A DNA stretch of 64,000 nucleotides from Streptomyces sp. V3I7 (lineage in GTDB: Bacteria; Actinomycetota; Actinomycetes; Streptomycetales; Streptomycetaceae): NCBI RefSeq assembly GCF_030817495.1, contig NZ_JAUSZK010000001.1, positions 5,187,001 to 5,251,000 of the forward strand. The letters run 5' to 3'. Made by a program: the position numbers and the translations under genes. The notes below the pieces were generated by a model, which was not told the DNA's origin, did not search any database, and saw only the letters and a program-made list of their open reading frames with translations. Shown one piece after another: positions 1 to 64,000 of the stretch. Numbering within the stretch: the first letter of the stretch is position 1; each line of letters starts with the position of its first letter.

Positions 1-79
1 ACGGGTCATCGTCCCCGCCGCACCCGGCGTGCTGAACACCAAGTGGGTGGCCCGGATGACGTTCGGAGACCTGGGATGA
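1..79 (+). CDS. C-terminal end of molybdopterin-dependent oxidoreductase (partial)
   Basis: Only the last 25 codons are in the window, in the frame starting at base 2. The tail contains PGVLNTKWVARM, which resembles the PGVLQTKWV signature close to the C-terminus of sulfite-oxidase-like (YedY-type) molybdopterin oxidoreductases. The stop TGA overlaps the ATG of the next gene (ATGA), so the two are probably translationally coupled. Family assignment rests on this short motif alone. Confidence 0.55.
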   Translation, partial: RVIVPAAPGVLNTKWVARMTFGDLG

Positions 80-549
80 CAAGGCGCCCGCGGATCCCGC
101 TCGGCAGCCCCGTCCAACTGCTGCTGCTCGCCTGCGCGTTCGCGCTCGCCGCGTACGCGGCCGTGCGGCTGCTCGCCGACGACTGGTTCGACGTGGCGCT
201 CTGGTTCGTCGGTGCCGCCGTCCTGCACGACCTGGTGTTCCTGCCGCTGTACACGGGAGCCGACCGGGCGGTCACCCGCGGCCTCGGTACGCTGGGTCAC
301 CGCGCGTGGACTTCGTACATCCGCGTCCCCGCCGCCCTGTCCGGTCTGCTCCTGCTCATGTGGTTCCCGCTCATCAGCGGGCAGATGGACCGGAGTTACC
401 GGTTGGGTGCCGGCCTGTCGGCGGCGCCGTTCCTCACCCACTGGCTGCTGATCACCGCCGTGCTCTTCGGCGGCTCGGCACTGCTGCTGGCGCGGCGGCT
501 GCGGCGGCTGCGCAGGGCGACGAAGCGACGGCCGCCGGCCGACCAGTGA
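76..549 (+). CDS. Small multi-pass membrane protein, unknown function
   Basis: This 157-residue protein has about four hydrophobic segments (roughly residues 11-30, 38-55, 85-102 and 118-138) and a very basic C-terminus rich in Arg and Lys, so it is probably an inner-membrane protein with a cytoplasmic tail. The ATG at 76 overlaps the stop of the upstream oxidoreductase gene, which argues for coupling and for this start. Such proteins often accompany molybdopterin oxidoreductases as membrane partners, but no haem-binding His pattern is obvious and I do not recognise the family. Its last 154 bp overlap, antisense, the tail of the methyltransferase ORF. Confidence 0.7.
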   Translation: MTRRPRIPLGSPVQLLLLACAFALAAYAAVRLLADDWFDVALWFVGAAVLHDLVFLPLYTGADRAVTRGLGTLGHRAWTSYIRVPAALSGLLLLMWFPLISGQMDRSYRLGAGLSAAPFLTHWLLITAVLFGGSALLLARRLRRLRRATKRRPPADQ

Positions 550-1226
550 GCGACGGCCCGCCAGCCTGCCCTGCGCGCGTGCCGCAGCAGCGCCGGGGTG
601 CCCAGCCGGGCCCAGGAGAACGGCCGCCCGGTGTCGTGGACGCCGGTGACGTCGACGACCTGCACCTGGACGTGCTCGTCCACGTCCGCCGGTGCGGTCT
701 CGGCGATCAGCAGACCGCCTGGGGCGAGGAGCGCGGCGGCCCGGTCCAGCAGGGCGCGCGGGTCGCCGCCGATGCCGATGTTGCCGTCCATGAGCAGGAC
801 GGTGTCCCATCGGCCCTCGCCGGGCAGCGGGTCGAACACGGAGCGCCGGAGCGCCGGTTCGTCCCGGAACGGTCCGGGGTGCGGGGTCCGTACGGTGGCG
901 GCGCGTCGTACCGTGTGGGCGACCGCCGCCTCGCTCACGTCGATACCGAGGACGGTCCGGCCACGCGCGGCGAGCTCCGCCACCAGTCGCCCCGGCCCGC
1001 ACCCCACGTCGAGTACGGCACCCTCGCAGCGGTCCAGCACCTCCCCGTCCACCGCGTCGGCCGTGGCGCACCAGCGCTCCACCTCCAGTGGCAGCAGCCA
1101 GCCGTCGGCACGGCGCAGGAACAGCGGGCCGTGGCCGGCGTGCAGGGCGGCGGCGTACGGACCGGAACCGGTCCAGGCGGGGGCGGCACGCTCCGTGAGG
1201 CCGGGTGCACCCCGCGCGGCGCTCAT
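396..1226 (-). CDS. SAM-dependent class I methyltransferase
   Basis: This 276-residue protein has the SAM-binding motif I AVLDVGCGPGRL followed by a motif II-like GIDVSEAAV, which places it in the class I methyltransferases. Substrate unknown. The ATG at 1226 overlaps the stop of the upstream DUF2064 gene (ATGA), making a coupled operon with the glycosyltransferase-2 gene. The recognisable domain appears to end around RRFVALRSRR; about 50 further residues run antisense into the convergent membrane-protein gene and are low-complexity, rich in Ser and Arg. This suggests a lost or displaced stop codon. Function in polysaccharide or lipid-glycan modification is an inference from neighbours only. 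Confidence 0.75.
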   Translation of the reverse strand: MSAARGAPGLTERAAPAWTGSGPYAAALHAGHGPLFLRRADGWLLPLEVERWCATADAVDGEVLDRCEGAVLDVGCGPGRLVAELAARGRTVLGIDVSEAAVAHTVRRAATVRTPHPGPFRDEPALRRSVFDPLPGEGRWDTVLLMDGNIGIGGDPRALLDRAAALLAPGGLLIAETAPADVDEHVQVQVVDVTGVHDTGRPFSWARLGTPALLRHARRAGWRAVAHWSAGGRRFVALRSRRSRRASSSAEPPKSTAVISSQWVRNGAADRPAPNR

Positions 1227-1840
1227 CGGCCGGTCACCGTGGTGAACCGGGCCAGTCGCGCGGCGAACCGGGTCTGCGGGGCCAGGCCGGCGACGGCCCG
1301 CGCGTCGGCGGCCGTGTCGACGTCCCGCAGCCGGGGCAGCTCGCGCACCCGCAGTCCCGCCGCGACCAGCCGTTCCCGTTGGAGCGCGCCCGTCACCGGC
1401 AGGGACATCGGCACGCCGCGCAGCAGACCGGGGTCGGGCCGGGCCATGCCCACCGCCCAGAAACCGCCGTCCTCCGCCGGGCCGACGCACGCGTCGCAGT
1501 CGGCGAAGTCCACCGTGAGCAGCTCCGGCGTCACCTGAGGAGTGTCCATGCCGATCAGCAGGGCGGGGCCCGTGCACCCGGCGAAGGCGTCCGCCAGCCG
1601 CGCGTCCAGTCCGCCCGCGCACTGCGGCACGACGTCGAAGCCGGGCGGCAGCCAGGGGCCCGGAGAGCCGTCGAGGACGAGCACACGCCGGTCGGCCGGG
1701 GTGCGCGCCACCGTGTGCAGGGTGTCGGCGAGGGACGCCTCGGCCAGCGCCGCCGCCTCCTCGGGCGTGAACGGCGGTGTCAGCCGGGTCTTGACCCGGC
1801 CCGGGCGGGGCTCCTTGGCGATGACGAGAAGGGTGGTCAT
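1223..1840 (-). CDS. DUF2064 / TIGR04282-type glycosyltransferase-like protein
   Basis: A 205-residue protein starting TTLLVIAKEPRPGRVKTRL, the hallmark N-terminus of the DUF2064 group, which has a nucleotide-diphospho-sugar transferase fold. LLIGMDTPQVT and VGPAEDGGFWAVGM are further family motifs. These proteins usually sit next to a GT2 glycosyltransferase, as here. They are presumed to be cytosolic sugar-nucleotide handling enzymes, but the reaction is not established. The gene overlaps its neighbours by 4 bp on both sides, so the three minus-strand genes form one tight operon. Confidence 0.8.
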   Translation of the reverse strand: MTTLLVIAKEPRPGRVKTRLTPPFTPEEAAALAEASLADTLHTVARTPADRRVLVLDGSPGPWLPPGFDVVPQCAGGLDARLADAFAGCTGPALLIGMDTPQVTPELLTVDFADCDACVGPAEDGGFWAVGMARPDPGLLRGVPMSLPVTGALQRERLVAAGLRVRELPRLRDVDTAADARAVAGLAPQTRFAARLARFTTVTGR

Positions 1841-2544
1841 CGGGGGGCTCCTTGCCGTACGGGGGCCTCGGCCAGGACGCGGCTCATGTCCCGTACCGCC
1901 TGCCAGGTGCCGCGCCAGGTGCCGGTGACCTTGGAGGCGCCGGTGCGGGGCAGATACGGCACGTCATGCTCGGTGACGTGCCAGTTCGCGTCGGCCGCGC
2001 GCACGACCATCTGCAACGGGTACCCGCTGCGCCGGTCGGTGAGACCGAGGGAGAGCAGGGCCTCGCGGCGGGCGGCGCGCAGCGGGCCGAGGTCGTGCAG
2101 CCGCAGGCCGGTGCGGCGGCGCAGCATCCGGGCGAGCACCAGATTGCCGGCCCGGGCGTGTGCGGGCCAGGTGCCCCGGCGCTGCGGACGCCGCCGGCCG
2201 AGCACCAGGTCGGCCGCGCCGGCCCGGACCTCCCGCACGAAGGGCACGAGGAGGGCCGGGTCGAGGGAGGCGTCGCAGTCGCAGAAGCAGACGACGTCGG
2301 CGCCGGCGGCGGTCAGTCCCGCGTGGCAGGCGGCACCGAACCCCCGACGCGGCTCGTGGACGACGGTCGCGCCGAGCGAGCGGGCGACGTCCGCGGAGCC
2401 GTCGGTGGAGCCGTTGTCCACGACGATCGCCCGCCACCCGGCCGGAACGCGGGACAGGACCCAGGGGAGGGCCTCGGCCTCGTTCAGGCAGGGCAGCACG
2501 ACGTCGACGTCCGGTGGCGGGGGCGGTGAAGGTGGCTTGGTCAC
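1837..2544 (-). CDS. Family 2 glycosyltransferase
   Basis: This GT2 protein of about 235 residues contains VDVVLPCLNEAEALPWVL and VVDNGSTDGSADVAR, the nucleotide-sugar-binding start of the GT-A fold, and a CDCDASLDP stretch corresponding to the metal-binding DxD region. There is no C-terminal membrane anchor, so it is probably cytosolic or peripheral. I chose the GTG at 2544 because an AGGG lies 9 bp upstream; the GTG at 2553 is directly abutted by that AGGG. It is first in the operon with the DUF2064 protein and the methyltransferase. Acceptor unknown. Confidence 0.8.
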   Translation of the reverse strand: MTKPPSPPPPPDVDVVLPCLNEAEALPWVLSRVPAGWRAIVVDNGSTDGSADVARSLGATVVHEPRRGFGAACHAGLTAAGADVVCFCDCDASLDPALLVPFVREVRAGAADLVLGRRRPQRRGTWPAHARAGNLVLARMLRRRTGLRLHDLGPLRAARREALLSLGLTDRRSGYPLQMVVRAADANWHVTEHDVPYLPRTGASKVTGTWRGTWQAVRDMSRVLAEAPVRQGAPR

Positions 2545-2669
2545 GGCTTTCACCCTACGAACGGGAACCGGGCATTTCGGGTGCCGGCTCCTTACGAAAC
2601 GCGGACGTCGGACGCCGAGCCGCGGTACGGGGGCGTGTTCGCAGCGGGCGTGATGCGAGGCTGGGGGGC

Positions 2670-3413
2670 ATGCAGCAGCAGCCGTACGAACGCCCCGGGA
2701 TCCCCGCAGCCCGGCAGGGCGCGCGGGTCCTGGTCGTGGACGACGATCCGACGGTCGCGGAGGTCGTCGCCGGGTACCTGGACCGCGCCGGCCACGTGGT
2801 CGACCGGGCCGACGACGGCCCCACCGCCCTCACCCGTGCCGCCGCGCACCGGCCCGACCTCGTGGTCCTCGACCTGATGCTGCCCGGCATGGACGGCCTG
2901 GAGGTCTGCCGGCGGCTGCGCGGGCGCGGGCCCGTGCCGGTCATCATGCTCACCGCCCGCGGTGACGAGGACGACCGCATCCTGGGCCTGGAGGTCGGCG
3001 CCGACGACTACGTCACCAAGCCGTTCAGCCCGCGGGAGCTGGTGCTGCGGGTGGAGTCAGTCCTGCGCCGCGCCCGGCCGGCGGCCGTCTCCCGTCCCCT
3101 GGGCGCGGCGGGGCTCACCCTCGACCCGGCCGCCCGGAACGCCGCCAAGAACGGCACCGAACTCGCCCTCACCCTGCGCGAGTTCGACCTCCTCGCCTTC
3201 TTCCTGCGGCACCCGGGACGGGCGTACAGCCGTGAGGAGCTGATGCGCGAGGTGTGGGGCTGGGACTTCGGCGACCTGTCGACGGTCACGGTGCATGTAC
3301 GGCGCCTGCGCGGCAAGGTCGAGGACGACCCGGCCCGGCCCCGCCTGATCCAGACGGTGTGGGGCGTCGGCTACCGCTTCGACCCCACGGCCACGGGTGG
3401 GGAGGAGGACTGA
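2670..3413 (+). CDS. OmpR/PhoB-family response regulator
   Basis: A 247-residue two-domain regulator. The receiver domain (about residues 18-130) has the acidic pocket VVDDDP, the phospho-acceptor Asp68 in VVLDLMLPGMDG and the conserved Lys in YVTKPFSP. The C-terminal winged helix (about 150-240) ends with VHVRRLRGKVEDD and TVWGVGYRF, typical of OmpR-type DNA-binding domains. The partner histidine kinase starts 2 bp after its stop. Target genes are unknown; the divergent glycosyltransferase operon across a 125-bp gap is the obvious candidate. Confidence 0.93.
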   Translation: MQQQPYERPGIPAARQGARVLVVDDDPTVAEVVAGYLDRAGHVVDRADDGPTALTRAAAHRPDLVVLDLMLPGMDGLEVCRRLRGRGPVPVIMLTARGDEDDRILGLEVGADDYVTKPFSPRELVLRVESVLRRARPAAVSRPLGAAGLTLDPAARNAAKNGTELALTLREFDLLAFFLRHPGRAYSREELMREVWGWDFGDLSTVTVHVRRLRGKVEDDPARPRLIQTVWGVGYRFDPTATGGEED

Positions 3414-3415
3414 CC

Positions 3416-4528
3416 GTGCGCGACATCCTGCTGATCGCCCTCTACGCCTTCCTCGGCGCCGCCGTCACCGGGCTCGCCGGCGCGGGCGCGCTGCGGCTGC
3501 TGCGCCGCCGCTCGCTCACCGCGTCCCTCGCCGTGGTGGCCGCCGTCGGGGTGTTCGCGATGCTCGCGGGCACGCTCGCCGTGGCGTGGGCGATGTTCTT
3601 GTCGCCGCACGATCTGTCCGTCGTCACGACCGTCGTCGCGATGGCGGCCGCCGTCTCCCTGGCCACCGCGCTGCTGCTGGGCCGCTGGGTGGTCGCCCGT
3701 AGCCGTGAACTGGCCGACGCGGCCCGCTCGTTCGGCGACGGCGGCGCCTTCACGGCCCCGGCCGGTCCGGCCACCGCCGAACTGGACGCGCTCGGCCGGG
3801 AACTGGCGGCGACCAGCGCCCGGCTCGCCGAATCCCGGGAGCGGGAGCGCGCGTTGGAGACCTCCCGGCGCGAGCTGGTCGCCTGGATCTCCCACGACCT
3901 GCGCACCCCGCTCGCCGGTCTGCGCGCCATGTCGGAGGCGCTGGAGGACGGCGTCGCCGCCGACCCCGACCGCTATCTGAAGCAGATCCGCACCGAGGTC
4001 GAGCGCCTCAACGACATGGTCGGCGACCTCTTCGAACTCTCCCGCATCCACGCCGGCACGCTTCCCCTGGCCCCTTCCCGGATGTCGCTGTACGACCTGG
4101 TCGGCGACGCCCTCGCGGGCGCGGACCCGCTCGCCCGCGCGCACGGTGTCCGGCTGGTGGGCGACCACGTGGCACCGGTCCCGGTGGAGGTCGACGGCAA
4201 GGAGATGAGCCGGGTCCTGGGCAACCTGCTGGTCAACGCGATCCGCCGGACCCCTGCCGACGGCACGGTCGCCATCGCCGCCGAACGCTCGCCCGAGGGC
4301 GTGGTGCTGTCGGTCTCCGATGGCTGCGGCGGCATCCCCGAGGAGGACCTGCCGCGCGTCTTCGACACCGGCTGGCGCGGCACGCACGCCCGTACCCCAC
4401 CGGCGGGCGCGGGCCTCGGCCTCGCCATCGTCCGGGGCATCGTGGAGGCCCATCAGGGCCGTGCCACCGTACGCAACATCCCCGGCGGCTGCCGCTTCGA
4501 GGTGACGCTGCCCGCCGCCGCAAGGTGA
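3416..4528 (+). CDS. Sensor histidine kinase
   Basis: A 370-residue kinase with N-terminal transmembrane helices (about 3-25, 38-62 and 69-90), a short HAMP-like linker, the dimerisation/phosphotransfer motif AWISHDLRTPLAGL with His160, and a HATPase domain. N-box: LGNLLVNAIRRT; this reads R-R-T where an H-T-P is often found. G-boxes: SDGCGGIP and GAGLGLAIV. The sensed part is almost entirely membrane-embedded, as in intramembrane-sensing kinases. GTG start 3416 lies 2 bp after the regulator's stop, so the two are co-translated. Signal unknown. Confidence 0.92.
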   Translation: MRDILLIALYAFLGAAVTGLAGAGALRLLRRRSLTASLAVVAAVGVFAMLAGTLAVAWAMFLSPHDLSVVTTVVAMAAAVSLATALLLGRWVVARSRELADAARSFGDGGAFTAPAGPATAELDALGRELAATSARLAESRERERALETSRRELVAWISHDLRTPLAGLRAMSEALEDGVAADPDRYLKQIRTEVERLNDMVGDLFELSRIHAGTLPLAPSRMSLYDLVGDALAGADPLARAHGVRLVGDHVAPVPVEVDGKEMSRVLGNLLVNAIRRTPADGTVAIAAERSPEGVVLSVSDGCGGIPEEDLPRVFDTGWRGTHARTPPAGAGLGLAIVRGIVEAHQGRATVRNIPGGCRFEVTLPAAAR

Positions 4529-4646
4529 GCGCCGAGCTCACTCCTGGCGCGGCCCCTCCGACCCGAAGGCGCGCTCGCCCTCCGGCTTTCGGCTCCGCGC
4601 GCCACCGCCGGGCCGGGGCCGGTCGGCGGTGAGAGGGCGGCCCGGT

Positions 4647-5648
4647 TCACTCACCGCCCGGCTCCTCCGTCCCGAACTCCCGCATCCCGTCCGCGAACGC
4701 CACCCTCGGCGTCCAGCCCAGCTCCGCCCGCAGTCGGGACGAGTCCGCGGTGATGTGGCGGACGTCCCCCAGCCGGTACTCGCCCGTGACGACCGGTTCC
4801 GGACCGCCGCACGCGGCGGCCAGCGCGCGGGCCAGCTCGCCGACGGTGTGCGGCTCGCCGCTGCCGGTGTTGTACGGCGTCAGCGCCCCCTGCGGCGTCC
4901 GCGCCTCCAGCGCGGTCACATTGGCGGTGGCCACGTCCCGGACGTGCACGAAGTCGCGGCGCTGGCCGCCGTCCTCGAAGACGCGCGGGGCCTCGCCACG
5001 GGCGAGCGCGGAGCGGAAGAAGGAGGCGACACCGGCGTACGGGGTGTCGCGGGGCATCCGCGGCCCGTACACGTTGTGGTAGCGCAGCGACACCGCTGAA
5101 CCGCCCGTCGCGCGGGCCCAGGCGGCGGCCAGGTGCTCCTGCGCCAGCTTGGTCGCGGCGTACACGTTCCGGGGGTCGGCCGGGGCGTCCTCGCCGACCA
5201 GGCCGGGGGCCAACTCGGCGTCGCAGGACGGACATCGCGGCTCGAAGCGGCCCGCGTCCAGGTCGGCCACGGCACGCGGGCCGGGTCGCACCACGCCGTG
5301 CCGCGGGCAGGTGTAGCGTCCCTCGCCGTACACCACCATCGACCCGGCCAGCACGAGGTGCCGTACGCCCGCCTCCGCCATCGCGGCCAGCAGGACGGCC
5401 GTGCCCAGGTCGTTGCGCGAGACGTACTCCGCCGCGTCGGCGACCCCGTTGCCGAGCCCCACCATCGCCGCCTGGTGGCACACCGCGTCGACACCGGCCA
5501 GCGCACGGCCCACCGCTTCGGCGTCGCGTACGTCGGCGGCCGGGTCCTCCCGTACGTCGTACACGACCGGCTCGTGCCCACGCGCCCGCAACGCGTCGAC
5601 GACATGGGACCCGATGAACCCGGTACCGCCGGTGACCAGCACTCTCAT
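4647..5648 (-). CDS. NAD-dependent epimerase/dehydratase with Cys/His insert
   Basis: A 333-residue extended SDR with the Rossmann motif TGGTGFIGSH near the N-terminus and a YAATK (YxxxK) catalytic motif at Tyr163/Lys167, typical of nucleotide-sugar epimerases. Between the AGSMVVYGEG strand and the YxxxK helix lies an insert of about 45 residues with Cys114, His117, Cys139 and Cys142 (CPRH ... CPSC), which looks like a small zinc-binding loop. The stem of the fold and the C-terminal substrate domain (SGEPHTVGELARAL) look intact. It converges on the histidine kinase. Substrate is probably a UDP- or GDP-sugar; not determined. Confidence 0.85.
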   Translation of the reverse strand: MRVLVTGGTGFIGSHVVDALRARGHEPVVYDVREDPAADVRDAEAVGRALAGVDAVCHQAAMVGLGNGVADAAEYVSRNDLGTAVLLAAMAEAGVRHLVLAGSMVVYGEGRYTCPRHGVVRPGPRAVADLDAGRFEPRCPSCDAELAPGLVGEDAPADPRNVYAATKLAQEHLAAAWARATGGSAVSLRYHNVYGPRMPRDTPYAGVASFFRSALARGEAPRVFEDGGQRRDFVHVRDVATANVTALEARTPQGALTPYNTGSGEPHTVGELARALAAACGGPEPVVTGEYRLGDVRHITADSSRLRAELGWTPRVAFADGMREFGTEEPGGE

Positions 5649-5730
5649 ACGGCCACGCTAGGCGCGGGACGGCCGGTCAGCGCGCGCACTGACCGGCACG
5701 TCACCGCTCCGTAAGGGTTCCGTCCGTGGA

Positions 5731-5928
5731 CTACTCGGCGGGCTCGGCAGGCAACGCGCGCCGCATCGCCTCGGCGGTGGCCGTCGGGTCGTAGCCCTCG
5801 GGGACGCCTTCCACGAGGACGATGTCACCCTCGAGGCGGCGGGCATGGCGTCCTTCCGGTCGGTCGATCGTGCGGTCGGGCTCCGTACACCGACGATCGT
5901 GCCGTGCGGAGGCTCCCGGGGCGATCAC
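5731..5928 (-). CDS. Possible small protein, unknown
   Basis: A 65-codon reading frame whose second half (RLEGDIVLVEGVPEGYDP, then TAEAMRRALPAEPAE) has normal Streptomyces codon bias and an acidic, soluble-protein-like composition, unlike antisense shadows. It could be a real small protein or the 3' remnant of a longer one. I do not recognise it and see no strong ribosome-binding site. Confidence 0.3.
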   Translation of the reverse strand: MIAPGASARHDRRCTEPDRTIDRPEGRHARRLEGDIVLVEGVPEGYDPTATAEAMRRALPAEPAE

Positions 5929-5945
5929 TTTCCGGTGATACGCCT

Positions 5946-5987
5946 CAGCCCCAGCCTCAGCCCCAGCCCCAGCCCCAGCCCCAGCCC
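5946..5987. repeat. Hexanucleotide tandem repeat (CAGCCC x7)
   Basis: Seven consecutive copies of CAGCCC (one reads CAGCCT) directly follow the meaB stop codon on the meaB downstream side. It is a slippage-prone simple repeat; no function is evident. Confidence 0.9.
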
Positions 5988-5992
5988 CGTTC

Positions 5993-6991
5993 CTAGCCCT
6001 GGGCCTCCGCCCGGCCCCCGAACGCCCCCAGGATCCCCTCCGCCGCCAACGTCGCCGTCAACGACCCTTCCCTGACCCGCTGTTCGAGGGCGGGAGCCGC
6101 CTCCCGTACGGCCGGGTCGGCGTGCAGGCGGTCGAGGAGTTCGTCGCGGACCATGGACCACACCCACTCCACCTGCTGGTCACGCCGCTTGGCGGCCAGC
6201 CGCCCGGTGGAGTCCAGCAGCGTACGGTGCTGCTCCAGCCGTTCCCAGACGACGTCGAGCCCCATCGACTCGCGCGCGCTGCAACTCAGCACCGGCGGCG
6301 TCCAGAACGCGTCCTTGCCGTGCATCAGCCGCAGCGCGCCCGCCAGTTCACGAGCGGCGGCCTTCGCGTCGCGCTCGTGCGGGCCGTCCGCCTTGTTCAC
6401 GGCGATGACGTCGGCCAGTTCCAGGACGCCCTTCTTGATGCCCTGGAGCTGGTCGCCCGTGCGGGCCAGGGTCAGGAGCAGGAAGGTGTCGACCATTCCG
6501 GCGACCGTGGTCTCCGACTGGCCGACGCCGACGGTCTCCACCAGGATCACGTCGTAACCGGCCGCCTCCATGACCACCATCGACTCACGGGTGGCCTTCG
6601 CGACCCCGCCCAGCGTGCCCGCGCTGGGGGAGGGGCGGACGAAGGCGTTCGGGTCCACCGCCAGGCGCTCCATCCGGGTCTTGTCGCCCAGGATCGAGCC
6701 GCCGGTGCGCGTCGAGGACGGGTCGACGGCGAGGACTGCCACCCGGTGCCCCAGCGAGGTCAGCAGCGTGCCGAACGCGTCGATGAACGTCGACTTGCCG
6801 ACCCCCGGCACCCCGCTGATGCCGATCCGCCGCGCCCGGCCGCTGTGCGGCAGCAGCTCGGTGAGCAACTCCTGTGCCACCACCCGGTGTTGCGGGCGGG
6901 TGGACTCGACGAGCGTGATGGCGCGGGCCACCAGGGCCCGCTTCCCGTCGAGCACACCCTTCACATAGGTGTCGAGATCGATCGGTGCCAT
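5993..6991 (-). CDS. meaB: MeaB/ArgK-family GTPase, methylmalonyl-CoA mutase chaperone
   Basis: This 332-residue G3E-family GTPase protects and reloads cobalamin in methylmalonyl-CoA mutase. It has the P-loop GVPGVGKST (about residues 60-68), a switch region with [20 protein letters not shown], Walker B-like [13 protein letters not shown] and base-recognition motif AVNKAD. The C-terminal dimerisation arm is present and the length is normal for MeaB. The gene starts 8 bp after the mutB stop on the same strand, giving a mutA-mutB-meaB operon. This proximity supports its role as the mutase chaperone rather than another ArgK-like GTPase. Confidence 0.95.
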
Positions 6992-6999
6992 CGCGCCGT

Positions 7000-9173
<2,174 letters not shown>

Positions 9174-9174
<1 letters not shown>

Positions 9175-10982
9175 CAGGACACTCCCATGCGGTCGAGAGT
9201 CGCGGACAGCGCGGCCACGGCGTCGCAGCCCGCGAAAACGTAACTGTCGACGCCCGCGTGCTCGGCGGGCCGGCCCGCGAGGAACACATGCCGGGCGCCC
9301 GACGCCTTGAGGGCCTCGGCGACCTGCCCGGCCTGCTCCTCGTACAGCGCGTCGCTGGAGCAGAGCACGGCCTCACTCGCGCCGCTGTCCTCGAAGTCGC
9401 CCTCGGTGACCGGCTCGATCCCGCCCGCCTGGAAGAGGTTGGCGGCGAAGGTCGCGCGCGCGGTGTACGCGGCGGCCGGGCCGATGGTGGCGAGGAAGAC
9501 GCGGGGGCGCGCGCCGGTCGCGGCCAGATGGGCGTCGGAGCGGGCGCGCAGGGCCTCGAACGCCTCGTCGCGGCGCACCCGCGGCAGGCCGCCGGACGGC
9601 TGCCCGGGGGCTGGGCGGCGCTCCACGGGCTTCTCGGACAGCAGCGGGAACTCGCTGACGCCGGTGATGGGTTCACGCCGTTTCGCGATCCGCTTGGAGC
9701 GCTCCGCCCAGGTCGTCGCCAGGTCCGTGCGGAGGCGGCCGGAACGCAGCACTGCCGCCTGGCCGCCGTCGCGCTCGATGGTCCTGAAGAACTCCCAGGC
9801 GGCCTGGGCGAGTTCGTCGGTCAGCCGCTCGACGTACCAGGAGCCGCCCGCCGGGTCGGTCACCCGGGCCAGATGCGACTCCTCGACCAGGATCGTCGAG
9901 GTGTTGCGGGCGATACGGCGCGCGAACGCGTCCGGCAGGCCCAGCGCGTGGTCGAACGGGAGCACCGTGACGGAGTCGGCGCCGCCGACGCCGGCGGCCA
10001 GCGTGGCCACCGTCGCGCGCAGCATGTTCACCCACGGGTCACGGCGGGTCATCATCACCGGTGACGTCACCGCGTGCTGCACCTGGGCGCCCGCGCCCGG
10101 CGCCCCGCACACCTCGGCGACCCGCGCCCACAGGCGCCTGGCGGCACGCAGCTTGGCGATGGTCAGGAACTGGTCGGCGGTGGCCGCGTAGCGGAACTCC
10201 AGCTGCGCGAGGGCCTGTTCGATGCCGAGCCCGGCCCCGGTCAGCTCGCGCAGGTAGGCGACGCCGGTGGCGAGGGAGGCGCCGAGCTCCTGCGCGGGCG
10301 AGCCGCCCGCCTCGTGGTACGCCAGCGCGTCCACCGTCAGCGCGCGCAGCCCCGGGTACTGATCGGCGCAGCGCGAGGCGAGGGCGGCGACCGGCGCGAA
10401 GTCCTGCGGCGTGCCGGTGCGGGCCTCGTACCCGAGCGGGTCGGCGCCCAGGTTGCCGCGCACAGCCTTGGGGTCGACGCCCCCCTCCTCGTACAGCCGC
10501 AGCAGAGTCTCGGCGGCGGCCTCCACCTCGGTGCCCGCGTCCAGCACGACCGGCGCCAGGTCGAGATAGACGCCGTCGAGCGCGCGGCCGAGGCCGGAGA
10601 CCGGGATGCCGCCCTCGCCGACGACCAGCCACAGCGAGGTGACGCCGTTCTCCAGGTCGGCGAGGACCGCGCCGTCGTCGAGCGCGGTGTGCCGCTGCCG
10701 TACGTCCCAGCCGCCCGCGGTGTTGCCCTCCGGGCGACCGCCGCGGACGAACGGGGCGAAGCCGGGCAGACCGGCGTCGGGCGCGGTGTCGCGCGCGGTG
10801 TAGAGGGGGCGGGTGCGCAGCCCGTCCTCCAGCGTCGTGGACAGGGCGTCCTCAGCTGCCGTGCCGGAGGCTTCCTTGCCGGACTTGCGCAGCACACCCT
10901 CGACCAGGCGTTGCCACTGCTCGTGTGTCGCGTCAGGGAACTCGGCGGCCAGTGAGAGCCCGTCGTCAGGCAGGACCGTCAT
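9174..10982 (-). CDS. mutA: Methylmalonyl-CoA mutase small subunit
   Basis: A 602-residue homologue of the mutase catalytic chain that forms the heterodimer with MutB. It retains the barrel but, as in other small subunits, its C-terminal domain lacks the DxHxxG cobalamin ligand: the aligned stretch reads [12 protein letters not shown]. It is therefore structural rather than catalytic. It is first in the mutA-mutB-meaB operon; the promoter must lie in the ~325-bp divergent region shared with the sepF-like gene. The ATG at 10982 is the first in-frame start of a well-conserved N-terminus. Confidence 0.95.
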
Positions 10983-11307
10983 GCTCGGATGCTAGGGCAG
11001 CAGGCTCGCGCGGCAGCAGGGCCGGAGCTTGTGACGTTGCCCTCCTTCTGGCTGTGACCTGCACCTCCCGGGGTGCGTCCGCCCGTTTTGGACGCGGGGG
11101 ACGGGGTGTCGGGTGAGGTGGAGGCGGGGTGTGACCCGTGTGGGACCTGTCGTGGTGTGAAGTGAAGCCTGTGACAAGTGGCTGATTTCGCACATGTGAC
11201 GCGTGATGCGGCGGTGGTACGTCGTGTCGCTGTTGGGCTGAACGGGTGACTTGGCGTAAGAATTGACCGGTGCAGGAATTGAGAGCGAGTCAGGTCGGGG
11301 TGAGCCG
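10983..11307. other. Divergent promoter region, mutA / sepF-like gene
   Basis: About 325 bp between two divergent genes. It must hold both promoters. I see no strong palindrome, riboswitch-like fold (including no clear B12-box) or convincing consensus promoter; the right half (about 11130-11270) is somewhat less GC-rich. Confidence 0.5.
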
Positions 11308-11697
11308 GTGAACCGTTACGACGCCACCGATGAGCAGTGGGAAGGGCTCGCCCAGGTCGTGCCGTTGCGGGGACGGGACGCGTGGCCGTCCGCGGTGGAC
11401 CACCGCTCGCTCCCGGACGCCGACACCGAGACCCGGCGCCGCTTCGTGGTCCTGCGGGTGAACGTCTTCGCCGACGCCCGTGAGGTCGCCGAGACGCTGA
11501 TGGCCGGCGTCCCGGTCCTGCTCGACCTGTCCGGCGCGGAGGGCGATGTCGCCAAGCGCGTCCTCGACTTCAGCACCGGCGTCGTCTTCGGTCTGTACAG
11601 CGGGATGCACCGCGTCGACCGGAACGTGTTCCTGCTCACCCCGCCCGGCACCGAGGTCAGCGGGCTCATGGAGGGGGCCGGGATGTCCGGCGCGTGA
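11308..11697 (+). CDS. SepF-like cell-division protein
   Basis: This 129-residue protein matches the SepF fold: RRRFVVLRVNVFADAREVAETLMAGVPVLLDLSGAEGDVAKRVLDFSTGVVFGL corresponds to the core that dimerises and binds the FtsZ C-terminus; only short parts are needed to recognise it (VLLDLSG, RVLDFSTG). It lacks the N-terminal membrane-targeting helix and acidic linker of canonical SepF. Streptomyces carries extra SepF paralogues besides the one in the division cluster, and this looks like one of them. GTG at 11308 was chosen because conservation seems to start at NRYDATDEQWEG; a TTG at 11263 is possible. Confidence 0.8.
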   Translation: MNRYDATDEQWEGLAQVVPLRGRDAWPSAVDHRSLPDADTETRRRFVVLRVNVFADAREVAETLMAGVPVLLDLSGAEGDVAKRVLDFSTGVVFGLYSGMHRVDRNVFLLTPPGTEVSGLMEGAGMSGA

Positions 11698-11775
11698 CGC
11701 CGCCGGTCCCCCGATCGTAGGAAGGTCCTGGAGGCGGAACGGTTCGCCGTGCCGACCGGGCCCTAATGTCCGCAT

Positions 11776-13029
11776 ATGGCCGTGCCTCCCGCGTCCTCCG
11801 TCCCCGTCCCGCGCTCCGGCGGGGCCGCCGTCCCCGGTCCCCGGCCCGACGGCTCCGCCGGACCCGAGGCGTCGCCTCCCCCGCCCGGCCCTGGAGCGTC
11901 CTTGCGGTCGTACGCGCCGGACCGGCCGTGCGTCACCGAGCTGCGGCTGTCTGCGTTCGCCGGGCACCGGCGGGCCGGGTTCCCGCTCGGGCCGCTCACG
12001 CTCTTCGCCGGGCCGAGCGGCTGCGGCAAGTCCAGCGCGCTGCGGGCGTACGAGGCCCTCGCCCGGCTCGGCGGCGGCGCCCCGCTCGCGGAGGTGTTCC
12101 GCGACCCGGGCGCCTGCGTCCCCGAACGGGCCCGGCCCGACGCCCAGCACCGCCGCGGCTTCCGCATCGGCTGTACGACGGACGGTCCCGAGGGACCCGT
12201 GCACCTCGACGTCGCCGTCCAGGCCGAGCCCGAACTGCGGATCGTCGGCGAGCGGTTGACGGCGGGCGGGCTCGTCCTGCTCCAGACCGCGCTGCGCGAC
12301 CCGAGCCGCCGCACCGTGCAGGCCGCCTGGCACACCGCGGGCTCCTCCCCCGTGACGCGCGCCCCGCTGCCAGACGACCGGCTCGGCACGGCGCTGCTGC
12401 CGCTGCGGGTCGCCGGCAAGACCGACGGACAGCGCCAGGTGCTCGCCGCCGCCGAGCAGACGGTGGTCGCCCTGCGCTCCGTGTTCGCCTGCGATCCGCA
12501 CCCCGACCGGATGCGCGACGTCGTCCCGATGGGCTCCGGACGGCTGCTGCCCGGCTGCGACAACCTCGCCGACGTGCTGTGGCGCACCCGCTCGGAGTGC
12601 TGCCGCCGGCACGCTCAGCTCGTCACGGCCGTGCGCGCGGGATGCGCCGGCCCCGTCGCCGACCTGCTCGCCGAGCCGCTGGGCGACGGCGCCGTGCGGG
12701 CGCTCCTCGACCGCGGCGACGGCGTCCGCACCGAGCTGCGGCTGCTGGGCGACGGGGAGTTGAGGTACCTCGCGCTGGCCCTCGTGGTGCTCACCGGGCC
12801 GGGCGTCCTGGACGTCGACACGCCCCGCGAGGTGCCCGACGCGATGCGGGCGCTCACCGTCCTCGCCGACGGCTTCGGCCGGGCGCTGGACGCACGGCAG
12901 CGCGACGAACTGCTGCGGCTCACCGCACGGATCTGTGCGCTCGGCCACCTCCGGTTCGTGGGGACGGTGAGCGACGCGTCCTGGGCCGCGGGGACGGAGG
13001 GCGTCACGGTGGTACACCTGAACCCGTGA
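11776..13029 (+). CDS. AAA-type/ABC-like ATPase, unknown function
   Basis: A 417-residue protein with a Pro/Ala/Gly-rich, probably disordered N-terminus (1-48) followed by an ABC/RecF-like ATPase domain: Walker A GPSGCGKSS at about 79-87. Near the end, GDGELRYLALAL occupies the signature/Walker B region, followed by GVLDVDTP, where the catalytic Glu usually found after the Asp (DE) is replaced by Val. ATP binding is therefore likely and hydrolysis uncertain. The stop overlaps the start of the MazG-like gene by 4 bp, indicating coupled synthesis. Possible roles include nucleotide stress response or nucleic-acid maintenance; none can be assigned. Confidence 0.75.
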   Translation: MAVPPASSVPVPRSGGAAVPGPRPDGSAGPEASPPPPGPGASLRSYAPDRPCVTELRLSAFAGHRRAGFPLGPLTLFAGPSGCGKSSALRAYEALARLGGGAPLAEVFRDPGACVPERARPDAQHRRGFRIGCTTDGPEGPVHLDVAVQAEPELRIVGERLTAGGLVLLQTALRDPSRRTVQAAWHTAGSSPVTRAPLPDDRLGTALLPLRVAGKTDGQRQVLAAAEQTVVALRSVFACDPHPDRMRDVVPMGSGRLLPGCDNLADVLWRTRSECCRRHAQLVTAVRAGCAGPVADLLAEPLGDGAVRALLDRGDGVRTELRLLGDGELRYLALALVVLTGPGVLDVDTPREVPDAMRALTVLADGFGRALDARQRDELLRLTARICALGHLRFVGTVSDASWAAGTEGVTVVHLNP

Positions 13030-13364
13030 CGGAACATCCTGACGTGGTCGAACTGCAGCGCCGACTGGCCGAGTTCGCCGCCGCGCGCGACTGGCAGCCC
13101 TTCCACACCCCCAAGAACCTGGCGGCCGCCCTGAGTGTGGAGGCCTCCGAACTGGTCGAGATCTTCCAGTGGCTGACGCCCGAGCAGTCCGCCCGCGTGA
13201 TGGACGACCCCGACACCGCGCACCGTGTCCGGGACGAGGTCGCCGACGTGCTCGCCTATCTGCTCCAGTTCTGCGAGGTGCTCGGCATCGACCCGCTGGC
13301 CGCGCTGGACGCCAAGATCGACCGCAACGAGCGAAGGTTCCCGGCGCCGGGATCGGGGACGTGA
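13026..13364 (+). CDS. MazG-like nucleotide pyrophosphohydrolase
   Basis: A 112-residue all-alpha NTP pyrophosphatase of the MazG/RS21-C6 (dCTP pyrophosphatase-like) group. The metal-binding pattern is visible as EASELVEIFQW (ExxE) and, further on, RDEVADVLAYLL (ExxD). These enzymes hydrolyse NTPs or dNTPs to NMP and pyrophosphate as house-cleaning. Translation is coupled to the upstream ATPase (GTGA overlap), so the two probably act together. Single-domain length is normal for the RS21-C6 type. Confidence 0.88.
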   Translation: MTEHPDVVELQRRLAEFAAARDWQPFHTPKNLAAALSVEASELVEIFQWLTPEQSARVMDDPDTAHRVRDEVADVLAYLLQFCEVLGIDPLAALDAKIDRNERRFPAPGSGT

Positions 13365-13556
13365 TCCGACCCCGACTCCCGGAATACGAAGCTCCGTTAT
13401 CACTCTCCGAAGCCAAAAGGCCGCCCGAGTCCGAATTGTTGTCCACAGATTTCCGGCTTCCTCTGGCTTTTCGTCCCACGAACCCTCACTCTGGGTAGTG
13501 ACCAACGGAGTTCGGCTGGACGTGCGAGAAGTGCGTCGGACAGACGGGGGCAGCGC
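13365..13556. other. Intergenic region with single DnaA-box-like site
   Basis: About 190 bp, less GC-rich than its surroundings. It contains TTGTCCACA at 13439-13447, identical to the preferred Streptomyces DnaA box, but as a single copy it is not evidence for an origin. No terminator-like hairpin was found. Confidence 0.45.
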
Positions 13557-14027
13557 ATGGACGCGGTGCGGCTCATCGTGGCGAACAGGCGTGCCCTGGC
13601 GGGAAGCGGCGGGGCGCCGGAGATCCTGACGGAGGTGTGGCAGGCGCAGGCCCTGGCCCAGGCGATCGGCAGCCGCCTCGCGGTCCTCGGTCCGCCCGAA
13701 TTACGGGGCGAGGCACTCGGGTTGACCGAGTTGGCCGGCCGGGGCGGCGGCGCCCTGGACATATCCGTTCTCGACCCCGCCGAGCTGCGGGCCGCGCAAC
13801 TGACCGAGCTGGACGACATCCGGCAGACCCTGCTGTGCCTCGGCGGCCTCCTCGGCGAGGTCGGCATCGCCCTCGTCGGCATGACCAGCGCCGCGGACGA
13901 CGAGGCGACGTACTGGCAGTGCATGGAGGCCATCGACGCGGCGGACGAGTCGAGAGACCGGGTCCTGGAAATGCTGCGCAAGCTGGCGGCCAGGGAGGAG
14001 GCCCTGCCGGAGCGGGAGGCGGGATAG
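13557..14027 (+). CDS. Conserved small alpha-helical protein (possibly DUF6099)
   Basis: A 156-residue cytosolic protein rich in Ala, Leu and Glu and predicted mostly helical, with motifs such as EVWQAQALAQAIGS and YWQCMEAIDAADES. It resembles what I recall as the actinobacterial DUF6099 family; I cannot confirm the number. No catalytic motif is visible. It stands alone between the MazG-like gene and a long non-coding stretch. Confidence 0.7.
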   Translation: MDAVRLIVANRRALAGSGGAPEILTEVWQAQALAQAIGSRLAVLGPPELRGEALGLTELAGRGGGALDISVLDPAELRAAQLTELDDIRQTLLCLGGLLGEVGIALVGMTSAADDEATYWQCMEAIDAADESRDRVLEMLRKLAAREEALPEREAG

Positions 14028-14368
14028 GGCGGCGCGCCCTGAGCGGACAACTCGCGCGCGGCCGTGGACGGTTCGTATGGCCTGGCGCGGGGCACTCGAT
14101 GGTCGAATGTCGCCGGTGGCTGACGCGGGTCGGAATTTCGGCCCTCGTTGCATGGGCGGCGAATTCATGGCGATGGTGCGGCCATAAAATACAGGAACGT
14201 GTGTTTGAAAAAGGAACAGGCGTTCCGATTGGCAGTCCTGAGCAGCAGGGTCATGATGGATTACATCCACCGGATGTTCAGTGGACTCACCCCGCCCAAA
14301 AATCTCGGGGATGACCCATGCCGCAGATCATGATGATCGCGGTACGCCCTACCGTCCGAGGGATTTCT
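14028..14368. other. Long 5' region upstream of the Gly-Ala protein gene
   Basis: About 340 bp without a convincing gene. The part around 14130-14300 is clearly less GC-rich than the rest of the window and includes short A runs (AAAATA, GAAAAAG), as expected for a promoter or long leader. I looked for a riboswitch-like fold and found none I could support. A GAGGGA at 14358-14363 serves as the ribosome-binding site of the next gene. Confidence 0.5.
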
Positions 14369-15628
14369 ATGACTTCGAAACACACGTCCTTCAAAAGGCG
14401 GCTGGCTCTGCTGGCCTCGGCTGCCGCGCTTGCTGGGGGTGGCGTCATGCTGCCCGGAAGCGCGGTCGCGGCCCCGAACCCGCCGCCGAACCCACAGCTG
14501 AACCAGGCTCGCGGCCAGGGCCAGGGACAAGGCCAACGATTCAAGCAGGGACAGCAACGGAAGAAGGTACGGGGCCAAGGCGCAGGAGCCGGCGCGGGAG
14601 CTGGTGCGGGCGCCGGAGCTAGAGGTGCGGGGGCTGGTGCGGGCGCCGGAGCGGGCGCTGGTGCCGGCGGTGGAGCCGGGGCCGGGGCAGGCGCGGGTGC
14701 CGGGGCCGGTGCGGGTGCTGGTGGCGGTGCCGGTGGAGGCGCTGGTGCGGGGGCTGGTGCGGGTGCTGGTGCGGGTGCTGGTGGCGGCGGTGGAGCCGGT
14801 GCCGGGGCTGGTGCGGGTGCCGGGGCCGGTGCGGGTGCTGGTGGCGGTGCCGGTGGAGGCGCTGGTGCGGGGGCTGGTGCGGGTGCTGGTGCTGGTGCCG
14901 GGGCCGGCGGCGGTGCCGGTGCCGGGGCTGGTGCGGGTGCCGGGGCCGGTGCGGGTGCTGGTGGCGGTGCCGGTGGAGGCGCTGGTGCTGGGGCTGGTGC
15001 GGGTGCTGGTGCGGGTGCTGGTGGCGGCGGTGGAGCCGGTGCCGGGGCAGGCGCGGGTGCCGGGGCAGGTGCCGGGGCCGGCGGCGGTGCCGGAGCGGGC
15101 GCTGGTGCGGGTGCCGGGGCCGGTGCTGGTGCTGGTGGCGGTGCCGGTGGAGGCGCTGGTGCTGGAGCAGGCGCTGGGGCCGGTGCTGGTGCTGGTGCTG
15201 GTGGCGGTGCCGGTGGAGGCGCTGGTGCTGGAGCCGGAGCAGGCGCTGGGGCCGGTGCTGGTGCTGGTGCTGGTGGCGGTGCCGGTGGAGGCGCTGGTGC
15301 TGGAGCCGGAGCAGGCGCTGGTGCGGGTGCCGGCGGTGGAGCCGGTGCCGGTGCGGGCGCTGGGGCAGGAGCCGGGGCTGGTGCGGGGGCCGGTGGCGGC
15401 GCCGGGGCAGGTGCCGGAGCTGGTGGCGGCGCTGGGGCCGGAGCTGGTGCCGGTGGCGGCGCTGGGGCCGGAGCTGGTGCCGGGGCTGGTGCCGGTGCGG
15501 GCGCTGGTGCCGGTGGCGGCACCGGGGCAGGTGCCGGAGCTGGTGCGGGTGCCGGAGCGGGTGCTGGTGCCGGCGGTGGAGCCGGGGCTGGTGCTGGTGC
15601 CGGGGCTGGTGCGGGAGCCGGTGGCTAG
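14369..15628 (+). CDS. Secreted Gly-Ala repeat protein
   Basis: A 419-residue protein. ATG 14369 is preceded by GAGGGA at 5-bp spacing. Residues 1-35 form a Sec signal peptide: basic TSKHTSFKRR, a hydrophobic Leu/Ala core, and a probable AXA cleavage at AVAA before PNPPPNPQLN. A short basic, Gln/Gly-rich region follows (RGQGQGQGQRFKQGQQRKK). From about 14579 to the stop, ~349 residues are only Gly or Ala, except one Arg and one Thr. GA dipeptides are punctuated by GGGAG and GGGAGGG. The DNA repeats with a ~120-bp period at 14641-15060 and ~66/72-bp periods at 15150-15300. Composition recalls silk fibroin GA crystals and the EBNA1 GA repeat. No known function; an extracellular structural or coat-like role is a guess. 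Confidence 0.75.
   Translation: MTSKHTSFKRRLALLASAAALAGGGVMLPGSAVAAPNPPPNPQLNQARGQGQGQGQRFKQGQQRKKVRGQGAGAGAGAGAGAGARGAGAGAGAGAGAGAGGGAGAGAGAGAGAGAGAGGGAGGGAGAGAGAGAGAGAGGGGGAGAGAGAGAGAGAGAGGGAGGGAGAGAGAGAGAGAGAGGGAGAGAGAGAGAGAGAGGGAGGGAGAGAGAGAGAGAGGGGGAGAGAGAGAGAGAGAGGGAGAGAGAGAGAGAGAGGGAGGGAGAGAGAGAGAGAGAGGGAGGGAGAGAGAGAGAGAGAGAGGGAGGGAGAGAGAGAGAGAGGGAGAGAGAGAGAGAGAGAGGGAGAGAGAGGGAGAGAGAGGGAGAGAGAGAGAGAGAGAGGGTGAGAGAGAGAGAGAGAGGGAGAGAGAGAGAGAGG
14579..15625. repeat. Nested tandem repeat encoding (Gly-Ala)n
   Basis: The base unit is a degenerate hexamer GGNGCN. Higher-order copies are nearly identical: the 60 bases at 14701 and at 14821 are the same and those at 14941 differ at one position, giving a 120-bp (40-residue) period. 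At 15152, 15218 and 15290 a second unit recurs at 66 and 72 bp, differing by one hexamer. These in-frame steps suggest recent slippage or unequal crossover, constrained to keep the frame. Because the repeat has no stop codons, long spurious frames exist on both strands. Confidence 0.95.
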
Positions 15629-15985
15629 TCTTCCCGCCCGGACCATGTGACGCAGTCCTCGAGCGCGGCTGCAGCTCGTCGAGCGAGCAGAACAGACCGC
15701 GTTCGAGGCTGCATCATCGTGCGAACTCGGTGAAGCCCCCGCTCGAAATGAACCTCGCCCAACGTGTGAGCTACAACCTCGACCCCCGATGCGCGGGAGA
15801 CGCAGACGTACGCAGACCGTCATCGGGGCGTCGGGGGCGGGGAGTTGAGATGGATCGCGGCGACCGCCGGACCGGCATCGGTCCGGCGGTTCCCGCGATC
15901 CGGGCGCGGCGGCGACCGCCGCGGACCGGCGGCGTCGCGCGGTGCCGATGCGGGTGATGGGGCCTTCGGCATGCAGGATGGATGC
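15629..15985. other. Intergenic region with long hairpin
   Basis: About 357 bp between the Gly-Ala gene and the F420-type oxidoreductase. It contains a strong inverted repeat at 15852-15901 and no convincing gene. The promoter of the oxidoreductase should lie in its right end. Confidence 0.5.
15852..15901. repeat. Long inverted repeat (about 21 paired bases)
   Basis: The outer arms GGATCGCGG/CCGCGATCC and inner arms ACCGCCGGACCG/CGGTCCGGCGGT enclose a 4-base loop, with a 2x2 internal loop between the arms. It lies 85 bp before the oxidoreductase start and 224 bp after the Gly-Ala stop. It may act as a distal terminator or be a dispersed palindromic element. Confidence 0.75.
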
Positions 15986-16909
15986 ATGGACCTGCGTATC
16001 TTCACCGAGCCCCAGCAAGGGGCGACCTATGACACCCTGCTCACCGTCGCGAAGGCAACCGAGGACCTCGGCTTCGACGCGTTCTTTCGCTCTGACCACT
16101 ACCTGAGCATGGGCAACTCGGACGGTCTGCCCGGCCCCACCGACGCCTGGATCACCCTCGCCGGACTCGCCCGCGAGACCAAGCGCATCCGGCTCGGAAC
16201 CCTCATGACCGCCGGCACCTTCCGACTGCCCGGCGTGCTCGCCATCCAGGTCGCCCAGGTCGACCAGATGTCCGGCGGCCGCGTCGAACTGGGTCTGGGA
16301 GCGGGCTGGTTCGAGGAGGAGCACAAGGCGTACGGCATCCCCTTCCCGAAGGAGAAGTTCGGCCGCCTGGAGGAGCAACTGGCCGTCGTCACCGGCCTGT
16401 GGGAGACCAAGGTCGGCGACACCTTCGACTTCCACGGCACCTATTACGACCTCACCGGCTCGCCCGCGCTGCCCAAGCCCGCCCAGTCCAGGATTCCGGT
16501 GCTGATCGGCGGCCACGGCGCGACCCGCACCCCGCGGCTGGCGGCGCGGTACGCCGACGAGTTCAACATCCCGTTCGCCTCGATCGAGGACACCGCACGG
16601 CAGTTCGGCCGGGTACGCGACGCCGCCGAGGCCATCGGCCGCCCGGGCGGCGACCTGACGTACTCCAACGCCCTCGTCGTCTGCGTCGGCAGGGACGACC
16701 AGGAGGTCGCCCGCCGTGCCGCCGCCATCGGCCGCGAGGTCGACGAGCTGAAGGCCAACGGCCTGGCCGGCTCCCCGGCCGAGGTCGTCGAGAAGATCGG
16801 CAAGTACGCCGAGGCCGGTTCCGAGCGCGTCTACCTCCAGATCCTCGACCTCGACGACCTGGACCACCTGGAGCTGATCTCCACGAAGGTGCAGTCGCAG
16901 CTCGCGTAA
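15986..16909 (+). CDS. LLM-class F420-dependent oxidoreductase
   Basis: A 307-residue TIM-barrel protein of the luciferase-like monooxygenase fold. MDLRIFTEPQQGATYDTLL, LGFDAFFRSDHYL and GRVELGLGAGWFEEEH are characteristic of the F420-dependent subgroup. Such enzymes transfer hydride between reduced F420 and diverse substrates in the cytosol; the substrate cannot be told. Start ATG 15986 is the first residue of the conserved core. It is monocistronic as far as can be seen; the hen1 remnant begins about 190 bp downstream. Confidence 0.9.
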   Translation: MDLRIFTEPQQGATYDTLLTVAKATEDLGFDAFFRSDHYLSMGNSDGLPGPTDAWITLAGLARETKRIRLGTLMTAGTFRLPGVLAIQVAQVDQMSGGRVELGLGAGWFEEEHKAYGIPFPKEKFGRLEEQLAVVTGLWETKVGDTFDFHGTYYDLTGSPALPKPAQSRIPVLIGGHGATRTPRLAARYADEFNIPFASIEDTARQFGRVRDAAEAIGRPGGDLTYSNALVVCVGRDDQEVARRAAAIGREVDELKANGLAGSPAEVVEKIGKYAEAGSERVYLQILDLDDLDHLELISTKVQSQLA

Positions 16910-16941
16910 GAACCGGTGTGCCGGAGGTGCGCGGGGTGCTG

Positions 16942-16968
16942 GCGCCGTACGCGCCGTACGCGCCGTAC
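16942..16968. repeat. Three 9-bp tandem copies of GCGCCGTAC
   Basis: Three perfect adjacent copies of GCGCCGTAC lie in the gap between the F420-type oxidoreductase and the hen1 remnant. Function unknown; probably a simple slippage product. Confidence 0.8.
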
Positions 16969-17100
16969 GCGGTTCCCGCGGCGAGCCGGTCGCGGGGGTC
17001 GCGGACCGCTGACGGCAGCGACGCCGAGGTGGACCTGGGCGCCGGTGAGGACAGGTAAAACAGTGGTCATCAGGGTGATCGAACCCTCAGACTCGGACAC

Positions 17101-17856
17101 GTGTTCCTGACCATCTCCACGCGCGGCACCACCGCCTCCCCGGCCACCGACCTCGGGTTCCTGCTGCACAAGCATCCCGACAAGGCGCAGACGTTCTCGA
17201 CCTCGTACGGCACGGCGCATGTCTTCTACCCCGAGGCGGACGACGCGCGCTGCACGGCCGCGCTGCTGCTGGAGGTCGATCCGGTGGCGCTGGTCCGCCG
17301 GGGCAAGGGCAACGGCCGCGGCGGAGCGCCCGACGCGGCGCTCGCCCAGTACGTCAACGACCGCCCGTACGCCGCCTCTTCGCTGCTGGCCGTCACCCTG
17401 AGCGGTGTGTTCTCCAGCGCCATGCGCGGCGTCTGCACCGCCCGCCCCGAGCGGGCCGCCGCACCGCTGCCGCTGCGCATCGAGGTCCCCGCGCTGCCGA
17501 CGCGCGGCGGCCCGGACCTCGTACGGCGTCTCTTCGAGCCGCTCGGCTGGACGGTGTCCGCCGAACCCGTGGCGCTGGACGCCGAGTTCCCCGAGTGGGG
17601 CGACTCGCGGTACGTGCGCCTCGCGCTGGAGTCGGAGGCGCTGACGCTCGCGGAGGCGCTGCGCCACCTGTACGTCCTGCTGCCGGTCCTGGACGACGCC
17701 AAGCACTACTGGGTCGCGCCCGACGAGGTCGACAAGCTGCTGCGGGCGGGGGAGGGCTGGCTGGCCGGGCACCCCGAGCAGAAGCTCATCACCAGCCGCT
17801 ACCGGAATTCATTTCGCAGTGCATCGGCCTTCAGGCCGGTGGTGAAGCGAATCTGA
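17101..17856 (+). pseudogene. hen1: Truncated hen1 (RNA 3'-terminal 2'-O-methyltransferase), N-terminal domain only
   Basis: Bacterial Hen1 methylates the 2'-OH of the 3' end of cleaved RNA before Pnkp reseals it. Residues 1 to about 236 match the Hen1 N-terminal, ligase-activating domain (DLGFLLHKHPDKAQTFSTSY, AQYVNDRPYAASSLL, SAMRGVC, EFPEWGDSRYV, LLPVLDDAKHYWV). The family then continues into a methyltransferase domain for a total of roughly 480 residues. Here similarity stops at LITSRYR (about 17808), where IS-element DNA begins; 15 unrelated codons follow to a stop. The methyltransferase half is missing altogether. The remnant keeps normal codon bias, so the loss may be recent. Identification is strong, from characteristic motifs recalled from actinobacterial Hen1. 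Confidence 0.88.
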
Positions 17857-18212
17857 TGGTGGCGACGCGGAGCGTCGCGGACCCGGCGGAGCCGGACACT
17901 GCAGTTCTTTGCCTGCGGCGCGGAGCGTCGGGAAAGCTGGTCTCGGCGGAGCCAGCGCGCCAGGTCGGTGAACTCCTGGCGCAGTCGGCGGGAGGAAACG
18001 CCCTTGAGGGAGTTGACCAGCTTGGTCACGGTGACCTCGGGCGGGAAGTTCACCAGCAGGTGGACGTGGTTGTCCTCACCGTTGAACTACACCAGGTCGC
18101 ACGCGAAGTCCGTACACACCGACCGCGTGATCTGCTCCATCCGCCTCAAGCGGGCATCGGTGAACACCTTGTGCCGGAACTTGGTAACGAAGACCCAGTG
18201 CACATGCATCAC
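17799..18212 (-). pseudogene. Broken IS200-type tnpA (HUH/Y1 transposase)
   Basis: The reading frame from GTG 18212 encodes VMHVHWVFVTKFRHKVFTD and TRSVCTDFACDLV, then hits TAG at 18089-18087 where relatives have Glu (LVEFNGEDNH), and continues with FNGEDNHVHLLVNFPPEV and KLVNSLKGVSSRRLRQEF. The HUH motif appears as HVHLL. After about ARWLRRDQ the sequence no longer resembles the family and the catalytic Tyr region (SGSYFAGS-type) cannot be found. So there is one nonsense mutation at codon 42 plus a replaced C-terminus. The first codons are also divergent. Non-functional. Confidence 0.85.
17822..17841. repeat. IS left-end hairpin
   Basis: An 8-bp stem (one G-T wobble) with TTCA loop, the subterminal structure recognised by IS200/IS605 TnpA in family members. 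It mirrors the right-end hairpin at 19613-19632. Confidence 0.7.
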
Positions 18213-18650
18213 CAAGCACAGTGACGGCCAGTTCTGATCTCCTGTATCTCACCCATGACCCACGTACGTAGGGTGACAGTCATGCAGCTCAGGTACCGGT
18301 TCCGCCTGTACCCGGACACCGGCCAGCAGGCCGCGTTGGCGAAGGCGTTCGGGTGCGCCCGTGTCGTGTTCAACGACGCGGTCCGCGCACGTGAAGACGC
18401 CCGCCAGGCCGGACAGCCGTTCCCGACGGCCGGTCAGCTGTCCCGGAAGCTGATCACCGAGGCCAAGCGGACAGCGGAACGGTCCTGGCTGGGCGAGGTG
18501 TCCGCTGTCATCCTCCAGCAGTCCCTGCGGGACGCCGAAACCGCGTACCGCAACTTCTTTGCCTCCCTCAAGGGCACCCGCAAGGGACCGAAGGCGGGAG
18601 CACCACGGTTCAAGTCCCGTAAGGATGCCCGGCAGTCGATCCGGTTCACC

Positions 18651-18691
18651 TTCCCCAAGCTCTCAACTTCGTTCGAGCAGGGGAGACCCCA
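18651..18691. repeat. 41-bp inserted repeat, copy 1 (frameshifts tnpB)
   Basis: It shares the core CCCCAAGCTCTCAACTTC and then GTTCGAGCAGGGG with copy 2 at 18920-18961. The ends are C-rich (TTCCCC) and G/C-rich (GGGGAGACCCC), giving partly self-complementary termini. Removing exactly 41 bp restores the tnpB frame. Confidence 0.88.
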
Positions 18692-18919
18692 TTCGCCCGC
18701 TGGAACATCACCGGCAGCGGCCGGCTGAACCTGCCGAAGATCGGCGCGGTGAAGGTGAAGTGGTCCCGCACACTGCCCGCCACCCCCACCTCCGTCACCG
18801 TCATCAAGGACGCGGCCGGACGGTACTTCGCCTCCTTCGTCATCGACACCGATCCCGCCGCCGACCGGTCACGGATGCCCGACACCGACCGCACCCTCGG
18901 CATCGATCTCGGCCTGACC

Positions 18920-18961
18920 CTCCCCCAAGCTCTCAACTTCGTTCGAGCAGGGGGGACCCCC
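18920..18961. repeat. 42-bp inserted repeat, copy 2 (in frame in tnpB)
   Basis: It has the same core as copy 1, flanked by CTCCCCC and GGGGGGACCCCC. It adds 14 codons immediately after the RuvC-I motif GIDLGLT. Similar short C/G-flanked palindromic elements are, from memory, dispersed in Streptomyces genomes. Confidence 0.88.
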
Positions 18962-19612
18962 ATCGCGGTTCTGTCCGACGGCACGAAGATCGACTCCCCG
19001 CGCTTCCTGCGGCGCGCGGAGAAGAAGCTGAAGAAGGCCCACCAGGAGCTGTCCCGCAAGCAGAAGGGATCCAAGAACCGCGCCAAGGCCCGCCTCAAGG
19101 TCGCCCGCGCCCACGCCAAAGTCACCGACGCGCGCCGCGAGTTCCACCACCAGCTCTCCACAAAGCTGATCTCCGAGAACCAAGGGATCGCCGTGGAGGA
19201 CCTGTCGGTGGCGGGACTGGCCCGAACGAAGCTGGCCAAGTCCGTGCACGACGCCGGATGGTCATCGTTCATCAGCATGCTGGAGTACAAAGCAGAACGG
19301 TACGGCCGCGCCCTGGTCAAGATCGGCCGGTTCGAACCGACCTCCCAGACCTGCTCCACCTGCGGCGCCAAAGACGGACCCAAACCCCTGAACGTCCGGG
19401 AATGGACCTGTACCGCCTGCGGCACCGTCCACGACCGGGACACCAATGCCGCGATCAACGTAAAGACGGCCGCCGGACTGGCGGTATCGGCCTGCGGAGC
19501 GCCGGTAAGACCAGGAGCGATCCCGGCACAGCGCGAAGAAACAGGAAGCCACGGATTCCCGACCGAACCCCGTGCCGCGTAGCGGCACAGCAACGATCGA
19601 GAAGGCCAGAAT

Positions 19613-19632
19613 CCTCGGGCTTCAGCCCGAGG
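19613..19632. repeat. IS right-end hairpin
   Basis: A perfect 8-bp stem with TTCA loop, followed by the GTCAA that commonly terminates the right end of this family. In intact elements this region also gives the guide scaffold RNA used by TnpB. Confidence 0.75.
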
Positions 19633-19642
19633 AGCAAGTCAA

Positions 19643-20194
19643 TGCTGGAGCACGGACGGCCTCCACGGCGTCCAGCTGGCCCCGTTCCAGATCCTGGCCG
19701 TCCAGGGCCGCAGCCTCGCCGGCCTGCCGCACGACGAGCAGCTCGCCCTGCTCGACCGGCTCGTCGAGCACGACGGCACCGGACTGCTCCGCACCACACG
19801 ACGGCTCTACGTCGACACCAGTGACCCGGAGTCCGTGCGCGCCGGCGTCGACTGGTGGCTGGAGATGACCGGGCGCGGCGGCGAGGGCATGGTCGTCAAG
19901 CCGGTCGGCGCGGTCGTCCGCGACGCCGGAGGACGGCTGGTCCAGCCCGGCATCAAGTGCCGGGGGCGGGAGTACCTGCGGATCATCTACGGCCCCGAGT
20001 ACACCCGCCCGGACAACCTCGCCCGGCTCCGTAAGCGGTCCCTCGGACACAAGCGCTCGCTGGCGATCCGGGGGTACGCCCTGGGTCTTGAGGCCCTGGA
20101 CCGGCTGGCCGGCGGCGAGCCGCTGTGGCGGGTGCACGAGGCGGTGTTCGCGGTGCTGGCGCTGGAGTCGGAGCCGGTGGACCCGCGGCTGTGA
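19643..20194 (+). pseudogene. pnkp: C-terminal fragment of pnkp (polynucleotide kinase-phosphatase-ligase)
   Basis: Bacterial Pnkp has a 5' kinase, a 2',3' phosphatase and a 3' ligase module (about 850 residues) and heals and seals cut RNA with Hen1. Only the last ~183 codons remain. They contain ligase landmarks GGEGMVVKP (motif IV-like) and QPGIKCRGREYLRIIYGP (motif V region with Lys), then the helical C-terminus ending ESEPVDPRL. Kinase, phosphatase and the adenylation-Lys half of the ligase are absent, and there is no start codon or promoter of its own. The frame is open directly from the IS boundary. Its order after hen1 matches the usual hen1-pnkp operon. Confidence 0.85.
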
Positions 20195-20211
20195 GCTGAC
20201 GGGCGCTCCCG

Positions 20212-20235
20212 CTCGGTCACTCGGTCACTCGGTCA
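20212..20235. repeat. Three 8-bp tandem copies of CTCGGTCA
   Basis: Perfect triplet of CTCGGTCA in the arcA upstream gap, followed by an unusually A-rich leader (AAAGGGAAAACGCAAAGGAA). It might affect arcA expression; unknown. Confidence 0.8.
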
Positions 20236-20332
20236 AAGGGAAAACGCAAAGGAAGAACTCAAAGGAAAACCGGAGGCACGGAAACAGTCGAACAGGAGGG
20301 TGAACCCGGCCGGAGTTGGTCAGGATGGAGGC

Positions 20333-21568
20333 ATGGGATTCCACGTCGACTCCGAGGCCGGGCGGCTGCGCCGCGTCATCCTGCACCGGCCGGATCTCGA
20401 GCTCAAGCGGCTCACCCCCAGCAACAAGAACGCCCTGCTGTTCGACGACGTGCTGTGGGTGCGCCGGGCCCGCGCCGAGCACGACGGCTTCGCCGACGTG
20501 CTGCGGGACCGCGGAGTCGACGTCCACCTCTTCGGCGACCTGCTCACCGAGACCCTTGAGGTCCCGGCGGCCAGGAACCTGGTCCTGGACCGGGTCTTCG
20601 ACGAGAAGGAATACGGTCCCCTCGCCACCGACCACCTGCGGGCCTCCTTCGAGAACATGCCCTCGGGTGACCTGGCCGAGGCCCTGGTCGGCGGCATGAC
20701 CAAGCGGGAGTTCCTGGAGGGGCACGCGGAGCCGACCTCCGTCCGCTTCCATGTCATGGAACTGGACGACTTCCTGCTCGGACCGCTGCCCAACCACCTC
20801 TTCACCCGGGACACCTCGGCCTGGATCTACGACGGTGTCTCGATCAACGCCATGCGCTGGCCGGCCCGGCAGCGCGAGACCGTGCACTTCGAGGCGATCT
20901 ACCGGCACCACCCCCTCTTCCGCGACGACTACCGCGACGGATCCTTCCGTCTCTGGTCGGAGGGGCAGTCCGACTACCCCTCCACCATCGAGGGCGGCGA
21001 CGTCCTGGTGATCGGCAACGGGGCGGTGCTCATCGGGATGAGCGAGCGCACCACCCCGCAGGCCGTGGAGATGCTCGCGCACAAGCTGTTCGCGGCGGGC
21101 TCCGCACGCACGATCGTGGCCCTGGACATGCCCAAGCGACGCGCCTTCATGCACCTCGACACGGTGATGACGATGGTCGACGGCGACACCTTCACCCAGT
21201 ACGCGGGCCTCGGCATGCTCCGCTCGTACACCATCGAGCCCGGCGCCGGGGACAAGGAACTGAAGGTCACCGACCATCCGCCGGAGCACATGCACCGCGC
21301 CATCGCCGCCGCCCTGGGCCTCAGTGAGATCCGCGTGCTGACCGCCACCCAGGACGTGCACGCCGCCGAGCGCGAGCAGTGGGACGACGGCTGCAACGTC
21401 CTCGCCGTCGAGCCCGGCGTCGTCGTCGCCTACGAGCGGAACTCCACCACCAACACACACCTGCGCAAGCAGGGCATCGAGGTGATCGAGATCCCGGGCA
21501 GCGAGCTGGGGCGGGGCAGGGGCGGCCCGCGCTGCATGAGCTGCCCGGTGGAGCGCGAAGCCGTGTAG
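20333..21568 (+). CDS. arcA: Arginine deiminase
   Basis: A 411-residue guanidino-modifying enzyme that converts L-arginine to citrulline and ammonia, the first step of the deiminase pathway. Motifs: FTRDTSAWI, the catalytic His region [15 protein letters not shown], and near the C-terminus the nucleophile Cys401 in GGPRCMSCP. The usual GGH before that Cys is GGPR here, as in some actinobacterial enzymes. Full length. ATG 20333 is the start of the conserved [13 protein letters not shown]. The ornithine carbamoyltransferase gene follows after 112 bp with its own probable promoter, and a permease follows that. No carbamate kinase is adjacent. Confidence 0.95.
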
Positions 21569-21581
21569 AAGCCGTATACAG

Positions 21582-21599
21582 GTATGAGACATCTCATAC
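21582..21599. promoter_or_regulatory. Perfect palindrome upstream of arcB
   Basis: GTATGAGACATCTCATAC: 8-bp arms around a 2-bp centre, 82 bp before the arcB start and just after the arcA stop. Two CGTATAGA words follow at about 21612 and 21633. It is likely an operator. The spacing does not fit an ArgR box (six bases between TGA and TCA rather than eight). Confidence 0.65.
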
Positions 21600-21680
21600 G
21601 GCAGCCCTGGGCTCGTATAGAAATGTAGGACGCCGTATAGACTTCCAGTGATAAGTGTTCTCGTACCTCTGGAGCGCCCC

Positions 21681-22694
21681 ATGGCGACAGTCCCGACCGC
21701 CCTCGCAGGCCGCCACTTCCTCAAGGAGCTGGACTTCACCGGCGAGGAGTTCCGCGGTCTGCTCGCGCTGGCCGCCGAGCTCAAGGCTGCCAAGAAGGCC
21801 GGGACCGAGACGCCCCACCTCACCGGCAAGAACGTCGCGCTCGTCTTCGAGAAGACCTCGACCCGTACGCGCTGCGCCTTCGAGGTCGCCGCCGCCGACC
21901 AGGGCGCGCACACGACGTACCTGGACCCGGCCGGCTCGCAGATCGGGCACAAGGAGTCCGTGAAGGACACCGCCCGGGTGCTCGGCCGGATGTACGACGC
22001 CATCGAGTACCGCGGCCACGGCCAGGGCGTCGTGGAGGAGCTGGCCGCCTACGCCGGGGTGCCCGTCTACAACGGGCTCACCGACGAGTGGCACCCGACC
22101 CAGATGCTCGCCGACGTGCTCACCATGACCGAGCACAGCGATAAGCCGCTGACCGAGATCGCCTACGCCTACCTCGGCGACGCCCGCTACAACATGGGCA
22201 ACTCCTACCTCGTCACCGGCGCCCTGCTCGGCATGGATGTCCGGATCGTCGCGCCCCGGCTGCTGTGGCCCGACGACACGATCGTCGAGGTGGCCCAGCA
22301 GCTCGCCGGCCAGTCGGGCGCGCGGATCACGCTCACCGAGGACGTGAAGGAAGGTGTGCGCGGGGCCGACTTCGTCGCCACCGACGTCTGGGTGTCGATG
22401 GGCGAGCCCAAGGAGGTCTGGGACGAGCGCATCGCGCTGCTCGGGCCGTACGCCGTCACCATGGACGTGCTGCGCGCCACCGGCAATGACGACGTGAAGT
22501 TCCTGCACTGCCTGCCGGCCTTCCACGACCTCGGCACCGACGTCAGCCGCGAGATCTTCGAGCGGCACGGGAAGACCGAGCTGGAGGTCACCGACGAGGT
22601 CTTCGAGTCCGAGCACTCGGTCGTCTTCGACGAGGCGGAGAACCGGATGCACACGATCAAGGCGGTCCTCGTGGCCACCCTCGCGGGCCGGTGA
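21681..22694 (+). CDS. arcB: Ornithine carbamoyltransferase (catabolic context)
   Basis: A 337-residue enzyme that interconverts ornithine plus carbamoyl phosphate and citrulline plus phosphate. It carries the carbamoyl-phosphate motif STRTR (in [13 protein letters not shown]) and the ornithine motif [11 protein letters not shown] 21681 has GGAG 6 bp upstream. Location after arginine deiminase suggests the catabolic direction (phosphorolysis of citrulline), though sequence alone cannot separate ArcB from ArgF. A palindrome precedes it. Confidence 0.93.
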
Positions 22695-22876
22695 GGCGCA
22701 CCATGTGACACCGCCCTGTGACATGGCCCCCGAGATCCGGCCGCTGTGACGCAGATCCTTGCGTGACCCGCCTCACCTGCACCTATCCTGACGCCCGGCC
22801 TGGCACCACCCCCGCCACGGCCGTTGCCGCGTTCCTACAGGTCGCCTCCGCACCACCAGAAACGAGCACCACCCGC

Positions 22877-24343
22877 ATGCCCGCTCCCCGCATCAAGTCT
22901 CCCCACCTCCTCGTGGCCGAGTCCGGCGCCGACCGCGAGGGCCATGGCCTCAAGCGCACGATGGGGCTCTTCCAGCTCGTCTGCTTCGGCGTCGGCGCGA
23001 TCGTCGGTACCGGCATCTTCGTCGGCCTCTCCGACTCGGTCGCCCAGGCCGGCCCGGCCGTCGTCGTCTCCTTCATCCTGGCGGCGATCACCTGCGTCTT
23101 CACCGCCTTCTCCTTCGCGGAGCTGGGCGGCGCGATCCCGGTCTCCGGCTCCTCGTACTCCTTCGCCTACGCCGGCCTCGGCGAGACCAGTGCCTTCCTG
23201 GTCGGCTGGTGCCTGCTGCTGGAGTACGGCGTCTCGATCTCGGCCGTCGCCGTCGGCTGGAGCCAGTACGTCAACGAGCTGCTGCACAGCCTCGTCGGCT
23301 GGCAGCTGCCCGCCGCGCTCTCGGCCGGACCGGGCGACGGCGGGATCATCAACCTGCCCGCCGTGATCGTCATCGCCATGGCCGCCGTACTGCTGGTGCG
23401 CGGGGTGCGCGAGAGCGCGACGGCCACCGCCGCGATGGCCGTCGTCAAGATCGTCATCCTGGTCGCCTTCTGCGCCATCGGCTTCGCCGCGTTCAAGGAC
23501 GGCAACCTCACCCCGTTCTCCCCGGCCGGCCTCGGCGGCATCGGCGCGGGCACCACGGCCGCGTTCTTCTCGTACATCGGTTTCGACGCGATCACCACCG
23601 CCGGTGAGGAGGCGAAGAACCCCCGCCGCCACATCCCGATCGCGATCCTCGTCTGCATGGGCATCGTCACGCTGCTGTACTGCGCGGTCGCCCTCGCCGC
23701 GATCGGCGCCATCGGCGGCAAGCAGGTCGGCGGCCGCCCCGCCGCCCTGTCCTACGTCGTCAACGAGGTCACCGGCTCGGCCATCGGCGGCGGTGTCATC
23801 GCCTTCGGCGCGGTCGTCGCCATCGCCTCGGTCGTCCTGGCCGTGATGTACGGCCAGACCCGCATCCTGATGTCGATGTCCCGGGACGGCCTCATCCCGC
23901 GCGTCTTCGAGAAGGTCTCGCCCCGCACCTCCACGCCGGTCGCGGGCACGCTGATCGTCGCGATCGTCTTCGCGATCCCGGCCGCCTTCTCCTCGCTGGA
24001 CTCGATCGTCGACCTGAGCACCATCGGCACGCTCGCCATCATGGCCGTCGTCAACATCGTCGTGATCGCCCTGCGCCGCCGCGAGCCCGGCCTCTCCCGC
24101 AGCTTCCGGGTGCCGCTCTACCCGGTGTTCCCGCTGCTCGGCGTCGTGTTCTGCCTGTACCTGATGTACGAGACGGGCTGGCAGGCCTGGGTCCAGTTCG
24201 CGGTGTTCCTCGCCGCCGGACTCCTCGTGTACCTCGCCTACGGGCGCCGGCACTCCACGCTCGCGCTCGCCGCGCGCGAGGAGAAGCAGCAGCAGGACGA
24301 GGTCACGGCCGACGCCGCTGACGGGGTACGACAGGCAGTCTGA
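22877..24343 (+). CDS. APC-superfamily amino acid permease
   Basis: A 488-residue membrane protein with about 12 transmembrane helices. It has the consensus start GLFQLVCFGVGAIVGTGIFVGL of the APC family (unwound TM1 GxG) and, further on, FFSYIGFDAITTAGEEAKNP typical of cationic amino acid transporters. ATG 22877 directly precedes the conserved region. It lies after arcA and arcB, so arginine uptake or arginine/ornithine exchange is a reasonable inference. It is not of the ArcD type. The gene end overlaps the convergent HATPase gene by 41 bp. Confidence 0.9.
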   Translation: MPAPRIKSPHLLVAESGADREGHGLKRTMGLFQLVCFGVGAIVGTGIFVGLSDSVAQAGPAVVVSFILAAITCVFTAFSFAELGGAIPVSGSSYSFAYAGLGETSAFLVGWCLLLEYGVSISAVAVGWSQYVNELLHSLVGWQLPAALSAGPGDGGIINLPAVIVIAMAAVLLVRGVRESATATAAMAVVKIVILVAFCAIGFAAFKDGNLTPFSPAGLGGIGAGTTAAFFSYIGFDAITTAGEEAKNPRRHIPIAILVCMGIVTLLYCAVALAAIGAIGGKQVGGRPAALSYVVNEVTGSAIGGGVIAFGAVVAIASVVLAVMYGQTRILMSMSRDGLIPRVFEKVSPRTSTPVAGTLIVAIVFAIPAAFSSLDSIVDLSTIGTLAIMAVVNIVVIALRRREPGLSRSFRVPLYPVFPLLGVVFCLYLMYETGWQAWVQFAVFLAAGLLVYLAYGRRHSTLALAAREEKQQQDEVTADAADGVRQAV

Positions 24344-24755
24344 ACCAGACCGCCTTGCCCGCCTCGGTGGGCCGGTGGCCGCAGGACGAGCTGAGGGCGC
24401 GGATGAGCAGGAGTCCGCGCCCATGCTCTTGCCACGGGTCCGGCGCCTCGAGCGTCGGACGGGTCAGATGGGCCGGCGGAGCGGGGTCGGGGTCGTGCAC
24501 CTCGACCTGGCAGCCGGTCGGCCGCACCTCCACCACCAGCTCGATCGGGCCGTCGCCGGCGGTGTGCTCCACCGCGTTGGCCACCAGTTCCGCCGTGAGC
24601 AGCTCCGCGGTGGCGCTGTCGGCCGCCTGCTCCAGCTCCGCCAGGGCCGCCCGCACCAGGGCACGCGCCACGGGCACGGCCGCGGTCGAGTGCGGCAGCG
24701 CGATACGCCAGGAGGCGGAGGCTGAGGGGCGTTCGTGCACGACGGGTCCGATCAT
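24303..24755 (-). CDS. HATPase_c_2 / RsbW-like ATP-binding regulatory protein
   Basis: A 150-residue GHKL-type ATP-binding protein of the anti-sigma-factor-like group common in Streptomyces. N-box: ELVANAVEHT; G-box region: WQEHGRGLLLIRALSS; no histidine-phosphorylation domain. Such proteins bind anti-anti-sigma factors or stand-alone regulators; the partner is not in the window. ATG 24755 was chosen where MIGPVVHERP begins; an upstream start at 24830 is possible. It is divergent from the enoyl-CoA hydratase gene. Confidence 0.85.
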   Translation of the reverse strand: MIGPVVHERPSASASWRIALPHSTAAVPVARALVRAALAELEQAADSATAELLTAELVANAVEHTAGDGPIELVVEVRPTGCQVEVHDPDPAPPAHLTRPTLEAPDPWQEHGRGLLLIRALSSSCGHRPTEAGKAVWFRLPVVPRQRRRP

Positions 24756-24937
24756 GGAGCAGGCTGTCCTGCTTTCAACCTTATGAATGGTACGGCGCCC
24801 GGTCGCCGAGGGATGGAACGGGCCTCGCACAGTACCGCTCCCATCTGTCGCGCCCTCGTGACGACGGTCACAAATGAGTGATAGCTTCGTCGGGTAGAGC
24901 TACGTGAGGCACCGCCCGCCCGAGGAGGCCGCACCTC

Positions 24938-25765
24938 ATGAGTCCCTTCACCGGCTCCGCCGCCCGCACCTCCGACTGGGAGCATCTGCGGGTCAAGGTC
25001 AGCGACGGCGTCGCCACCGTCACGCTCGCCCGCCCCGACAAGCTCAACGCCCTCACCTTCGGCGCCTACGCCGACCTGCGCGACCTGCTCGTCGAGCTGT
25101 CCCGGGAGCGGTCCGTACGCTCCCTGGTACTGGCCGGCGAGGGCCGAGGCTTCTGCTCCGGCGGCGACGTCGACGAGATCATCGGCGCCACTCTCGCCAT
25201 GGACACCGCCCAGCTCCTCGACTTCAACCGGATGACCGGGCAGGTCGTCCGGGCCGTACGGGAGTGCCCGTTCCCGGTGATCGCGGCCCTGCACGGGGTG
25301 GCGGCGGGCGCGGGCGCCGTGCTGGCGCTGGCCGCGGACTTCCGGGTGGCCGATCCGACGGCCCGGTTCGCCTTCCTCTTCACCCGCGTCGGCCTCTCCG
25401 GCGGCGACATGGGCGCGGCCTATCTGCTGCCCCGCGTCGTCGGCCTCGGCCACGCCACCCGCCTCCTCATGCTCGGCGACCCGGTGCGGGCGCCCGAGGC
25501 GGAGCGCATCGGCCTGATCAGCCAGCTGACCGAGGAGGGCGGCGCCGACGAGGCCGCCCAGACCCTGGCCCGCCGCCTGGCGGAGGGCCCGGCCCTCGCC
25601 CTCGCCCAGACCAAGGCCCTCCTCACGGCCGAGCTGGATATGCCCCTGGCGGCGTCCATCGAACTGGACGCCTCGACCCAGGCGTTGCTGATGACCGGCG
25701 AGGACTACGCGGAGTTCCACGCGTCGTTCACGGAAAAGCGCCCTCCGAAGTGGAGGGGGCGGTAG
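24938..25765 (+). CDS. Enoyl-CoA hydratase/isomerase family protein
   Basis: A 275-residue crotonase-fold enzyme. Oxyanion-hole segments: GEGRGFCSGGDVDE and ALHGVAAGAGAVLALAADF. The acid/base region around RVGLSGGDMGAAYLLPR has Gly-Asp where hydratases often carry Glu, so the exact reaction (hydration, isomerisation or ring hydrolysis) is open. A GAGGAGG-like site precedes ATG 24938. Only 4 bp separate it from the bifunctional monooxygenase/reductase gene, making one operon. It probably acts on the dearomatised ring or its beta-oxidation intermediates in the cytosol. Confidence 0.88.
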   Translation: MSPFTGSAARTSDWEHLRVKVSDGVATVTLARPDKLNALTFGAYADLRDLLVELSRERSVRSLVLAGEGRGFCSGGDVDEIIGATLAMDTAQLLDFNRMTGQVVRAVRECPFPVIAALHGVAAGAGAVLALAADFRVADPTARFAFLFTRVGLSGGDMGAAYLLPRVVGLGHATRLLMLGDPVRAPEAERIGLISQLTEEGGADEAAQTLARRLAEGPALALAQTKALLTAELDMPLAASIELDASTQALLMTGEDYAEFHASFTEKRPPKWRGR

Positions 25766-25769
25766 GTCG

Positions 25770-28154
25770 ATGGCAACCTCAGGTGCACCCACCTCAGGGG
25801 CGCGGGACTCTGCCGATATGCGGCTCCGCCGCGGGGCGCGGCCGGCCACAACGCACCCGCAGCCGCCGAACGACAACAACCACCCCCTACGAGTCGCGGT
25901 CATCGGGGGAGGCCCCGGCGGCCTGTACGCGGCGGCGCTGCTGAAGCGCCTGGCCCCCGACCGGCAGGTCACCGTCTGGGAGCGCAACGCCCCAGACGAC
26001 ACCTTCGGCTTCGGCGTCGTCCTCTCCGACGAGACCCTCGGCGGCATCGAGCACGCCGACCCCGTGGTCTACGAAGCCCTGCAAAACGACTTCGTCCGCT
26101 GGGACGACATCGACATCGTGCACCGCGGCGTACGGCACACCTCCGGCGGCCACGGCTTCGCCGCACTCGGCAGAAAACGCCTCCTGGAGATCCTGCACAA
26201 TCGCTGTCGCGACCTGGGCGTTGAACTGCTCTTCCGTACCGAGGTCCCGGACCCGGCAGCACTCACCGCCGAATACGACCTCGTCGTCGCCGCCGACGGG
26301 GTGCACAGCACCACCCGCGAGACCTACGCCCACGCCTTCCGTCCCCAGGTCACCGCCCACCGCTGCCGCTACATCTGGCTCGCCGCCGACTTCGCCTTCG
26401 ACGCCTTCCGCTTCGAGATCGCCGAGACCGAGCACGGCGTGATGCAACTGCACGGCTACCCGTTCTCGGCCGACGCCTCGACGGTCATCATCGAGATGCG
26501 CGAAGAGGTGTGGGAGGCAGCCGGGTTCGCGGAGCTCGACGAGCACGAGTCAATCGAGCGCTGCGCGAAAATCTTCGCGGACGCGCTGCGCGGCCGCCCG
26601 CTGCGCTCCAACAACTCCGCCTGGACGACCTTCCGTACGGTCGTCAACGAGCACTGGTCGCACGGCAACGTCGTCCTGCTCGGCGACGCCGCCCACACCG
26701 CCCACTTCTCCATCGGCTCCGGCACCAAGCTCGCCGTCGAGGACGCCCTCGCCCTGGCCGCCTGCCTGGAGGAACAGCCCACGCTCGCCGAGGCGTTGAC
26801 CGCGTACGAGGCCGAGCGCAGGCCCGTCGTCGCCTCCACCCAGCGCGCGGCCCGCGCCAGCCTGGAGTGGTTCGAGAACCTCGGGCGCTACCTCGGCCAG
26901 CCCTCCCGGCAGTTCGCCTTCAACCTGCTCACCCGCAGCCGCCGCGTCACCCACGACAACCTCCGGCTGCGCGACGCCCACTTCACCGGCGCCGTGGAGC
27001 GCGAGTTCGGCTGCCCGCCCGGGACGCCGCCGATGTTCACGCCGTTCCGGCTGCGCGGCCTCAGCCTGCGCAACAGGGTCGTCGTCTCACCGATGGACAT
27101 GTACTCGGCGACGGACGGCGTCCCCGGCGACTTCCACCTCGTCCACCTCGGCGCCCGCGCCCTCGGCGGCGCCGGGCTGGTGATGACCGAGATGGTGTGC
27201 GTGAGCGAGCAGGGGCGGATCACCCCCGGCTGCGCCGGGCTCTACACCGGACGGCAGTCCGAGGCCTGGCGGCGGATCACCGACTTCGTGCACGCGCAGG
27301 CACCGGGCACCGCGATCGGCGTGCAACTCGGCCACAGCGGGCGCAAGGGCTCGACCAAGCTGATGTGGGAGGGCATCGACGAACCGCTGCCCGACGGCAA
27401 CTGGCCGCTCGTCGCCGCCTCCCCGCTGCCGTACAAGCCGGGCAGTCAGACGCCGCGCGAGCTGTCCCGGGCCGGACTCACCGACCTCCGCGAGCAGTTC
27501 ACCGCCGCCGCCTGGCGTGCCGCCCGCGCGGGCTTCGACCTCCTCGAACTCCACTGCGCGCACGGCTACTTGCTCTCCGGCTTCCTCTCCCCGCTGACCA
27601 ACCTGCGCACCGACGCCTACGGCGGCTCACTGCAGAAGCGGCTCCGCTTCCCGCTCGAAGTCTTCGACGCCGTACGGGCGGTGTGGCCCGAGGAGCGGCC
27701 CATGACCGTCCGCATCTCGGCGACCGACTGGGCCGAGGGCGGCACCTCGGCCGACGAGGCCGTGGAGATCGCCCGCGCCTTCGCCGCGCACGGCGCCGAC
27801 GCCGTCGACGTCTCCACCGGGCAGGTGGTGGCCGACGAGCGGCCGGAGTACGGGCGGTCGTACCAGACGCCGTTCGCCGACCGCATCCGGCACGAGACCG
27901 GCATCCCGGTGATCGCCGTCGGCGCGATCTCCTCCTGGGACGACGTCAACTCCCTGATCCTGGCCGGGCGTACGGACCTGTGCGCCCTCGCCCGCCCGCA
28001 CCTCTACGACCCGCACTGGACGCTGCACGCCGCCGCCGAGCAGGGCTACGACGGTCCGGGCGTCACCTGGCCCGCCCCCTACCGGGCGGGCAGCAGGCCC
28101 CCGCAGACCGGTCGTACGGACGCCCCCAAGCCCCGTTTGTCACTGGGGGCTTGA
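25770..28154 (+). CDS. Bifunctional FAD monooxygenase / OYE-like reductase (2-aminobenzoyl-CoA or salicylyl-CoA type)
   Basis: A 794-residue fusion. Residues about 41-410 are a class A flavin monooxygenase (VAVIGGGPGGLYAA, GDAAHTAHFSIGSG). Residues about 423-780 are an Old-Yellow-Enzyme-like reductase (MFTPFRLRGLSLRNRVVVSPM, QLGHSGRKGST, CAHGYLLSGFLSP). This architecture is known from 2-aminobenzoyl-CoA monooxygenase/reductase and from salicylyl-CoA 5-hydroxylase. With the CoA ligase, acyl-CoA dehydrogenase, hydratase and RidA nearby I favour 2-aminobenzoyl-CoA: monooxygenation and reduction give a non-aromatic enamine. The first ~40 residues look like translated dispersed repeat and are probably not native; ATG 25818 is an alternative start. 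Confidence 0.9.
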   Translation: MATSGAPTSGARDSADMRLRRGARPATTHPQPPNDNNHPLRVAVIGGGPGGLYAAALLKRLAPDRQVTVWERNAPDDTFGFGVVLSDETLGGIEHADPVVYEALQNDFVRWDDIDIVHRGVRHTSGGHGFAALGRKRLLEILHNRCRDLGVELLFRTEVPDPAALTAEYDLVVAADGVHSTTRETYAHAFRPQVTAHRCRYIWLAADFAFDAFRFEIAETEHGVMQLHGYPFSADASTVIIEMREEVWEAAGFAELDEHESIERCAKIFADALRGRPLRSNNSAWTTFRTVVNEHWSHGNVVLLGDAAHTAHFSIGSGTKLAVEDALALAACLEEQPTLAEALTAYEAERRPVVASTQRAARASLEWFENLGRYLGQPSRQFAFNLLTRSRRVTHDNLRLRDAHFTGAVEREFGCPPGTPPMFTPFRLRGLSLRNRVVVSPMDMYSATDGVPGDFHLVHLGARALGGAGLVMTEMVCVSEQGRITPGCAGLYTGRQSEAWRRITDFVHAQAPGTAIGVQLGHSGRKGSTKLMWEGIDEPLPDGNWPLVAASPLPYKPGSQTPRELSRAGLTDLREQFTAAAWRAARAGFDLLELHCAHGYLLSGFLSPLTNLRTDAYGGSLQKRLRFPLEVFDAVRAVWPEERPMTVRISATDWAEGGTSADEAVEIARAFAAHGADAVDVSTGQVVADERPEYGRSYQTPFADRIRHETGIPVIAVGAISSWDDVNSLILAGRTDLCALARPHLYDPHWTLHAAAEQGYDGPGVTWPAPYRAGSRPPQTGRTDAPKPRLSLGA
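25785..25870. repeat. Dispersed Streptomyces intergenic repeat (probable)
   Basis: The stretch containing GGGGCGCGGG, then GATATGCGGCTCCGCCGC and ACGCACCCGCAGCCGCCGAA resembles, from memory, a palindrome-rich element repeated in many Streptomyces genomes, usually outside genes. It sits in frame at the 5' end of the bifunctional oxygenase ORF. Copy number cannot be judged from this window. Confidence 0.55.
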
Positions 28155-28175
28155 GGTCGACCCGGCTTTGCGGGG

Positions 28176-28988
28176 TCACACCCCCGCGAAGCCGGCCCCC
28201 GCGTCGCGCAGGCGCTCGTGCAGCGCCTGGAACACGGCCGCCGAGCGGGCGCCGGGCCAGTCGGCGGGCAGCAGGCTCGCCGGAAGACCGGGATCCACGT
28301 AGGGGAGATGGCGCCAGGAGTCCAGGGCGAGGAGGTAGTCGCGGTACGCCTCCTCGGGCGGCGTGTCCGTACGCCGCTGCCAGCGCTCCAGCACCGGCGC
28401 CCGCACCTGGAGGAACGCCTCGTGCGCCTTGGCGATGGCGGCCAGGTCCCACCAGCGGGCGACCGCCTCCGCGGTGGGCGTGAAGCCGAGGTGCTCGCCG
28501 CGGAAGAGGTCCACGTACGGGGCGAGACCGAGCCGCTGAAGCGTGTGCCGGGTCTCCTCGTACAGCCGGGCCGGGGCGATCCACACCCCCGGCGTCGCGG
28601 TGCCGAAGCCCAGCGCCGCCAGCCGCGAGCGCAGCACGTGCCGCTTCTGCCGCTGCGACTCGGGCACCGAGAACACGGCGAGCACCCAGCCCTCGTCGGC
28701 CGGGGCAGCGGCGGCGTAGATGCGGCGGTCGCCGTCCTCCAGCAACTGCCTTGCCTCGGCGGAGAGTTCGTAGCCGGCGGTGCCCTGCGTGGTACGGGCC
28801 GGGAGCATCAGTCCGCGGCGCTTGAGACGGGACACCGACGAGCGCACGGACGGCGCGTCCACGCCGACGGCGGCCAGGAGCCGGATCAGCTCGGCGACGG
28901 GCACCGGGCCGGGCACGAAGCGGCCGTACGCGCCGTAGAGCGTGACGATGAGGGAACGGGGAGTGTGCTGCTCGGACACGTTGATCAT
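28176..28988 (-). CDS. PaaX-family transcriptional repressor
   Basis: A 270-residue regulator. It has an N-terminal winged helix (RSLIVTLYGAYGRF, SVRSSVSRLKRRGLM), a central domain (WVLAVFSVPESQRQKRHVLRSRL) and a C-terminal PaaX domain (DSWRHLPYVDPGLP). PaaX repressors respond to aryl-CoA thioesters such as phenylacetyl-CoA. It follows the CoA ligase gene by 15 bp on the same strand and converges on the bifunctional oxygenase, so it very likely senses the aryl-CoA made by the ligase and controls this cluster. ATG 28988 has no clear Shine-Dalgarno; GTG 28979 is an alternative. Confidence 0.93.
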   Translation of the reverse strand: MINVSEQHTPRSLIVTLYGAYGRFVPGPVPVAELIRLLAAVGVDAPSVRSSVSRLKRRGLMLPARTTQGTAGYELSAEARQLLEDGDRRIYAAAAPADEGWVLAVFSVPESQRQKRHVLRSRLAALGFGTATPGVWIAPARLYEETRHTLQRLGLAPYVDLFRGEHLGFTPTAEAVARWWDLAAIAKAHEAFLQVRAPVLERWQRRTDTPPEEAYRDYLLALDSWRHLPYVDPGLPASLLPADWPGARSAAVFQALHERLRDAGAGFAGV

Positions 28989-29003
28989 TTTAGGGCGTCG
29001 GTA

Positions 29004-30614
29004 TCACTGCTGGTCACCATCACCGCTGGTCGTCGCCGGTGTGCGCAGGCGGAACCGCTGGAGCTTGCCGGTCGCCGTGCGCGGCAGCGCGTCCAGGACG
29101 ACGATCTCGCGCGGGCACTTGTACGGCGCCAGCTCGGACCTGACGAAGGCGCGCAACGCCCCGGTGTCCGGCCGCACGCCGTCCCGCAGGACGACGTACG
29201 CGATCACCACATGACCGCGGGCCTCGTCGGGCCGCCCGATCACCGCCGCCTCGACCACGTCTGGATGACGCAGGAGGGCGTCCTCCACCTCGGGGCCCGC
29301 GATGTTGTACCCGGCCGAGATGATCATGTCGTCGGCGCGGGCGACGTGGCGGAAGTAGCCGTCGGGCTCGCGCACGTAGGTGTCGCCGGTGATGTTCCAC
29401 CCGTCCCGCACGTACTCCCGCTGCCGCGGGTCGCCCAGATAGCGGCAGCCGACCGGCCCGCGCACGGCCAGCAGCCCCGGCTCGCCGTCCGGCACGGGAT
29501 TGCCGAGCGCGTCCTGCACGCGCGCCTGCCAGCCGGGCACGGCGACGCCCGTCGTCCCGGGCCTGATGTGCTCGTCGGCGGCGGAGATGAAGATGTGCAG
29601 CAGCTCGGTGGCGCCGATGCCGTTGATGATGCCGAGCCCGGTGCGCGCGTGCCAGGCGCGCCAGGTGGCCTCGGGCAGGTTCTCGCCGGCGGACACACAG
29701 CGCCTGAGGGAGGAGGCGTCGTGGCCGTCGAGCCCGTCGAGCATCGCGCGGTACGCCGTCGGCGCGGTGAACAGCACCGACACCCGGTGTTCGGCGATCG
29801 CGGGCAACAGGTGTCGCGGGCTTGCCTGTTCGAGCAGCAGGGAGCTGGCGCCGACCCGCATCGGGAACACGACGAGCCCGCCGAGGCCGAAGGTGAAGCC
29901 GAGCGGCGGACTCCCCGTGAAGACGTCGTCGGCGTGCGGTCTGAGTACGTGCTTCGAGAAGGTGTCCGCGATGGCGAGCACGTCCCGGTGGAAGTGCATG
30001 CACCCCTTCGGCCGTCCGGTCGTGCCGGAGGTGAACGCGATCAGCGCCACGTCGTCGGCCGCGGTGTCCACGGCGGTGTACGGGTCCTCGGGCGCCGGAC
30101 GGCTGAGCAGGTCGTCGTCGGCCTCGCCGCCGTACGTCGTGATGCGCAGCCCCGGGACCTGCGCCTTGACGAGGTCGTCGACGGCCCGGACGTCGCACAG
30201 CGCGTGCTCCACCCGGGCGATCTCGCACACGGTGGCCAGCTCGTGCGGCCGCTGCTGGGCCAGCACGGTGACGGCGACCGCGCCCGCCTTCAGCACCGCC
30301 AGCCAGCAGGCCGCGAGCCAGGGCGTCGTCGGGCCGCGCAGCAGGACCCGGTTGCCGGGGACAACGCCGAGTTCGCCGGTGAGGACGTGCGCGATGCGGT
30401 CGACGCGGACGCGCAGCTCGCCGTACGTCCACGACGGGGCGCCGGGGGAGTGGAACACCGGCCGGTCGGGGGCGGCGTGGTCCAGGAGTTCCGCCGCGCA
30501 GTTGAGCCGGTCGGGGTAGCCGAGCTCCGGCAGCGTGAAGCTGAGTTCGGGCCACTGGTCCGGGGGCGGGAGGTGGTCGCGCGCGAAGGTGTCGACGTGG
30601 GCCGAGACGTTCAT
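29004..30614 (-). CDS. Aryl-CoA ligase (benzoate/2-aminobenzoate-CoA ligase type)
   Basis: A 536-residue ANL-superfamily adenylating enzyme: P-loop-like FTSGTTGRPKG, A5-type GIGATELLHIF, GDTYVREPDG, and the C-terminal Lys in PRTATGKLQRF. The GATELLHIF stretch and overall length match benzoate-CoA-ligase-like enzymes rather than long-chain ligases. It would activate the aromatic acid with ATP and CoA. Start ATG 30614 begins NVSAHVDTFARDHLPPP; upstream in-frame codons look non-coding. It is first in a minus-strand unit with the PaaX regulator and divergent from the acyl-CoA dehydrogenase. Confidence 0.92.
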   Translation of the reverse strand: MNVSAHVDTFARDHLPPPDQWPELSFTLPELGYPDRLNCAAELLDHAAPDRPVFHSPGAPSWTYGELRVRVDRIAHVLTGELGVVPGNRVLLRGPTTPWLAACWLAVLKAGAVAVTVLAQQRPHELATVCEIARVEHALCDVRAVDDLVKAQVPGLRITTYGGEADDDLLSRPAPEDPYTAVDTAADDVALIAFTSGTTGRPKGCMHFHRDVLAIADTFSKHVLRPHADDVFTGSPPLGFTFGLGGLVVFPMRVGASSLLLEQASPRHLLPAIAEHRVSVLFTAPTAYRAMLDGLDGHDASSLRRCVSAGENLPEATWRAWHARTGLGIINGIGATELLHIFISAADEHIRPGTTGVAVPGWQARVQDALGNPVPDGEPGLLAVRGPVGCRYLGDPRQREYVRDGWNITGDTYVREPDGYFRHVARADDMIISAGYNIAGPEVEDALLRHPDVVEAAVIGRPDEARGHVVIAYVVLRDGVRPDTGALRAFVRSELAPYKCPREIVVLDALPRTATGKLQRFRLRTPATTSGDGDQQ

Positions 30615-30807
30615 GGCGGTTCGCCCCCTGCCTGATGGGCTCGTGCCTGCTGGCTCGTGGTGGGCTGGGCTGGGCTGGGCTCGCGGTTCGCATCGGGAGC
30701 GTATCGTGTTGGTGACGACAGTCAACAGGGCGCGATATCGTCCCTACGGGATCGTCGGGACGGGAACGTCGAGCGTGGACGACCCGTCGTGGAGGGAGGA
30801 ACGGCAC
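30615..30807. promoter_or_regulatory. Divergent promoter region of the aryl-CoA cluster
   Basis: 193 bp between the ligase and acyl-CoA dehydrogenase genes. It contains four TGGGC-type tandem words at about 30662-30680 and a loose TATCG/CGATA pair around 30704-30739. It is the likeliest PaaX target, but no site close to the known PaaX consensus was found. Confidence 0.45.
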
Positions 30808-31947
30808 GTGCCCGCATTCTCACTCGAACCGGAACAGACCGCCTGGTGCGCCGAGCTACGCACCCTCGCCGCCGAACGGCTGCGCCCGCTCGCCGAGAAG
30901 GGCGAGCCCGGCCACGTCAACCGGGCCCTCGTCGTCGAACTCGGCCAACTCGGGCTGCTGTCCCGGCTGTTCACCTCCGGGGCCCTCGACCTCTGTCTGA
31001 TGCGGGAGTCCCTGGCCCACGCCTGCACGGAGGCCGAGACCGCCCTCGCCCTCCAGGGCCTGGGCGCCCATCCGGTCCATGCCCACGGAACCCCGGCCCA
31101 ACGCGCCCACTGGATCCCCCGCGTGTCCGACGGCACGGCGGTGGCCGCCTTCGCGCTGAGCGAGCCGGGGGCGGGCTCGGACGCGGCGGCGCTGGAGCTG
31201 CGGGCGGAGCCGGACGGGTCCCGGGGCTGGCGGCTCACCGGGGAGAAGTGCTGGATCTCCAACGCCCCCGAGGCCGACTTCTACACGGTGTTCGCCCGCA
31301 CCACCCCCGGCGCCGGCGCCCGCGGGGTGACCGCCTTCCTCGTCCCCGCCGACCGCCCCGGCCTCACCGGAACCGCCCTGGAGATGCTCTCCCCGCACCC
31401 CATCGGCAGCCTGCGCTTCGACGCCGTCCCCGTGGCCGACGACGACGTGCTCGGCGAGGTGGACCGGGGGTTCCGCGTCGCGATGGGCACGCTCAACCTC
31501 TTCCGTCCGAGCGTCGGCGCCTTCGCGGTCGGCATGGCCCAGGCGGCCCTGGACGCCACGCTCGCGCACACGGGTGAACGGGACGCGTTCGGAGGCAAGT
31601 TACGGGACCTCCAGGCCGTCGCCCACCAGGTCGCCGAGATGGCCCTGCGTACGGACGCGGCCCGCCTGATGGTGTACGCGGCGGCGTCGGCGTACGACCG
31701 GGGCGCCCCGGACGTCCCCAAGCGCGCCGCGATGGCGAAGCTGCTCGCCACCGAGACCGCCCAGTACGTCGTCGACGCGGCCGTCCAGCTGCACGGCGCC
31801 CGCGCCCTGCGCCGCGGCCACCTCCTCGAACACCTCTACCGCGAGGTGCGCGCCCCGCGCGTGTACGAGGGCGCCAGCGAGGTCCAACGCGGCATCATCG
31901 CCAAGGAGTTGTACGCCACCCCGCACCCCACCCCGGAGGTTCCGTGA
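30808..31947 (+). CDS. Acyl-CoA dehydrogenase
   Basis: A 379-residue flavoenzyme: FAD-contacting SEPGAGSDAAA, GEKCWISNAPEADF, and the C-terminal catalytic-base region VYEGASEVQRGII with Glu in YEGASE. GTG 30808 follows a strong GGAGGGAGGA at 7 bp. The stop overlaps the RidA start by 4 bp. In this cluster it probably oxidises an alicyclic acyl-CoA formed after ring reduction. Electron acceptor ETF is elsewhere. Confidence 0.92.
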   Translation: MPAFSLEPEQTAWCAELRTLAAERLRPLAEKGEPGHVNRALVVELGQLGLLSRLFTSGALDLCLMRESLAHACTEAETALALQGLGAHPVHAHGTPAQRAHWIPRVSDGTAVAAFALSEPGAGSDAAALELRAEPDGSRGWRLTGEKCWISNAPEADFYTVFARTTPGAGARGVTAFLVPADRPGLTGTALEMLSPHPIGSLRFDAVPVADDDVLGEVDRGFRVAMGTLNLFRPSVGAFAVGMAQAALDATLAHTGERDAFGGKLRDLQAVAHQVAEMALRTDAARLMVYAAASAYDRGAPDVPKRAAMAKLLATETAQYVVDAAVQLHGARALRRGHLLEHLYREVRAPRVYEGASEVQRGIIAKELYATPHPTPEVP

Positions 31948-32342
31948 CGACCGAGCGACTGAACCCGCCGGACCTCTCCCCGCCCCGCGGCTTCTCCCAC
32001 GCCGTCGTCGCCACCGGCACCCGGCTGGTCTTCCTGGCGGGCCAGACCGCCCTTGACACCGACGGCAAGATCGAGGGCGACGGCCTGCCCGAGCAGTTCG
32101 AGAAGGCGCTCACCAACCTCCTCACCGCCCTGCACGCCTCCGGCGCCGCCCCCGCCGACCTCGCCCGCGTCACCGTCTACGCCACCGATGTCGCCGACTA
32201 CCGGGCCCACGCCGCCGAACTCGGCCGTATCTGGCGGCGGCTGGCGGGCCAGGACTATCCGGCGATGGCGGTCGTGGAGGTCGTACGCCTGTGGGACGAG
32301 CAGGCGCTGGTGGAGATCGACGGCTTCGCTGTGCTGCCGTAG
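31944..32342 (+). CDS. RidA-family enamine/imine deaminase
   Basis: A 132-residue protein of the RidA/YjgF fold (VFLAGQTALDTDGKIEG, NLLTALHASGAAPADLARVTVY, VVEVVRLWDEQALVEIDG). Usually RidA has a catalytic Arg near position 105; VEVVRLWDEQALVEID has it as Arg in VVRL. It hydrolyses reactive enamines and imines, releasing ammonia. Its translation is coupled to the acyl-CoA dehydrogenase, which suggests the pathway makes an enamine, as the 2-aminobenzoyl-CoA route does. Confidence 0.88.
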   Translation: MTTERLNPPDLSPPRGFSHAVVATGTRLVFLAGQTALDTDGKIEGDGLPEQFEKALTNLLTALHASGAAPADLARVTVYATDVADYRAHAAELGRIWRRLAGQDYPAMAVVEVVRLWDEQALVEIDGFAVLP

Positions 32343-32418
32343 CGCCGTGTACGGCGACGGTGGTCGGCGGCGCGTGCGGGATTCCAGGGGTGCGCGTGAT
32401 GTGCCGCCAATGGGGTGA

Positions 32419-32928
<510 letters not shown>

Positions 32929-32937
32929 GCGCACCCG

Positions 32938-32976
32938 TCCCAAGTACGTCTCCCAAGTACGTCTCCCAAGTACGCC
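32938..32976. repeat. Three 13-bp tandem copies (TCCCAAGTACGTC)
   Basis: Direct triplicate of TCCCAAGTACG(TC) just before the bidirectional terminator. The last copy diverges after TACG. Confidence 0.8.
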
Positions 32977-32979
32977 GAA

Positions 32980-33019
32980 GGGGGCGGGAGTCGGGGTCGT
33001 TCACCCCACTCCCGCCCCC
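32980..33019. terminator. Bidirectional terminator hairpin
   Basis: A GC-rich stem of 17 paired bases with one bulge (GGGGGCGGGAGT-c-GGGGT / ACCCC-a-CTCCCGCCCCC pattern) and a 5-base loop, between two convergent genes. No U-tract, as usual in this genus. Confidence 0.8.
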
Positions 33020-33038
33020 TCGGCATGTCCGCGAGCGC

Positions 33039-33437
33039 TCAGGCGCCGTGCATCATCGTGTCGTCCGTGCAGGCGAGGTGGACCGTCAGGTCGGCCGGGC
33101 CCGAGCGGTGGTGGCGGTAGCGCCACACCTGGGCCTTGCGCACGGTGACGATCCAGCCGGTGGCATGGTCGTTCGGGCGGCTCTCGAGCACGTCGGCCGG
33201 CTCCGTCGAAAGGCGCGTGCCGCTCGCGGCGGTGAGCGTGAAGCCGCCGCTGTAGATGTGCTGCATGGACGGGCAGAACACCTCGTGCGGCCGGCCGTCG
33301 GCACCCCCGCGGATCAACTTCGAGAGGTGGCGCGGCGGTTGGGGCGGGTCCGCCAGGGCCGCGGCCGGCGCGACGGCGCAGCCGAGCAGGGCCGTCGCGG
33401 CCACGGTCGCGGTGAGGACGGTACGTGCGGTGGGCAT
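33039..33437 (-). CDS. Small secreted protein, unknown
   Basis: A 132-residue protein with a signal peptide (PTARTVLTATVAATALLG, cleavage about ALA-DPP) and a mature part with two Cys (FCPSM and HLACTDD), probably disulphide-bonded outside the cell. It contains VWRYRHHRSGPADLTVHL and resembles the convergent DUF6299-like protein only in architecture. ATG 33437 fits the signal peptide; a longer form from 33521 lacks one. Confidence 0.75.
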   Translation of the reverse strand: MPTARTVLTATVAATALLGCAVAPAAALADPPQPPRHLSKLIRGGADGRPHEVFCPSMQHIYSGGFTLTAASGTRLSTEPADVLESRPNDHATGWIVTVRKAQVWRYRHHRSGPADLTVHLACTDDTMMHGA

Positions 33438-33683
33438 GAAGACGCTCCACTCCTCAAAGGGGGCAGGGGGACTGGTCGCGACCATTGCAGCCGTCGCGGT
33501 GATCGTGCCTCCGGCGAACACGCAGCGTTACACCCCATCGGGGCAAAACAGTCCGCCTTTCGAGCAAACGGTCCATATTGGCTACGCTCCGTGATTAACT
33601 GACGCCGTTCCGTCACTCTCCGTGGTTGTTCCGCTCCGGCACGCGCCGGCCGGGGCACCCGCGTGTCTCCATGAGGAGTCCCC

Positions 33684-35570
33684 ATGTCCCGCAGAGGGAG
33701 GTGGACGTTCGCGGCGGGCTGTGCCGCGATCGTCCTGTCCGTCACCGCCCCGGCCGTCGGAGCAGCCCCTTCGCACCAGGTTCCCCTGCCGTCCACCGCC
33801 CGCCCCGCCGATGTGTTCCCGCACGGGGTGCGCATCACCGAGGAACAGATCGACAAGGAGGTCCGCCCCGAGGAGGCCAAGGCTCTCGGCGAGGACCGCG
33901 CCGAACAGCTGGCCCGCGACCGCATCGGCCTGCGCGCCGTCGACCGGGGCTACCCGCAGCCGATGCGCACCCGGAGCCTCAAGCGGCTCGCCGACTCGCA
34001 GCAGGAACAGAACGCCTCGTTCTCGCCCGCGGTCTCGGGCAAGTTCAGCGAGTACTTCTCCAGTCCCGACTACGGCGACCACGTCGCCCTGCTGCCCACC
34101 GGCAAGATCCTGCTGTTCTCCTTCGAGGCCGTCGAGGACAGCCCCAACAAGGAGACGGCGCCCACCGAGGTCATCGGCCGCGACAACGCCGGACGCGCCT
34201 ACCTCTGGGACCCGTCCGTGGGATACGGCCCCGAGGCCTTCGAGGCCGTACCGCCACCCGTCGTCGACATGGACGACGGGCTCGACGAACCGCGCCCCGC
34301 ACCGGTCTTCTGCGCCGGACACGCCTATCTGCCCAACGGCATGGTCGGTATCTTCGGCGGCAACCTCGGAGGCAACCACGGCACCGGCGCCCACCTCGCC
34401 CTCGTCTTCGACCCCTGGACCGAGACCTGGCACCGGCAGCAGGACATGGCCGAGGGCCGCTGGTACCCGTCCGTCGTCACCGGCGCCGACGGGCGGCAGT
34501 TCATCACCTCCGGTCACGGCGACGTCGGTTGGGGCAAGCTCTCCAAGACCATCGAGCGCTTCCCGGCCAAGGGCACCTCCGTCTCGTACGACCCGGGCAG
34601 CACCCCGAACGGCCAGGCGCTGGACCAGTGGCCCGTCAACGCCGAGTACATGGCGGACTACCCGCACTTGTTCTCCCTGAAGGACGGCAGGATCTACGGC
34701 TTCGGCCGCAACGCCGACGAGCAGTTCGTCTTCGACCCCAAGACCGAGACCAGCCAGCCGCTGCGCAACCGCCCCGGCGGCGGCATGCGCAACTACGGCT
34801 CCGCGGTCGCCCTGCCCAACGGCACCAGCGGCCCCGACTCCGCGCTGATCCTCGGCGGCGACCGCAACGACCCCAAGACGTACAAGTTCAGCGACGGCCG
34901 CTGGAGCGAGGACAGCCCCCGCCACTTCGGACGCACCCAGGACGACACGCTGATCTTCCCCGACGGCCGCCTGTTCACCGTCAACGGCGGCTACGACATC
35001 CGCGACTACGGCAACGGCCTGTACAACCCCAACGCCGACGAGAAGTACCGCCAGACCGAACTGCGCGGCCTCGACGGCGCCTGGCGGCTCGGCCCGGTCC
35101 AGCGGCTGCCGCGCGGCTACCACTCCAACGCGGTGCTGCTGCCGGACGGCCGCATCATGGTGACCGGCGACGAGCTCCAGCAGATCGCCAACAACCCCGA
35201 CATCAACTCCGGGATGAACGGCACCATCGAGATCTACGAGCCGCCGTACCTGCACCAGGGCGCCCGCCCCACCCTGACCAGCGTCCCGCGCGGCGCGCAG
35301 GCCTACGACTCCGACCTGCGGGTCAGCACCGGCACCCCAGAACGGGTCGCCAAGGCCGTCCTGATGGCGCCCATCACCTCCACGCACTCGGTGGACACCA
35401 GCCAGCGGCGTCTGGAGCTGCCCATCACCAGCCGGGCCGGCAACAAGCTCGTCCTGCGCACCCCGCAGTCCGCCAAGGACTCGCCTCCCGGCTTCTACAT
35501 GCTGTTCCTGCTCGACGACAAGGGCGTGCCCAGCATCGCCCAGTGGGTGCAGCTGCGGCCCGGCGCCTGA
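33684..35570 (+). CDS. Galactose-oxidase/GlxA-like copper radical oxidase
   Basis: A 628-residue secreted or membrane-anchored enzyme. Signal sequence: 1-28. A kelch-type propeller (about 120-520) carries Cys210 (PVFCAGHAY) and Tyr261 (GRWYPSVV), the pair that forms the Cys-Tyr radical cofactor in this family, plus the Tyr479-His480 ligands in RGYHSNAVLLPDGRI. The C-terminal early-set domain supplies His568 (STHSVDTS). All four copper ligands of galactose oxidase and Streptomyces GlxA therefore seem present; Trp283 (VGWG) may be the stacking Trp. It oxidises alcohols or aldehydes with release of H2O2. The DyP gene follows 115 bp downstream. Substrate unknown. Confidence 0.9.
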   Translation: MSRRGRWTFAAGCAAIVLSVTAPAVGAAPSHQVPLPSTARPADVFPHGVRITEEQIDKEVRPEEAKALGEDRAEQLARDRIGLRAVDRGYPQPMRTRSLKRLADSQQEQNASFSPAVSGKFSEYFSSPDYGDHVALLPTGKILLFSFEAVEDSPNKETAPTEVIGRDNAGRAYLWDPSVGYGPEAFEAVPPPVVDMDDGLDEPRPAPVFCAGHAYLPNGMVGIFGGNLGGNHGTGAHLALVFDPWTETWHRQQDMAEGRWYPSVVTGADGRQFITSGHGDVGWGKLSKTIERFPAKGTSVSYDPGSTPNGQALDQWPVNAEYMADYPHLFSLKDGRIYGFGRNADEQFVFDPKTETSQPLRNRPGGGMRNYGSAVALPNGTSGPDSALILGGDRNDPKTYKFSDGRWSEDSPRHFGRTQDDTLIFPDGRLFTVNGGYDIRDYGNGLYNPNADEKYRQTELRGLDGAWRLGPVQRLPRGYHSNAVLLPDGRIMVTGDELQQIANNPDINSGMNGTIEIYEPPYLHQGARPTLTSVPRGAQAYDSDLRVSTGTPERVAKAVLMAPITSTHSVDTSQRRLELPITSRAGNKLVLRTPQSAKDSPPGFYMLFLLDDKGVPSIAQWVQLRPGA

Positions 35571-35685
35571 CGCGCCGACGCCCCGACCCGACCGTCCCCT
35601 GCCGCCGGATGCCCGGGCGACGCTCCCCACGGCGCCGCCCGGGCCCGCCCGGTCCCCTCCCGCCCCGACACCCCAAGGGAGTTCC

Positions 35686-38070
35686 ATGGCTGCTCAAGCG
35701 CAGCTGCGCGACAGTACAGAGATCCAGGGCGACATCCTCGCCGGGTTCAAGAAGGACTACATGTCCTTGCTCTTCCTCCAGTTCGGCGACATGGCGGCCG
35801 CCCGAGCGTGGCTGGCGGAGCTCGTCCCCCGGATCGCCACAACTCAGCAAGTCGCCGCTTTCAACGCGAAGTTCAGCGAGGCCCGCCGCAACTCCGCCGG
35901 TGACGACCCCAAGAACCTCAACGCCACCTGGCTCGGCCTGAGCCTCACCCACTCCGGACTCCAGTTCCTCACCGCCAAGGACCAGGTGTTCTCCGAGGTG
36001 CGACCGGGCTCCACGGTCGAGGCGTTCGTCCAGGGCTCGGCGCCCCGCGCCCCCGCCCTCGGCGACACCGGACGCAACGACCCCAAGCACTGGAGCTTCG
36101 GCGCCGGCCACAACCCGGTCGTGCACGCCGTGCTCACCATCGCGGCCGACCTCGACGGCGACCGCACCACCGAGCTGAACCGGCAGCTGGAGGCCGCCTC
36201 CCGGGCCGGAGCGGTGATCGTCCACCAGCAGCACGGCGCGACACTGCCCGGCAAGCGCCGCGGCAAGGAGCACTTCGGCTTCAAGGACGGCGTCAGCGAA
36301 CCGGCCGTGGCGGGCTTCGACGACAAGGAACTGGTGAACGGCGCCCGGCCCATCCCCGCCGAGCAGTTCGTCCTCGGCGCCACCGGCGACGGCCTGCCCG
36401 AGGGCGTCCCCGGCTGGATGAAGGACGGCTCCTTCCACGTCGTACGACGCCTCGCCCAGGACGTCCCCGGCTGGTGGGCGCAGGTCGACACCGAGCTGCG
36501 CAAGCTGCGGGACGCCAAGGTGGTGGGCGAGCGGCAGAGGACCGAATGGCTCGCCGCCCGGCTGGTGGGCCGCTGGCGCTGTGGCGCCTCGGTCGCCAAG
36601 CACCCCGACATGCCGCCCGCGGCGGGCACCGAGCCGGACAACGACATCAGCTTCCGGGACGACCGTGACGGCGTGATCACCCCGCTCTTCTCCCACCTGC
36701 GCAAGACCAACCCGCGCGACGGACTGGTGGACAAGGGGGAACTCGTCGACGAGAAGTTCATGGACGTACGGCGCATCATCCGCCGCGGCATCCCCTACGG
36801 CGCCCCCTTCGACCCGACCAACGACGACGCCGGCGGCCCCGACGAGGCCCGCGGCCTGCTCTTCATCTGCTACCAGGCCGACCTGGTGCGGCAGTTCGAG
36901 TTCATCCAGGCCGACTGGGTCAACGACCCCGACTTCCCGCACGACCGTGAGAACGAACCCGGCCCCGACCCCATGATCAGCGGCCAGCTCCCCGGGGTCG
37001 CCGAGGGCGAGGTCAGCTTCGAGAGCCGCGTCAACGGCGACCTGAAGACGACACCCCTCCACTTCAAGCCCTTCGTCACCACCGAGGGCTCCCTCTACTC
37101 CTTCACCCCCTCCCTCAGCACCCTGCGCCGCCTCACCGAGGGCCGCCTGGAGGGGCCGGTCCCGAACGGGAACACGGGCTCGTCTGGCGGAACAGGCACG
37201 TACGGCGGGACGGGCACGTCTGGCGGAACAGGCACGTACGGCGGGACGGGCACGTACGGCAGCACAGGCACGTACGGCGACGAGTCCCGCTCCCAGGAGC
37301 CGCCCGTACGGCCGGGCCCGGTCGACGAGGTGCTCGCGTGGCCGGACACGGAGGGCCGGTACTGGACCTTCACCGGCCCCACCATCCGCGCCATCGGCAC
37401 CGGCGCCACCGAACTCGCCGCGCTCACGACGGACAGCGACGACCGCACGGGCGTCGTCATCGACACGGTCGGCAACCTCAGCACCTGGCCCGCGCTGGAT
37501 GGCGTCGAGCGGGTCGACGCCATCGTGCCCGTGCCCGACGAGCAGTCCGTGAACGGCGAGAGCAGCTACTGGCTCTTCCACACGAGGGGCGGCGCCCAGG
37601 TCTACCGCCGTATCAACATCGACCACAACGACCGCCACTCCACCCTCCGCGTCGGCCCGGACCGCCCGCTGAGCAACTGGAACTCGCTCCAGGGCGTCAC
37701 CCGCGTCGACGCGGTCCTGCCGGTGCCGGACATGCTCCGCGTCGAGGGCGGCAAGTCGTACTACTGGCTCTTCCACACCACCCCCCAGGGCCAGCGCTAC
37801 CGCCTCGTGTCCATCGCCGACGGCCCGATGCACACCGACACCCTGGAACGCGGCGACCGCGACCTCACCAAGTGGCCCTCCCTGCAAGGCGTCACCAAGG
37901 TCGATGCCTGCCATGTGATCCCCGGCCGCTTCCGCGCCGGCGGCCAGACCTGGGTGTGGGTCTTCCACGACGACAAGTACCGCGTCATCTCCATCGCGGA
38001 CGGGGCGGGCCACCTGGACACGCTGCTCCGGGGGGACCGGGTGAACACGGCTTGGTTCCGGCGGGGTTGA
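35686..38070 (+). CDS. DyP-type peroxidase fused to C-terminal hemopexin/propeller-like repeats
   Basis: A 794-residue protein. Residues 1 to about 475 form a DyP haem peroxidase with the distal GFKDG motif (198-202, Asp201) and probable proximal His337 in FSHLRKTNP. A repetitive linker (about 484-518) of GTY/GTS repeats follows, then three or four similar units of ~60-70 residues (YWTFTG, YWLFHTRG, YWLFHTTP, WVWVFHDD, each followed by a WPSL(Q/D)GV(T/E)(K/R)VDA-type segment), resembling hemopexin-like blades. No signal peptide is visible, so export is unclear. ATG 35686 has GGAG 6 bp upstream. It probably consumes H2O2 made by the adjacent oxidase, or handles copper as described for GlxA/DtpA. 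Confidence 0.88.
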   Translation: MAAQAQLRDSTEIQGDILAGFKKDYMSLLFLQFGDMAAARAWLAELVPRIATTQQVAAFNAKFSEARRNSAGDDPKNLNATWLGLSLTHSGLQFLTAKDQVFSEVRPGSTVEAFVQGSAPRAPALGDTGRNDPKHWSFGAGHNPVVHAVLTIAADLDGDRTTELNRQLEAASRAGAVIVHQQHGATLPGKRRGKEHFGFKDGVSEPAVAGFDDKELVNGARPIPAEQFVLGATGDGLPEGVPGWMKDGSFHVVRRLAQDVPGWWAQVDTELRKLRDAKVVGERQRTEWLAARLVGRWRCGASVAKHPDMPPAAGTEPDNDISFRDDRDGVITPLFSHLRKTNPRDGLVDKGELVDEKFMDVRRIIRRGIPYGAPFDPTNDDAGGPDEARGLLFICYQADLVRQFEFIQADWVNDPDFPHDRENEPGPDPMISGQLPGVAEGEVSFESRVNGDLKTTPLHFKPFVTTEGSLYSFTPSLSTLRRLTEGRLEGPVPNGNTGSSGGTGTYGGTGTSGGTGTYGGTGTYGSTGTYGDESRSQEPPVRPGPVDEVLAWPDTEGRYWTFTGPTIRAIGTGATELAALTTDSDDRTGVVIDTVGNLSTWPALDGVERVDAIVPVPDEQSVNGESSYWLFHTRGGAQVYRRINIDHNDRHSTLRVGPDRPLSNWNSLQGVTRVDAVLPVPDMLRVEGGKSYYWLFHTTPQGQRYRLVSIADGPMHTDTLERGDRDLTKWPSLQGVTKVDACHVIPGRFRAGGQTWVWVFHDDKYRVISIADGAGHLDTLLRGDRVNTAWFRRG
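37165..37283. repeat. Tandem repeat encoding Gly-Thr-Tyr linker of the DyP protein
   Basis: About seven 18-bp-like units built from GGCACGTACGGCGGGACG variants encode alternating GGTGTY and GGTGTS motifs. The flexible linker joins the peroxidase and propeller domains. Confidence 0.85.
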
Positions 38071-38099
38071 CCGGCGGGGGCCAATGAGCTGGAGATGCG

Positions 38100-38145
38100 C
38101 GACACCCCTCCCCAGTAGCGAAAACGCAGCCAGGGAGGGGCGTCG
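38100..38145. terminator. Convergent terminator between dyp and murA
   Basis: Stem CGACACCCCTCCC / GGGAGGGGCGTCG with one mismatch and a loop of about 18 bases containing GAAAA. It serves both converging genes. Confidence 0.75.
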
Positions 38146-38162
38146 CGTGTCGCGAGAGGCCG

Positions 38163-39692
38163 TCAGATGTCCCTGAAGATCTCGATCTGCGCCCCGATCG
38201 AGTTCAGGCGCTCCGCGAGGTCCTCGTAACCCCGGTTGATGACGTACACGTTGCGCAGCACGGACGTGCCCTCCGCCGCCATCATCGCCAGGAGGACGAC
38301 CACCGCCGGGCGGAGGGCGGGCGGGCACATCATCTCGGACGCGCGCCAGCGGGTCGGGCCTTCGACCAACACTCGGTGCGGGTCGAGGAGTTGCAGGCGG
38401 CCGCCCAGGCGGTTGAGGTCCGTGAGGTAGATCGCGCGGTTGTCGTAGACCCAGTCGTGGATCAGGGTCTGGCCCTGTGCGACCGCCGCGATGGCCGCGA
38501 AGAACGGGACGTTGTCGATGTTCAGGCCCGGGAAGGGCATGGGGTGGATCTTGTCGATCGGCGCTTCGAGCTTGGAGGGGCGGACGGTGAGGTCCACGAG
38601 GCGGGTACGGCCGTTGTCGGCGAAGTACTCGGCGCTGCGGTCGTGTTCGAGGCCCATCTCCTCCAGGACCGCGAGCTCGATCTCCAGGAACTCGATGGGC
38701 ACGCGCCGCACCGTCAGCTCCGACTCCGTCACCACGGCCGCGGCCAGCAGGCTCATCGCCTCGACCGGGTCCTCGGAGGGGGAGTAGTCGACGTCGACGT
38801 CGATGTCCGGGACGCCGTGCACGGTGAGCGTGGTGGTGCCGATGCCCTCGACGCGGACGCCCAGCGCCTCCAGGAAGAAACAGAGGTCCTGGACCATGTA
38901 GTTGGAGGACGCGTTGCGGATGACCGTGACGCCGTCGTGGCGGGCGGCCGCCAGCAGCGCGTTCTCGGTCACCGTGTCCCCGCGCTCGGTCAGCACGATC
39001 GGACGGCTCGGGCGCACCGCGCGGTCGACCACGGCGTGGTACTGGCCCTCGGTCGCGGCGACCTCCAGACCGAACCGGCGCAGCGCGATCATGTGCGGCT
39101 CGATGGTGCGCGTACCGAGGTCGCAGCCACCGGCGTACGGCAGCTTGAAGCGGTCCATGCGGTGCAGCAGCGGGCCGAGGAACATGATGATGGAGCGCGT
39201 CCGTACGGCCGCCTCCGCGTCGATCGCCTCCAGGTCCAGCTCGGCCGGCGGCACGATCTCCAGGTCGACGCCGTCGTTGATCCAGCGGGTGCGCACGCCG
39301 ATCGAGCCGAGGACCTCCAGCAGGCGGTACACCTCCTCGATACGGGCTACCCGGCGCAGGACCGTACGGCCCTTGTTGAGCAGCGAGGCGCACAGCAGGG
39401 CGACGCACGCGTTCTTGCTCGTCTTGACGTCGATGGCGCCGGACAGCCGGCGGCCGCCGACCACCCGGAGATGCATCGGGCCCGCGTAGCCCAGTGAGAC
39501 GATCTCACTGTCCAGGGCTTCACCGATTCGAGCGATCATCTCAAGGCTGATGTTTTGATTGCCGCGCTCGATGCGATTGACGGCGCTCTGGCTGGTGCCG
39601 AGCGCCTCCGCGAGTTGGGCCTGAGTCCAGCCTCGGTGCTGCCGGGCGTCGCGGATGAGCTTGCCGATACGTACGAGGTAGTCGTCTGACAT
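38163..39692 (-). CDS. murA: XRE helix-turn-helix fused to UDP-GlcNAc enolpyruvyltransferase (MurA)
   Basis: A 509-residue fusion. Residues about 8-65 are an XRE HTH (LIRDARQHRGWTQAQLAEAL, TSQSAVNRIERG). Residues 75-509 are a MurA/EPSP-type domain that transfers enolpyruvate to UDP-GlcNAc, the first committed peptidoglycan step. Key residues look intact: Lys in KTSKNACVAL, catalytic Cys in YAGGCDLGTR (the Cys that fosfomycin alkylates) and Asp in PGLNIDNVPFF. It is probably the second MurA of a Streptomyces. No ribosome-binding site precedes ATG 39692, and a palindrome lies 13-28 bp upstream, suggesting a short or leaderless transcript and self-repression. Confidence 0.92.
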   Translation of the reverse strand: MSDDYLVRIGKLIRDARQHRGWTQAQLAEALGTSQSAVNRIERGNQNISLEMIARIGEALDSEIVSLGYAGPMHLRVVGGRRLSGAIDVKTSKNACVALLCASLLNKGRTVLRRVARIEEVYRLLEVLGSIGVRTRWINDGVDLEIVPPAELDLEAIDAEAAVRTRSIIMFLGPLLHRMDRFKLPYAGGCDLGTRTIEPHMIALRRFGLEVAATEGQYHAVVDRAVRPSRPIVLTERGDTVTENALLAAARHDGVTVIRNASSNYMVQDLCFFLEALGVRVEGIGTTTLTVHGVPDIDVDVDYSPSEDPVEAMSLLAAAVVTESELTVRRVPIEFLEIELAVLEEMGLEHDRSAEYFADNGRTRLVDLTVRPSKLEAPIDKIHPMPFPGLNIDNVPFFAAIAAVAQGQTLIHDWVYDNRAIYLTDLNRLGGRLQLLDPHRVLVEGPTRWRASEMMCPPALRPAVVVLLAMMAAEGTSVLRNVYVINRGYEDLAERLNSIGAQIEIFRDI

Positions 39693-39704
39693 GAGGGTGA
39701 GGCT

Positions 39705-39720
39705 ATCTCAGATATGAGAT
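39705..39720. promoter_or_regulatory. Palindrome just upstream of XRE-murA
   Basis: ATCTCAGATATGAGAT, 6-bp arms and a 4-bp centre, centred about 20 bp before the murA start where the promoter -10 or transcription start of a leaderless mRNA would lie. The likeliest ligand is the XRE domain of the same gene. Confidence 0.65.
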
Positions 39721-39945
39721 GGCGCCCGTTGGGGGGTCCGTTTGGGTGAGGGTGTGTCAACTCATCCTGGGAAATCGTTCCATGTGCGGTTAATTCCGAC
39801 AATCCGTCACGGGTGGTCGAGGATCTCGTCCGCAGTGATCCTTCGAGTCGGCCCACCTCCCCGTCGCGCGGGCGATGTGGCAGGCGGCACATCCGCGCGA
39901 TCACCGGATCCGGGCATGACCATCCGGGGGCCCATGTACTACTGT

Positions 39946-39963
39946 TATCTCGACATCGAGATA
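39946..39963. promoter_or_regulatory. MarR-type palindrome upstream of acnA
   Basis: TATCTCGACATCGAGATA has perfect 8-bp arms and a 2-bp centre. It resembles MarR-family operators. A MarR-family protein, TamR, has been reported to control aconitase in S. coelicolor; whether this is its site is inference. Confidence 0.7.
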
Positions 39964-40005
39964 TCTGCCGAGGCGCACCGCGGCCGTCGGGTCGGCAAGG
40001 GTCGC

Positions 40006-40025
40006 CTAAGTAAGCTTTACCTTAG
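40006..40025. promoter_or_regulatory. Iron-box-like palindrome upstream of acnA
   Basis: CTAAGTAAGCTTTACCTTAG is an imperfect palindrome. Its complement matches the DtxR/IdeR/DmdR iron-box consensus I remember (TTAGGTTAGGCTAACCTAA) at about 13 of 19 positions by eye. It lies 68-87 bp before the acnA start. Confidence 0.5.
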
Positions 40026-40032
40026 TGGGTAG

Positions 40033-42813
<2,781 letters not shown>

Positions 42814-42840
42814 TCCGCTCCTGGGCCTGAGCGCCCGAAA

Positions 42841-42874
42841 ACCGGCCGCCGCCCGTTCTCGGGCGGCGGCCGGT
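42841..42874. terminator. Terminator of acnA
   Basis: Perfect 15-bp stem ACCGGCCGCCGCCCG / CGGGCGGCGGCCGGT with a TTCT loop, 28 bp after the acnA stop and facing the convergent Uma2 gene. Confidence 0.92.
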
Positions 42875-42905
42875 GTCGTCGGACGGCGGCTGGATCAGAA
42901 GCCGG

Positions 42906-43508
42906 TCAGAAGCCGACGAGGGCGTCGAGGTCGATCTCGACCGGGAACGGCAGCTCCGTGATGAGTTTGCCGTGGTGCACCGGATGCATGGGTGCCGGGA
43001 TGTACGTGCGCGTGTCCGCGTTGAGCCAGTACTCGTGCACGGCGAGCTTCCGGTCCCTGTCGAGCTCCACGCGCCAGTAGCACGGGACCTTCGTCGCCGC
43101 GTAGAGCGCGGGCTTGCGTACCCGATCGTCCTGGCGGGAGCCGGGGGAGACGACCTCGACGGCGAGGGCGAGCTTTTCCGGCGGGACGCATTCGAGCTCG
43201 AAGAAATTCAGCTGCCGCGGATCGAAGAGGATCACATCGGGCTTGGGGGTGTTGCGCTCGTCGATCCTCACGCACTGCTCGGCCACGACCTCGTACGGCT
43301 CGGTTCGTGCGCCCTCCAGGGCGGCCAGCAACCTGTCCCGTACGCGGTTGTGCCAGAACATGGCCTGCCCACGCGCCACGATCACTCCGTCCACGAGTTC
43401 CCAGTCGAAGGGCAGCTCCAAGTGCTTGACCTGGTCGAAGGTCCAGCCGTCGGCCGGCGGGAACATCCAGGTGTCCTCGGTGGCCTGCTGATGCTGGGGT
43501 GTGGTCAT
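42906..43508 (-). CDS. Uma2-family (DUF820) putative restriction-endonuclease-fold protein
   Basis: A 200-residue protein with the PD-(D/E)xK-like core of the Uma2 family: ELVDGVIVARGQ, then KPDVILFD and LALAVEVVSPGSR(Q)DD, a Glu-x-Val pattern in place of ExK, and LYAATKVPCYWRVELD. Members are very numerous in Streptomyces and cyanobacteria; activity is largely uncharacterised. ATG 43508 follows GGGAGC; an ATG at 43520 (MGAVMTTP) is also possible. It is monocistronic. Confidence 0.88.
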   Translation of the reverse strand: MTTPQHQQATEDTWMFPPADGWTFDQVKHLELPFDWELVDGVIVARGQAMFWHNRVRDRLLAALEGARTEPYEVVAEQCVRIDERNTPKPDVILFDPRQLNFFELECVPPEKLALAVEVVSPGSRQDDRVRKPALYAATKVPCYWRVELDRDRKLAVHEYWLNADTRTYIPAPMHPVHHGKLITELPFPVEIDLDALVGF

Positions 43509-43615
43509 CACTGCTCCCATGGGCGCAAGTGTGGACGCCGGTGCGCGTCGTGGTCCTGCGTACGACGGTACCGTCACCCGAACCGGCGGAGCTACGGCGC
43601 GCCGTTGACAGACAG

Positions 43616-43644
43616 GGGGGCGGGCACCCACCGGACCCGCCCCC
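43616..43644. terminator. Terminator downstream of the GH92 gene
   Basis: GGGGGCGGG / CCCGCCCCC stem with an 11-base loop, 18 bp beyond the GH92 stop on the minus strand. Confidence 0.75.
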
Positions 43645-43661
43645 TCACCGTGCGTGCGCCG

Positions 43662-46600
43662 TCAGGCGAGCAACTCCACCTCCGCCAAAGTCGCCTGGCC
43701 GCCAAGCACCAAGCGGTACTTCGCGTACGACCCCGGCGTCGCGATAGCGAACGGCCGTGTCTGCCGGCCCCAGGGGAACGATTCGCCTGAGCGTTGGTCC
43801 AACGTGTGCCAGGTCGTTCCGTCCGAGGAGCCCTGGAGGGTCCAGGACTTCGGGGCCAGGGTGTGGTCGGCCGGGGAGGTGAGGGTGTACTGGACGGGCT
43901 TCACCGCGCCACCGACCGGCAGGTTCACCGACGTCACCGTCGCCGTCGTCGCCGACGTGTCGTCGAACAGGGCGCCTTCACCCTTCACCATGTCCACCCG
44001 GGGTGCCGGGACCTTGTCGTCCTGGGTGATGGACGGCGGGCCCGCGGTCGCCCCGCTGCCCCAGGTCGAGGCGCGTGGGCCCATGCGGAAGTCCAGGGTC
44101 GCACCCTTCGCCAGTAGCGAGTGGGGGAGTGAAGTCGACGTCCACGGCGTGCCATTGACCGTCAGGCTCTGGACGTAGACGTTCTTCGCGCTGTTCGCCG
44201 GCGCGTTGATCACCAGGTCACGGCCGTTCTCCAGGTGGACGGTCGCCTTCTTGAACAGCGGGGAGCCGACCGCGTACTCGCCGCTGCCCATGACCAGCGG
44301 GTAGATGCCGAGGGCGGAGAAGAGGTACCAGGCCGACTGCTCGCCGTTGTCCTCGTCGCCGTGGTAGCCCTGGCCGATCTCGCTGCCCGTGTAGAGGCGG
44401 GAGAGTGCCTGGCGGACCTTCTCCTGTGCCTTCCAGGGCTTGCCGGCCGCGTCGTACATGTAGATCACATGGTGCGCGACCTGGTTGGAGTGGCCGTACA
44501 TACCCATCCGGACGTCCCTGGCCTCCGTCATCTCGTGGATGACGCCGCCGTAGGAGCCTACGAAGTCGGGGGACGCCGTCTCCGGCGTGGCGAAGTACGT
44601 GTCGAGCTTGTTCGCCAACGCGCCCCGGCCGCCGTACAGGTTGGCGAGGCCCCGGCTGTCCTGCGGGGCCGTGAAGGCGTACCCCCAGCCGTTGGTCTCC
44701 GTGTAGTCGTAGCCCCACACGCGCGGGTCATAAGTCGCCGAGTCCACACGCCAGTTGCCCTGTGCGTCGCGGCCCTGGAAGAAGCCGGCCCTGGAGTCGA
44801 ACAGATTCACATAGTCCCGGGCGCGGTTGAGGAAGTACTGGGACTCCTCCTTGTAGTGCTTCTCGTTCGTCTTCTTGTAGAGGGCCTCGGCCATCTTCGC
44901 GATGCCGTAGTCGTTGACGTAGCCCTCCATCGCCCACGACAGGCCCTCGTGGGTGTCGGTGCTGGTGTAGCCGAGGAAGGGGGAGGTTGTCATGCCCTTG
45001 CGGCCCACGCCGGAGGACGGCGGGACGACCGTGGCGTTCTTCAGGGCCGCCGCGTACGCCGACTTGGCGTCGAAGCCGACCCCCTTGACGTACGCGTCGG
45101 CGAACGCGACGTCCGAGGAGGTGCCGGTCATCAGGTCGGCGTAGCCGGGGGAGGACCAACGCGACGTCCAGCCGCCGTCCTTGTACTGCTGCACGAACCC
45201 GTCGACCATCGTGCCCGCCTGGGAGGGGGTCAGGAGGGAGTACGCCGGCCAGGTCGTCCGATACGTGTCCCAGAAGCCGTTGTTGACGTACACCTTGCCG
45301 TACACGATCTTCGCGCCCGTCCGGGTCGGAGTGTCCGGGCCCGGCATCGGCGAGAACGGGGAGGCGTACTTGTAGGTCGAACCGACCTTCTCGAAGCCCG
45401 AGTTGGGGTACAGGTACAGCCGGTACAGGCTGGAGTACAGCGTGGTCAGCTGGTCCGGCGTCGCACCCTCGACCTCGACCTTGCCGAGGATCTTGTCCCA
45501 GGCGGCCTGGGCACGCGACCTGACCGTGTCGAAGGACGTGCCGTCCGGGATCTCCTGGCGCAGGTTGTCCTTGGCCTGGTCGACGCTGATGAGTGAGGTG
45601 GCCAGGCGGAGCGTGACGGTGCGGCTCGTGCCCGCGTCGAAGCGCAGATAGCCCTTCACCCCGCTCGAACTGCCCTCCTTCACCGGCCTGTCGAAGACGC
45701 CGTACACGAACAGCCGGGTCGCGCCCGTCGACAGGCCCGACTTGACGTCCGAGTAGCCGGTGACGACGCCGTGTTCTTTGTCGAGGGTGAGTCCCGCCTG
45801 CTCGGTGACGTTGTCGAAGAGCACGCTGGCGTCCGCGCCCGGGTAGGTGAAGCGCAGGGCGGCCGCGTGATCGGTCGGCGTCATCTCGGCCTTGAGGCCG
45901 TTCTCGAACCGCACCCCGTAGTAGTACGGCCGCGCCGTCTCGTGCTCGTGCCGGAAGGCGAGCGCCCGTGCCGCGCGCGCGGTGTCCGGGGTGCCGGTGG
46001 CGGCGGACGGCATCAGCTGGAAGGTCTGCCGGTCGCCCATCCAGGGGCTGGGCTCGTGGCTCGCGCTGAACGCCTGGATCGTCGGCAGGTTGGCGTCGTT
46101 GTTCGCGCGGGCGTACTCGTACAGCCAGCTGAGCGAGGACGCGTTGGTCACCGGCGTCCAGAAGTTGAAGCCGTGCGGCATCGCGGTCGCCGGGAAGTTG
46201 TTGCCGCGCGAGAAGCTGCCGCTGGAGTTGGTGCCGCGGGTGGTCGTCGCGTAGTCCGACAGATGGGCCCTCGGCTTCTCGGGGGCGACGGTGCGGATCG
46301 CCACGTCGTCGAGCCAGCCGCGGAACTTCGCCGGGCCCTTCGGGGAGTCGTACGCCACGAGGATCCGGTCGACCGTCTTGCCGGCGGCGACCGATCCGAT
46401 CCGGGAGACCACGTTGTTCCACTGGTTGACGTACAGCACCTTGGCCGCGCCCTGCGCCCGCGGGTTCAGCCGGAAGCCGTGCTGGTCGCTCGCCCCCAGG
46501 CCGCTCAGATAGGTGCCGTCGGTGAAGGCCAGGTCCACGGAGACGTTCGTGGCGTCGTAGTCGCGGTCGCCGTCCGCCATCGAAGGGAAGACGCGGTACG

Positions 46601-47468
46601 ACAGCTGGGTGTCGGCGCCGACGGCCACGTCCACGTCGAAGACCTTGTTGTACGAGTACGCCCGCCCGGTCGCCGTGTGCCGGCCGGCGTACTTCAGGGC
46701 CCGTTTGCCGGTGAACCCGGCGCCCGCCTTGGCGGTCGGTGAGCCGCTCGGGCCGCGGTCGACGAGCGAGAGCATGTCCTCGGGGACCGGGCCGTCGCCG
46801 CCGCCGGTCGAGAACTGCACGTCGGCCAGTTGCAGGATGCCCGAGGCGCCGTTGTTCGCCGTGATGTCCAGCCGGAAGTGCTGGTACTCGGCGGCCGGTT
46901 CGGCCAGGTCGTACGTCTTCGTCTGGAACCGCTCGGAGAAGGACTCGCCGGAGCGGGTGTCGAGGGTCTTCCAGTCGTTGCCGTCGGTGGAGCCCTGAAG
47001 GGTCCAGTCCTTCGGGTCGCGCTCGGCGAAGTCGTTGGCGGAGGTGAGGGCGTACGTCACCAGCTTGACCGGCTTGTCCAGGTCGAACTCGGCCCAGCCG
47101 GTCGGCTGGAACGTCAGCCACTTGCTGCCGGGCTCGCCGTCGACGAGGTTCTCCTTCACCTCGCCCGCACCGGCGTTCTCCCCGCTCGCCCGGACGTCGG
47201 TGACATGGTCGTTCACATTGCCCGGGATGCCGGTGCTGTAGCCGCCGTCGACGCCCGAGGAGCGCGGGCTGCCGTCCGGCTGTGTGTCGACGCTGTTCAG
47301 CCAGTCCGGGGCCGGGTCGCCCGACTCGAACGAGGAGGCGAACTCCCCGCCGGCGGCGGCCGCCTCGGCGGGCCGGGCGACGGCCGCCCCCTGCGCGCCC
47401 ACCGCCATGACGAAGGCGGCCGCCAGGGCGACCGCCGTTCCGTATCTGTGCCGAGCTCTCCGCTGCAT
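43662..47468 (-). CDS. Secreted GH92 alpha-mannosidase with F5/8 type C modules
   Basis: A 1268-residue exported protein. Signal peptide: about 1-38 (ending ARPAEAAAA). First F5/8C (CBM32-like) module: about 105-232 (SKWLTFQPTGWAEFDL). A beta-sandwich (about 240-395) precedes the GH92 region (about 405-1140), with the signature GYHGDEDNGEQSAWYLFSALGIYP region, of which DEDNGEQSAW carries catalytic acid residues, and HSNQVAHHVIYMY. A partial second F5/8C module ends the chain (PKSWTLQGSSDGTTW). GH92 enzymes are Ca-dependent exo-alpha-mannosidases acting on N-glycans and yeast mannan. It is divergent from the ngcEFG-like operon; a LacI-type palindrome lies upstream. Confidence 0.93.
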   Translation of the reverse strand: MQRRARHRYGTAVALAAAFVMAVGAQGAAVARPAEAAAAGGEFASSFESGDPAPDWLNSVDTQPDGSPRSSGVDGGYSTGIPGNVNDHVTDVRASGENAGAGEVKENLVDGEPGSKWLTFQPTGWAEFDLDKPVKLVTYALTSANDFAERDPKDWTLQGSTDGNDWKTLDTRSGESFSERFQTKTYDLAEPAAEYQHFRLDITANNGASGILQLADVQFSTGGGDGPVPEDMLSLVDRGPSGSPTAKAGAGFTGKRALKYAGRHTATGRAYSYNKVFDVDVAVGADTQLSYRVFPSMADGDRDYDATNVSVDLAFTDGTYLSGLGASDQHGFRLNPRAQGAAKVLYVNQWNNVVSRIGSVAAGKTVDRILVAYDSPKGPAKFRGWLDDVAIRTVAPEKPRAHLSDYATTTRGTNSSGSFSRGNNFPATAMPHGFNFWTPVTNASSLSWLYEYARANNDANLPTIQAFSASHEPSPWMGDRQTFQLMPSAATGTPDTARAARALAFRHEHETARPYYYGVRFENGLKAEMTPTDHAAALRFTYPGADASVLFDNVTEQAGLTLDKEHGVVTGYSDVKSGLSTGATRLFVYGVFDRPVKEGSSSGVKGYLRFDAGTSRTVTLRLATSLISVDQAKDNLRQEIPDGTSFDTVRSRAQAAWDKILGKVEVEGATPDQLTTLYSSLYRLYLYPNSGFEKVGSTYKYASPFSPMPGPDTPTRTGAKIVYGKVYVNNGFWDTYRTTWPAYSLLTPSQAGTMVDGFVQQYKDGGWTSRWSSPGYADLMTGTSSDVAFADAYVKGVGFDAKSAYAAALKNATVVPPSSGVGRKGMTTSPFLGYTSTDTHEGLSWAMEGYVNDYGIAKMAEALYKKTNEKHYKEESQYFLNRARDYVNLFDSRAGFFQGRDAQGNWRVDSATYDPRVWGYDYTETNGWGYAFTAPQDSRGLANLYGGRGALANKLDTYFATPETASPDFVGSYGGVIHEMTEARDVRMGMYGHSNQVAHHVIYMYDAAGKPWKAQEKVRQALSRLYTGSEIGQGYHGDEDNGEQSAWYLFSALGIYPLVMGSGEYAVGSPLFKKATVHLENGRDLVINAPANSAKNVYVQSLTVNGTPWTSTSLPHSLLAKGATLDFRMGPRASTWGSGATAGPPSITQDDKVPAPRVDMVKGEGALFDDTSATTATVTSVNLPVGGAVKPVQYTLTSPADHTLAPKSWTLQGSSDGTTWHTLDQRSGESFPWGRQTRPFAIATPGSYAKYRLVLGGQATLAEVELLA

Positions 47469-47515
47469 GGACGGATACCCTCCCTGACCCTTCGGAACCC
47501 CTTCCGGGCCCTTCC

Positions 47516-47529
47516 GGACAACGTTGTCA
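47516..47529. promoter_or_regulatory. LacI-family operator-like palindrome
   Basis: GGACAACGTTGTCA contains the perfect 12-bp palindrome GACAACGTTGTC with central CG, the form typical of LacI-family sugar repressors. It lies 48-61 bp upstream of the GH92 start codon. Confidence 0.75.
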
Positions 47530-47719
47530 GCTTCGGTGCGCAGCCACTAGTAGGTCGTCAAGTGGCCGGGGATGTCAAGGGCGTTGGCTGTGGCATTCAG
47601 GGGTCAGTGGAGGGGGATTCTCCGCTTCGTGGGCCGTGGGCGGCCGTGGGGAGTGCGAGGTCTCAACTCGGATAAGACGCACGGCCAACCTTGCGTTCGA
47701 TCTTGCTCCGTCGCCGGGA

Positions 47720-47735
47720 AATGGACTATACCTGT
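47720..47735. promoter_or_regulatory. DasR-responsive element (dre)-like site
   Basis: AATGGACTATACCTGT matches the 16-bp dre consensus A(C/G)TGGTCTAGACCA(C/G)T at about 12 positions by eye. It is about 105 bp before the ngcE start, as expected for a GlcNAc or chitobiose uptake operon under DasR. Confidence 0.6.
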
Positions 47736-47838
47736 CGGCGTTTCCTGCATGACCGTGCACGACCCAGCGCTACCCGACCGCGGTGCCGGGGAGGATCCGG
47801 TTCACCGCCTGAGTCCTGGAGAAGGCGAGGACTTGAGC

Positions 47839-49290
47839 ATGGGATCCACTTCCGCAGCGAACCACGGTGCCGGCGGCACAGGCCGCCGTGACCTCATCAA
47901 GCGGTCCGCCGCACTCGGTCTGCTCACCGTCCCGGCGGCGGGCGTCCTGTCCGCGTGCGCCAGCGGCGGCGGCGACACCGAGGGCAAGGCCAAGGGGGGC
48001 AAGAAGACCGCGAAGAACCCGCTCGGCGTCAACAGCACGGCCCCCATGGAATTCGTGCTGTTCGACGGCGGCTTCGGAAAGGAGTACGCCCAGGACGCCG
48101 TGAAGGTCTACGAGAAGGACTTCCCCAAGGCCAAGGTGAAGTTCAGCGCCACCCAGAAGATCCAGTCCACCCTCCAGCCCCGCTTCAACCAGGGCACCCC
48201 GCCGGACCTCATCGACAACTCCGGCGCCGAGCAGATGGACATGGGCGTCCTGGTCGGCAAGAAGCAGCTCGCCGACCTCACCGCGCTGCTGGACGCGCCG
48301 TCGTACGACGACCCGGGCAAGAAGGTCCGTGACACGCTGCGCCCCGGCATCGTGGAGATGGGCCAGTTCGACGGCAACCCGGTCTGGATCCTCTACTACG
48401 CCTACACCGTCTACGGCGTCTGGTACTCGCAGAAGGCCCTCGACTCGCTCGACGAGCAGTACCCCGAGACCTGGGACCAGATGCTCAAGGTCTGCGAGAA
48501 GGCCAAGAAGAAGGGCATGGCGGGCTGGACGTACGCGGGCAAGTACCCGTACTACGTCCCCTTCTCGCTGTACCCGATGATCGGCAAGGTCGGCGGCCGC
48601 GAGGTGCTCGACGCCATCGACAACCTGGAGCCGGGCGCCTGGAAGCACCCGGCGGTCAAGGCCTGCTTCGAGGCCTACTACGAGCTCTACAAGAAGGGGT
48701 ACGTCCTCAAGGGCACCCCCGGTCTGGACCACATCCAGTCGCAGACCGCCTGGGCCAAGGGCAAGGCGCTGTTCATCCCGAACGGCTCCTGGGTGGAGAA
48801 CGAGTCGGCGAACGTCATCCCGAAGGACTTCGGCCTCGCCGTCTCCGCGCCCACCGGTATCGACAGCTCCGACAAGATGCCCTTCGGCACCATCTGGGCG
48901 TCCGGCGGCGAGCCCTTCGTCGTCCCGGCCAAGGCGAGGAACGGCGCGGGCGGTATGGAGCAGCTGCGCATCATGCTCAGCGAGGCGTCCTCGAAGAACT
49001 TCACGGCCAAGGTGAAGTCGCTGACCGCGTACAACGGCGGCACCACCGGCATCGAGCTCACCCCGGGCCTGAAGTCCGGTGTGGCCGCGCTGGAGAAGGC
49101 CGGCCAGAACGTGGTCAACCCGCGCCTCCAGGACTGGTACGTGCAGCTCCAGAAGGAGAAGATCGGCGTCGCCGGCATCGGCGAGATGATGGCCGGCCGC
49201 CTCACCCCGGCCGAGGCCATCAAGAAGATCCAGGGCTTCGCCGACGAGGCCGCCAAGGACTCCTCCATCAAGCACTACAAGCACCAGTAG
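47839..49290 (+). CDS. ngcE: NgcE-like GlcNAc/chitobiose-binding lipoprotein
   Basis: A 483-residue extracytoplasmic substrate-binding protein of the CUT1 class. The N-terminus has a twin-arginine motif (GRRDLIKRSAALG) leading to the lipobox LSAC, so it is a Tat-exported lipoprotein. Mature domains include GGFGKEYAQDAVKVYEKDFP and FNQGTPPDLIDNSG. It matches, from memory, NgcE of the N-acetylglucosamine/N,N'-diacetylchitobiose importer, which is followed by two permeases just as here. ATG 47839 follows a GAGG at 47827-47830. A dre-like site supports GlcNAc control. Confidence 0.88.
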   Translation: MGSTSAANHGAGGTGRRDLIKRSAALGLLTVPAAGVLSACASGGGDTEGKAKGGKKTAKNPLGVNSTAPMEFVLFDGGFGKEYAQDAVKVYEKDFPKAKVKFSATQKIQSTLQPRFNQGTPPDLIDNSGAEQMDMGVLVGKKQLADLTALLDAPSYDDPGKKVRDTLRPGIVEMGQFDGNPVWILYYAYTVYGVWYSQKALDSLDEQYPETWDQMLKVCEKAKKKGMAGWTYAGKYPYYVPFSLYPMIGKVGGREVLDAIDNLEPGAWKHPAVKACFEAYYELYKKGYVLKGTPGLDHIQSQTAWAKGKALFIPNGSWVENESANVIPKDFGLAVSAPTGIDSSDKMPFGTIWASGGEPFVVPAKARNGAGGMEQLRIMLSEASSKNFTAKVKSLTAYNGGTTGIELTPGLKSGVAALEKAGQNVVNPRLQDWYVQLQKEKIGVAGIGEMMAGRLTPAEAIKKIQGFADEAAKDSSIKHYKHQ

Positions 49291-49349
49291 ACACAGTTGA
49301 GGATCCGTCACCAGCGGCGGCAGCCGTCCGCAGATCGGGGTCGGTAGCA

Positions 49350-50276
49350 ATGCAGCACGGCAAGTACCGGTTCATCGTGGGGTTCCTGGCGGCCCCCCTC
49401 GGGCTGTACGCGCTCTTCGTCGTATGGCCGTTCATCCAGTCCATCTACTACTCGTTCACGGACTGGACGGGGCTCAGCCCGGACTTCAAGATGGTCGGCC
49501 TCGACAACTACCGGAGGATGCTCGACGACGAGATCTTCTGGAAGTCGTTGCAGCACAGTCTGCTCTTCGCGCTGCTGCTGCCGCTGGTGACGATCAGTCT
49601 GGCGCTGTTCCTCGCCTTCATGATCAACGTGGGCGGGCGGAGAAGGAGGGGCGGCCCGGTGATCTCGGGCGTCCGGGGCTCCTCCTTCTACAAGATCGTC
49701 TACTTCTTCCCCCAGGTGTTGTCGATCGCGATCGTCGCCCTGCTGTTCCAGTTCGCGTACAACCCGGACAGCGGCGCCATCAACTCGGTGCTGCGCGGGA
49801 TCGGTCTCGACAGCGTCCAGCCGCTGTGGCTGGGGGACCCGGGGATCGCGCTGTGGGCCGTGATGGCGGTGATCGTCTGGTCGACGGTCGGCTTCTTCGT
49901 CGTCCTGTTCTCGGCGGGCATGGCCTCCATCCCCGCGGACCTCTACGAGGCGGCGCTCCTCGACGGCGCGAGCCGCGTCACCACGTTCTTCCGCATCACC
50001 CTGCCGCTGCTGTGGGACACCGTGCAGTCCGGCTGGGTCTACATGGGCATCCTCGCCCTGGGCGCCGAGTCGTTTGCGGTCGTGCACATCATGACCGTCG
50101 GCCCGGGCGGCCCCGACTACTCGACCACCGTGATGGTCCTGTACGTGTACCAGAAGGCGTTCCGGGACGGTCAGGCCGCCTACGCCACCACCATCGGCGT
50201 CGCCCTGCTCTTCGTCACGCTCGCCTTCGCCGCGATCGTGATGCGCCTGGGCCGTCGCGAGCGGCTGGAGTTCTGA
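49350..50276 (+). CDS. ngcF: NgcF-like ABC sugar permease
   Basis: A 308-residue MalF-type permease with about six transmembrane helices and the EAA loop (YEAALLDGASRVTTFFRITLP) that contacts the ATPase. It lies 59 bp after ngcE, and ngcG begins 4 bp after it. No ATPase gene is present, as in other Streptomyces CUT1 importers that share the ATPase MsiK. Confidence 0.9.
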   Translation: MQHGKYRFIVGFLAAPLGLYALFVVWPFIQSIYYSFTDWTGLSPDFKMVGLDNYRRMLDDEIFWKSLQHSLLFALLLPLVTISLALFLAFMINVGGRRRRGGPVISGVRGSSFYKIVYFFPQVLSIAIVALLFQFAYNPDSGAINSVLRGIGLDSVQPLWLGDPGIALWAVMAVIVWSTVGFFVVLFSAGMASIPADLYEAALLDGASRVTTFFRITLPLLWDTVQSGWVYMGILALGAESFAVVHIMTVGPGGPDYSTTVMVLYVYQKAFRDGQAAYATTIGVALLFVTLAFAAIVMRLGRRERLEF

Positions 50277-50280
50277 TCAC

Positions 50281-51213
50281 ATGAAGACGACCGACACCTC
50301 CGCCATACCGGCCCCCTCCGGGTCCGGCTCCGGCGCGCCCGTCGAGAAGACCGAAGCGGTCCCCGGCCGCCCGCCCGGGCCGAAGAAAGAGGGCCACGTC
50401 CTCAACGTCTTCTCGCAGGGGATCCTCGTCGTCTGGGCGTTCATGGTGGCCCTGCCGCTGCTGTGGGCGGTGATGACGTCCTTCAAGGACGACAGCTCGA
50501 TCTTCGGCTCGCCCTGGTCGCTGCCGGACCGGCTGCACTTCGACAACTGGGCGCGGGCCTGGACCCAGGCCAACATGAGCGACTACTTCCTCAACACCAT
50601 TCTGGTGGTGGGCGGTTCACTCATCGGCACCCTGGTCCTCGGTTCGATGGCGGCCTACGTCCTCGCCCGCTTCGACTTCCCGGGCAACCGCTTCATCTAC
50701 TACCTGTTCATCGGCGGCATGAGCTTCCCGATCATGCTGGCGCTGGTCCCGCTGTTCTACGTCGTGAACAACATGGGCCTGCTGAACACGATCCACGGCC
50801 TGATCCTCGTCTACATCGCGTACTCGCTGCCGTTCACCGTGTTCTTCCTGACGGCGTTCTTCCGGACGCTGCCCACCTCGGTGGCGGAGGCCGCCTTCGT
50901 CGACGGCGCCTCGCACACCCGCACCTTCTTCCAGATCATGCTGCCGATGGCCCGCCCCGGCCTGATCAGCGTGGGCATCTTCAACTTCCTCGGCCAGTGG
51001 AACCAGTACATGCTGCCGACGGTCCTCAACACCGACCCCGACAAGCGCGTCCTCACCCAGGGCCTGGTCCAACTGGCCGTGAGCCAGGGATACAAGGGCG
51101 ACTGGTCCGGACTGTTCGCGGGCCTGGTGATGGCGATGCTGCCGGTGCTGGGGGCGTACATCGTCTTCCAGCGGCAGGTGGTGCAGGGGCTCACCGCGGG
51201 GGCGCTCAAGTAG
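50281..51213 (+). CDS. ngcG: NgcG-like ABC sugar permease
   Basis: A 310-residue MalG-type permease: a Pro/Gly-rich cytoplasmic N-terminus (1-38), about six helices, and the EAA loop VAEAAFVDGASHTRTFFQIMLP. It pairs with NgcF to form the membrane channel. The operon ends with a hairpin at 51276-51300. Confidence 0.9.
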   Translation: MKTTDTSAIPAPSGSGSGAPVEKTEAVPGRPPGPKKEGHVLNVFSQGILVVWAFMVALPLLWAVMTSFKDDSSIFGSPWSLPDRLHFDNWARAWTQANMSDYFLNTILVVGGSLIGTLVLGSMAAYVLARFDFPGNRFIYYLFIGGMSFPIMLALVPLFYVVNNMGLLNTIHGLILVYIAYSLPFTVFFLTAFFRTLPTSVAEAAFVDGASHTRTFFQIMLPMARPGLISVGIFNFLGQWNQYMLPTVLNTDPDKRVLTQGLVQLAVSQGYKGDWSGLFAGLVMAMLPVLGAYIVFQRQVVQGLTAGALK

Positions 51214-51275
51214 CGGGGTCCGTTTGCGCACGCGAATATCCCGTTGTTCCCTCTTGCCGGTCCCGGGACCGGTAC

Positions 51276-51300
51276 ACGCCGCCCCTCTCGGGGGCGGCGT
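51276..51300. terminator. Terminator of the ngcEFG-like operon
   Basis: Perfect 10-bp stem ACGCCGCCCC / GGGGCGGCGT with a 5-base loop, 63 bp after ngcG. Confidence 0.85.
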
Positions 51301-51465
51301 CGCCGTGCCGCGAGCGTGTTCGGGACGGCACGGAGAGGAGTCGGCGATTTCTGTCAAGGACTTGACTGCGGTAACCCGGTCAGCGGAGTTTGGAGTTCAC
51401 AACTTGTAAGTGGCCCGGTTCCGCGGATGTGACCTGGGCCATGGGCGGCAGCGTCGCCGCCCGCG

Positions 51466-52686
51466 ATGGCAGGAATGGATGGGTCGATGGAGACTCCGGG
51501 GTCGCAGTCGTCGCTGCACCGAGCCAACCTGGAACGTGTCGTACGGGCCGTACGGCTGGCCGGGTCGCTCACGCAGGCGGAGATCGCGCGGGCGACCGGC
51601 CTGTCCGCCGCGACGGTGTCCAACATCGTCCGGGAGCTGAGGGAAGGCGGGACCGTCGAGGTCACGCCCACCTCGGCGGGCGGACGGCGGGCCCGCAGCG
51701 TCTCCCTGAGCGGCGACGCCGGGATCGTCATCGGCGTCGACTTCGGACACACGCACCTGCGCGTCGCGATCGGGAACCTGGCCCACCAGGTGCTCGCCGA
51801 GGAGGCCGAACCGCTCGACGTGGACGCCTCCGCCGCACAGGGCTTCGACCGGGCGGAGGAGCTGGTCAGCCGGCTGATCGAGGTGACCGGCGTCGACCGC
51901 TCCAAGATCGCCGGCGTCGGCCTCGGCGTCCCCGGCCCCATCGACGTGGAGTCCGGCACCCTCGGCTCCACCGCCATCCTGCCGGGCTGGACCGGCACCA
52001 GGCCGGCCGAGGAGATGCGCCACCGGCTCGGCGTGCCCGTGCACGTGGACAACGACGCCAACCTGGGCGCCCTCGGCGAGCTGGTGTGGGGCAGCGGCCG
52101 GGGCGTGCGCGACCTGGCGTACATCAAGGTCGCCAGCGGCGTGGGCGCCGGTCTGGTGATCAACGGGAAGATCTACCGCGGGCCCGGCGGCACCGCCGGC
52201 GAGATCGGGCACATCACGCTCGACGAGTCCGGCCCGGTCTGCCGCTGCGGCAACCGCGGCTGCCTGGAGACCTTCACCGCCGCGGGCTACGTCCTGCCGC
52301 TGCTCCGGCCCAGCCACGGCCCCGGTCTCACCATGGAGGGCGTCGTCCGGCTGGCGCGGGACGGGGACCCCGGCTGCCGCCGCGTGATCGCCGACGTGGG
52401 ACGCCACATCGGCAGCGGTGTGGCCAATCTTTGCAATCTGCTGAACCCGAGCCGCGTCGTCCTCGGCGGCGACCTCGCCGAGGCCGGAGAGGTCGTTCTC
52501 GCCCCCATCCGCGAGTCCGTCGGCCGCTACGCCATTCCCAGCGCCGCGCGCCAACTGACCGTGCTCCCCGGGGCACTCGGCGGCCGCGCCGAGGTGCTCG
52601 GGGCGCTCGCCCTCGCCCTCAGCGAGATGGGTGATTCGACGCTTTTGGACGGAACGCTGCCGCTGACGACTCCTGCCTTCACTTAG
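51466..52686 (+). CDS. rok7B7: ROK-family transcriptional regulator (Rok7B7-like)
   Basis: A 406-residue ROK repressor. The winged HTH (about 20-75: GSLTQAEIARATGLSAATVSNIV) is followed by the ROK sugar-kinase fold (IGVDFGHTHLRVAIG, GVPGPIDVESG, DNDANLGALGELVWG) and the zinc motif CRCGNRGCLE. The position between an NgcEFG-like operon and xylFGH matches Rok7B7 of S. coelicolor, linked to carbon catabolite control and xylose uptake. Start is uncertain: ATG 51466, 51475 and 51487 are in frame, and conservation probably begins at METPGSQSSLHR (51487). Confidence 0.9.
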   Translation: MAGMDGSMETPGSQSSLHRANLERVVRAVRLAGSLTQAEIARATGLSAATVSNIVRELREGGTVEVTPTSAGGRRARSVSLSGDAGIVIGVDFGHTHLRVAIGNLAHQVLAEEAEPLDVDASAAQGFDRAEELVSRLIEVTGVDRSKIAGVGLGVPGPIDVESGTLGSTAILPGWTGTRPAEEMRHRLGVPVHVDNDANLGALGELVWGSGRGVRDLAYIKVASGVGAGLVINGKIYRGPGGTAGEIGHITLDESGPVCRCGNRGCLETFTAAGYVLPLLRPSHGPGLTMEGVVRLARDGDPGCRRVIADVGRHIGSGVANLCNLLNPSRVVLGGDLAEAGEVVLAPIRESVGRYAIPSAARQLTVLPGALGGRAEVLGALALALSEMGDSTLLDGTLPLTTPAFT

Positions 52687-52693
52687 AGAACGG

Positions 52694-52709
52694 ATGGCAC
52701 CGTTGCCAT
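52694..52709. promoter_or_regulatory. Palindrome upstream of xylF
   Basis: ATGGCACCGTTGCCAT has 6-bp arms and a 4-bp centre, 99-114 bp before the xylF start, with TTGACG (52729-52734) and TTGACT (52754-52759) downstream as possible -35 boxes. It is a candidate ROK operator. Confidence 0.5.
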
Positions 52710-52807
52710 CTCGTTAAGGATTTACTTCTTGACGTCGCACGTACGGCCGTATTGACTTCTCGCCACCTCGGCCGCAACGACGCGGCCTCGTCAGGGAGGT
52801 TTCTGTA

Positions 52808-53920
52808 GTGAACACGCGTATGCGTCGTGCTGCCTTCGCCGTCGCCGCCGGTGCGATGGCCGTCTCGCTGGCCGCCTGTGGAAGCGCCAAGGAGGCCAAG
52901 GGCGGCGACAGCACCGCCGCGGCCGCCAAGAAGGGCGACAACATCAAGGTCGGCCTCCTGCTCCCGGAGAACAAGACCGCTCGCTACGAGAAGTTCGACC
53001 GCCCGCTGATCGAGAAGAAGATCAAGGAGCTGACGAACGGCAAGGCGACGTTCCAGTACAACAACGCCCGCCAGGACGCCAACCTCCAGGCGCAGCAGGT
53101 CGACACGATGATCAGCAACAAGGTCGACGTGCTCATCGTGGACGCGGTGGACGCCAAGGCCATCAAGAACTCGGTCCAGAAGGCCAAGGACGCCGGCATC
53201 AAGGTCGTCGCCTACGACCGCCTCGCCGAGGGCCCGATCAGCGCCTACACCTCGTTCGACAACACGCAGGTCGGCAAGACCCAGGGCGAGGCCCTGCTGA
53301 AGGCGCTGGGCGACAAGGCCAAGAAGTCCACCAAGATCGTCATGATCAACGGCTCGGTCACCGACCCCAACGCCAAGCAGTTCAAGGACGGCGCACTCTC
53401 CGTCCTCAAGGGCAAGGTCGACATCGCCAAGTCCTTCGACACCAAGGAGTGGTCGCCGGACAACGCCAACTCCGAGATGGAGGCGGCGATCTCCTCGGTC
53501 GGCAAGGGCAAGATCGCGGGCGTCTACTCGGCCAACGACGGCATGGCCGGCGGCATCATCACCGCCCTGAAGGCCGCGGGCATCAAGGTCCCGGTCACCG
53601 GCCAGGACGCCGAACTCGCCGGCGTGCAGCGCATCGTCGCCGGTGAGCAGTTCATGAGCGTCTACAAGCCGTACGCTCCCGAGGCCGAGGCCGCCGCCGA
53701 GATGGCCGTCGCGCTCGCCAAGGGCGACAGCCTCGACTCCGTCGCCAAGGACAAGGTCTCCAGCGGCAGCGCCACCGACGTCCCCTCGGTCCTCGTCCCG
53801 GTCACCTCGCTGACGCAGGACAACATCAACGACACCGTCATCAAGGACGGCGTCTACACCGCCGCGGACATCTGCACGGCCAAGTACAAGAAGGCCTGCG
53901 CCAAGCTCGGCATCAAGTAA
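52808..53920 (+). CDS. xylF: XylF-like sugar-binding lipoprotein
   Basis: A 370-residue periplasmic-binding-protein-1 family lipoprotein: signal peptide with lipobox SLAACG, then NIKVGLLLPENKTARYEKFDRP, VDVLIVDAVDAKA and YSANDGMAGGIITALK. It resembles D-xylose-binding proteins (CUT2). GTG 52808 has AGGGAGGT upstream. First gene of the three-gene importer after the ROK regulator; a strong hairpin separates it from the ATPase gene, probably to allow excess binding protein. Confidence 0.9.
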   Translation: MNTRMRRAAFAVAAGAMAVSLAACGSAKEAKGGDSTAAAAKKGDNIKVGLLLPENKTARYEKFDRPLIEKKIKELTNGKATFQYNNARQDANLQAQQVDTMISNKVDVLIVDAVDAKAIKNSVQKAKDAGIKVVAYDRLAEGPISAYTSFDNTQVGKTQGEALLKALGDKAKKSTKIVMINGSVTDPNAKQFKDGALSVLKGKVDIAKSFDTKEWSPDNANSEMEAAISSVGKGKIAGVYSANDGMAGGIITALKAAGIKVPVTGQDAELAGVQRIVAGEQFMSVYKPYAPEAEAAAEMAVALAKGDSLDSVAKDKVSSGSATDVPSVLVPVTSLTQDNINDTVIKDGVYTAADICTAKYKKACAKLGIK

Positions 53921-54018
53921 GCCGCGTCCGCAGTACCCACGCAGCGTCAACTCCCTTCTGCGGCACGGGGATCCGGCTCGCGGCTCCCCCTGCCCGGACG
54001 CACGCTGCCCAAGGCTCC

Positions 54019-54070
54019 TCCGGCGCCCCGCGCATCGGACAGCCCCGCAAGCTCGTCGCGGGGCGCCGGA
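54019..54070. terminator. Intra-operon hairpin between xylF and xylG
   Basis: Perfect 14-bp stem TCCGGCGCCCCGCG / CGCGGGGCGCCGGA with a 24-base loop, about 100 bp after xylF. Probably a partial terminator or mRNA-stabilising end for xylF. Confidence 0.85.
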
Positions 54071-54135
54071 CGGAACACCCCCCAGTTCTCTGTTCAACCC
54101 TCCCGCCGGGTCAGGCGGCGAAGGAGATGGTTCAC

Positions 54136-54918
54136 GTGTCCGCTACGCCCGTGCTGGCGTTGCGCGGGGTCTCCAAGCGATTCGGTGCCGTTCAGGCGCT
54201 CACCGACGTAGAGCTTGAGGTCCACGCCGGAGAGGTGGTCGCCCTGGTGGGCGACAACGGTGCCGGAAAGTCCACGCTGGTCAAGACGATCGCCGGCGTG
54301 CACCCCATCGATGAGGGCCTCATCGAATGGGAGGGCAAGTCCGTATCGATCGGCAAGCCGCACGACGCCCAGGACCTGGGCATCGCCACGGTCTACCAGG
54401 ACCTCGCGCTGTGCGACAACATCGACGTCGTCGGCAATCTCTTCCTCGGCCGCGAGCTGAAGCGGCGCGGCGTCCTGGACGAGGTCGAGATGGAGCGCCG
54501 AGCGCGCGAGCTGCTCACCACGCTCTCGATCCGCATCCCCAGCGTCCGCATCCCGATCGCCTCGCTCTCCGGCGGTCAGCGCCAGACCGTGGCCATCGCC
54601 CGCTCGATGCTCGGCGAGCCCAAGCTGGTGATCCTCGACGAGCCCACCGCCGCCCTCGGCGTCGAGCAGACCGCCCAGGTCCTCGACCTGGTGGAGCGCC
54701 TGCGCGAGCGCGGCCACGCCGTCATCCTCATCAGCCACAACATGGCGGACGTCAAGGCCGTGGCGGACAAGGTCGCGGTGCTGCGCCTGGGCCGCAACAA
54801 CGGTGTGTTCGAGGTCAAGACGACCTCGCAGGAGGAGATCATCTCCGCCATCACCGGCGCCACCGACAACGCGGTCACCCGCCGCGCGGCGCGTACGAAC
54901 GGGGAGGACTCCAAGTGA
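54136..54918 (+). CDS. xylG: XylG-like ABC transporter ATPase (single domain)
   Basis: A 260-residue ATPase with Walker A GDNGAGKST, Q-loop VYQDLAL, signature LSGGQRQ, Walker B LVILDEP and switch His in ISHN. Classical XylG/RbsA proteins are about 500 residues with two fused domains; this is the half-size type. I chose GTG 54136, 9 bp after AAGGAG; the ATG at 54127 touches that site. The stop overlaps the xylH start by 4 bp. Confidence 0.92.
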   Translation: MSATPVLALRGVSKRFGAVQALTDVELEVHAGEVVALVGDNGAGKSTLVKTIAGVHPIDEGLIEWEGKSVSIGKPHDAQDLGIATVYQDLALCDNIDVVGNLFLGRELKRRGVLDEVEMERRARELLTTLSIRIPSVRIPIASLSGGQRQTVAIARSMLGEPKLVILDEPTAALGVEQTAQVLDLVERLRERGHAVILISHNMADVKAVADKVAVLRLGRNNGVFEVKTTSQEEIISAITGATDNAVTRRAARTNGEDSK

Positions 54919-56210
54919 CCGTCGAGAAGACCTCCGCAGCCCCGCAGGACGCGCACGCCGTCGAGAACCCCGAGGCGGCCGCCGCCGCGGTGACCGCGGT
55001 CGACCCGCGCCTCCTGGTCCGCGAGCAGGGCCTCGCGGGCTACCTCGGTGAGTTCCGGCGCAAGATGAAGGCCGGCGAACTGGGTTCCATCCCGGTCGTC
55101 ATCGGCCTGATCGCCATCTGCGTGATCTTCCAGAGCCTGAACTCCAACTTCCTGTCCGCGCAGAACCTGAGCGACATCACCGTCACGATGGTCGGCACGG
55201 GCATGATCTCCGTCGGCATCGTCTTCGTGCTGCTGCTCGGCGAGATCGACCTGTCGGTCGGCTCGGTCAGCGGCGCGGCCAGCGCCATCGCGGCCGTCAT
55301 CGCGGTCAACGAGGGACTGCCCGAGTGGCTGGCGATCCTGGTCGCCATCGTCGCGGGCCTCGCCGTCGGCGCGCTGCACGGCTTCTTCTTCGCGGTGCTC
55401 GGCGCCCCCGCCTTCGCCGTGACCCTGGCCGGCCTGCTGTTCTGGCTCGGCTTCATGCTCAAGATCCTGGGCGAGAACGGCACGATCAACCTCGACAGCG
55501 ACGGTCTGATCGGCAAGCTGACGACGTACTTCTTCGCGGACGTGGCCGCCGCGTACGGGCTGGCCGCCGTCGTGGTCGCGGTGTTCTTCCTCACCTCGTT
55601 CCTCGGCAACCGGCGCCGTGAGGCCGTGGGCGTCCCGTCCCGGCCGCTCAGCGACACGATCATGCGCACCGTGCTGCTCGCCGTGGTCTGCTTCGCCGCC
55701 GCCTACATGTACAACCAGTACAAGGGCCTGCCGCTGGCCACCGTGATCTTCCTGGTCTTCCTGGTCGGCACCGATTTCCTGCTGCGCCGCACCGCCTACG
55801 GCCGCAAGATCTTCGCGCTCGGCGGCAGCGTCGAGGCCTCCCGGCGTGCCGGTATCAACGTCACGGCAGTACGGATCTCCGTCTTCGCCCTCTCCGGCGG
55901 CTTCGCCGCGATCGGCGGCCTCTTCCTGGCCTCCAAGATCGCGTCGGCCAACCAGAGCGCGGGCACCGGCGACCTCCTCATGAACGCGATCGCCGCCGCG
56001 GTCATCGGCGGTACGTCGCTGTTCGGCGGCCGCGGCCGCACGTGGAACGCGCTGCTGGGCGTCCTGGTCATCGTCTCGATCCAGTACGGCCTCCAGCTGG
56101 AGTCCATCGCCGAGCCGGTGAAGTACATGATCACCGCCGCGGTCCTGCTGACGACCGTGGTGATCGACTCGATCACCCGCAAGACGCAGAAGACCGCGGG
56201 CCGCGCGTAA
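54915..56210 (+). CDS. xylH: XylH-like ABC sugar permease
   Basis: A 431-residue CUT2 permease with about ten transmembrane helices, EIDLSVGSVSG and the conserved tail region ARAGINV-like (EASRRAGINVTAVRI), AIAAAVIGGTSLFGGRG. It functions with the half-size XylG as a homodimeric channel. The GTG start overlaps the xylG stop. Substrate probably D-xylose; could be another pentose or fructose. Confidence 0.92.
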   Translation: MTVEKTSAAPQDAHAVENPEAAAAAVTAVDPRLLVREQGLAGYLGEFRRKMKAGELGSIPVVIGLIAICVIFQSLNSNFLSAQNLSDITVTMVGTGMISVGIVFVLLLGEIDLSVGSVSGAASAIAAVIAVNEGLPEWLAILVAIVAGLAVGALHGFFFAVLGAPAFAVTLAGLLFWLGFMLKILGENGTINLDSDGLIGKLTTYFFADVAAAYGLAAVVVAVFFLTSFLGNRRREAVGVPSRPLSDTIMRTVLLAVVCFAAAYMYNQYKGLPLATVIFLVFLVGTDFLLRRTAYGRKIFALGGSVEASRRAGINVTAVRISVFALSGGFAAIGGLFLASKIASANQSAGTGDLLMNAIAAAVIGGTSLFGGRGRTWNALLGVLVIVSIQYGLQLESIAEPVKYMITAAVLLTTVVIDSITRKTQKTAGRA

Positions 56211-56228
56211 GCAATCGCGCGACCAGCC

Positions 56229-56258
56229 GTGCCCGGCACCCATGGCGGTGCCGGGCAC
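56229..56258. terminator. Terminator of xylGH
   Basis: Perfect 12-bp stem GTGCCCGGCACC / GGTGCCGGGCAC with a 6-base loop, 18 bp after xylH. Confidence 0.9.
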
Positions 56259-56422
56259 CGGTGCGTCATAGGTGGCGTCGATCACGTCATCGGAAAGTCC
56301 ATCCGGGATGCGCCCGTTCGGGCGACCTGAGACCCCCTGCCCGAGCGCCGCGGGCAACATCGGAACATTAGACTCGACGGGCCCGGCAACAGCTCGATCA
56401 GTTCTACCGCAAGGAGGCACGG

Positions 56423-58354
56423 GTGCCGCTGCTGACCCGCATCAGGGGACCGCGCGATCTGGACCGGCTCAGCCCGGAGGAGCTGGACCAGTTGGCAGAG
56501 GAGATCCGCACCTTCCTCGTCGACGCCGTCTCCAAGACCGGCGGCCACCTCGGCCCCAACCTGGGCGTGGTCGAGCTCACGATCGCCCTGCACCGCGTCT
56601 TCGAGTCGCCGAAGGACAAGATCCTCTGGGACACGGGTCACCAGTCCTACGTGCACAAGCTCCTCACCGGACGGCAGGACTTCTCCCGGCTGAAGATGAA
56701 GGGCGGCCTGTCCGGCTACCCCTCGCAGGCCGAGTCGGAGCACGACGTCATCGAGAACTCGCACGCCTCGACGGTCCTCGGCTGGGCCGACGGCCTCGCC
56801 AAGGCCAACGAGCTGCAGGACCGCGACGCCCACGTCGTCGCCGTCATCGGTGACGGCGCCCTCACCGGCGGCATGGCCTGGGAGGCGCTGAACAACATCG
56901 CCGACGCCAAGGACCGCCCGCTGGTCATCGTCGTCAACGACAACGAGCGCTCCTACGCGCCGACCATCGGCGGTCTCGCCAACCACCTGGCGACCCTGCG
57001 CACCACCGACGGCTACGAGCGCTTCCTCGCCCGCACCAAGGAGGTGCTCCTCGAGCGCACCCCGGTCGTCGGCAAGCCGCTCTACGAGACGCTGCACGGC
57101 GCGAAGAAGGGCTTCAAGGACTTCATCGCCCCGCAGGGCATGTTCGAGGACCTCGGCCTGAAGTACGTCGGCCCGATCGACGGCCACGACCTGGAGGCCC
57201 TTCAGTCCGCGCTGACCCGCGCCAAGCGGTTCGGCGGCCCGGTGATCGTGCACTGCCTCACCGAGAAGGGCCGCGGCTACCAGCCCGCCCTCCAGGACGA
57301 GGCCGACCGCTTCCACGCCGTCGGCAAGATCCACCCCGACACGGGCCTGCCGATCGCCTCCTCCGGCGCCGACTGGACCTCCGTCTTCGGCGACGAGATG
57401 GTCGAGCTCGGCAAGGAGCGCGAGGACATCGTCGCCATCACGGCCGCGATGCTCCAGCCCGTCGGTCTCGACAAGTTCGCCAAGACCTTCCCGGACCGCG
57501 TCTACGACGTCGGCATCGCCGAGCAGCACGGTGCCGTCTCCGCCGCCGGCCTCGCCACGGGCGGGGTCCATCCCGTCTTCGCCGTGTACGCCACCTTCCT
57601 CAACCGCGCCTTCGACCAGGTGCTGATGGACGTGGCCCTGCACAAGTGCGGCGTGACGTTCGTCCTGGACCGGGCCGGCATCACCGGCACCGACGGCGCC
57701 TCCCACAACGGCATGTGGGACATGTCGATCCTCCAGGTCGTGCCGGGCCTCAGGCTCGCCGCACCGCGCGACGCCGACCAGGTGCGCGCCCAGCTGCGCG
57801 AGGCCGTGTCGGTCGACGACGCGCCGACCGTGGTGCGCTTCTCCAAGGGCGCCGTCGGCCCCGCCGTACCGGCCGTGGGCCGCGTCGGCGGCATGGACGT
57901 GCTGCGCGAGCCCGGCACCGGCACCCCCGACGTGCTGCTGGTCTCCGTCGGCGCACTCGCGCCGATGTGCCTGGAGATCGCGAGCCTCCTCGACAAGCAG
58001 GGCATCTCCACCACCGTCGTCGACCCGCGCTGGGTCAAGCCCGTCGACGAGGCCATGGCCCCGCTCGCCGAGCGGCACCGCGTGGTCGTCACCGTTGAGG
58101 ACAACTCCCGCGTCGGCGGCGTCGGCTCGGCCGTCTCCCAGGCGCTGCGCGACGCGGGCGTGGACGTACCCCTGCGCGACTTCGGCATCCCGCCGCGCTT
58201 CCTGGACCACGCCTCCCGCGCCGAGGTCATGGCCGAGATCGGGCTGACCGCGCCCGACATCGCCCGCCAGGTCACCGGCCTCGTCGCCAAGCTGGACGGG
58301 AAGTTCGACCGTACGGCCGCCCAGGTCGACTCGGTCGAGCCCGCGCGCGACTGA
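56423..58354 (+). CDS. dxs: 1-deoxy-D-xylulose-5-phosphate synthase
   Basis: A 643-residue thiamine-diphosphate enzyme that condenses pyruvate and glyceraldehyde-3-phosphate, the entry of the MEP isoprenoid pathway. ThDP motif [17 protein letters not shown]-terminal [15 protein letters not shown] with His; pyrimidine-domain Glu in [19 protein letters not shown] 56423 follows AAGGAGG at 5-bp spacing. Streptomyces usually carries two dxs genes; this stands alone rather than in a terpenoid cluster. Terminated by a nested hairpin. Confidence 0.96.
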
Positions 58355-58384
58355 CGCTGCTGCCGTCCCGGGCCACACGCCCGG

Positions 58385-58428
58385 ACGGGCCGGTTTCGCC
58401 ACCGCAACGGGTGGCGGGACCGGCCCGT
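58385..58428. terminator. Terminator of dxs
   Basis: Outer stem ACGGGCCGGT / ACCGGCCCGT with a nested inner stem around CGCCACC / GGGTGGCG, 31 bp after the dxs stop. Confidence 0.85.
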
Positions 58429-58512
58429 TCGCGTGACCGCGCCGGTGTCGGGGCATACGTACGACGCCCCCTCTCGATCATGTCGAGGACGCCAAGCGTG
58501 GGAGGTAACCCC

Positions 58513-60042
58513 GTGAGCAGTACCCTCTTCCGGACGAAGAAGGTCGAGCAGTCCATCCTCGACACCGAGGAACCCGAGCACGCGCTCAAGAAGTCCCTGT
58601 CCGCGCTGGACCTGACCGTCTTCGGCGTCGGCGTCATCATTGGCACCGGCATCTTCGTCCTCACCGGCAAGGCCGCCAAGGAGAACGCCGGACCCGCGGT
58701 CGCCCTGTCCTTCGTCGTGGCCGGTGTCGTCTGCGCCCTCGCAGCCCTCTGCTACGCCGAGTTCGCCTCCACCGTCCCGGTCGCGGGCTCCGCGTACACC
58801 TTCTCGTACGCCTCCCTCGGGGAACTGCCCGCCTGGACCATCGGCTGGGACCTGGTCCTGGAGTTCGCGCTCGGCACGGCGGTGGTCGCCGTCGGCTGGT
58901 CGGGGTACATCCGCTCGCTGCTCGACAACTGGGGCTGGCATCTGCCCGACTATCTCGGCGGCCGCGACGGGGCCCACGGCTTCGGGTTCGACATCCTCGC
59001 CGCCGCGCTGGTCCTGGTGCTCACCTGCATCCTCGTCATCGGCATGAAGCTCTCCGCCCGGGTCACCGAGGTCGTCGTCGCCATCAAGGTGACGGTCGTC
59101 CTGATCGTGATCGTGGCCGGCGCCTTCATCGTCAACGCCGACAACTACAAGCCGTTCGTCCCCGAGGCGCGGCCGGTGGAGGCGGGCGGCAACCTCAACG
59201 CCCCGCTGATCCAGCTGATGGTGGGCTGGGCCCCGTCCAACTTCGGCGTGCTGGGCATCTTCACCGCCGCCTCCGTCGTCTTCTTCGCCTTCATCGGCTT
59301 CGACGTCGTGGCCACGGCCGCCGAGGAGACCAAGAACCCGCAGCGGGACATGCCGCGCGGCATCCTCGGCTCCCTGCTCATCTGCACCACGCTGTACGTC
59401 GCGGTGTCGATCGTCGTCACCGGCATGGAGCGCTACGACCGGCTCTCCGTGGCCGCCCCGCTCGCCGACGCCTTCAAGGCCACCGGGCACCCCTGGTTCG
59501 CGGGTGTCATCAGCTTCGGCGCCGCCATCGGCCTCACCACGGTCTGCATGATCCTGCTGCTCGGCCAGACCCGCGTGTTCTTCGCGATGAGCCGCGACGG
59601 CCTGCTGCCGCGCTTCTTCTCCCGCGTCCACCCCCGGTTCCGGACCCCGCACCGGCCTACCATCCTGCTCGGCGTGCTCATCGCGGTCATCGCGGGATTC
59701 ACCAGTCTGAGCGAACTCGCCGAGCTGGTGAACATCGGCACGCTGTTCGCCTTCATCGTCGTCGCCCTCGGCGTCATCATCCTGCGCCACACCCGCCCCG
59801 ACCTGCACCGCGCCTTCCGCACCCCCTGGGTGCCGGTCCTGCCGATCGTCTCCGTCCTCGCCACGCTGTGGCTGATGCTGAACCTGCCCGCCGAGACCTG
59901 GATCCGGTTCGCCATCTGGATGGCGATCGGCTTCGTCGTCTACTTCGCGTACGGCCGCTCGCACAGCCGCCTCGGCCGCCACCAGGAGACCACGGTCGGC
60001 GAGGTGATGGGCAACCAGAAGCCCGGAGGGGGCGGCAAGTAG
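58513..60042 (+). CDS. APC-superfamily amino acid permease (cationic amino acid transporter type)
   Basis: A 509-residue protein with about 12-13 transmembrane helices. The N-terminal KKSLSALDLTVFGVGVIIGTGIFVLTG and the FFAFIGFDVVATAAEETKNPQRDMP motif match the CAT/YfnA-like group. GTG 58513 is preceded by GGAGGT. It is about 44% longer in loops than nothing in particular and otherwise ordinary; the substrate may be a cationic or broad-range amino acid. Distinct from, but related to, the permease at 22.9-24.3 kb. Confidence 0.9.
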   Translation: MSSTLFRTKKVEQSILDTEEPEHALKKSLSALDLTVFGVGVIIGTGIFVLTGKAAKENAGPAVALSFVVAGVVCALAALCYAEFASTVPVAGSAYTFSYASLGELPAWTIGWDLVLEFALGTAVVAVGWSGYIRSLLDNWGWHLPDYLGGRDGAHGFGFDILAAALVLVLTCILVIGMKLSARVTEVVVAIKVTVVLIVIVAGAFIVNADNYKPFVPEARPVEAGGNLNAPLIQLMVGWAPSNFGVLGIFTAASVVFFAFIGFDVVATAAEETKNPQRDMPRGILGSLLICTTLYVAVSIVVTGMERYDRLSVAAPLADAFKATGHPWFAGVISFGAAIGLTTVCMILLLGQTRVFFAMSRDGLLPRFFSRVHPRFRTPHRPTILLGVLIAVIAGFTSLSELAELVNIGTLFAFIVVALGVIILRHTRPDLHRAFRTPWVPVLPIVSVLATLWLMLNLPAETWIRFAIWMAIGFVVYFAYGRSHSRLGRHQETTVGEVMGNQKPGGGGK

Positions 60043-60111
60043 CCCCGCGGCCCCGGCAGTCGAACCCACGTCAACGGCCCCGTATGTCCCGCTTCGTTCG
60101 GGGCCGCGGGG
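60043..60111. terminator. Terminator after the second permease
   Basis: Long-range arms CCCCGCGGCCCC (60043-60054) and GGGGCCGCGGGG (60100-60111), with an alternative inner stem CGGCCCCG/CGGGGCCG at 60075-60106. The two folds are mutually exclusive. Confidence 0.7.
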
Positions 60112-60120
60112 CCGGATAGC

Positions 60121-61581
60121 GTGCCCCTCATGCTCGCCGCGCCGCTCGCCCCGCCCCGGTCCGCAGCCGCCGCGAGAACGGCGTACTGGAGGCGGCTGCT
60201 GCCGTTGCTGGCCGCGCTGGCCTGCGTGACCCGCGCCCCGTCGTTCGCGCGCCCGCTGTGGAACCCGGACGAGGGCTATCTCGCCGTACAGGCCCGCATG
60301 CTCGCGCACGGCGGACGGCTCTACGAGACGGTCGTGGACCGCAAACCGCCGCTCGTACCCTGGCTGTACGAGGGGGCGTTCGCGCTGTTCGGCTCCGATT
60401 CGCTGGCGCCGGTCCGGGTCCTCGCGATCCTCGCGCACCTGCTCACCGCGGTGCTCCTCGCCTCCCTCGCCCGGCGCCGCTGGGGCGACACCGCGGGCCG
60501 CACGGCCGGGGCGCTGTACCTGCTGATCTCCGTCGGACTCAACCCCGAGGACGCGCAGGCCGCCACCTTCGAGGTGTTCATACTGCCCGGCACGGCCGCC
60601 GCGATGTGGTGCGCCGACCGCCGCCGCTGGGGCGCCGCCGGGACGGCCGTCGCGTGCGCGATGCTCGCCAAGCAGACCGGCGGGGCGGTGCTGATGCCCG
60701 TGGTCTGGCTGCTGCACCGCCACGGTGCGCCGCGGGGCGCCGTCCTGCGCCTGGCCGCCGCAGTGGGGGCGCCGCTGCTCGCCGCGGCCCTGCTCACCCA
60801 TCCGGCGGGCTTCGTCTTCTGGACGCTCACCGGCTCGGGGACGTACGCCTCCTCCCTCGCCGGCTCCGAACTCCACGTCCTCGCCCGCGGCCTGACGAAC
60901 GCGGCGATCCTCACCGTCGCCTGCGCGGGCCTCGTCCCGCCCGTCGTACGCGCCCTGCGCCTGGCCCGTACCGGAGCGGCCGACCTGTGGCTGTGGGCGG
61001 CCTCCTCGGCCGCCGCCGTCCTGCTCGGCCTGCACTTCTTCGGGCACTACTTCCTGCAACTCACCCCGCCGCTGGCCCTGTTGGCGACGGCGGCGCTCCA
61101 GGTCCTGCCCCGGGAACGGCTCACCACCGCCGTCCTCACCACGGCCTGCTGCTGCGTCCTGTTCCTGACCTGGGGCCTGCTGGCCCCCCGCCCCGAACTC
61201 ACCCACGCCCAGCGCGTCGCGGCCGCGGTCGCCTCCCGTACGTCCCCCGCCGACCGCGTCCTCGTCTGGGGCATGCACCCGGAGACCTACTGGCTCGCCG
61301 CCCGTATACCGGCCACCCGCTACCTCACCGCCGGCCTCCTCACCAACTACAGCGGCGGCCGCGACGGCCCGCAGGTCGGCGAGCGGTACGCAGTCCGGGG
61401 CACCTGGCCCGTCTTCCGCGAGGAGCTCACCACGCACGCCCCGCCCCTGGTCGTCGACGACTCCCGGGGCAAGCCGTACGCCGCCACCCGCCTGCCCACC
61501 CTGCGCCGCCTGCTGGCGCAGCGGTACGCGGCGGTGGGGGAGGTGGACGGGGCGGTGGTGTACGCGCGACGGGACCTGTAG
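60121..61581 (+). CDS. GT39/ArnT-like membrane glycosyltransferase
   Basis: A 486-residue polytopic protein with about 9-11 hydrophobic helices. The N-terminal loop LWNPDEGYLAVQARMLAHGG and DRKPPLVPWLY contain the Asp-Glu pair and KPP motif typical of the PMT/GT39 superfamily, which uses lipid-linked sugars at the outer face of the membrane. The C-terminal part (RVLVWGMHPETYWLAAR) is soluble. GTG 60121 or ATG 60130. Acceptor unknown (protein, arabinogalactan-like or lipid). Confidence 0.8.
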   Translation: MPLMLAAPLAPPRSAAAARTAYWRRLLPLLAALACVTRAPSFARPLWNPDEGYLAVQARMLAHGGRLYETVVDRKPPLVPWLYEGAFALFGSDSLAPVRVLAILAHLLTAVLLASLARRRWGDTAGRTAGALYLLISVGLNPEDAQAATFEVFILPGTAAAMWCADRRRWGAAGTAVACAMLAKQTGGAVLMPVVWLLHRHGAPRGAVLRLAAAVGAPLLAAALLTHPAGFVFWTLTGSGTYASSLAGSELHVLARGLTNAAILTVACAGLVPPVVRALRLARTGAADLWLWAASSAAAVLLGLHFFGHYFLQLTPPLALLATAALQVLPRERLTTAVLTTACCCVLFLTWGLLAPRPELTHAQRVAAAVASRTSPADRVLVWGMHPETYWLAARIPATRYLTAGLLTNYSGGRDGPQVGERYAVRGTWPVFREELTTHAPPLVVDDSRGKPYAATRLPTLRRLLAQRYAAVGEVDGAVVYARRDL

Positions 61582-61591
61582 TCGGCCTGGC

Positions 61592-61963
61592 TCAGCCGAG
61601 CACCGTGCGCGGGCCCGTCACCTCGGCGCCCAGGTCCTGCACCCGGCGGCGCAGCTCGCGGTCGGCCGTGACGACCAGGCGGGGGCGGTCGGCGGCCTCC
61701 TCGACGAGCCGCACGATGTAGTCGTCGCCGCTCTTCGGGGCGGCCTTCACCTCGACGCCGGGCACGGACTCCACGCCGCGGGCCGCGCCCTCGACCACGA
61801 GCACCAGGTCCACAGGAGTGGGCCGTCCGGGCAGCCCGTCGGCGGCGAGCCGGTCGCGCAGCCGCTCGGCGGCCCCCTTGCGGTCCCGCCACCACCCGTC
61901 GGGTACCGAACCGACCACGTTCGCGGCGTCGACGATCACGAGCACGGGGGCTTCCTCGTTCAT
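61592..61963 (-). CDS. NYN/PIN-like domain protein
   Basis: A 123-residue protein with VIVDAANVVGSVPDGWW at the N-terminus, GDDYIVRLVEEA in the middle and LVVTADRELRRRVQDLGAEV near the end. This spacing of acidic residues is that of NYN (PIN-fold) ribonucleases. Small, soluble and probably an RNase or nucleotide-binding protein. ATG 61963 begins MNEEAPVLVIVD. Converges on the GT39-like gene, with 10 bp between stops. Confidence 0.8.
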   Translation of the reverse strand: MNEEAPVLVIVDAANVVGSVPDGWWRDRKGAAERLRDRLAADGLPGRPTPVDLVLVVEGAARGVESVPGVEVKAAPKSGDDYIVRLVEEAADRPRLVVTADRELRRRVQDLGAEVTGPRTVLG

Positions 61964-62162
61964 GTCCCCAGCCTCGCACGGCACCCGCACACACGACAGC
62001 GCTGCGTCGCCGTCGGTTCCGTCCGGCCTGCGGCCTGTCCATGCAGTCACCATGCCTTGTTCACCCGGTGCTCACTTATGATGAGCCCGCTCGGCCGCCC
62101 GTACGCAGGTTCGGGAGTGGGGGGTCACCCGCGCCGGGAGCAGGGAAGGGAAAGGTCACCTC

Positions 62163-63281
62163 ATGCGGACCAGATCCGGGCGCGGCGCCGCGCGGGGGAG
62201 AGTGGTCGGTGCTGCCGACCACGCGGTTGTGCCGTACGCCGCCCAGCGGACGCTGGGCGGCCGCTGGCTCATTCTGGGCCGGGACGGCCGGCTGACCGCG
62301 TACGCGCGCACCGACGGCGGGCTACTGCGCTGGACGGAACTCCGGCGGGGCGGCCCCGAGTGGTCGGGACCCGACTTCTTCCCGGTGGCGGACCTCACCG
62401 ATGTGACGGTGGTCCAGGGTGCCGACTCCTACGTCCACTTCCTGGGTCGGCGCGAAGTACGTGGGGCCGAGAGCCCGGCTGCCGTCGACATCGTGCATGC
62501 CGTCCAGTACCAGACGGGCCGTCCGGTCACCGAGTGGCGGTCGCTGGGCAACCCGCACCGGGACCGGGCCGAGGCGTCGCGCCTGGGCGTTCCGATAGCC
62601 GCGGTCAGCGGCTCGGGCCGGGTCTACGTCTTCGTGCGGGGCGCCGACGGCGGCGTGATCGTGCGGCGAGAGGGCCCCACCGGGAAGTGGGAGCCGTGGC
62701 ATGTCCTCAAGGGCAGCCGGGCGCGGGACGGACTCGTGGCGGTCGCGCACCCTTCCGGCCGGGTCGAACTCCTGGCGGGCGGCGAGACCATTGCCATGCG
62801 GTGGCGGCAGGACGAGACTGACGGCGCCTTCCGGCAGGACCCCAACATCCCGGTGCGTGTGGCGCCGGGAACGGTGTCGGCGCTGGCGACCGGCCCGGAG
62901 CGGACGACGTACTACTGGGCCGCCCCGGACGGCGGCGGCTTCGTCGCGCACCGGCCCGGGGAGTGGGCTCACCCGCTCGGCGGCGCTCCGGCCGGGGAGC
63001 CGCTCTCTGCTGTGCGCGCGACTCTGGACGCTTACGACTGCACTGTGCTGGCCCACCGGGACCTCGAAGGCCAGGTCGTCCTGGCCGCCTACGGCACCGA
63101 GAACGAGCAGGGGGGCCTGTGGTGGGCGCCGACCGGCGAACGCCTGCTGGGTTCACCGGCGCTGGCGCTGGACGGCTTCGGCCGGGTCGTGCTCGCCGTC
63201 CTCGACCCCGACGGCACCCTCCGCATCGCCCGCCAGGCCGACGCCCCGGGGCTGGAGCTGGCCCCTTCCCTCCGTGTCTGA
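62163..63281 (+). CDS. Putative beta-propeller (lectin-like) protein
   Basis: A 372-residue protein without a clear signal peptide. It contains about six or seven units of ~45-50 residues with similar ends (GRDGRLTAYARTDGG, GSGRVYVFVRGADGG, DEQ-type loops, DGFGRVVLAVLDPDG), each with R/W-rich strands, like the fucolectin-type PLL propeller. No enzymatic motif. ATG 62163 follows GGGAAAGG. Function unknown, perhaps glycan binding. Confidence 0.65.
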   Translation: MRTRSGRGAARGRVVGAADHAVVPYAAQRTLGGRWLILGRDGRLTAYARTDGGLLRWTELRRGGPEWSGPDFFPVADLTDVTVVQGADSYVHFLGRREVRGAESPAAVDIVHAVQYQTGRPVTEWRSLGNPHRDRAEASRLGVPIAAVSGSGRVYVFVRGADGGVIVRREGPTGKWEPWHVLKGSRARDGLVAVAHPSGRVELLAGGETIAMRWRQDETDGAFRQDPNIPVRVAPGTVSALATGPERTTYYWAAPDGGGFVAHRPGEWAHPLGGAPAGEPLSAVRATLDAYDCTVLAHRDLEGQVVLAAYGTENEQGGLWWAPTGERLLGSPALALDGFGRVVLAVLDPDGTLRIARQADAPGLELAPSLRV

Positions 63282-63297
63282 CGCCGGTACGGTGCGC

Positions 63298-63326
63298 GGG
63301 GCCGTAGCGCGACGGCGTACGGCCCC
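63298..63326. terminator. Convergent terminator
   Basis: GGGGCCGTA / TACGGCCCC 9-bp stem with an 11-base loop between the propeller gene and the LCP gene. Confidence 0.75.
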
Positions 63327-63344
63327 TTAGCGTGCCGTCCTCGC

Positions 63345-64000
63345 TCAGGGAGTGGGGCTTCCGCCCCGGGCCGGCGACTTCTTGGCCGACTCGGGGATGG
63401 TCTCGTCCTTGCGCAGGGCCTGCCACAGCTGGCTTGCCTGGGGCTCGGCGGGCACCACTCGGTTGGGGTCCTGGACGTCGTACCGCACCGGAAGCATGAT
63501 CGTCTCCATGGTCGACGGGTCGACGCCGTTCATGCTGCGGCCGAACTCGGCGAGCTTGGTGAGCGAGGCGAGGTCGGAGTCGGTCGTCAGCGACGAGGTC
63601 AGCTGCTTGGCGATGGAGTACGACTTGCCGGGGCTGCCCATCAGGTCCTGCTGCTTGATCTCGGAGAGCAGGGCGGTCAGGAACTTCTGCTGCAGCCCGA
63701 TGCGTCCGAGGTCGCTGCCGTCCCCGATGCCGTGCCGGGTGCGCACGAACTCGAGGGCCTGGGTGCCGTCGAGCTCGTGGGTGCCGGCACTCAACTCGAG
63801 CCCGCTGGACTTGTCGCGGATGTCCTGGTTCACGGTGACGGTGACCCCCCCGATCGTGTCCACGAGTCCCTTGAAGCCCGCGAAGTCGATCTCCATGAAG
63901 TGGTCCATTCGCACCCCGGACATCTGCTCGACGGTCTTGACGACACAGGCCGGACCGGCGAGCGAGTAGACCGAGTTGAACATGACTCGGTCCGCCGCGG
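63345..64000 (-). CDS. LytR-CpsA-Psr (LCP) family protein, C-terminal part (partial)
   Basis: The gene runs in from beyond the window's right edge; about 218 C-terminal codons are present. LCP domain landmarks: DRVMFNSVYSLAGP, MDHFMEIDFAGFKGLVDTIGGV, GTQALEFVRTRHG (Arg-rich pyrophosphate-binding) and GRIGLQQKFL. LCP enzymes attach wall polysaccharides or teichoic-acid-like polymers to peptidoglycan at the outer membrane face. A low-complexity Pro/Ser tail ends the protein. The N-terminal membrane anchor is outside the window. Confidence 0.93.
   Translation of the reverse strand, partial: AADRVMFNSVYSLAGPACVVKTVEQMSGVRMDHFMEIDFAGFKGLVDTIGGVTVTVNQDIRDKSSGLELSAGTHELDGTQALEFVRTRHGIGDGSDLGRIGLQQKFLTALLSEIKQQDLMGSPGKSYSIAKQLTSSLTTDSDLASLTKLAEFGRSMNGVDPSTMETIMLPVRYDVQDPNRVVPAEPQASQLWQALRKDETIPESAKKSPARGGSPTP

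Follow-up and report, generated by a model that had tools for sequence, protein, structure and literature searches.

A defective IS200/IS605-family element probably marks a target-site-to-target-site deletion in the hen1-pnkp RNA-repair operon of Streptomyces sp. V3I7

Introduction

How does a bacterium come to carry only the two ends of an RNA-repair operon with an insertion sequence between them, and what has it lost? The hen1-pnkp operon of Streptomyces sp. V3I7 raises this question, which we address here in a 64,000-nucleotide stretch of the genome (the window, to which all coordinates refer) and by comparison with intact relatives. The protective role of Hen1-Pnkp and RtcB repair rests largely on in vitro work. 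V3I7 may be a naturally occurring null for RNA repair in bacteria, and comparison with sister strains would test whether these pathways protect against tRNA-cutting toxins and phage defences.

Results

The original prediction, made from the DNA of this stretch, read the locus as the N-terminus of Hen1, an insertion sequence and the C-terminus of Pnkp in normal order and orientation, and profile matches and alignments to intact loci agree (Table 1). On the left, a profile search matches PF12623 (Hen1_L, 361 bits) to residues 1-237 of the ORF at 17101-17856, showing that the N-terminal ligase-activating domain is present, and residues 1-234 align with 14 intact relatives (L032-L045) at 85-90% identity. 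The earlier figure of about 236 Hen1 residues was right as to the N-terminal part but not as to the count: 234 codons are native, after which the frame stays open past 17802 through 17 codons from the left end of the element to a stop at 17854-17856. On the right, 19643-20194 encodes exactly the 183 Pnkp codons that had been estimated. The C-terminus of PF16542 (PNKP_ligase, positions 266-377 of 377) matches 19835-20194, a match that widens to positions 199-377 in a whole-genome search, and the last 180-182 residues align with the same 14 relatives at 84-92% identity, the alignment query having started one codon inside the remnant.

The retained parts share gene order and domains with intact Streptomyces operons, and the arginine deiminase gene that follows pnkp is also found in many relatives. 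In contrast to these operons, V3I7 lacks the Hen1 methyltransferase domain and the Pnkp kinase, phosphatase and front of the ligase: native Hen1 ends at residue 234 of about 488, and of some 846 Pnkp residues the final 183 are left, without a complete ligase (the intact relative L036 encodes a Hen1 of 488 aa and a Pnkp of 846 aa). In the 14 intact relatives, 2,750-2,873 bp separate Hen1 codon 234 from the Pnkp TGG codon that stands at 19646 in the window, and of this spacer three bases (TGC, 19643-19645) survive in V3I7. The predicted loss of roughly 2.7 kb is thus close to the 2.75-2.87 kb or so that relatives carry there, and with about 2.75 kb missing between the flanks, simple insertion is insufficient, as had been argued.

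Table 1. Coordinates of the operon remnants, the element and its parts in the window
Feature	Position	Strand	Description
hen1 5' remnant	17101..17802	+	Hen1 codons 1-234, ligase-activating N-terminal domain (Hen1_L)
GCTAC, target pentanucleotide at left junction	17798..17802	+	native hen1 codons (..SRY)
IS200/IS605-type element	17803..19642	.	1,840 bp, runs CGGAATTC to ..AGTCAA; only sequence between remnants
Left-end subterminal hairpin	17822..17841	+	CATCGGCC-TTCA-GGCCGGTG; predicted fold, z -1.67, not outstanding
tnpA (Y1_Tnp) remnant	17955..18209	-	profile positions 5-89 of 121, one TAG
tnpB 5' part (HTH_OrfB_IS605)	18255..18728	+	frameshift from palindromic insert
Palindromic insert 1 core, in tnpB	18654..18683	+	related copies elsewhere in genome
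tnpB 3' part (OrfB_IS605 + Cas12f1-like_TNB)	18749..19582	+	carries second palindromic insert
Palindromic insert 2 core, in tnpB	18924..18953	+	related copies elsewhere in genome
Right-end subterminal hairpin	19612..19633	+	TCCTCGGGC-TTCA-GCCCGAGGA; z -3.89; then terminal GTCAA
pnkp 3' remnant	19643..20194	+	last 183 codons and stop, end of ligase domain

Matches to Y1_Tnp, HTH_OrfB_IS605, OrfB_IS605 and Cas12f1-like_TNB bear out the assignment of the intervening DNA to the IS200/IS605 type. The element shares with this family, which has divergent tnpA and tnpB genes, a Y1 transposase (PF01797, a partial match), TnpB (PF12323, PF01385 and PF07282, spread over two broken frames), subterminal hairpins at both ends, the left only weakly predicted, and insertion 3' of a fixed pentanucleotide without target duplication. 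It differs in that both genes are broken and in being flanked by two different operon halves rather than a rejoined target. Against copies L172 and L207 (the latter on a plasmid), 122 columns are absent at the C-terminal coding end of tnpA, and the same right end occurs in L172, L173, L177, L178, L179 and L207. Near-complete Y1_Tnp matches at five other places in the genome could supply TnpA in trans.

Further copies of the element, whose presence had been left to a genome search, do exist; of 186 candidates 40 were scored, and the best of these reach 85% (full-length) and 90% identity (a 185-bp remnant). Identity is uneven along the element, the right end being 93-96% identical to L207 and part of the middle nearer L172, which could mean that the element is a recombinant. 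Several lesions lie in the element, and about 1.25 kb of its flank is free of stops and frameshifts, so the element may already have been defective on arrival; had four element lesions arisen in place, the chance of finding none in the flank would be roughly 7%, a rough figure.

GCTAC lies directly left of the element in 18 of the 21 copies examined: all five copies in this genome whose left end could be aligned, the plasmid copy L207, and 12 of 15 copies in other genomes, the remaining three differing by one base (20 loci were returned, of which three own duplicates and two matches judged not to belong to this element were left out). Uninserted intact relatives carry GCTAC at the matching hen1 position in only 7 of 18 cases. 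Ahead of the right breakpoint it occurs in 26 of the 28 relatives with the site matched (29 scanned), and the first base of the pnkp remnant is the one directly after GCTAC in intact relatives. Both deletion edges thus fall exactly 3' of GCTAC, with the pnkp-side copy read from relatives because V3I7's own flank is lost, and both junctions resemble normal insertion junctions. Within the operon GCTAC has a frequency of 0.00146 per base, about six same-strand targets per operon, and a second edge placed at random would meet one with a probability of about 0.15% per position. GCCGCTAC forms the end of the hen1 flank kept in V3I7 and also that of the pnkp flank in 16 of the 28 relatives, with fewer bases shared by the rest; the two flanks may therefore have shared an 8-base microhomology.

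Whole-genome profile searches for a second hen1 or pnkp, proposed earlier as a check, found no further Hen1_L or PNKP_ligase match, and the full Pnkp protein as a query found nothing intact. The gene rtcB is also deleted, with codons of about 4-346 gone, a fragment left and about one base of homology at the junction. As a candidate for another RNA ligase, a lone PF09414 match was rejected at 26.7 bits, below the 27-bit cut-off; its ORF presumably encodes an ATP-dependent DNA ligase, as which it reads. The deletions in hen1-pnkp and rtcB thus appear to deprive the strain of both routes by which bacteria commonly repair broken RNA. Judged from gene content, loss of the repair of ribotoxin-cut tRNAs, and hence ribotoxin sensitivity, would be a fair expectation.

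The dN of the hen1 remnant is ordinary (rank 22 of 30) and that of the pnkp remnant somewhat high (rank 8 of 30, slightly above the relatives' median). Since neither shows a clear non-synonymous excess, the operon loss looks recent, and the same evidence does not support an old pseudogene. A plasmid origin of the hen1 fragment was rejected: 17 plasmid records have a match, and the eight matches listed are 64-76% identical; 4 of the 17 records have a best place of at least 80%, outside those eight.

Discussion

A defective element of the IS200/IS605 family, targeting GCTAC, probably marks a deletion from target site to target site, which removed about 2.75 kb and inactivated the operon. The original prediction had invoked either two insertions with recombination or an adjacent deletion; both edges lying exactly at GCTAC argues against a random adjacent deletion, and two insertions become less likely because no scored copy is nearly identical. 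Most likely, a single element inserted beside the GCTAC of one gene, and a second cutting and joining, at the same-strand GCTAC of the other, then removed the intervening DNA. One candidate for this second step is a one-ended TnpA strand transfer, joining either the right end to pnkp or the left end to hen1; another is slippage, helped by the element hairpin, from one flank to the other where they match (as GCCGCTAC in many relatives). We put forward the one-ended TnpA route tentatively, at somewhat below even chances.

Alternatively, two copies in direct orientation may have inserted in hen1 and pnkp, each at a GCTAC, and homologous recombination removed the middle together with one copy. Such a course predicts both junctions exactly, and the same-strand position of the GCTAC sites and the uneven identity along the element fit it. 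However, the 40 scored matches include no near-identical copy (the best reach about 85-90%), and both insertions would have to fall in one operon with none surviving elsewhere, a rare coincidence with about six same-strand targets per operon unless the element hops locally. We regard this course as possible but doubtful. That no scored copy exceeds about 90% identity argues, weakly, for one insertion with a target-site-defined deletion, which we would favour to that extent.

A RecA-independent deletion from GCCGCTAC in hen1 to GCCGCTAC in pnkp, either preceding or following an ordinary insertion, would fit the shared flank ends, and the short homology at the rtcB junction indicates that ordinary deletions do occur in this genome. 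If the deletion came first, however, the element must have landed exactly on the junction, and if it came second, the repeat used must have been the element's own flank. We regard this explanation as unlikely.

It is very improbable that selection maintains the 251-aa truncated Hen1 as a functional activator of the ligase. Its frame is open without a stop or dN excess, PMC4411300 ascribes activation of the Pnkp ligase to the N-terminal domain, and the relative G035 has an N-domain-only Hen1 beside a full-length Pnkp. Nevertheless, the genome has no intact Pnkp ligase to activate, a recent event would give equal dN, and the 90%-identity cluster of this protein consists of two member sequences from one contig. 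Repeats are a frequent cause of assembly breaks, but an artefact at the element is very unlikely in a single 6.49-Mb contig of a two-contig, 99.84% complete genome, with an element about 10% or more different from the other matches scored, junctions that follow the target rule, and the missing Hen1_L and PNKP_ligase pieces found nowhere else.

The event is of a type already known; of interest are the double loss and the exact target geometry. In Helicobacter, PMC2731543 infers adjacent deletions from IS605/IS606 at breakpoints in plasticity zones. Common to both cases is an element at the deletion edge to which the deletion is ascribed, whereas in V3I7 comparison with intact relatives puts each edge at the target, to the base. 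Such target-exact edges make it easy to test whether single-strand transposases can delete DNA between target sites. None of the papers we searched combines polynucleotide kinase-phosphatase, Streptomyces and insertion. At its fullest, the case would be one of a natural Streptomyces in which both ways of ligating RNA (Hen1-Pnkp, RtcB) have been deleted, of a near-core operon that mobile elements strike again and again and use as a fixed landing site, and of an IS200/IS605 TnpA deleting between two target sites in a single one-ended step with both edges like clean insertion junctions; we consider this whole speculative and rather unlikely to hold in every part.

Near-core as it is in the genus, the hen1-pnkp operon has been lost repeatedly, which raises the questions of what retains RNA repair in Streptomyces and what renders it dispensable. 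It is absent from 12 of 150 Streptomyces genomes and broken or split in six, V3I7 included, and some of the broken operons carry elements at fixed sites in pnkp. Loss is commoner in smaller genomes.

Results

Both edges of the deletion at the target sequence of the element

The hen1 and pnkp remnants keep operon order around a defective IS200/IS605-type element (table), and the truncated Hen1 frame continues for 17 element codons to a stop at 17854-17856. An intact relative's operon (L036) encodes a Hen1 of 488 aa and a Pnkp of 846 aa. The interval from Hen1 codon 234 to the Pnkp TGG codon (window 19646) measures 2,750-2,873 bp in 14/14 intact relatives' loci, and three of its bases persist in the window; what has been lost is the Hen1 methyltransferase and, from Pnkp, the kinase, the phosphatase and the front part of the ligase. 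A whole-genome search of this assembly (6.55 Mb, 2 contigs, 99.84% complete) returned a single match each for Hen1_L and PNKP_ligase, and these are the window remnants. An arginine deiminase gene follows pnkp, an order common to many relatives too (contiguous matches).

Coordinates of the operon remnants, the element and the rtcB locus
Feature	Location	Strand	Description
hen1 5' remnant	window 17101-17802	+	Hen1 residues 1-234
IS200/IS605-type element	window 17803-19642	tnpA remnant -, tnpB +	defective, both genes broken
30-bp core of palindromic inserts	window 18654-18683 and 18924-18953		identical core twice in one tnpB
pnkp 3' remnant	window 19643-20194	+	last 183 Pnkp residues and stop
rtcB fragment	G000:C1:3831940-3832098 (L208; L231 ~7947-8105)		about the last 51 codons left
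LAGLIDADG_3 ORF	L231 8145-8978	-	just downstream of rtcB fragment

GCTAC closes the left flank in 5/5 own-genome copies with an alignable left end (the window copy and four others), a count that takes in no left ends of the three copies at 67-68% identity. The plasmid copy (L207) has the same flank, as do 12/15 copies in other genomes; the three remaining flanks (GCCAC, GCTAA and GCTGC) are each one base off. The left-end core had been queried without its flank, at up to 2 mismatches, across 150 genomes; it matched 13 genomes at 20 loci, from which three own-genome duplicates and, by eye, two loci followed by sequence not of this element (L211, L212) were removed. Seven copies share the right end ..CAAGTCAA. 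Because the search pattern included those letters, better support comes from BLAST alignments of copy L172 with the window copy, L173, L177, L178, L179 and L180, which stop within three bases of each other.

At the left breakpoint, hen1 reads ..GCTAC in 7/18 intact relatives, with variants in the others, and at the right breakpoint pnkp reads ..GCTAC/TGCTGG or a near variant in 26/28 matched relatives (29 scanned). The window junctions are hen1-GCTAC / element-TCAA / TGCTGG-pnkp. Since GCTAC precedes both breakpoints, each junction is the expected product of a normal insertion. GCTAC ends at a fraction of 0.00146 of operon positions (18 relatives), and a deletion with one random edge would therefore be unlikely to give both edges at GCTAC.

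One of three remaining routes to this deletion would be a single insertion followed by one-ended strand transfer by TnpA. In Helicobacter, adjacent deletions have been ascribed by inference to IS605/IS606 (PMC2731543). The window's tnpA is missing the final part of the Y1 profile and carries one TAG, and a gap of 122 columns is evident when the element is aligned to L172 and the plasmid copy. Y1_Tnp matched at nine places in the genome; five besides the window's span profile positions 2 or 3 to 121, so that TnpA could act in trans. A deletion through a flank shared by hen1 and pnkp, GCCGCTAC, for example by hairpin-aided slippage, also remains; this flank is present in the window's hen1 and precedes the pnkp site in 16/28 relatives. 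Hairpins are predicted near both element ends, the right one strong (z -3.89) and the left one not outstanding (z -1.67). Between one-ended transfer and slippage, the data here favour neither. Two insertions with recombination are less likely, because a near-identical second copy was not found among the matches listed (40 scored of 186 candidates). Apart from the window copy, five near-complete copies are listed, two with 84-85% and three with 67-68% identity, together with remnants of up to 87-90%.

In tnpB, one palindromic insert shifts the frame and a second interrupts the gene. Both are absent from the two other copies aligned (L172 and L207), and at least 22 of the other genomic matches listed (40 scored of 186 candidates) are confined to this palindromic stretch.

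Age of the event

Median dN/dS against 29 relatives was 0.19 for the hen1 remnant (0.21 among relatives) and 0.17 for the pnkp remnant (0.15 among relatives). With such relative-like values, the loss appears to be recent on the scale of species divergence (dS ~0.4). By median dN, the window ranked 22 of 30 for hen1 and 8 of 30 for pnkp, and the adjoining deiminase gene was ordinary (19 of 28); the pnkp values lean slightly away from a recent loss. The 90%-identity cluster of the truncated Hen1 holds two member sequences from one contig, the window's own. A 256-aa Hen1 from Streptomyces aurantiogriseus (P0004, contig of 363 kb) breaks off a few residues past the window breakpoint and has a different tail.

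Loss of rtcB and probable loss of RNA repair

RtcB (PF01139) matched in 379/392 genus genomes, leaving 13 without any match. The window's genome gave the weakest best match among the 379, covering profile positions 372-426 only (E 6e-12), and all 40 others of a 41-genome set had a whole-profile match. The surroundings of rtcB are syntenic with five relatives. Compared with relatives' loci L233, L234 and L235, 1,028 bp of the gene are gone, spanning codon 4 to around codon 346. The deletion is clean: nothing has been inserted, and the homology at the junction amounts to about one base. The LAGLIDADG_3 ORF was not found in the 14-kb stretches of the five syntenic relatives.

Pnkp-Hen1 mends ribotoxin-cut RNA with 2'-O-methylation, its ligase being activated by the Hen1 N-domain (PMC4411300). 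No intact RNA ligase of families PF16542, PF01139 or PF09414 was found in the genome, and we infer that the strain has lost RNA repair. A single PF09414 match just below the cut-off was read as a DNA ligase. Among 150 genomes, four had no RtcB match (G047, G050, G105, G121) and the window's had no more than the fragment. Both routes are missing in G121 and the window's genome; G050, at 82% completeness and with its Pnkp interrupted by a contig end, was left out of this judgement. These cases are too few to claim linkage between the two losses.

The operon across the genus

The Hen1 N-domain matched in 135/150 genomes. Pnkp gave some match in 150/150, only weak in 12 (best E 1e-10 or weaker), and the same 12 are without Hen1. 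These operon-less genomes are smaller (median 6.55 vs 8.5 Mb, n=12 vs 128, Mann-Whitney p 4e-6, relatedness not controlled). The locus is broken in three genomes (the window's, G133 and G100), split by inserted elements in three (G131, G025, G006) and cut by contig ends in four (G001, G050, G084, G102); 128/150 are left once absent, broken, split and contig-cut operons are set aside. Within the 128, G085 has a full-length pnkp (L205) with no hen1 in 4.6 kb upstream, and G035 is divergent.

In G035, a Hen1 N-terminal domain only (~220 aa) lies beside a full-length Pnkp (L046 3049-6290), in which the EKHMGS stretch of the L036 Pnkp, presumably the ligase lysine motif, reads EAMHGGS; the pair may represent a variant without methyltransferase and with a dead ligase. 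In G133, an internal deletion with no element present has fused roughly 126 residues of the Hen1 N-terminus, in frame, with roughly the last 238 of Pnkp (L047 3033-4124).

The operon has been hit repeatedly, at pnkp landing sites separate from the main finding. In G025 and G006, related elements of 7-9 kb (L203, L204) occupy an identical site near Pnkp residue 88. These are 88% alike across two 2-kb blocks, have ends TTCCCTG..CAGGGAA and are edged by a repeated 6-base CGCCAC; one gene of the G025 element weakly matches a tyrosine recombinase (Phage_int_SAM_1 1e-5; Phage_integrase under cut-off). G131 and G100 have one common element end at the same site near residue 255, where the G131 element includes an AAA_25 gene. 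The operon is broken too in G282, outside the 150-genome set, and its insert has 625 bp in common with the G131 element at 92.6%; the loci of these three genomes are L202, L048 and L195.

Elsewhere in the window, a very long Gly-Ala repeat ORF (14318-15628, 436 aa) lies upstream of a luciferase-like monooxygenase gene.
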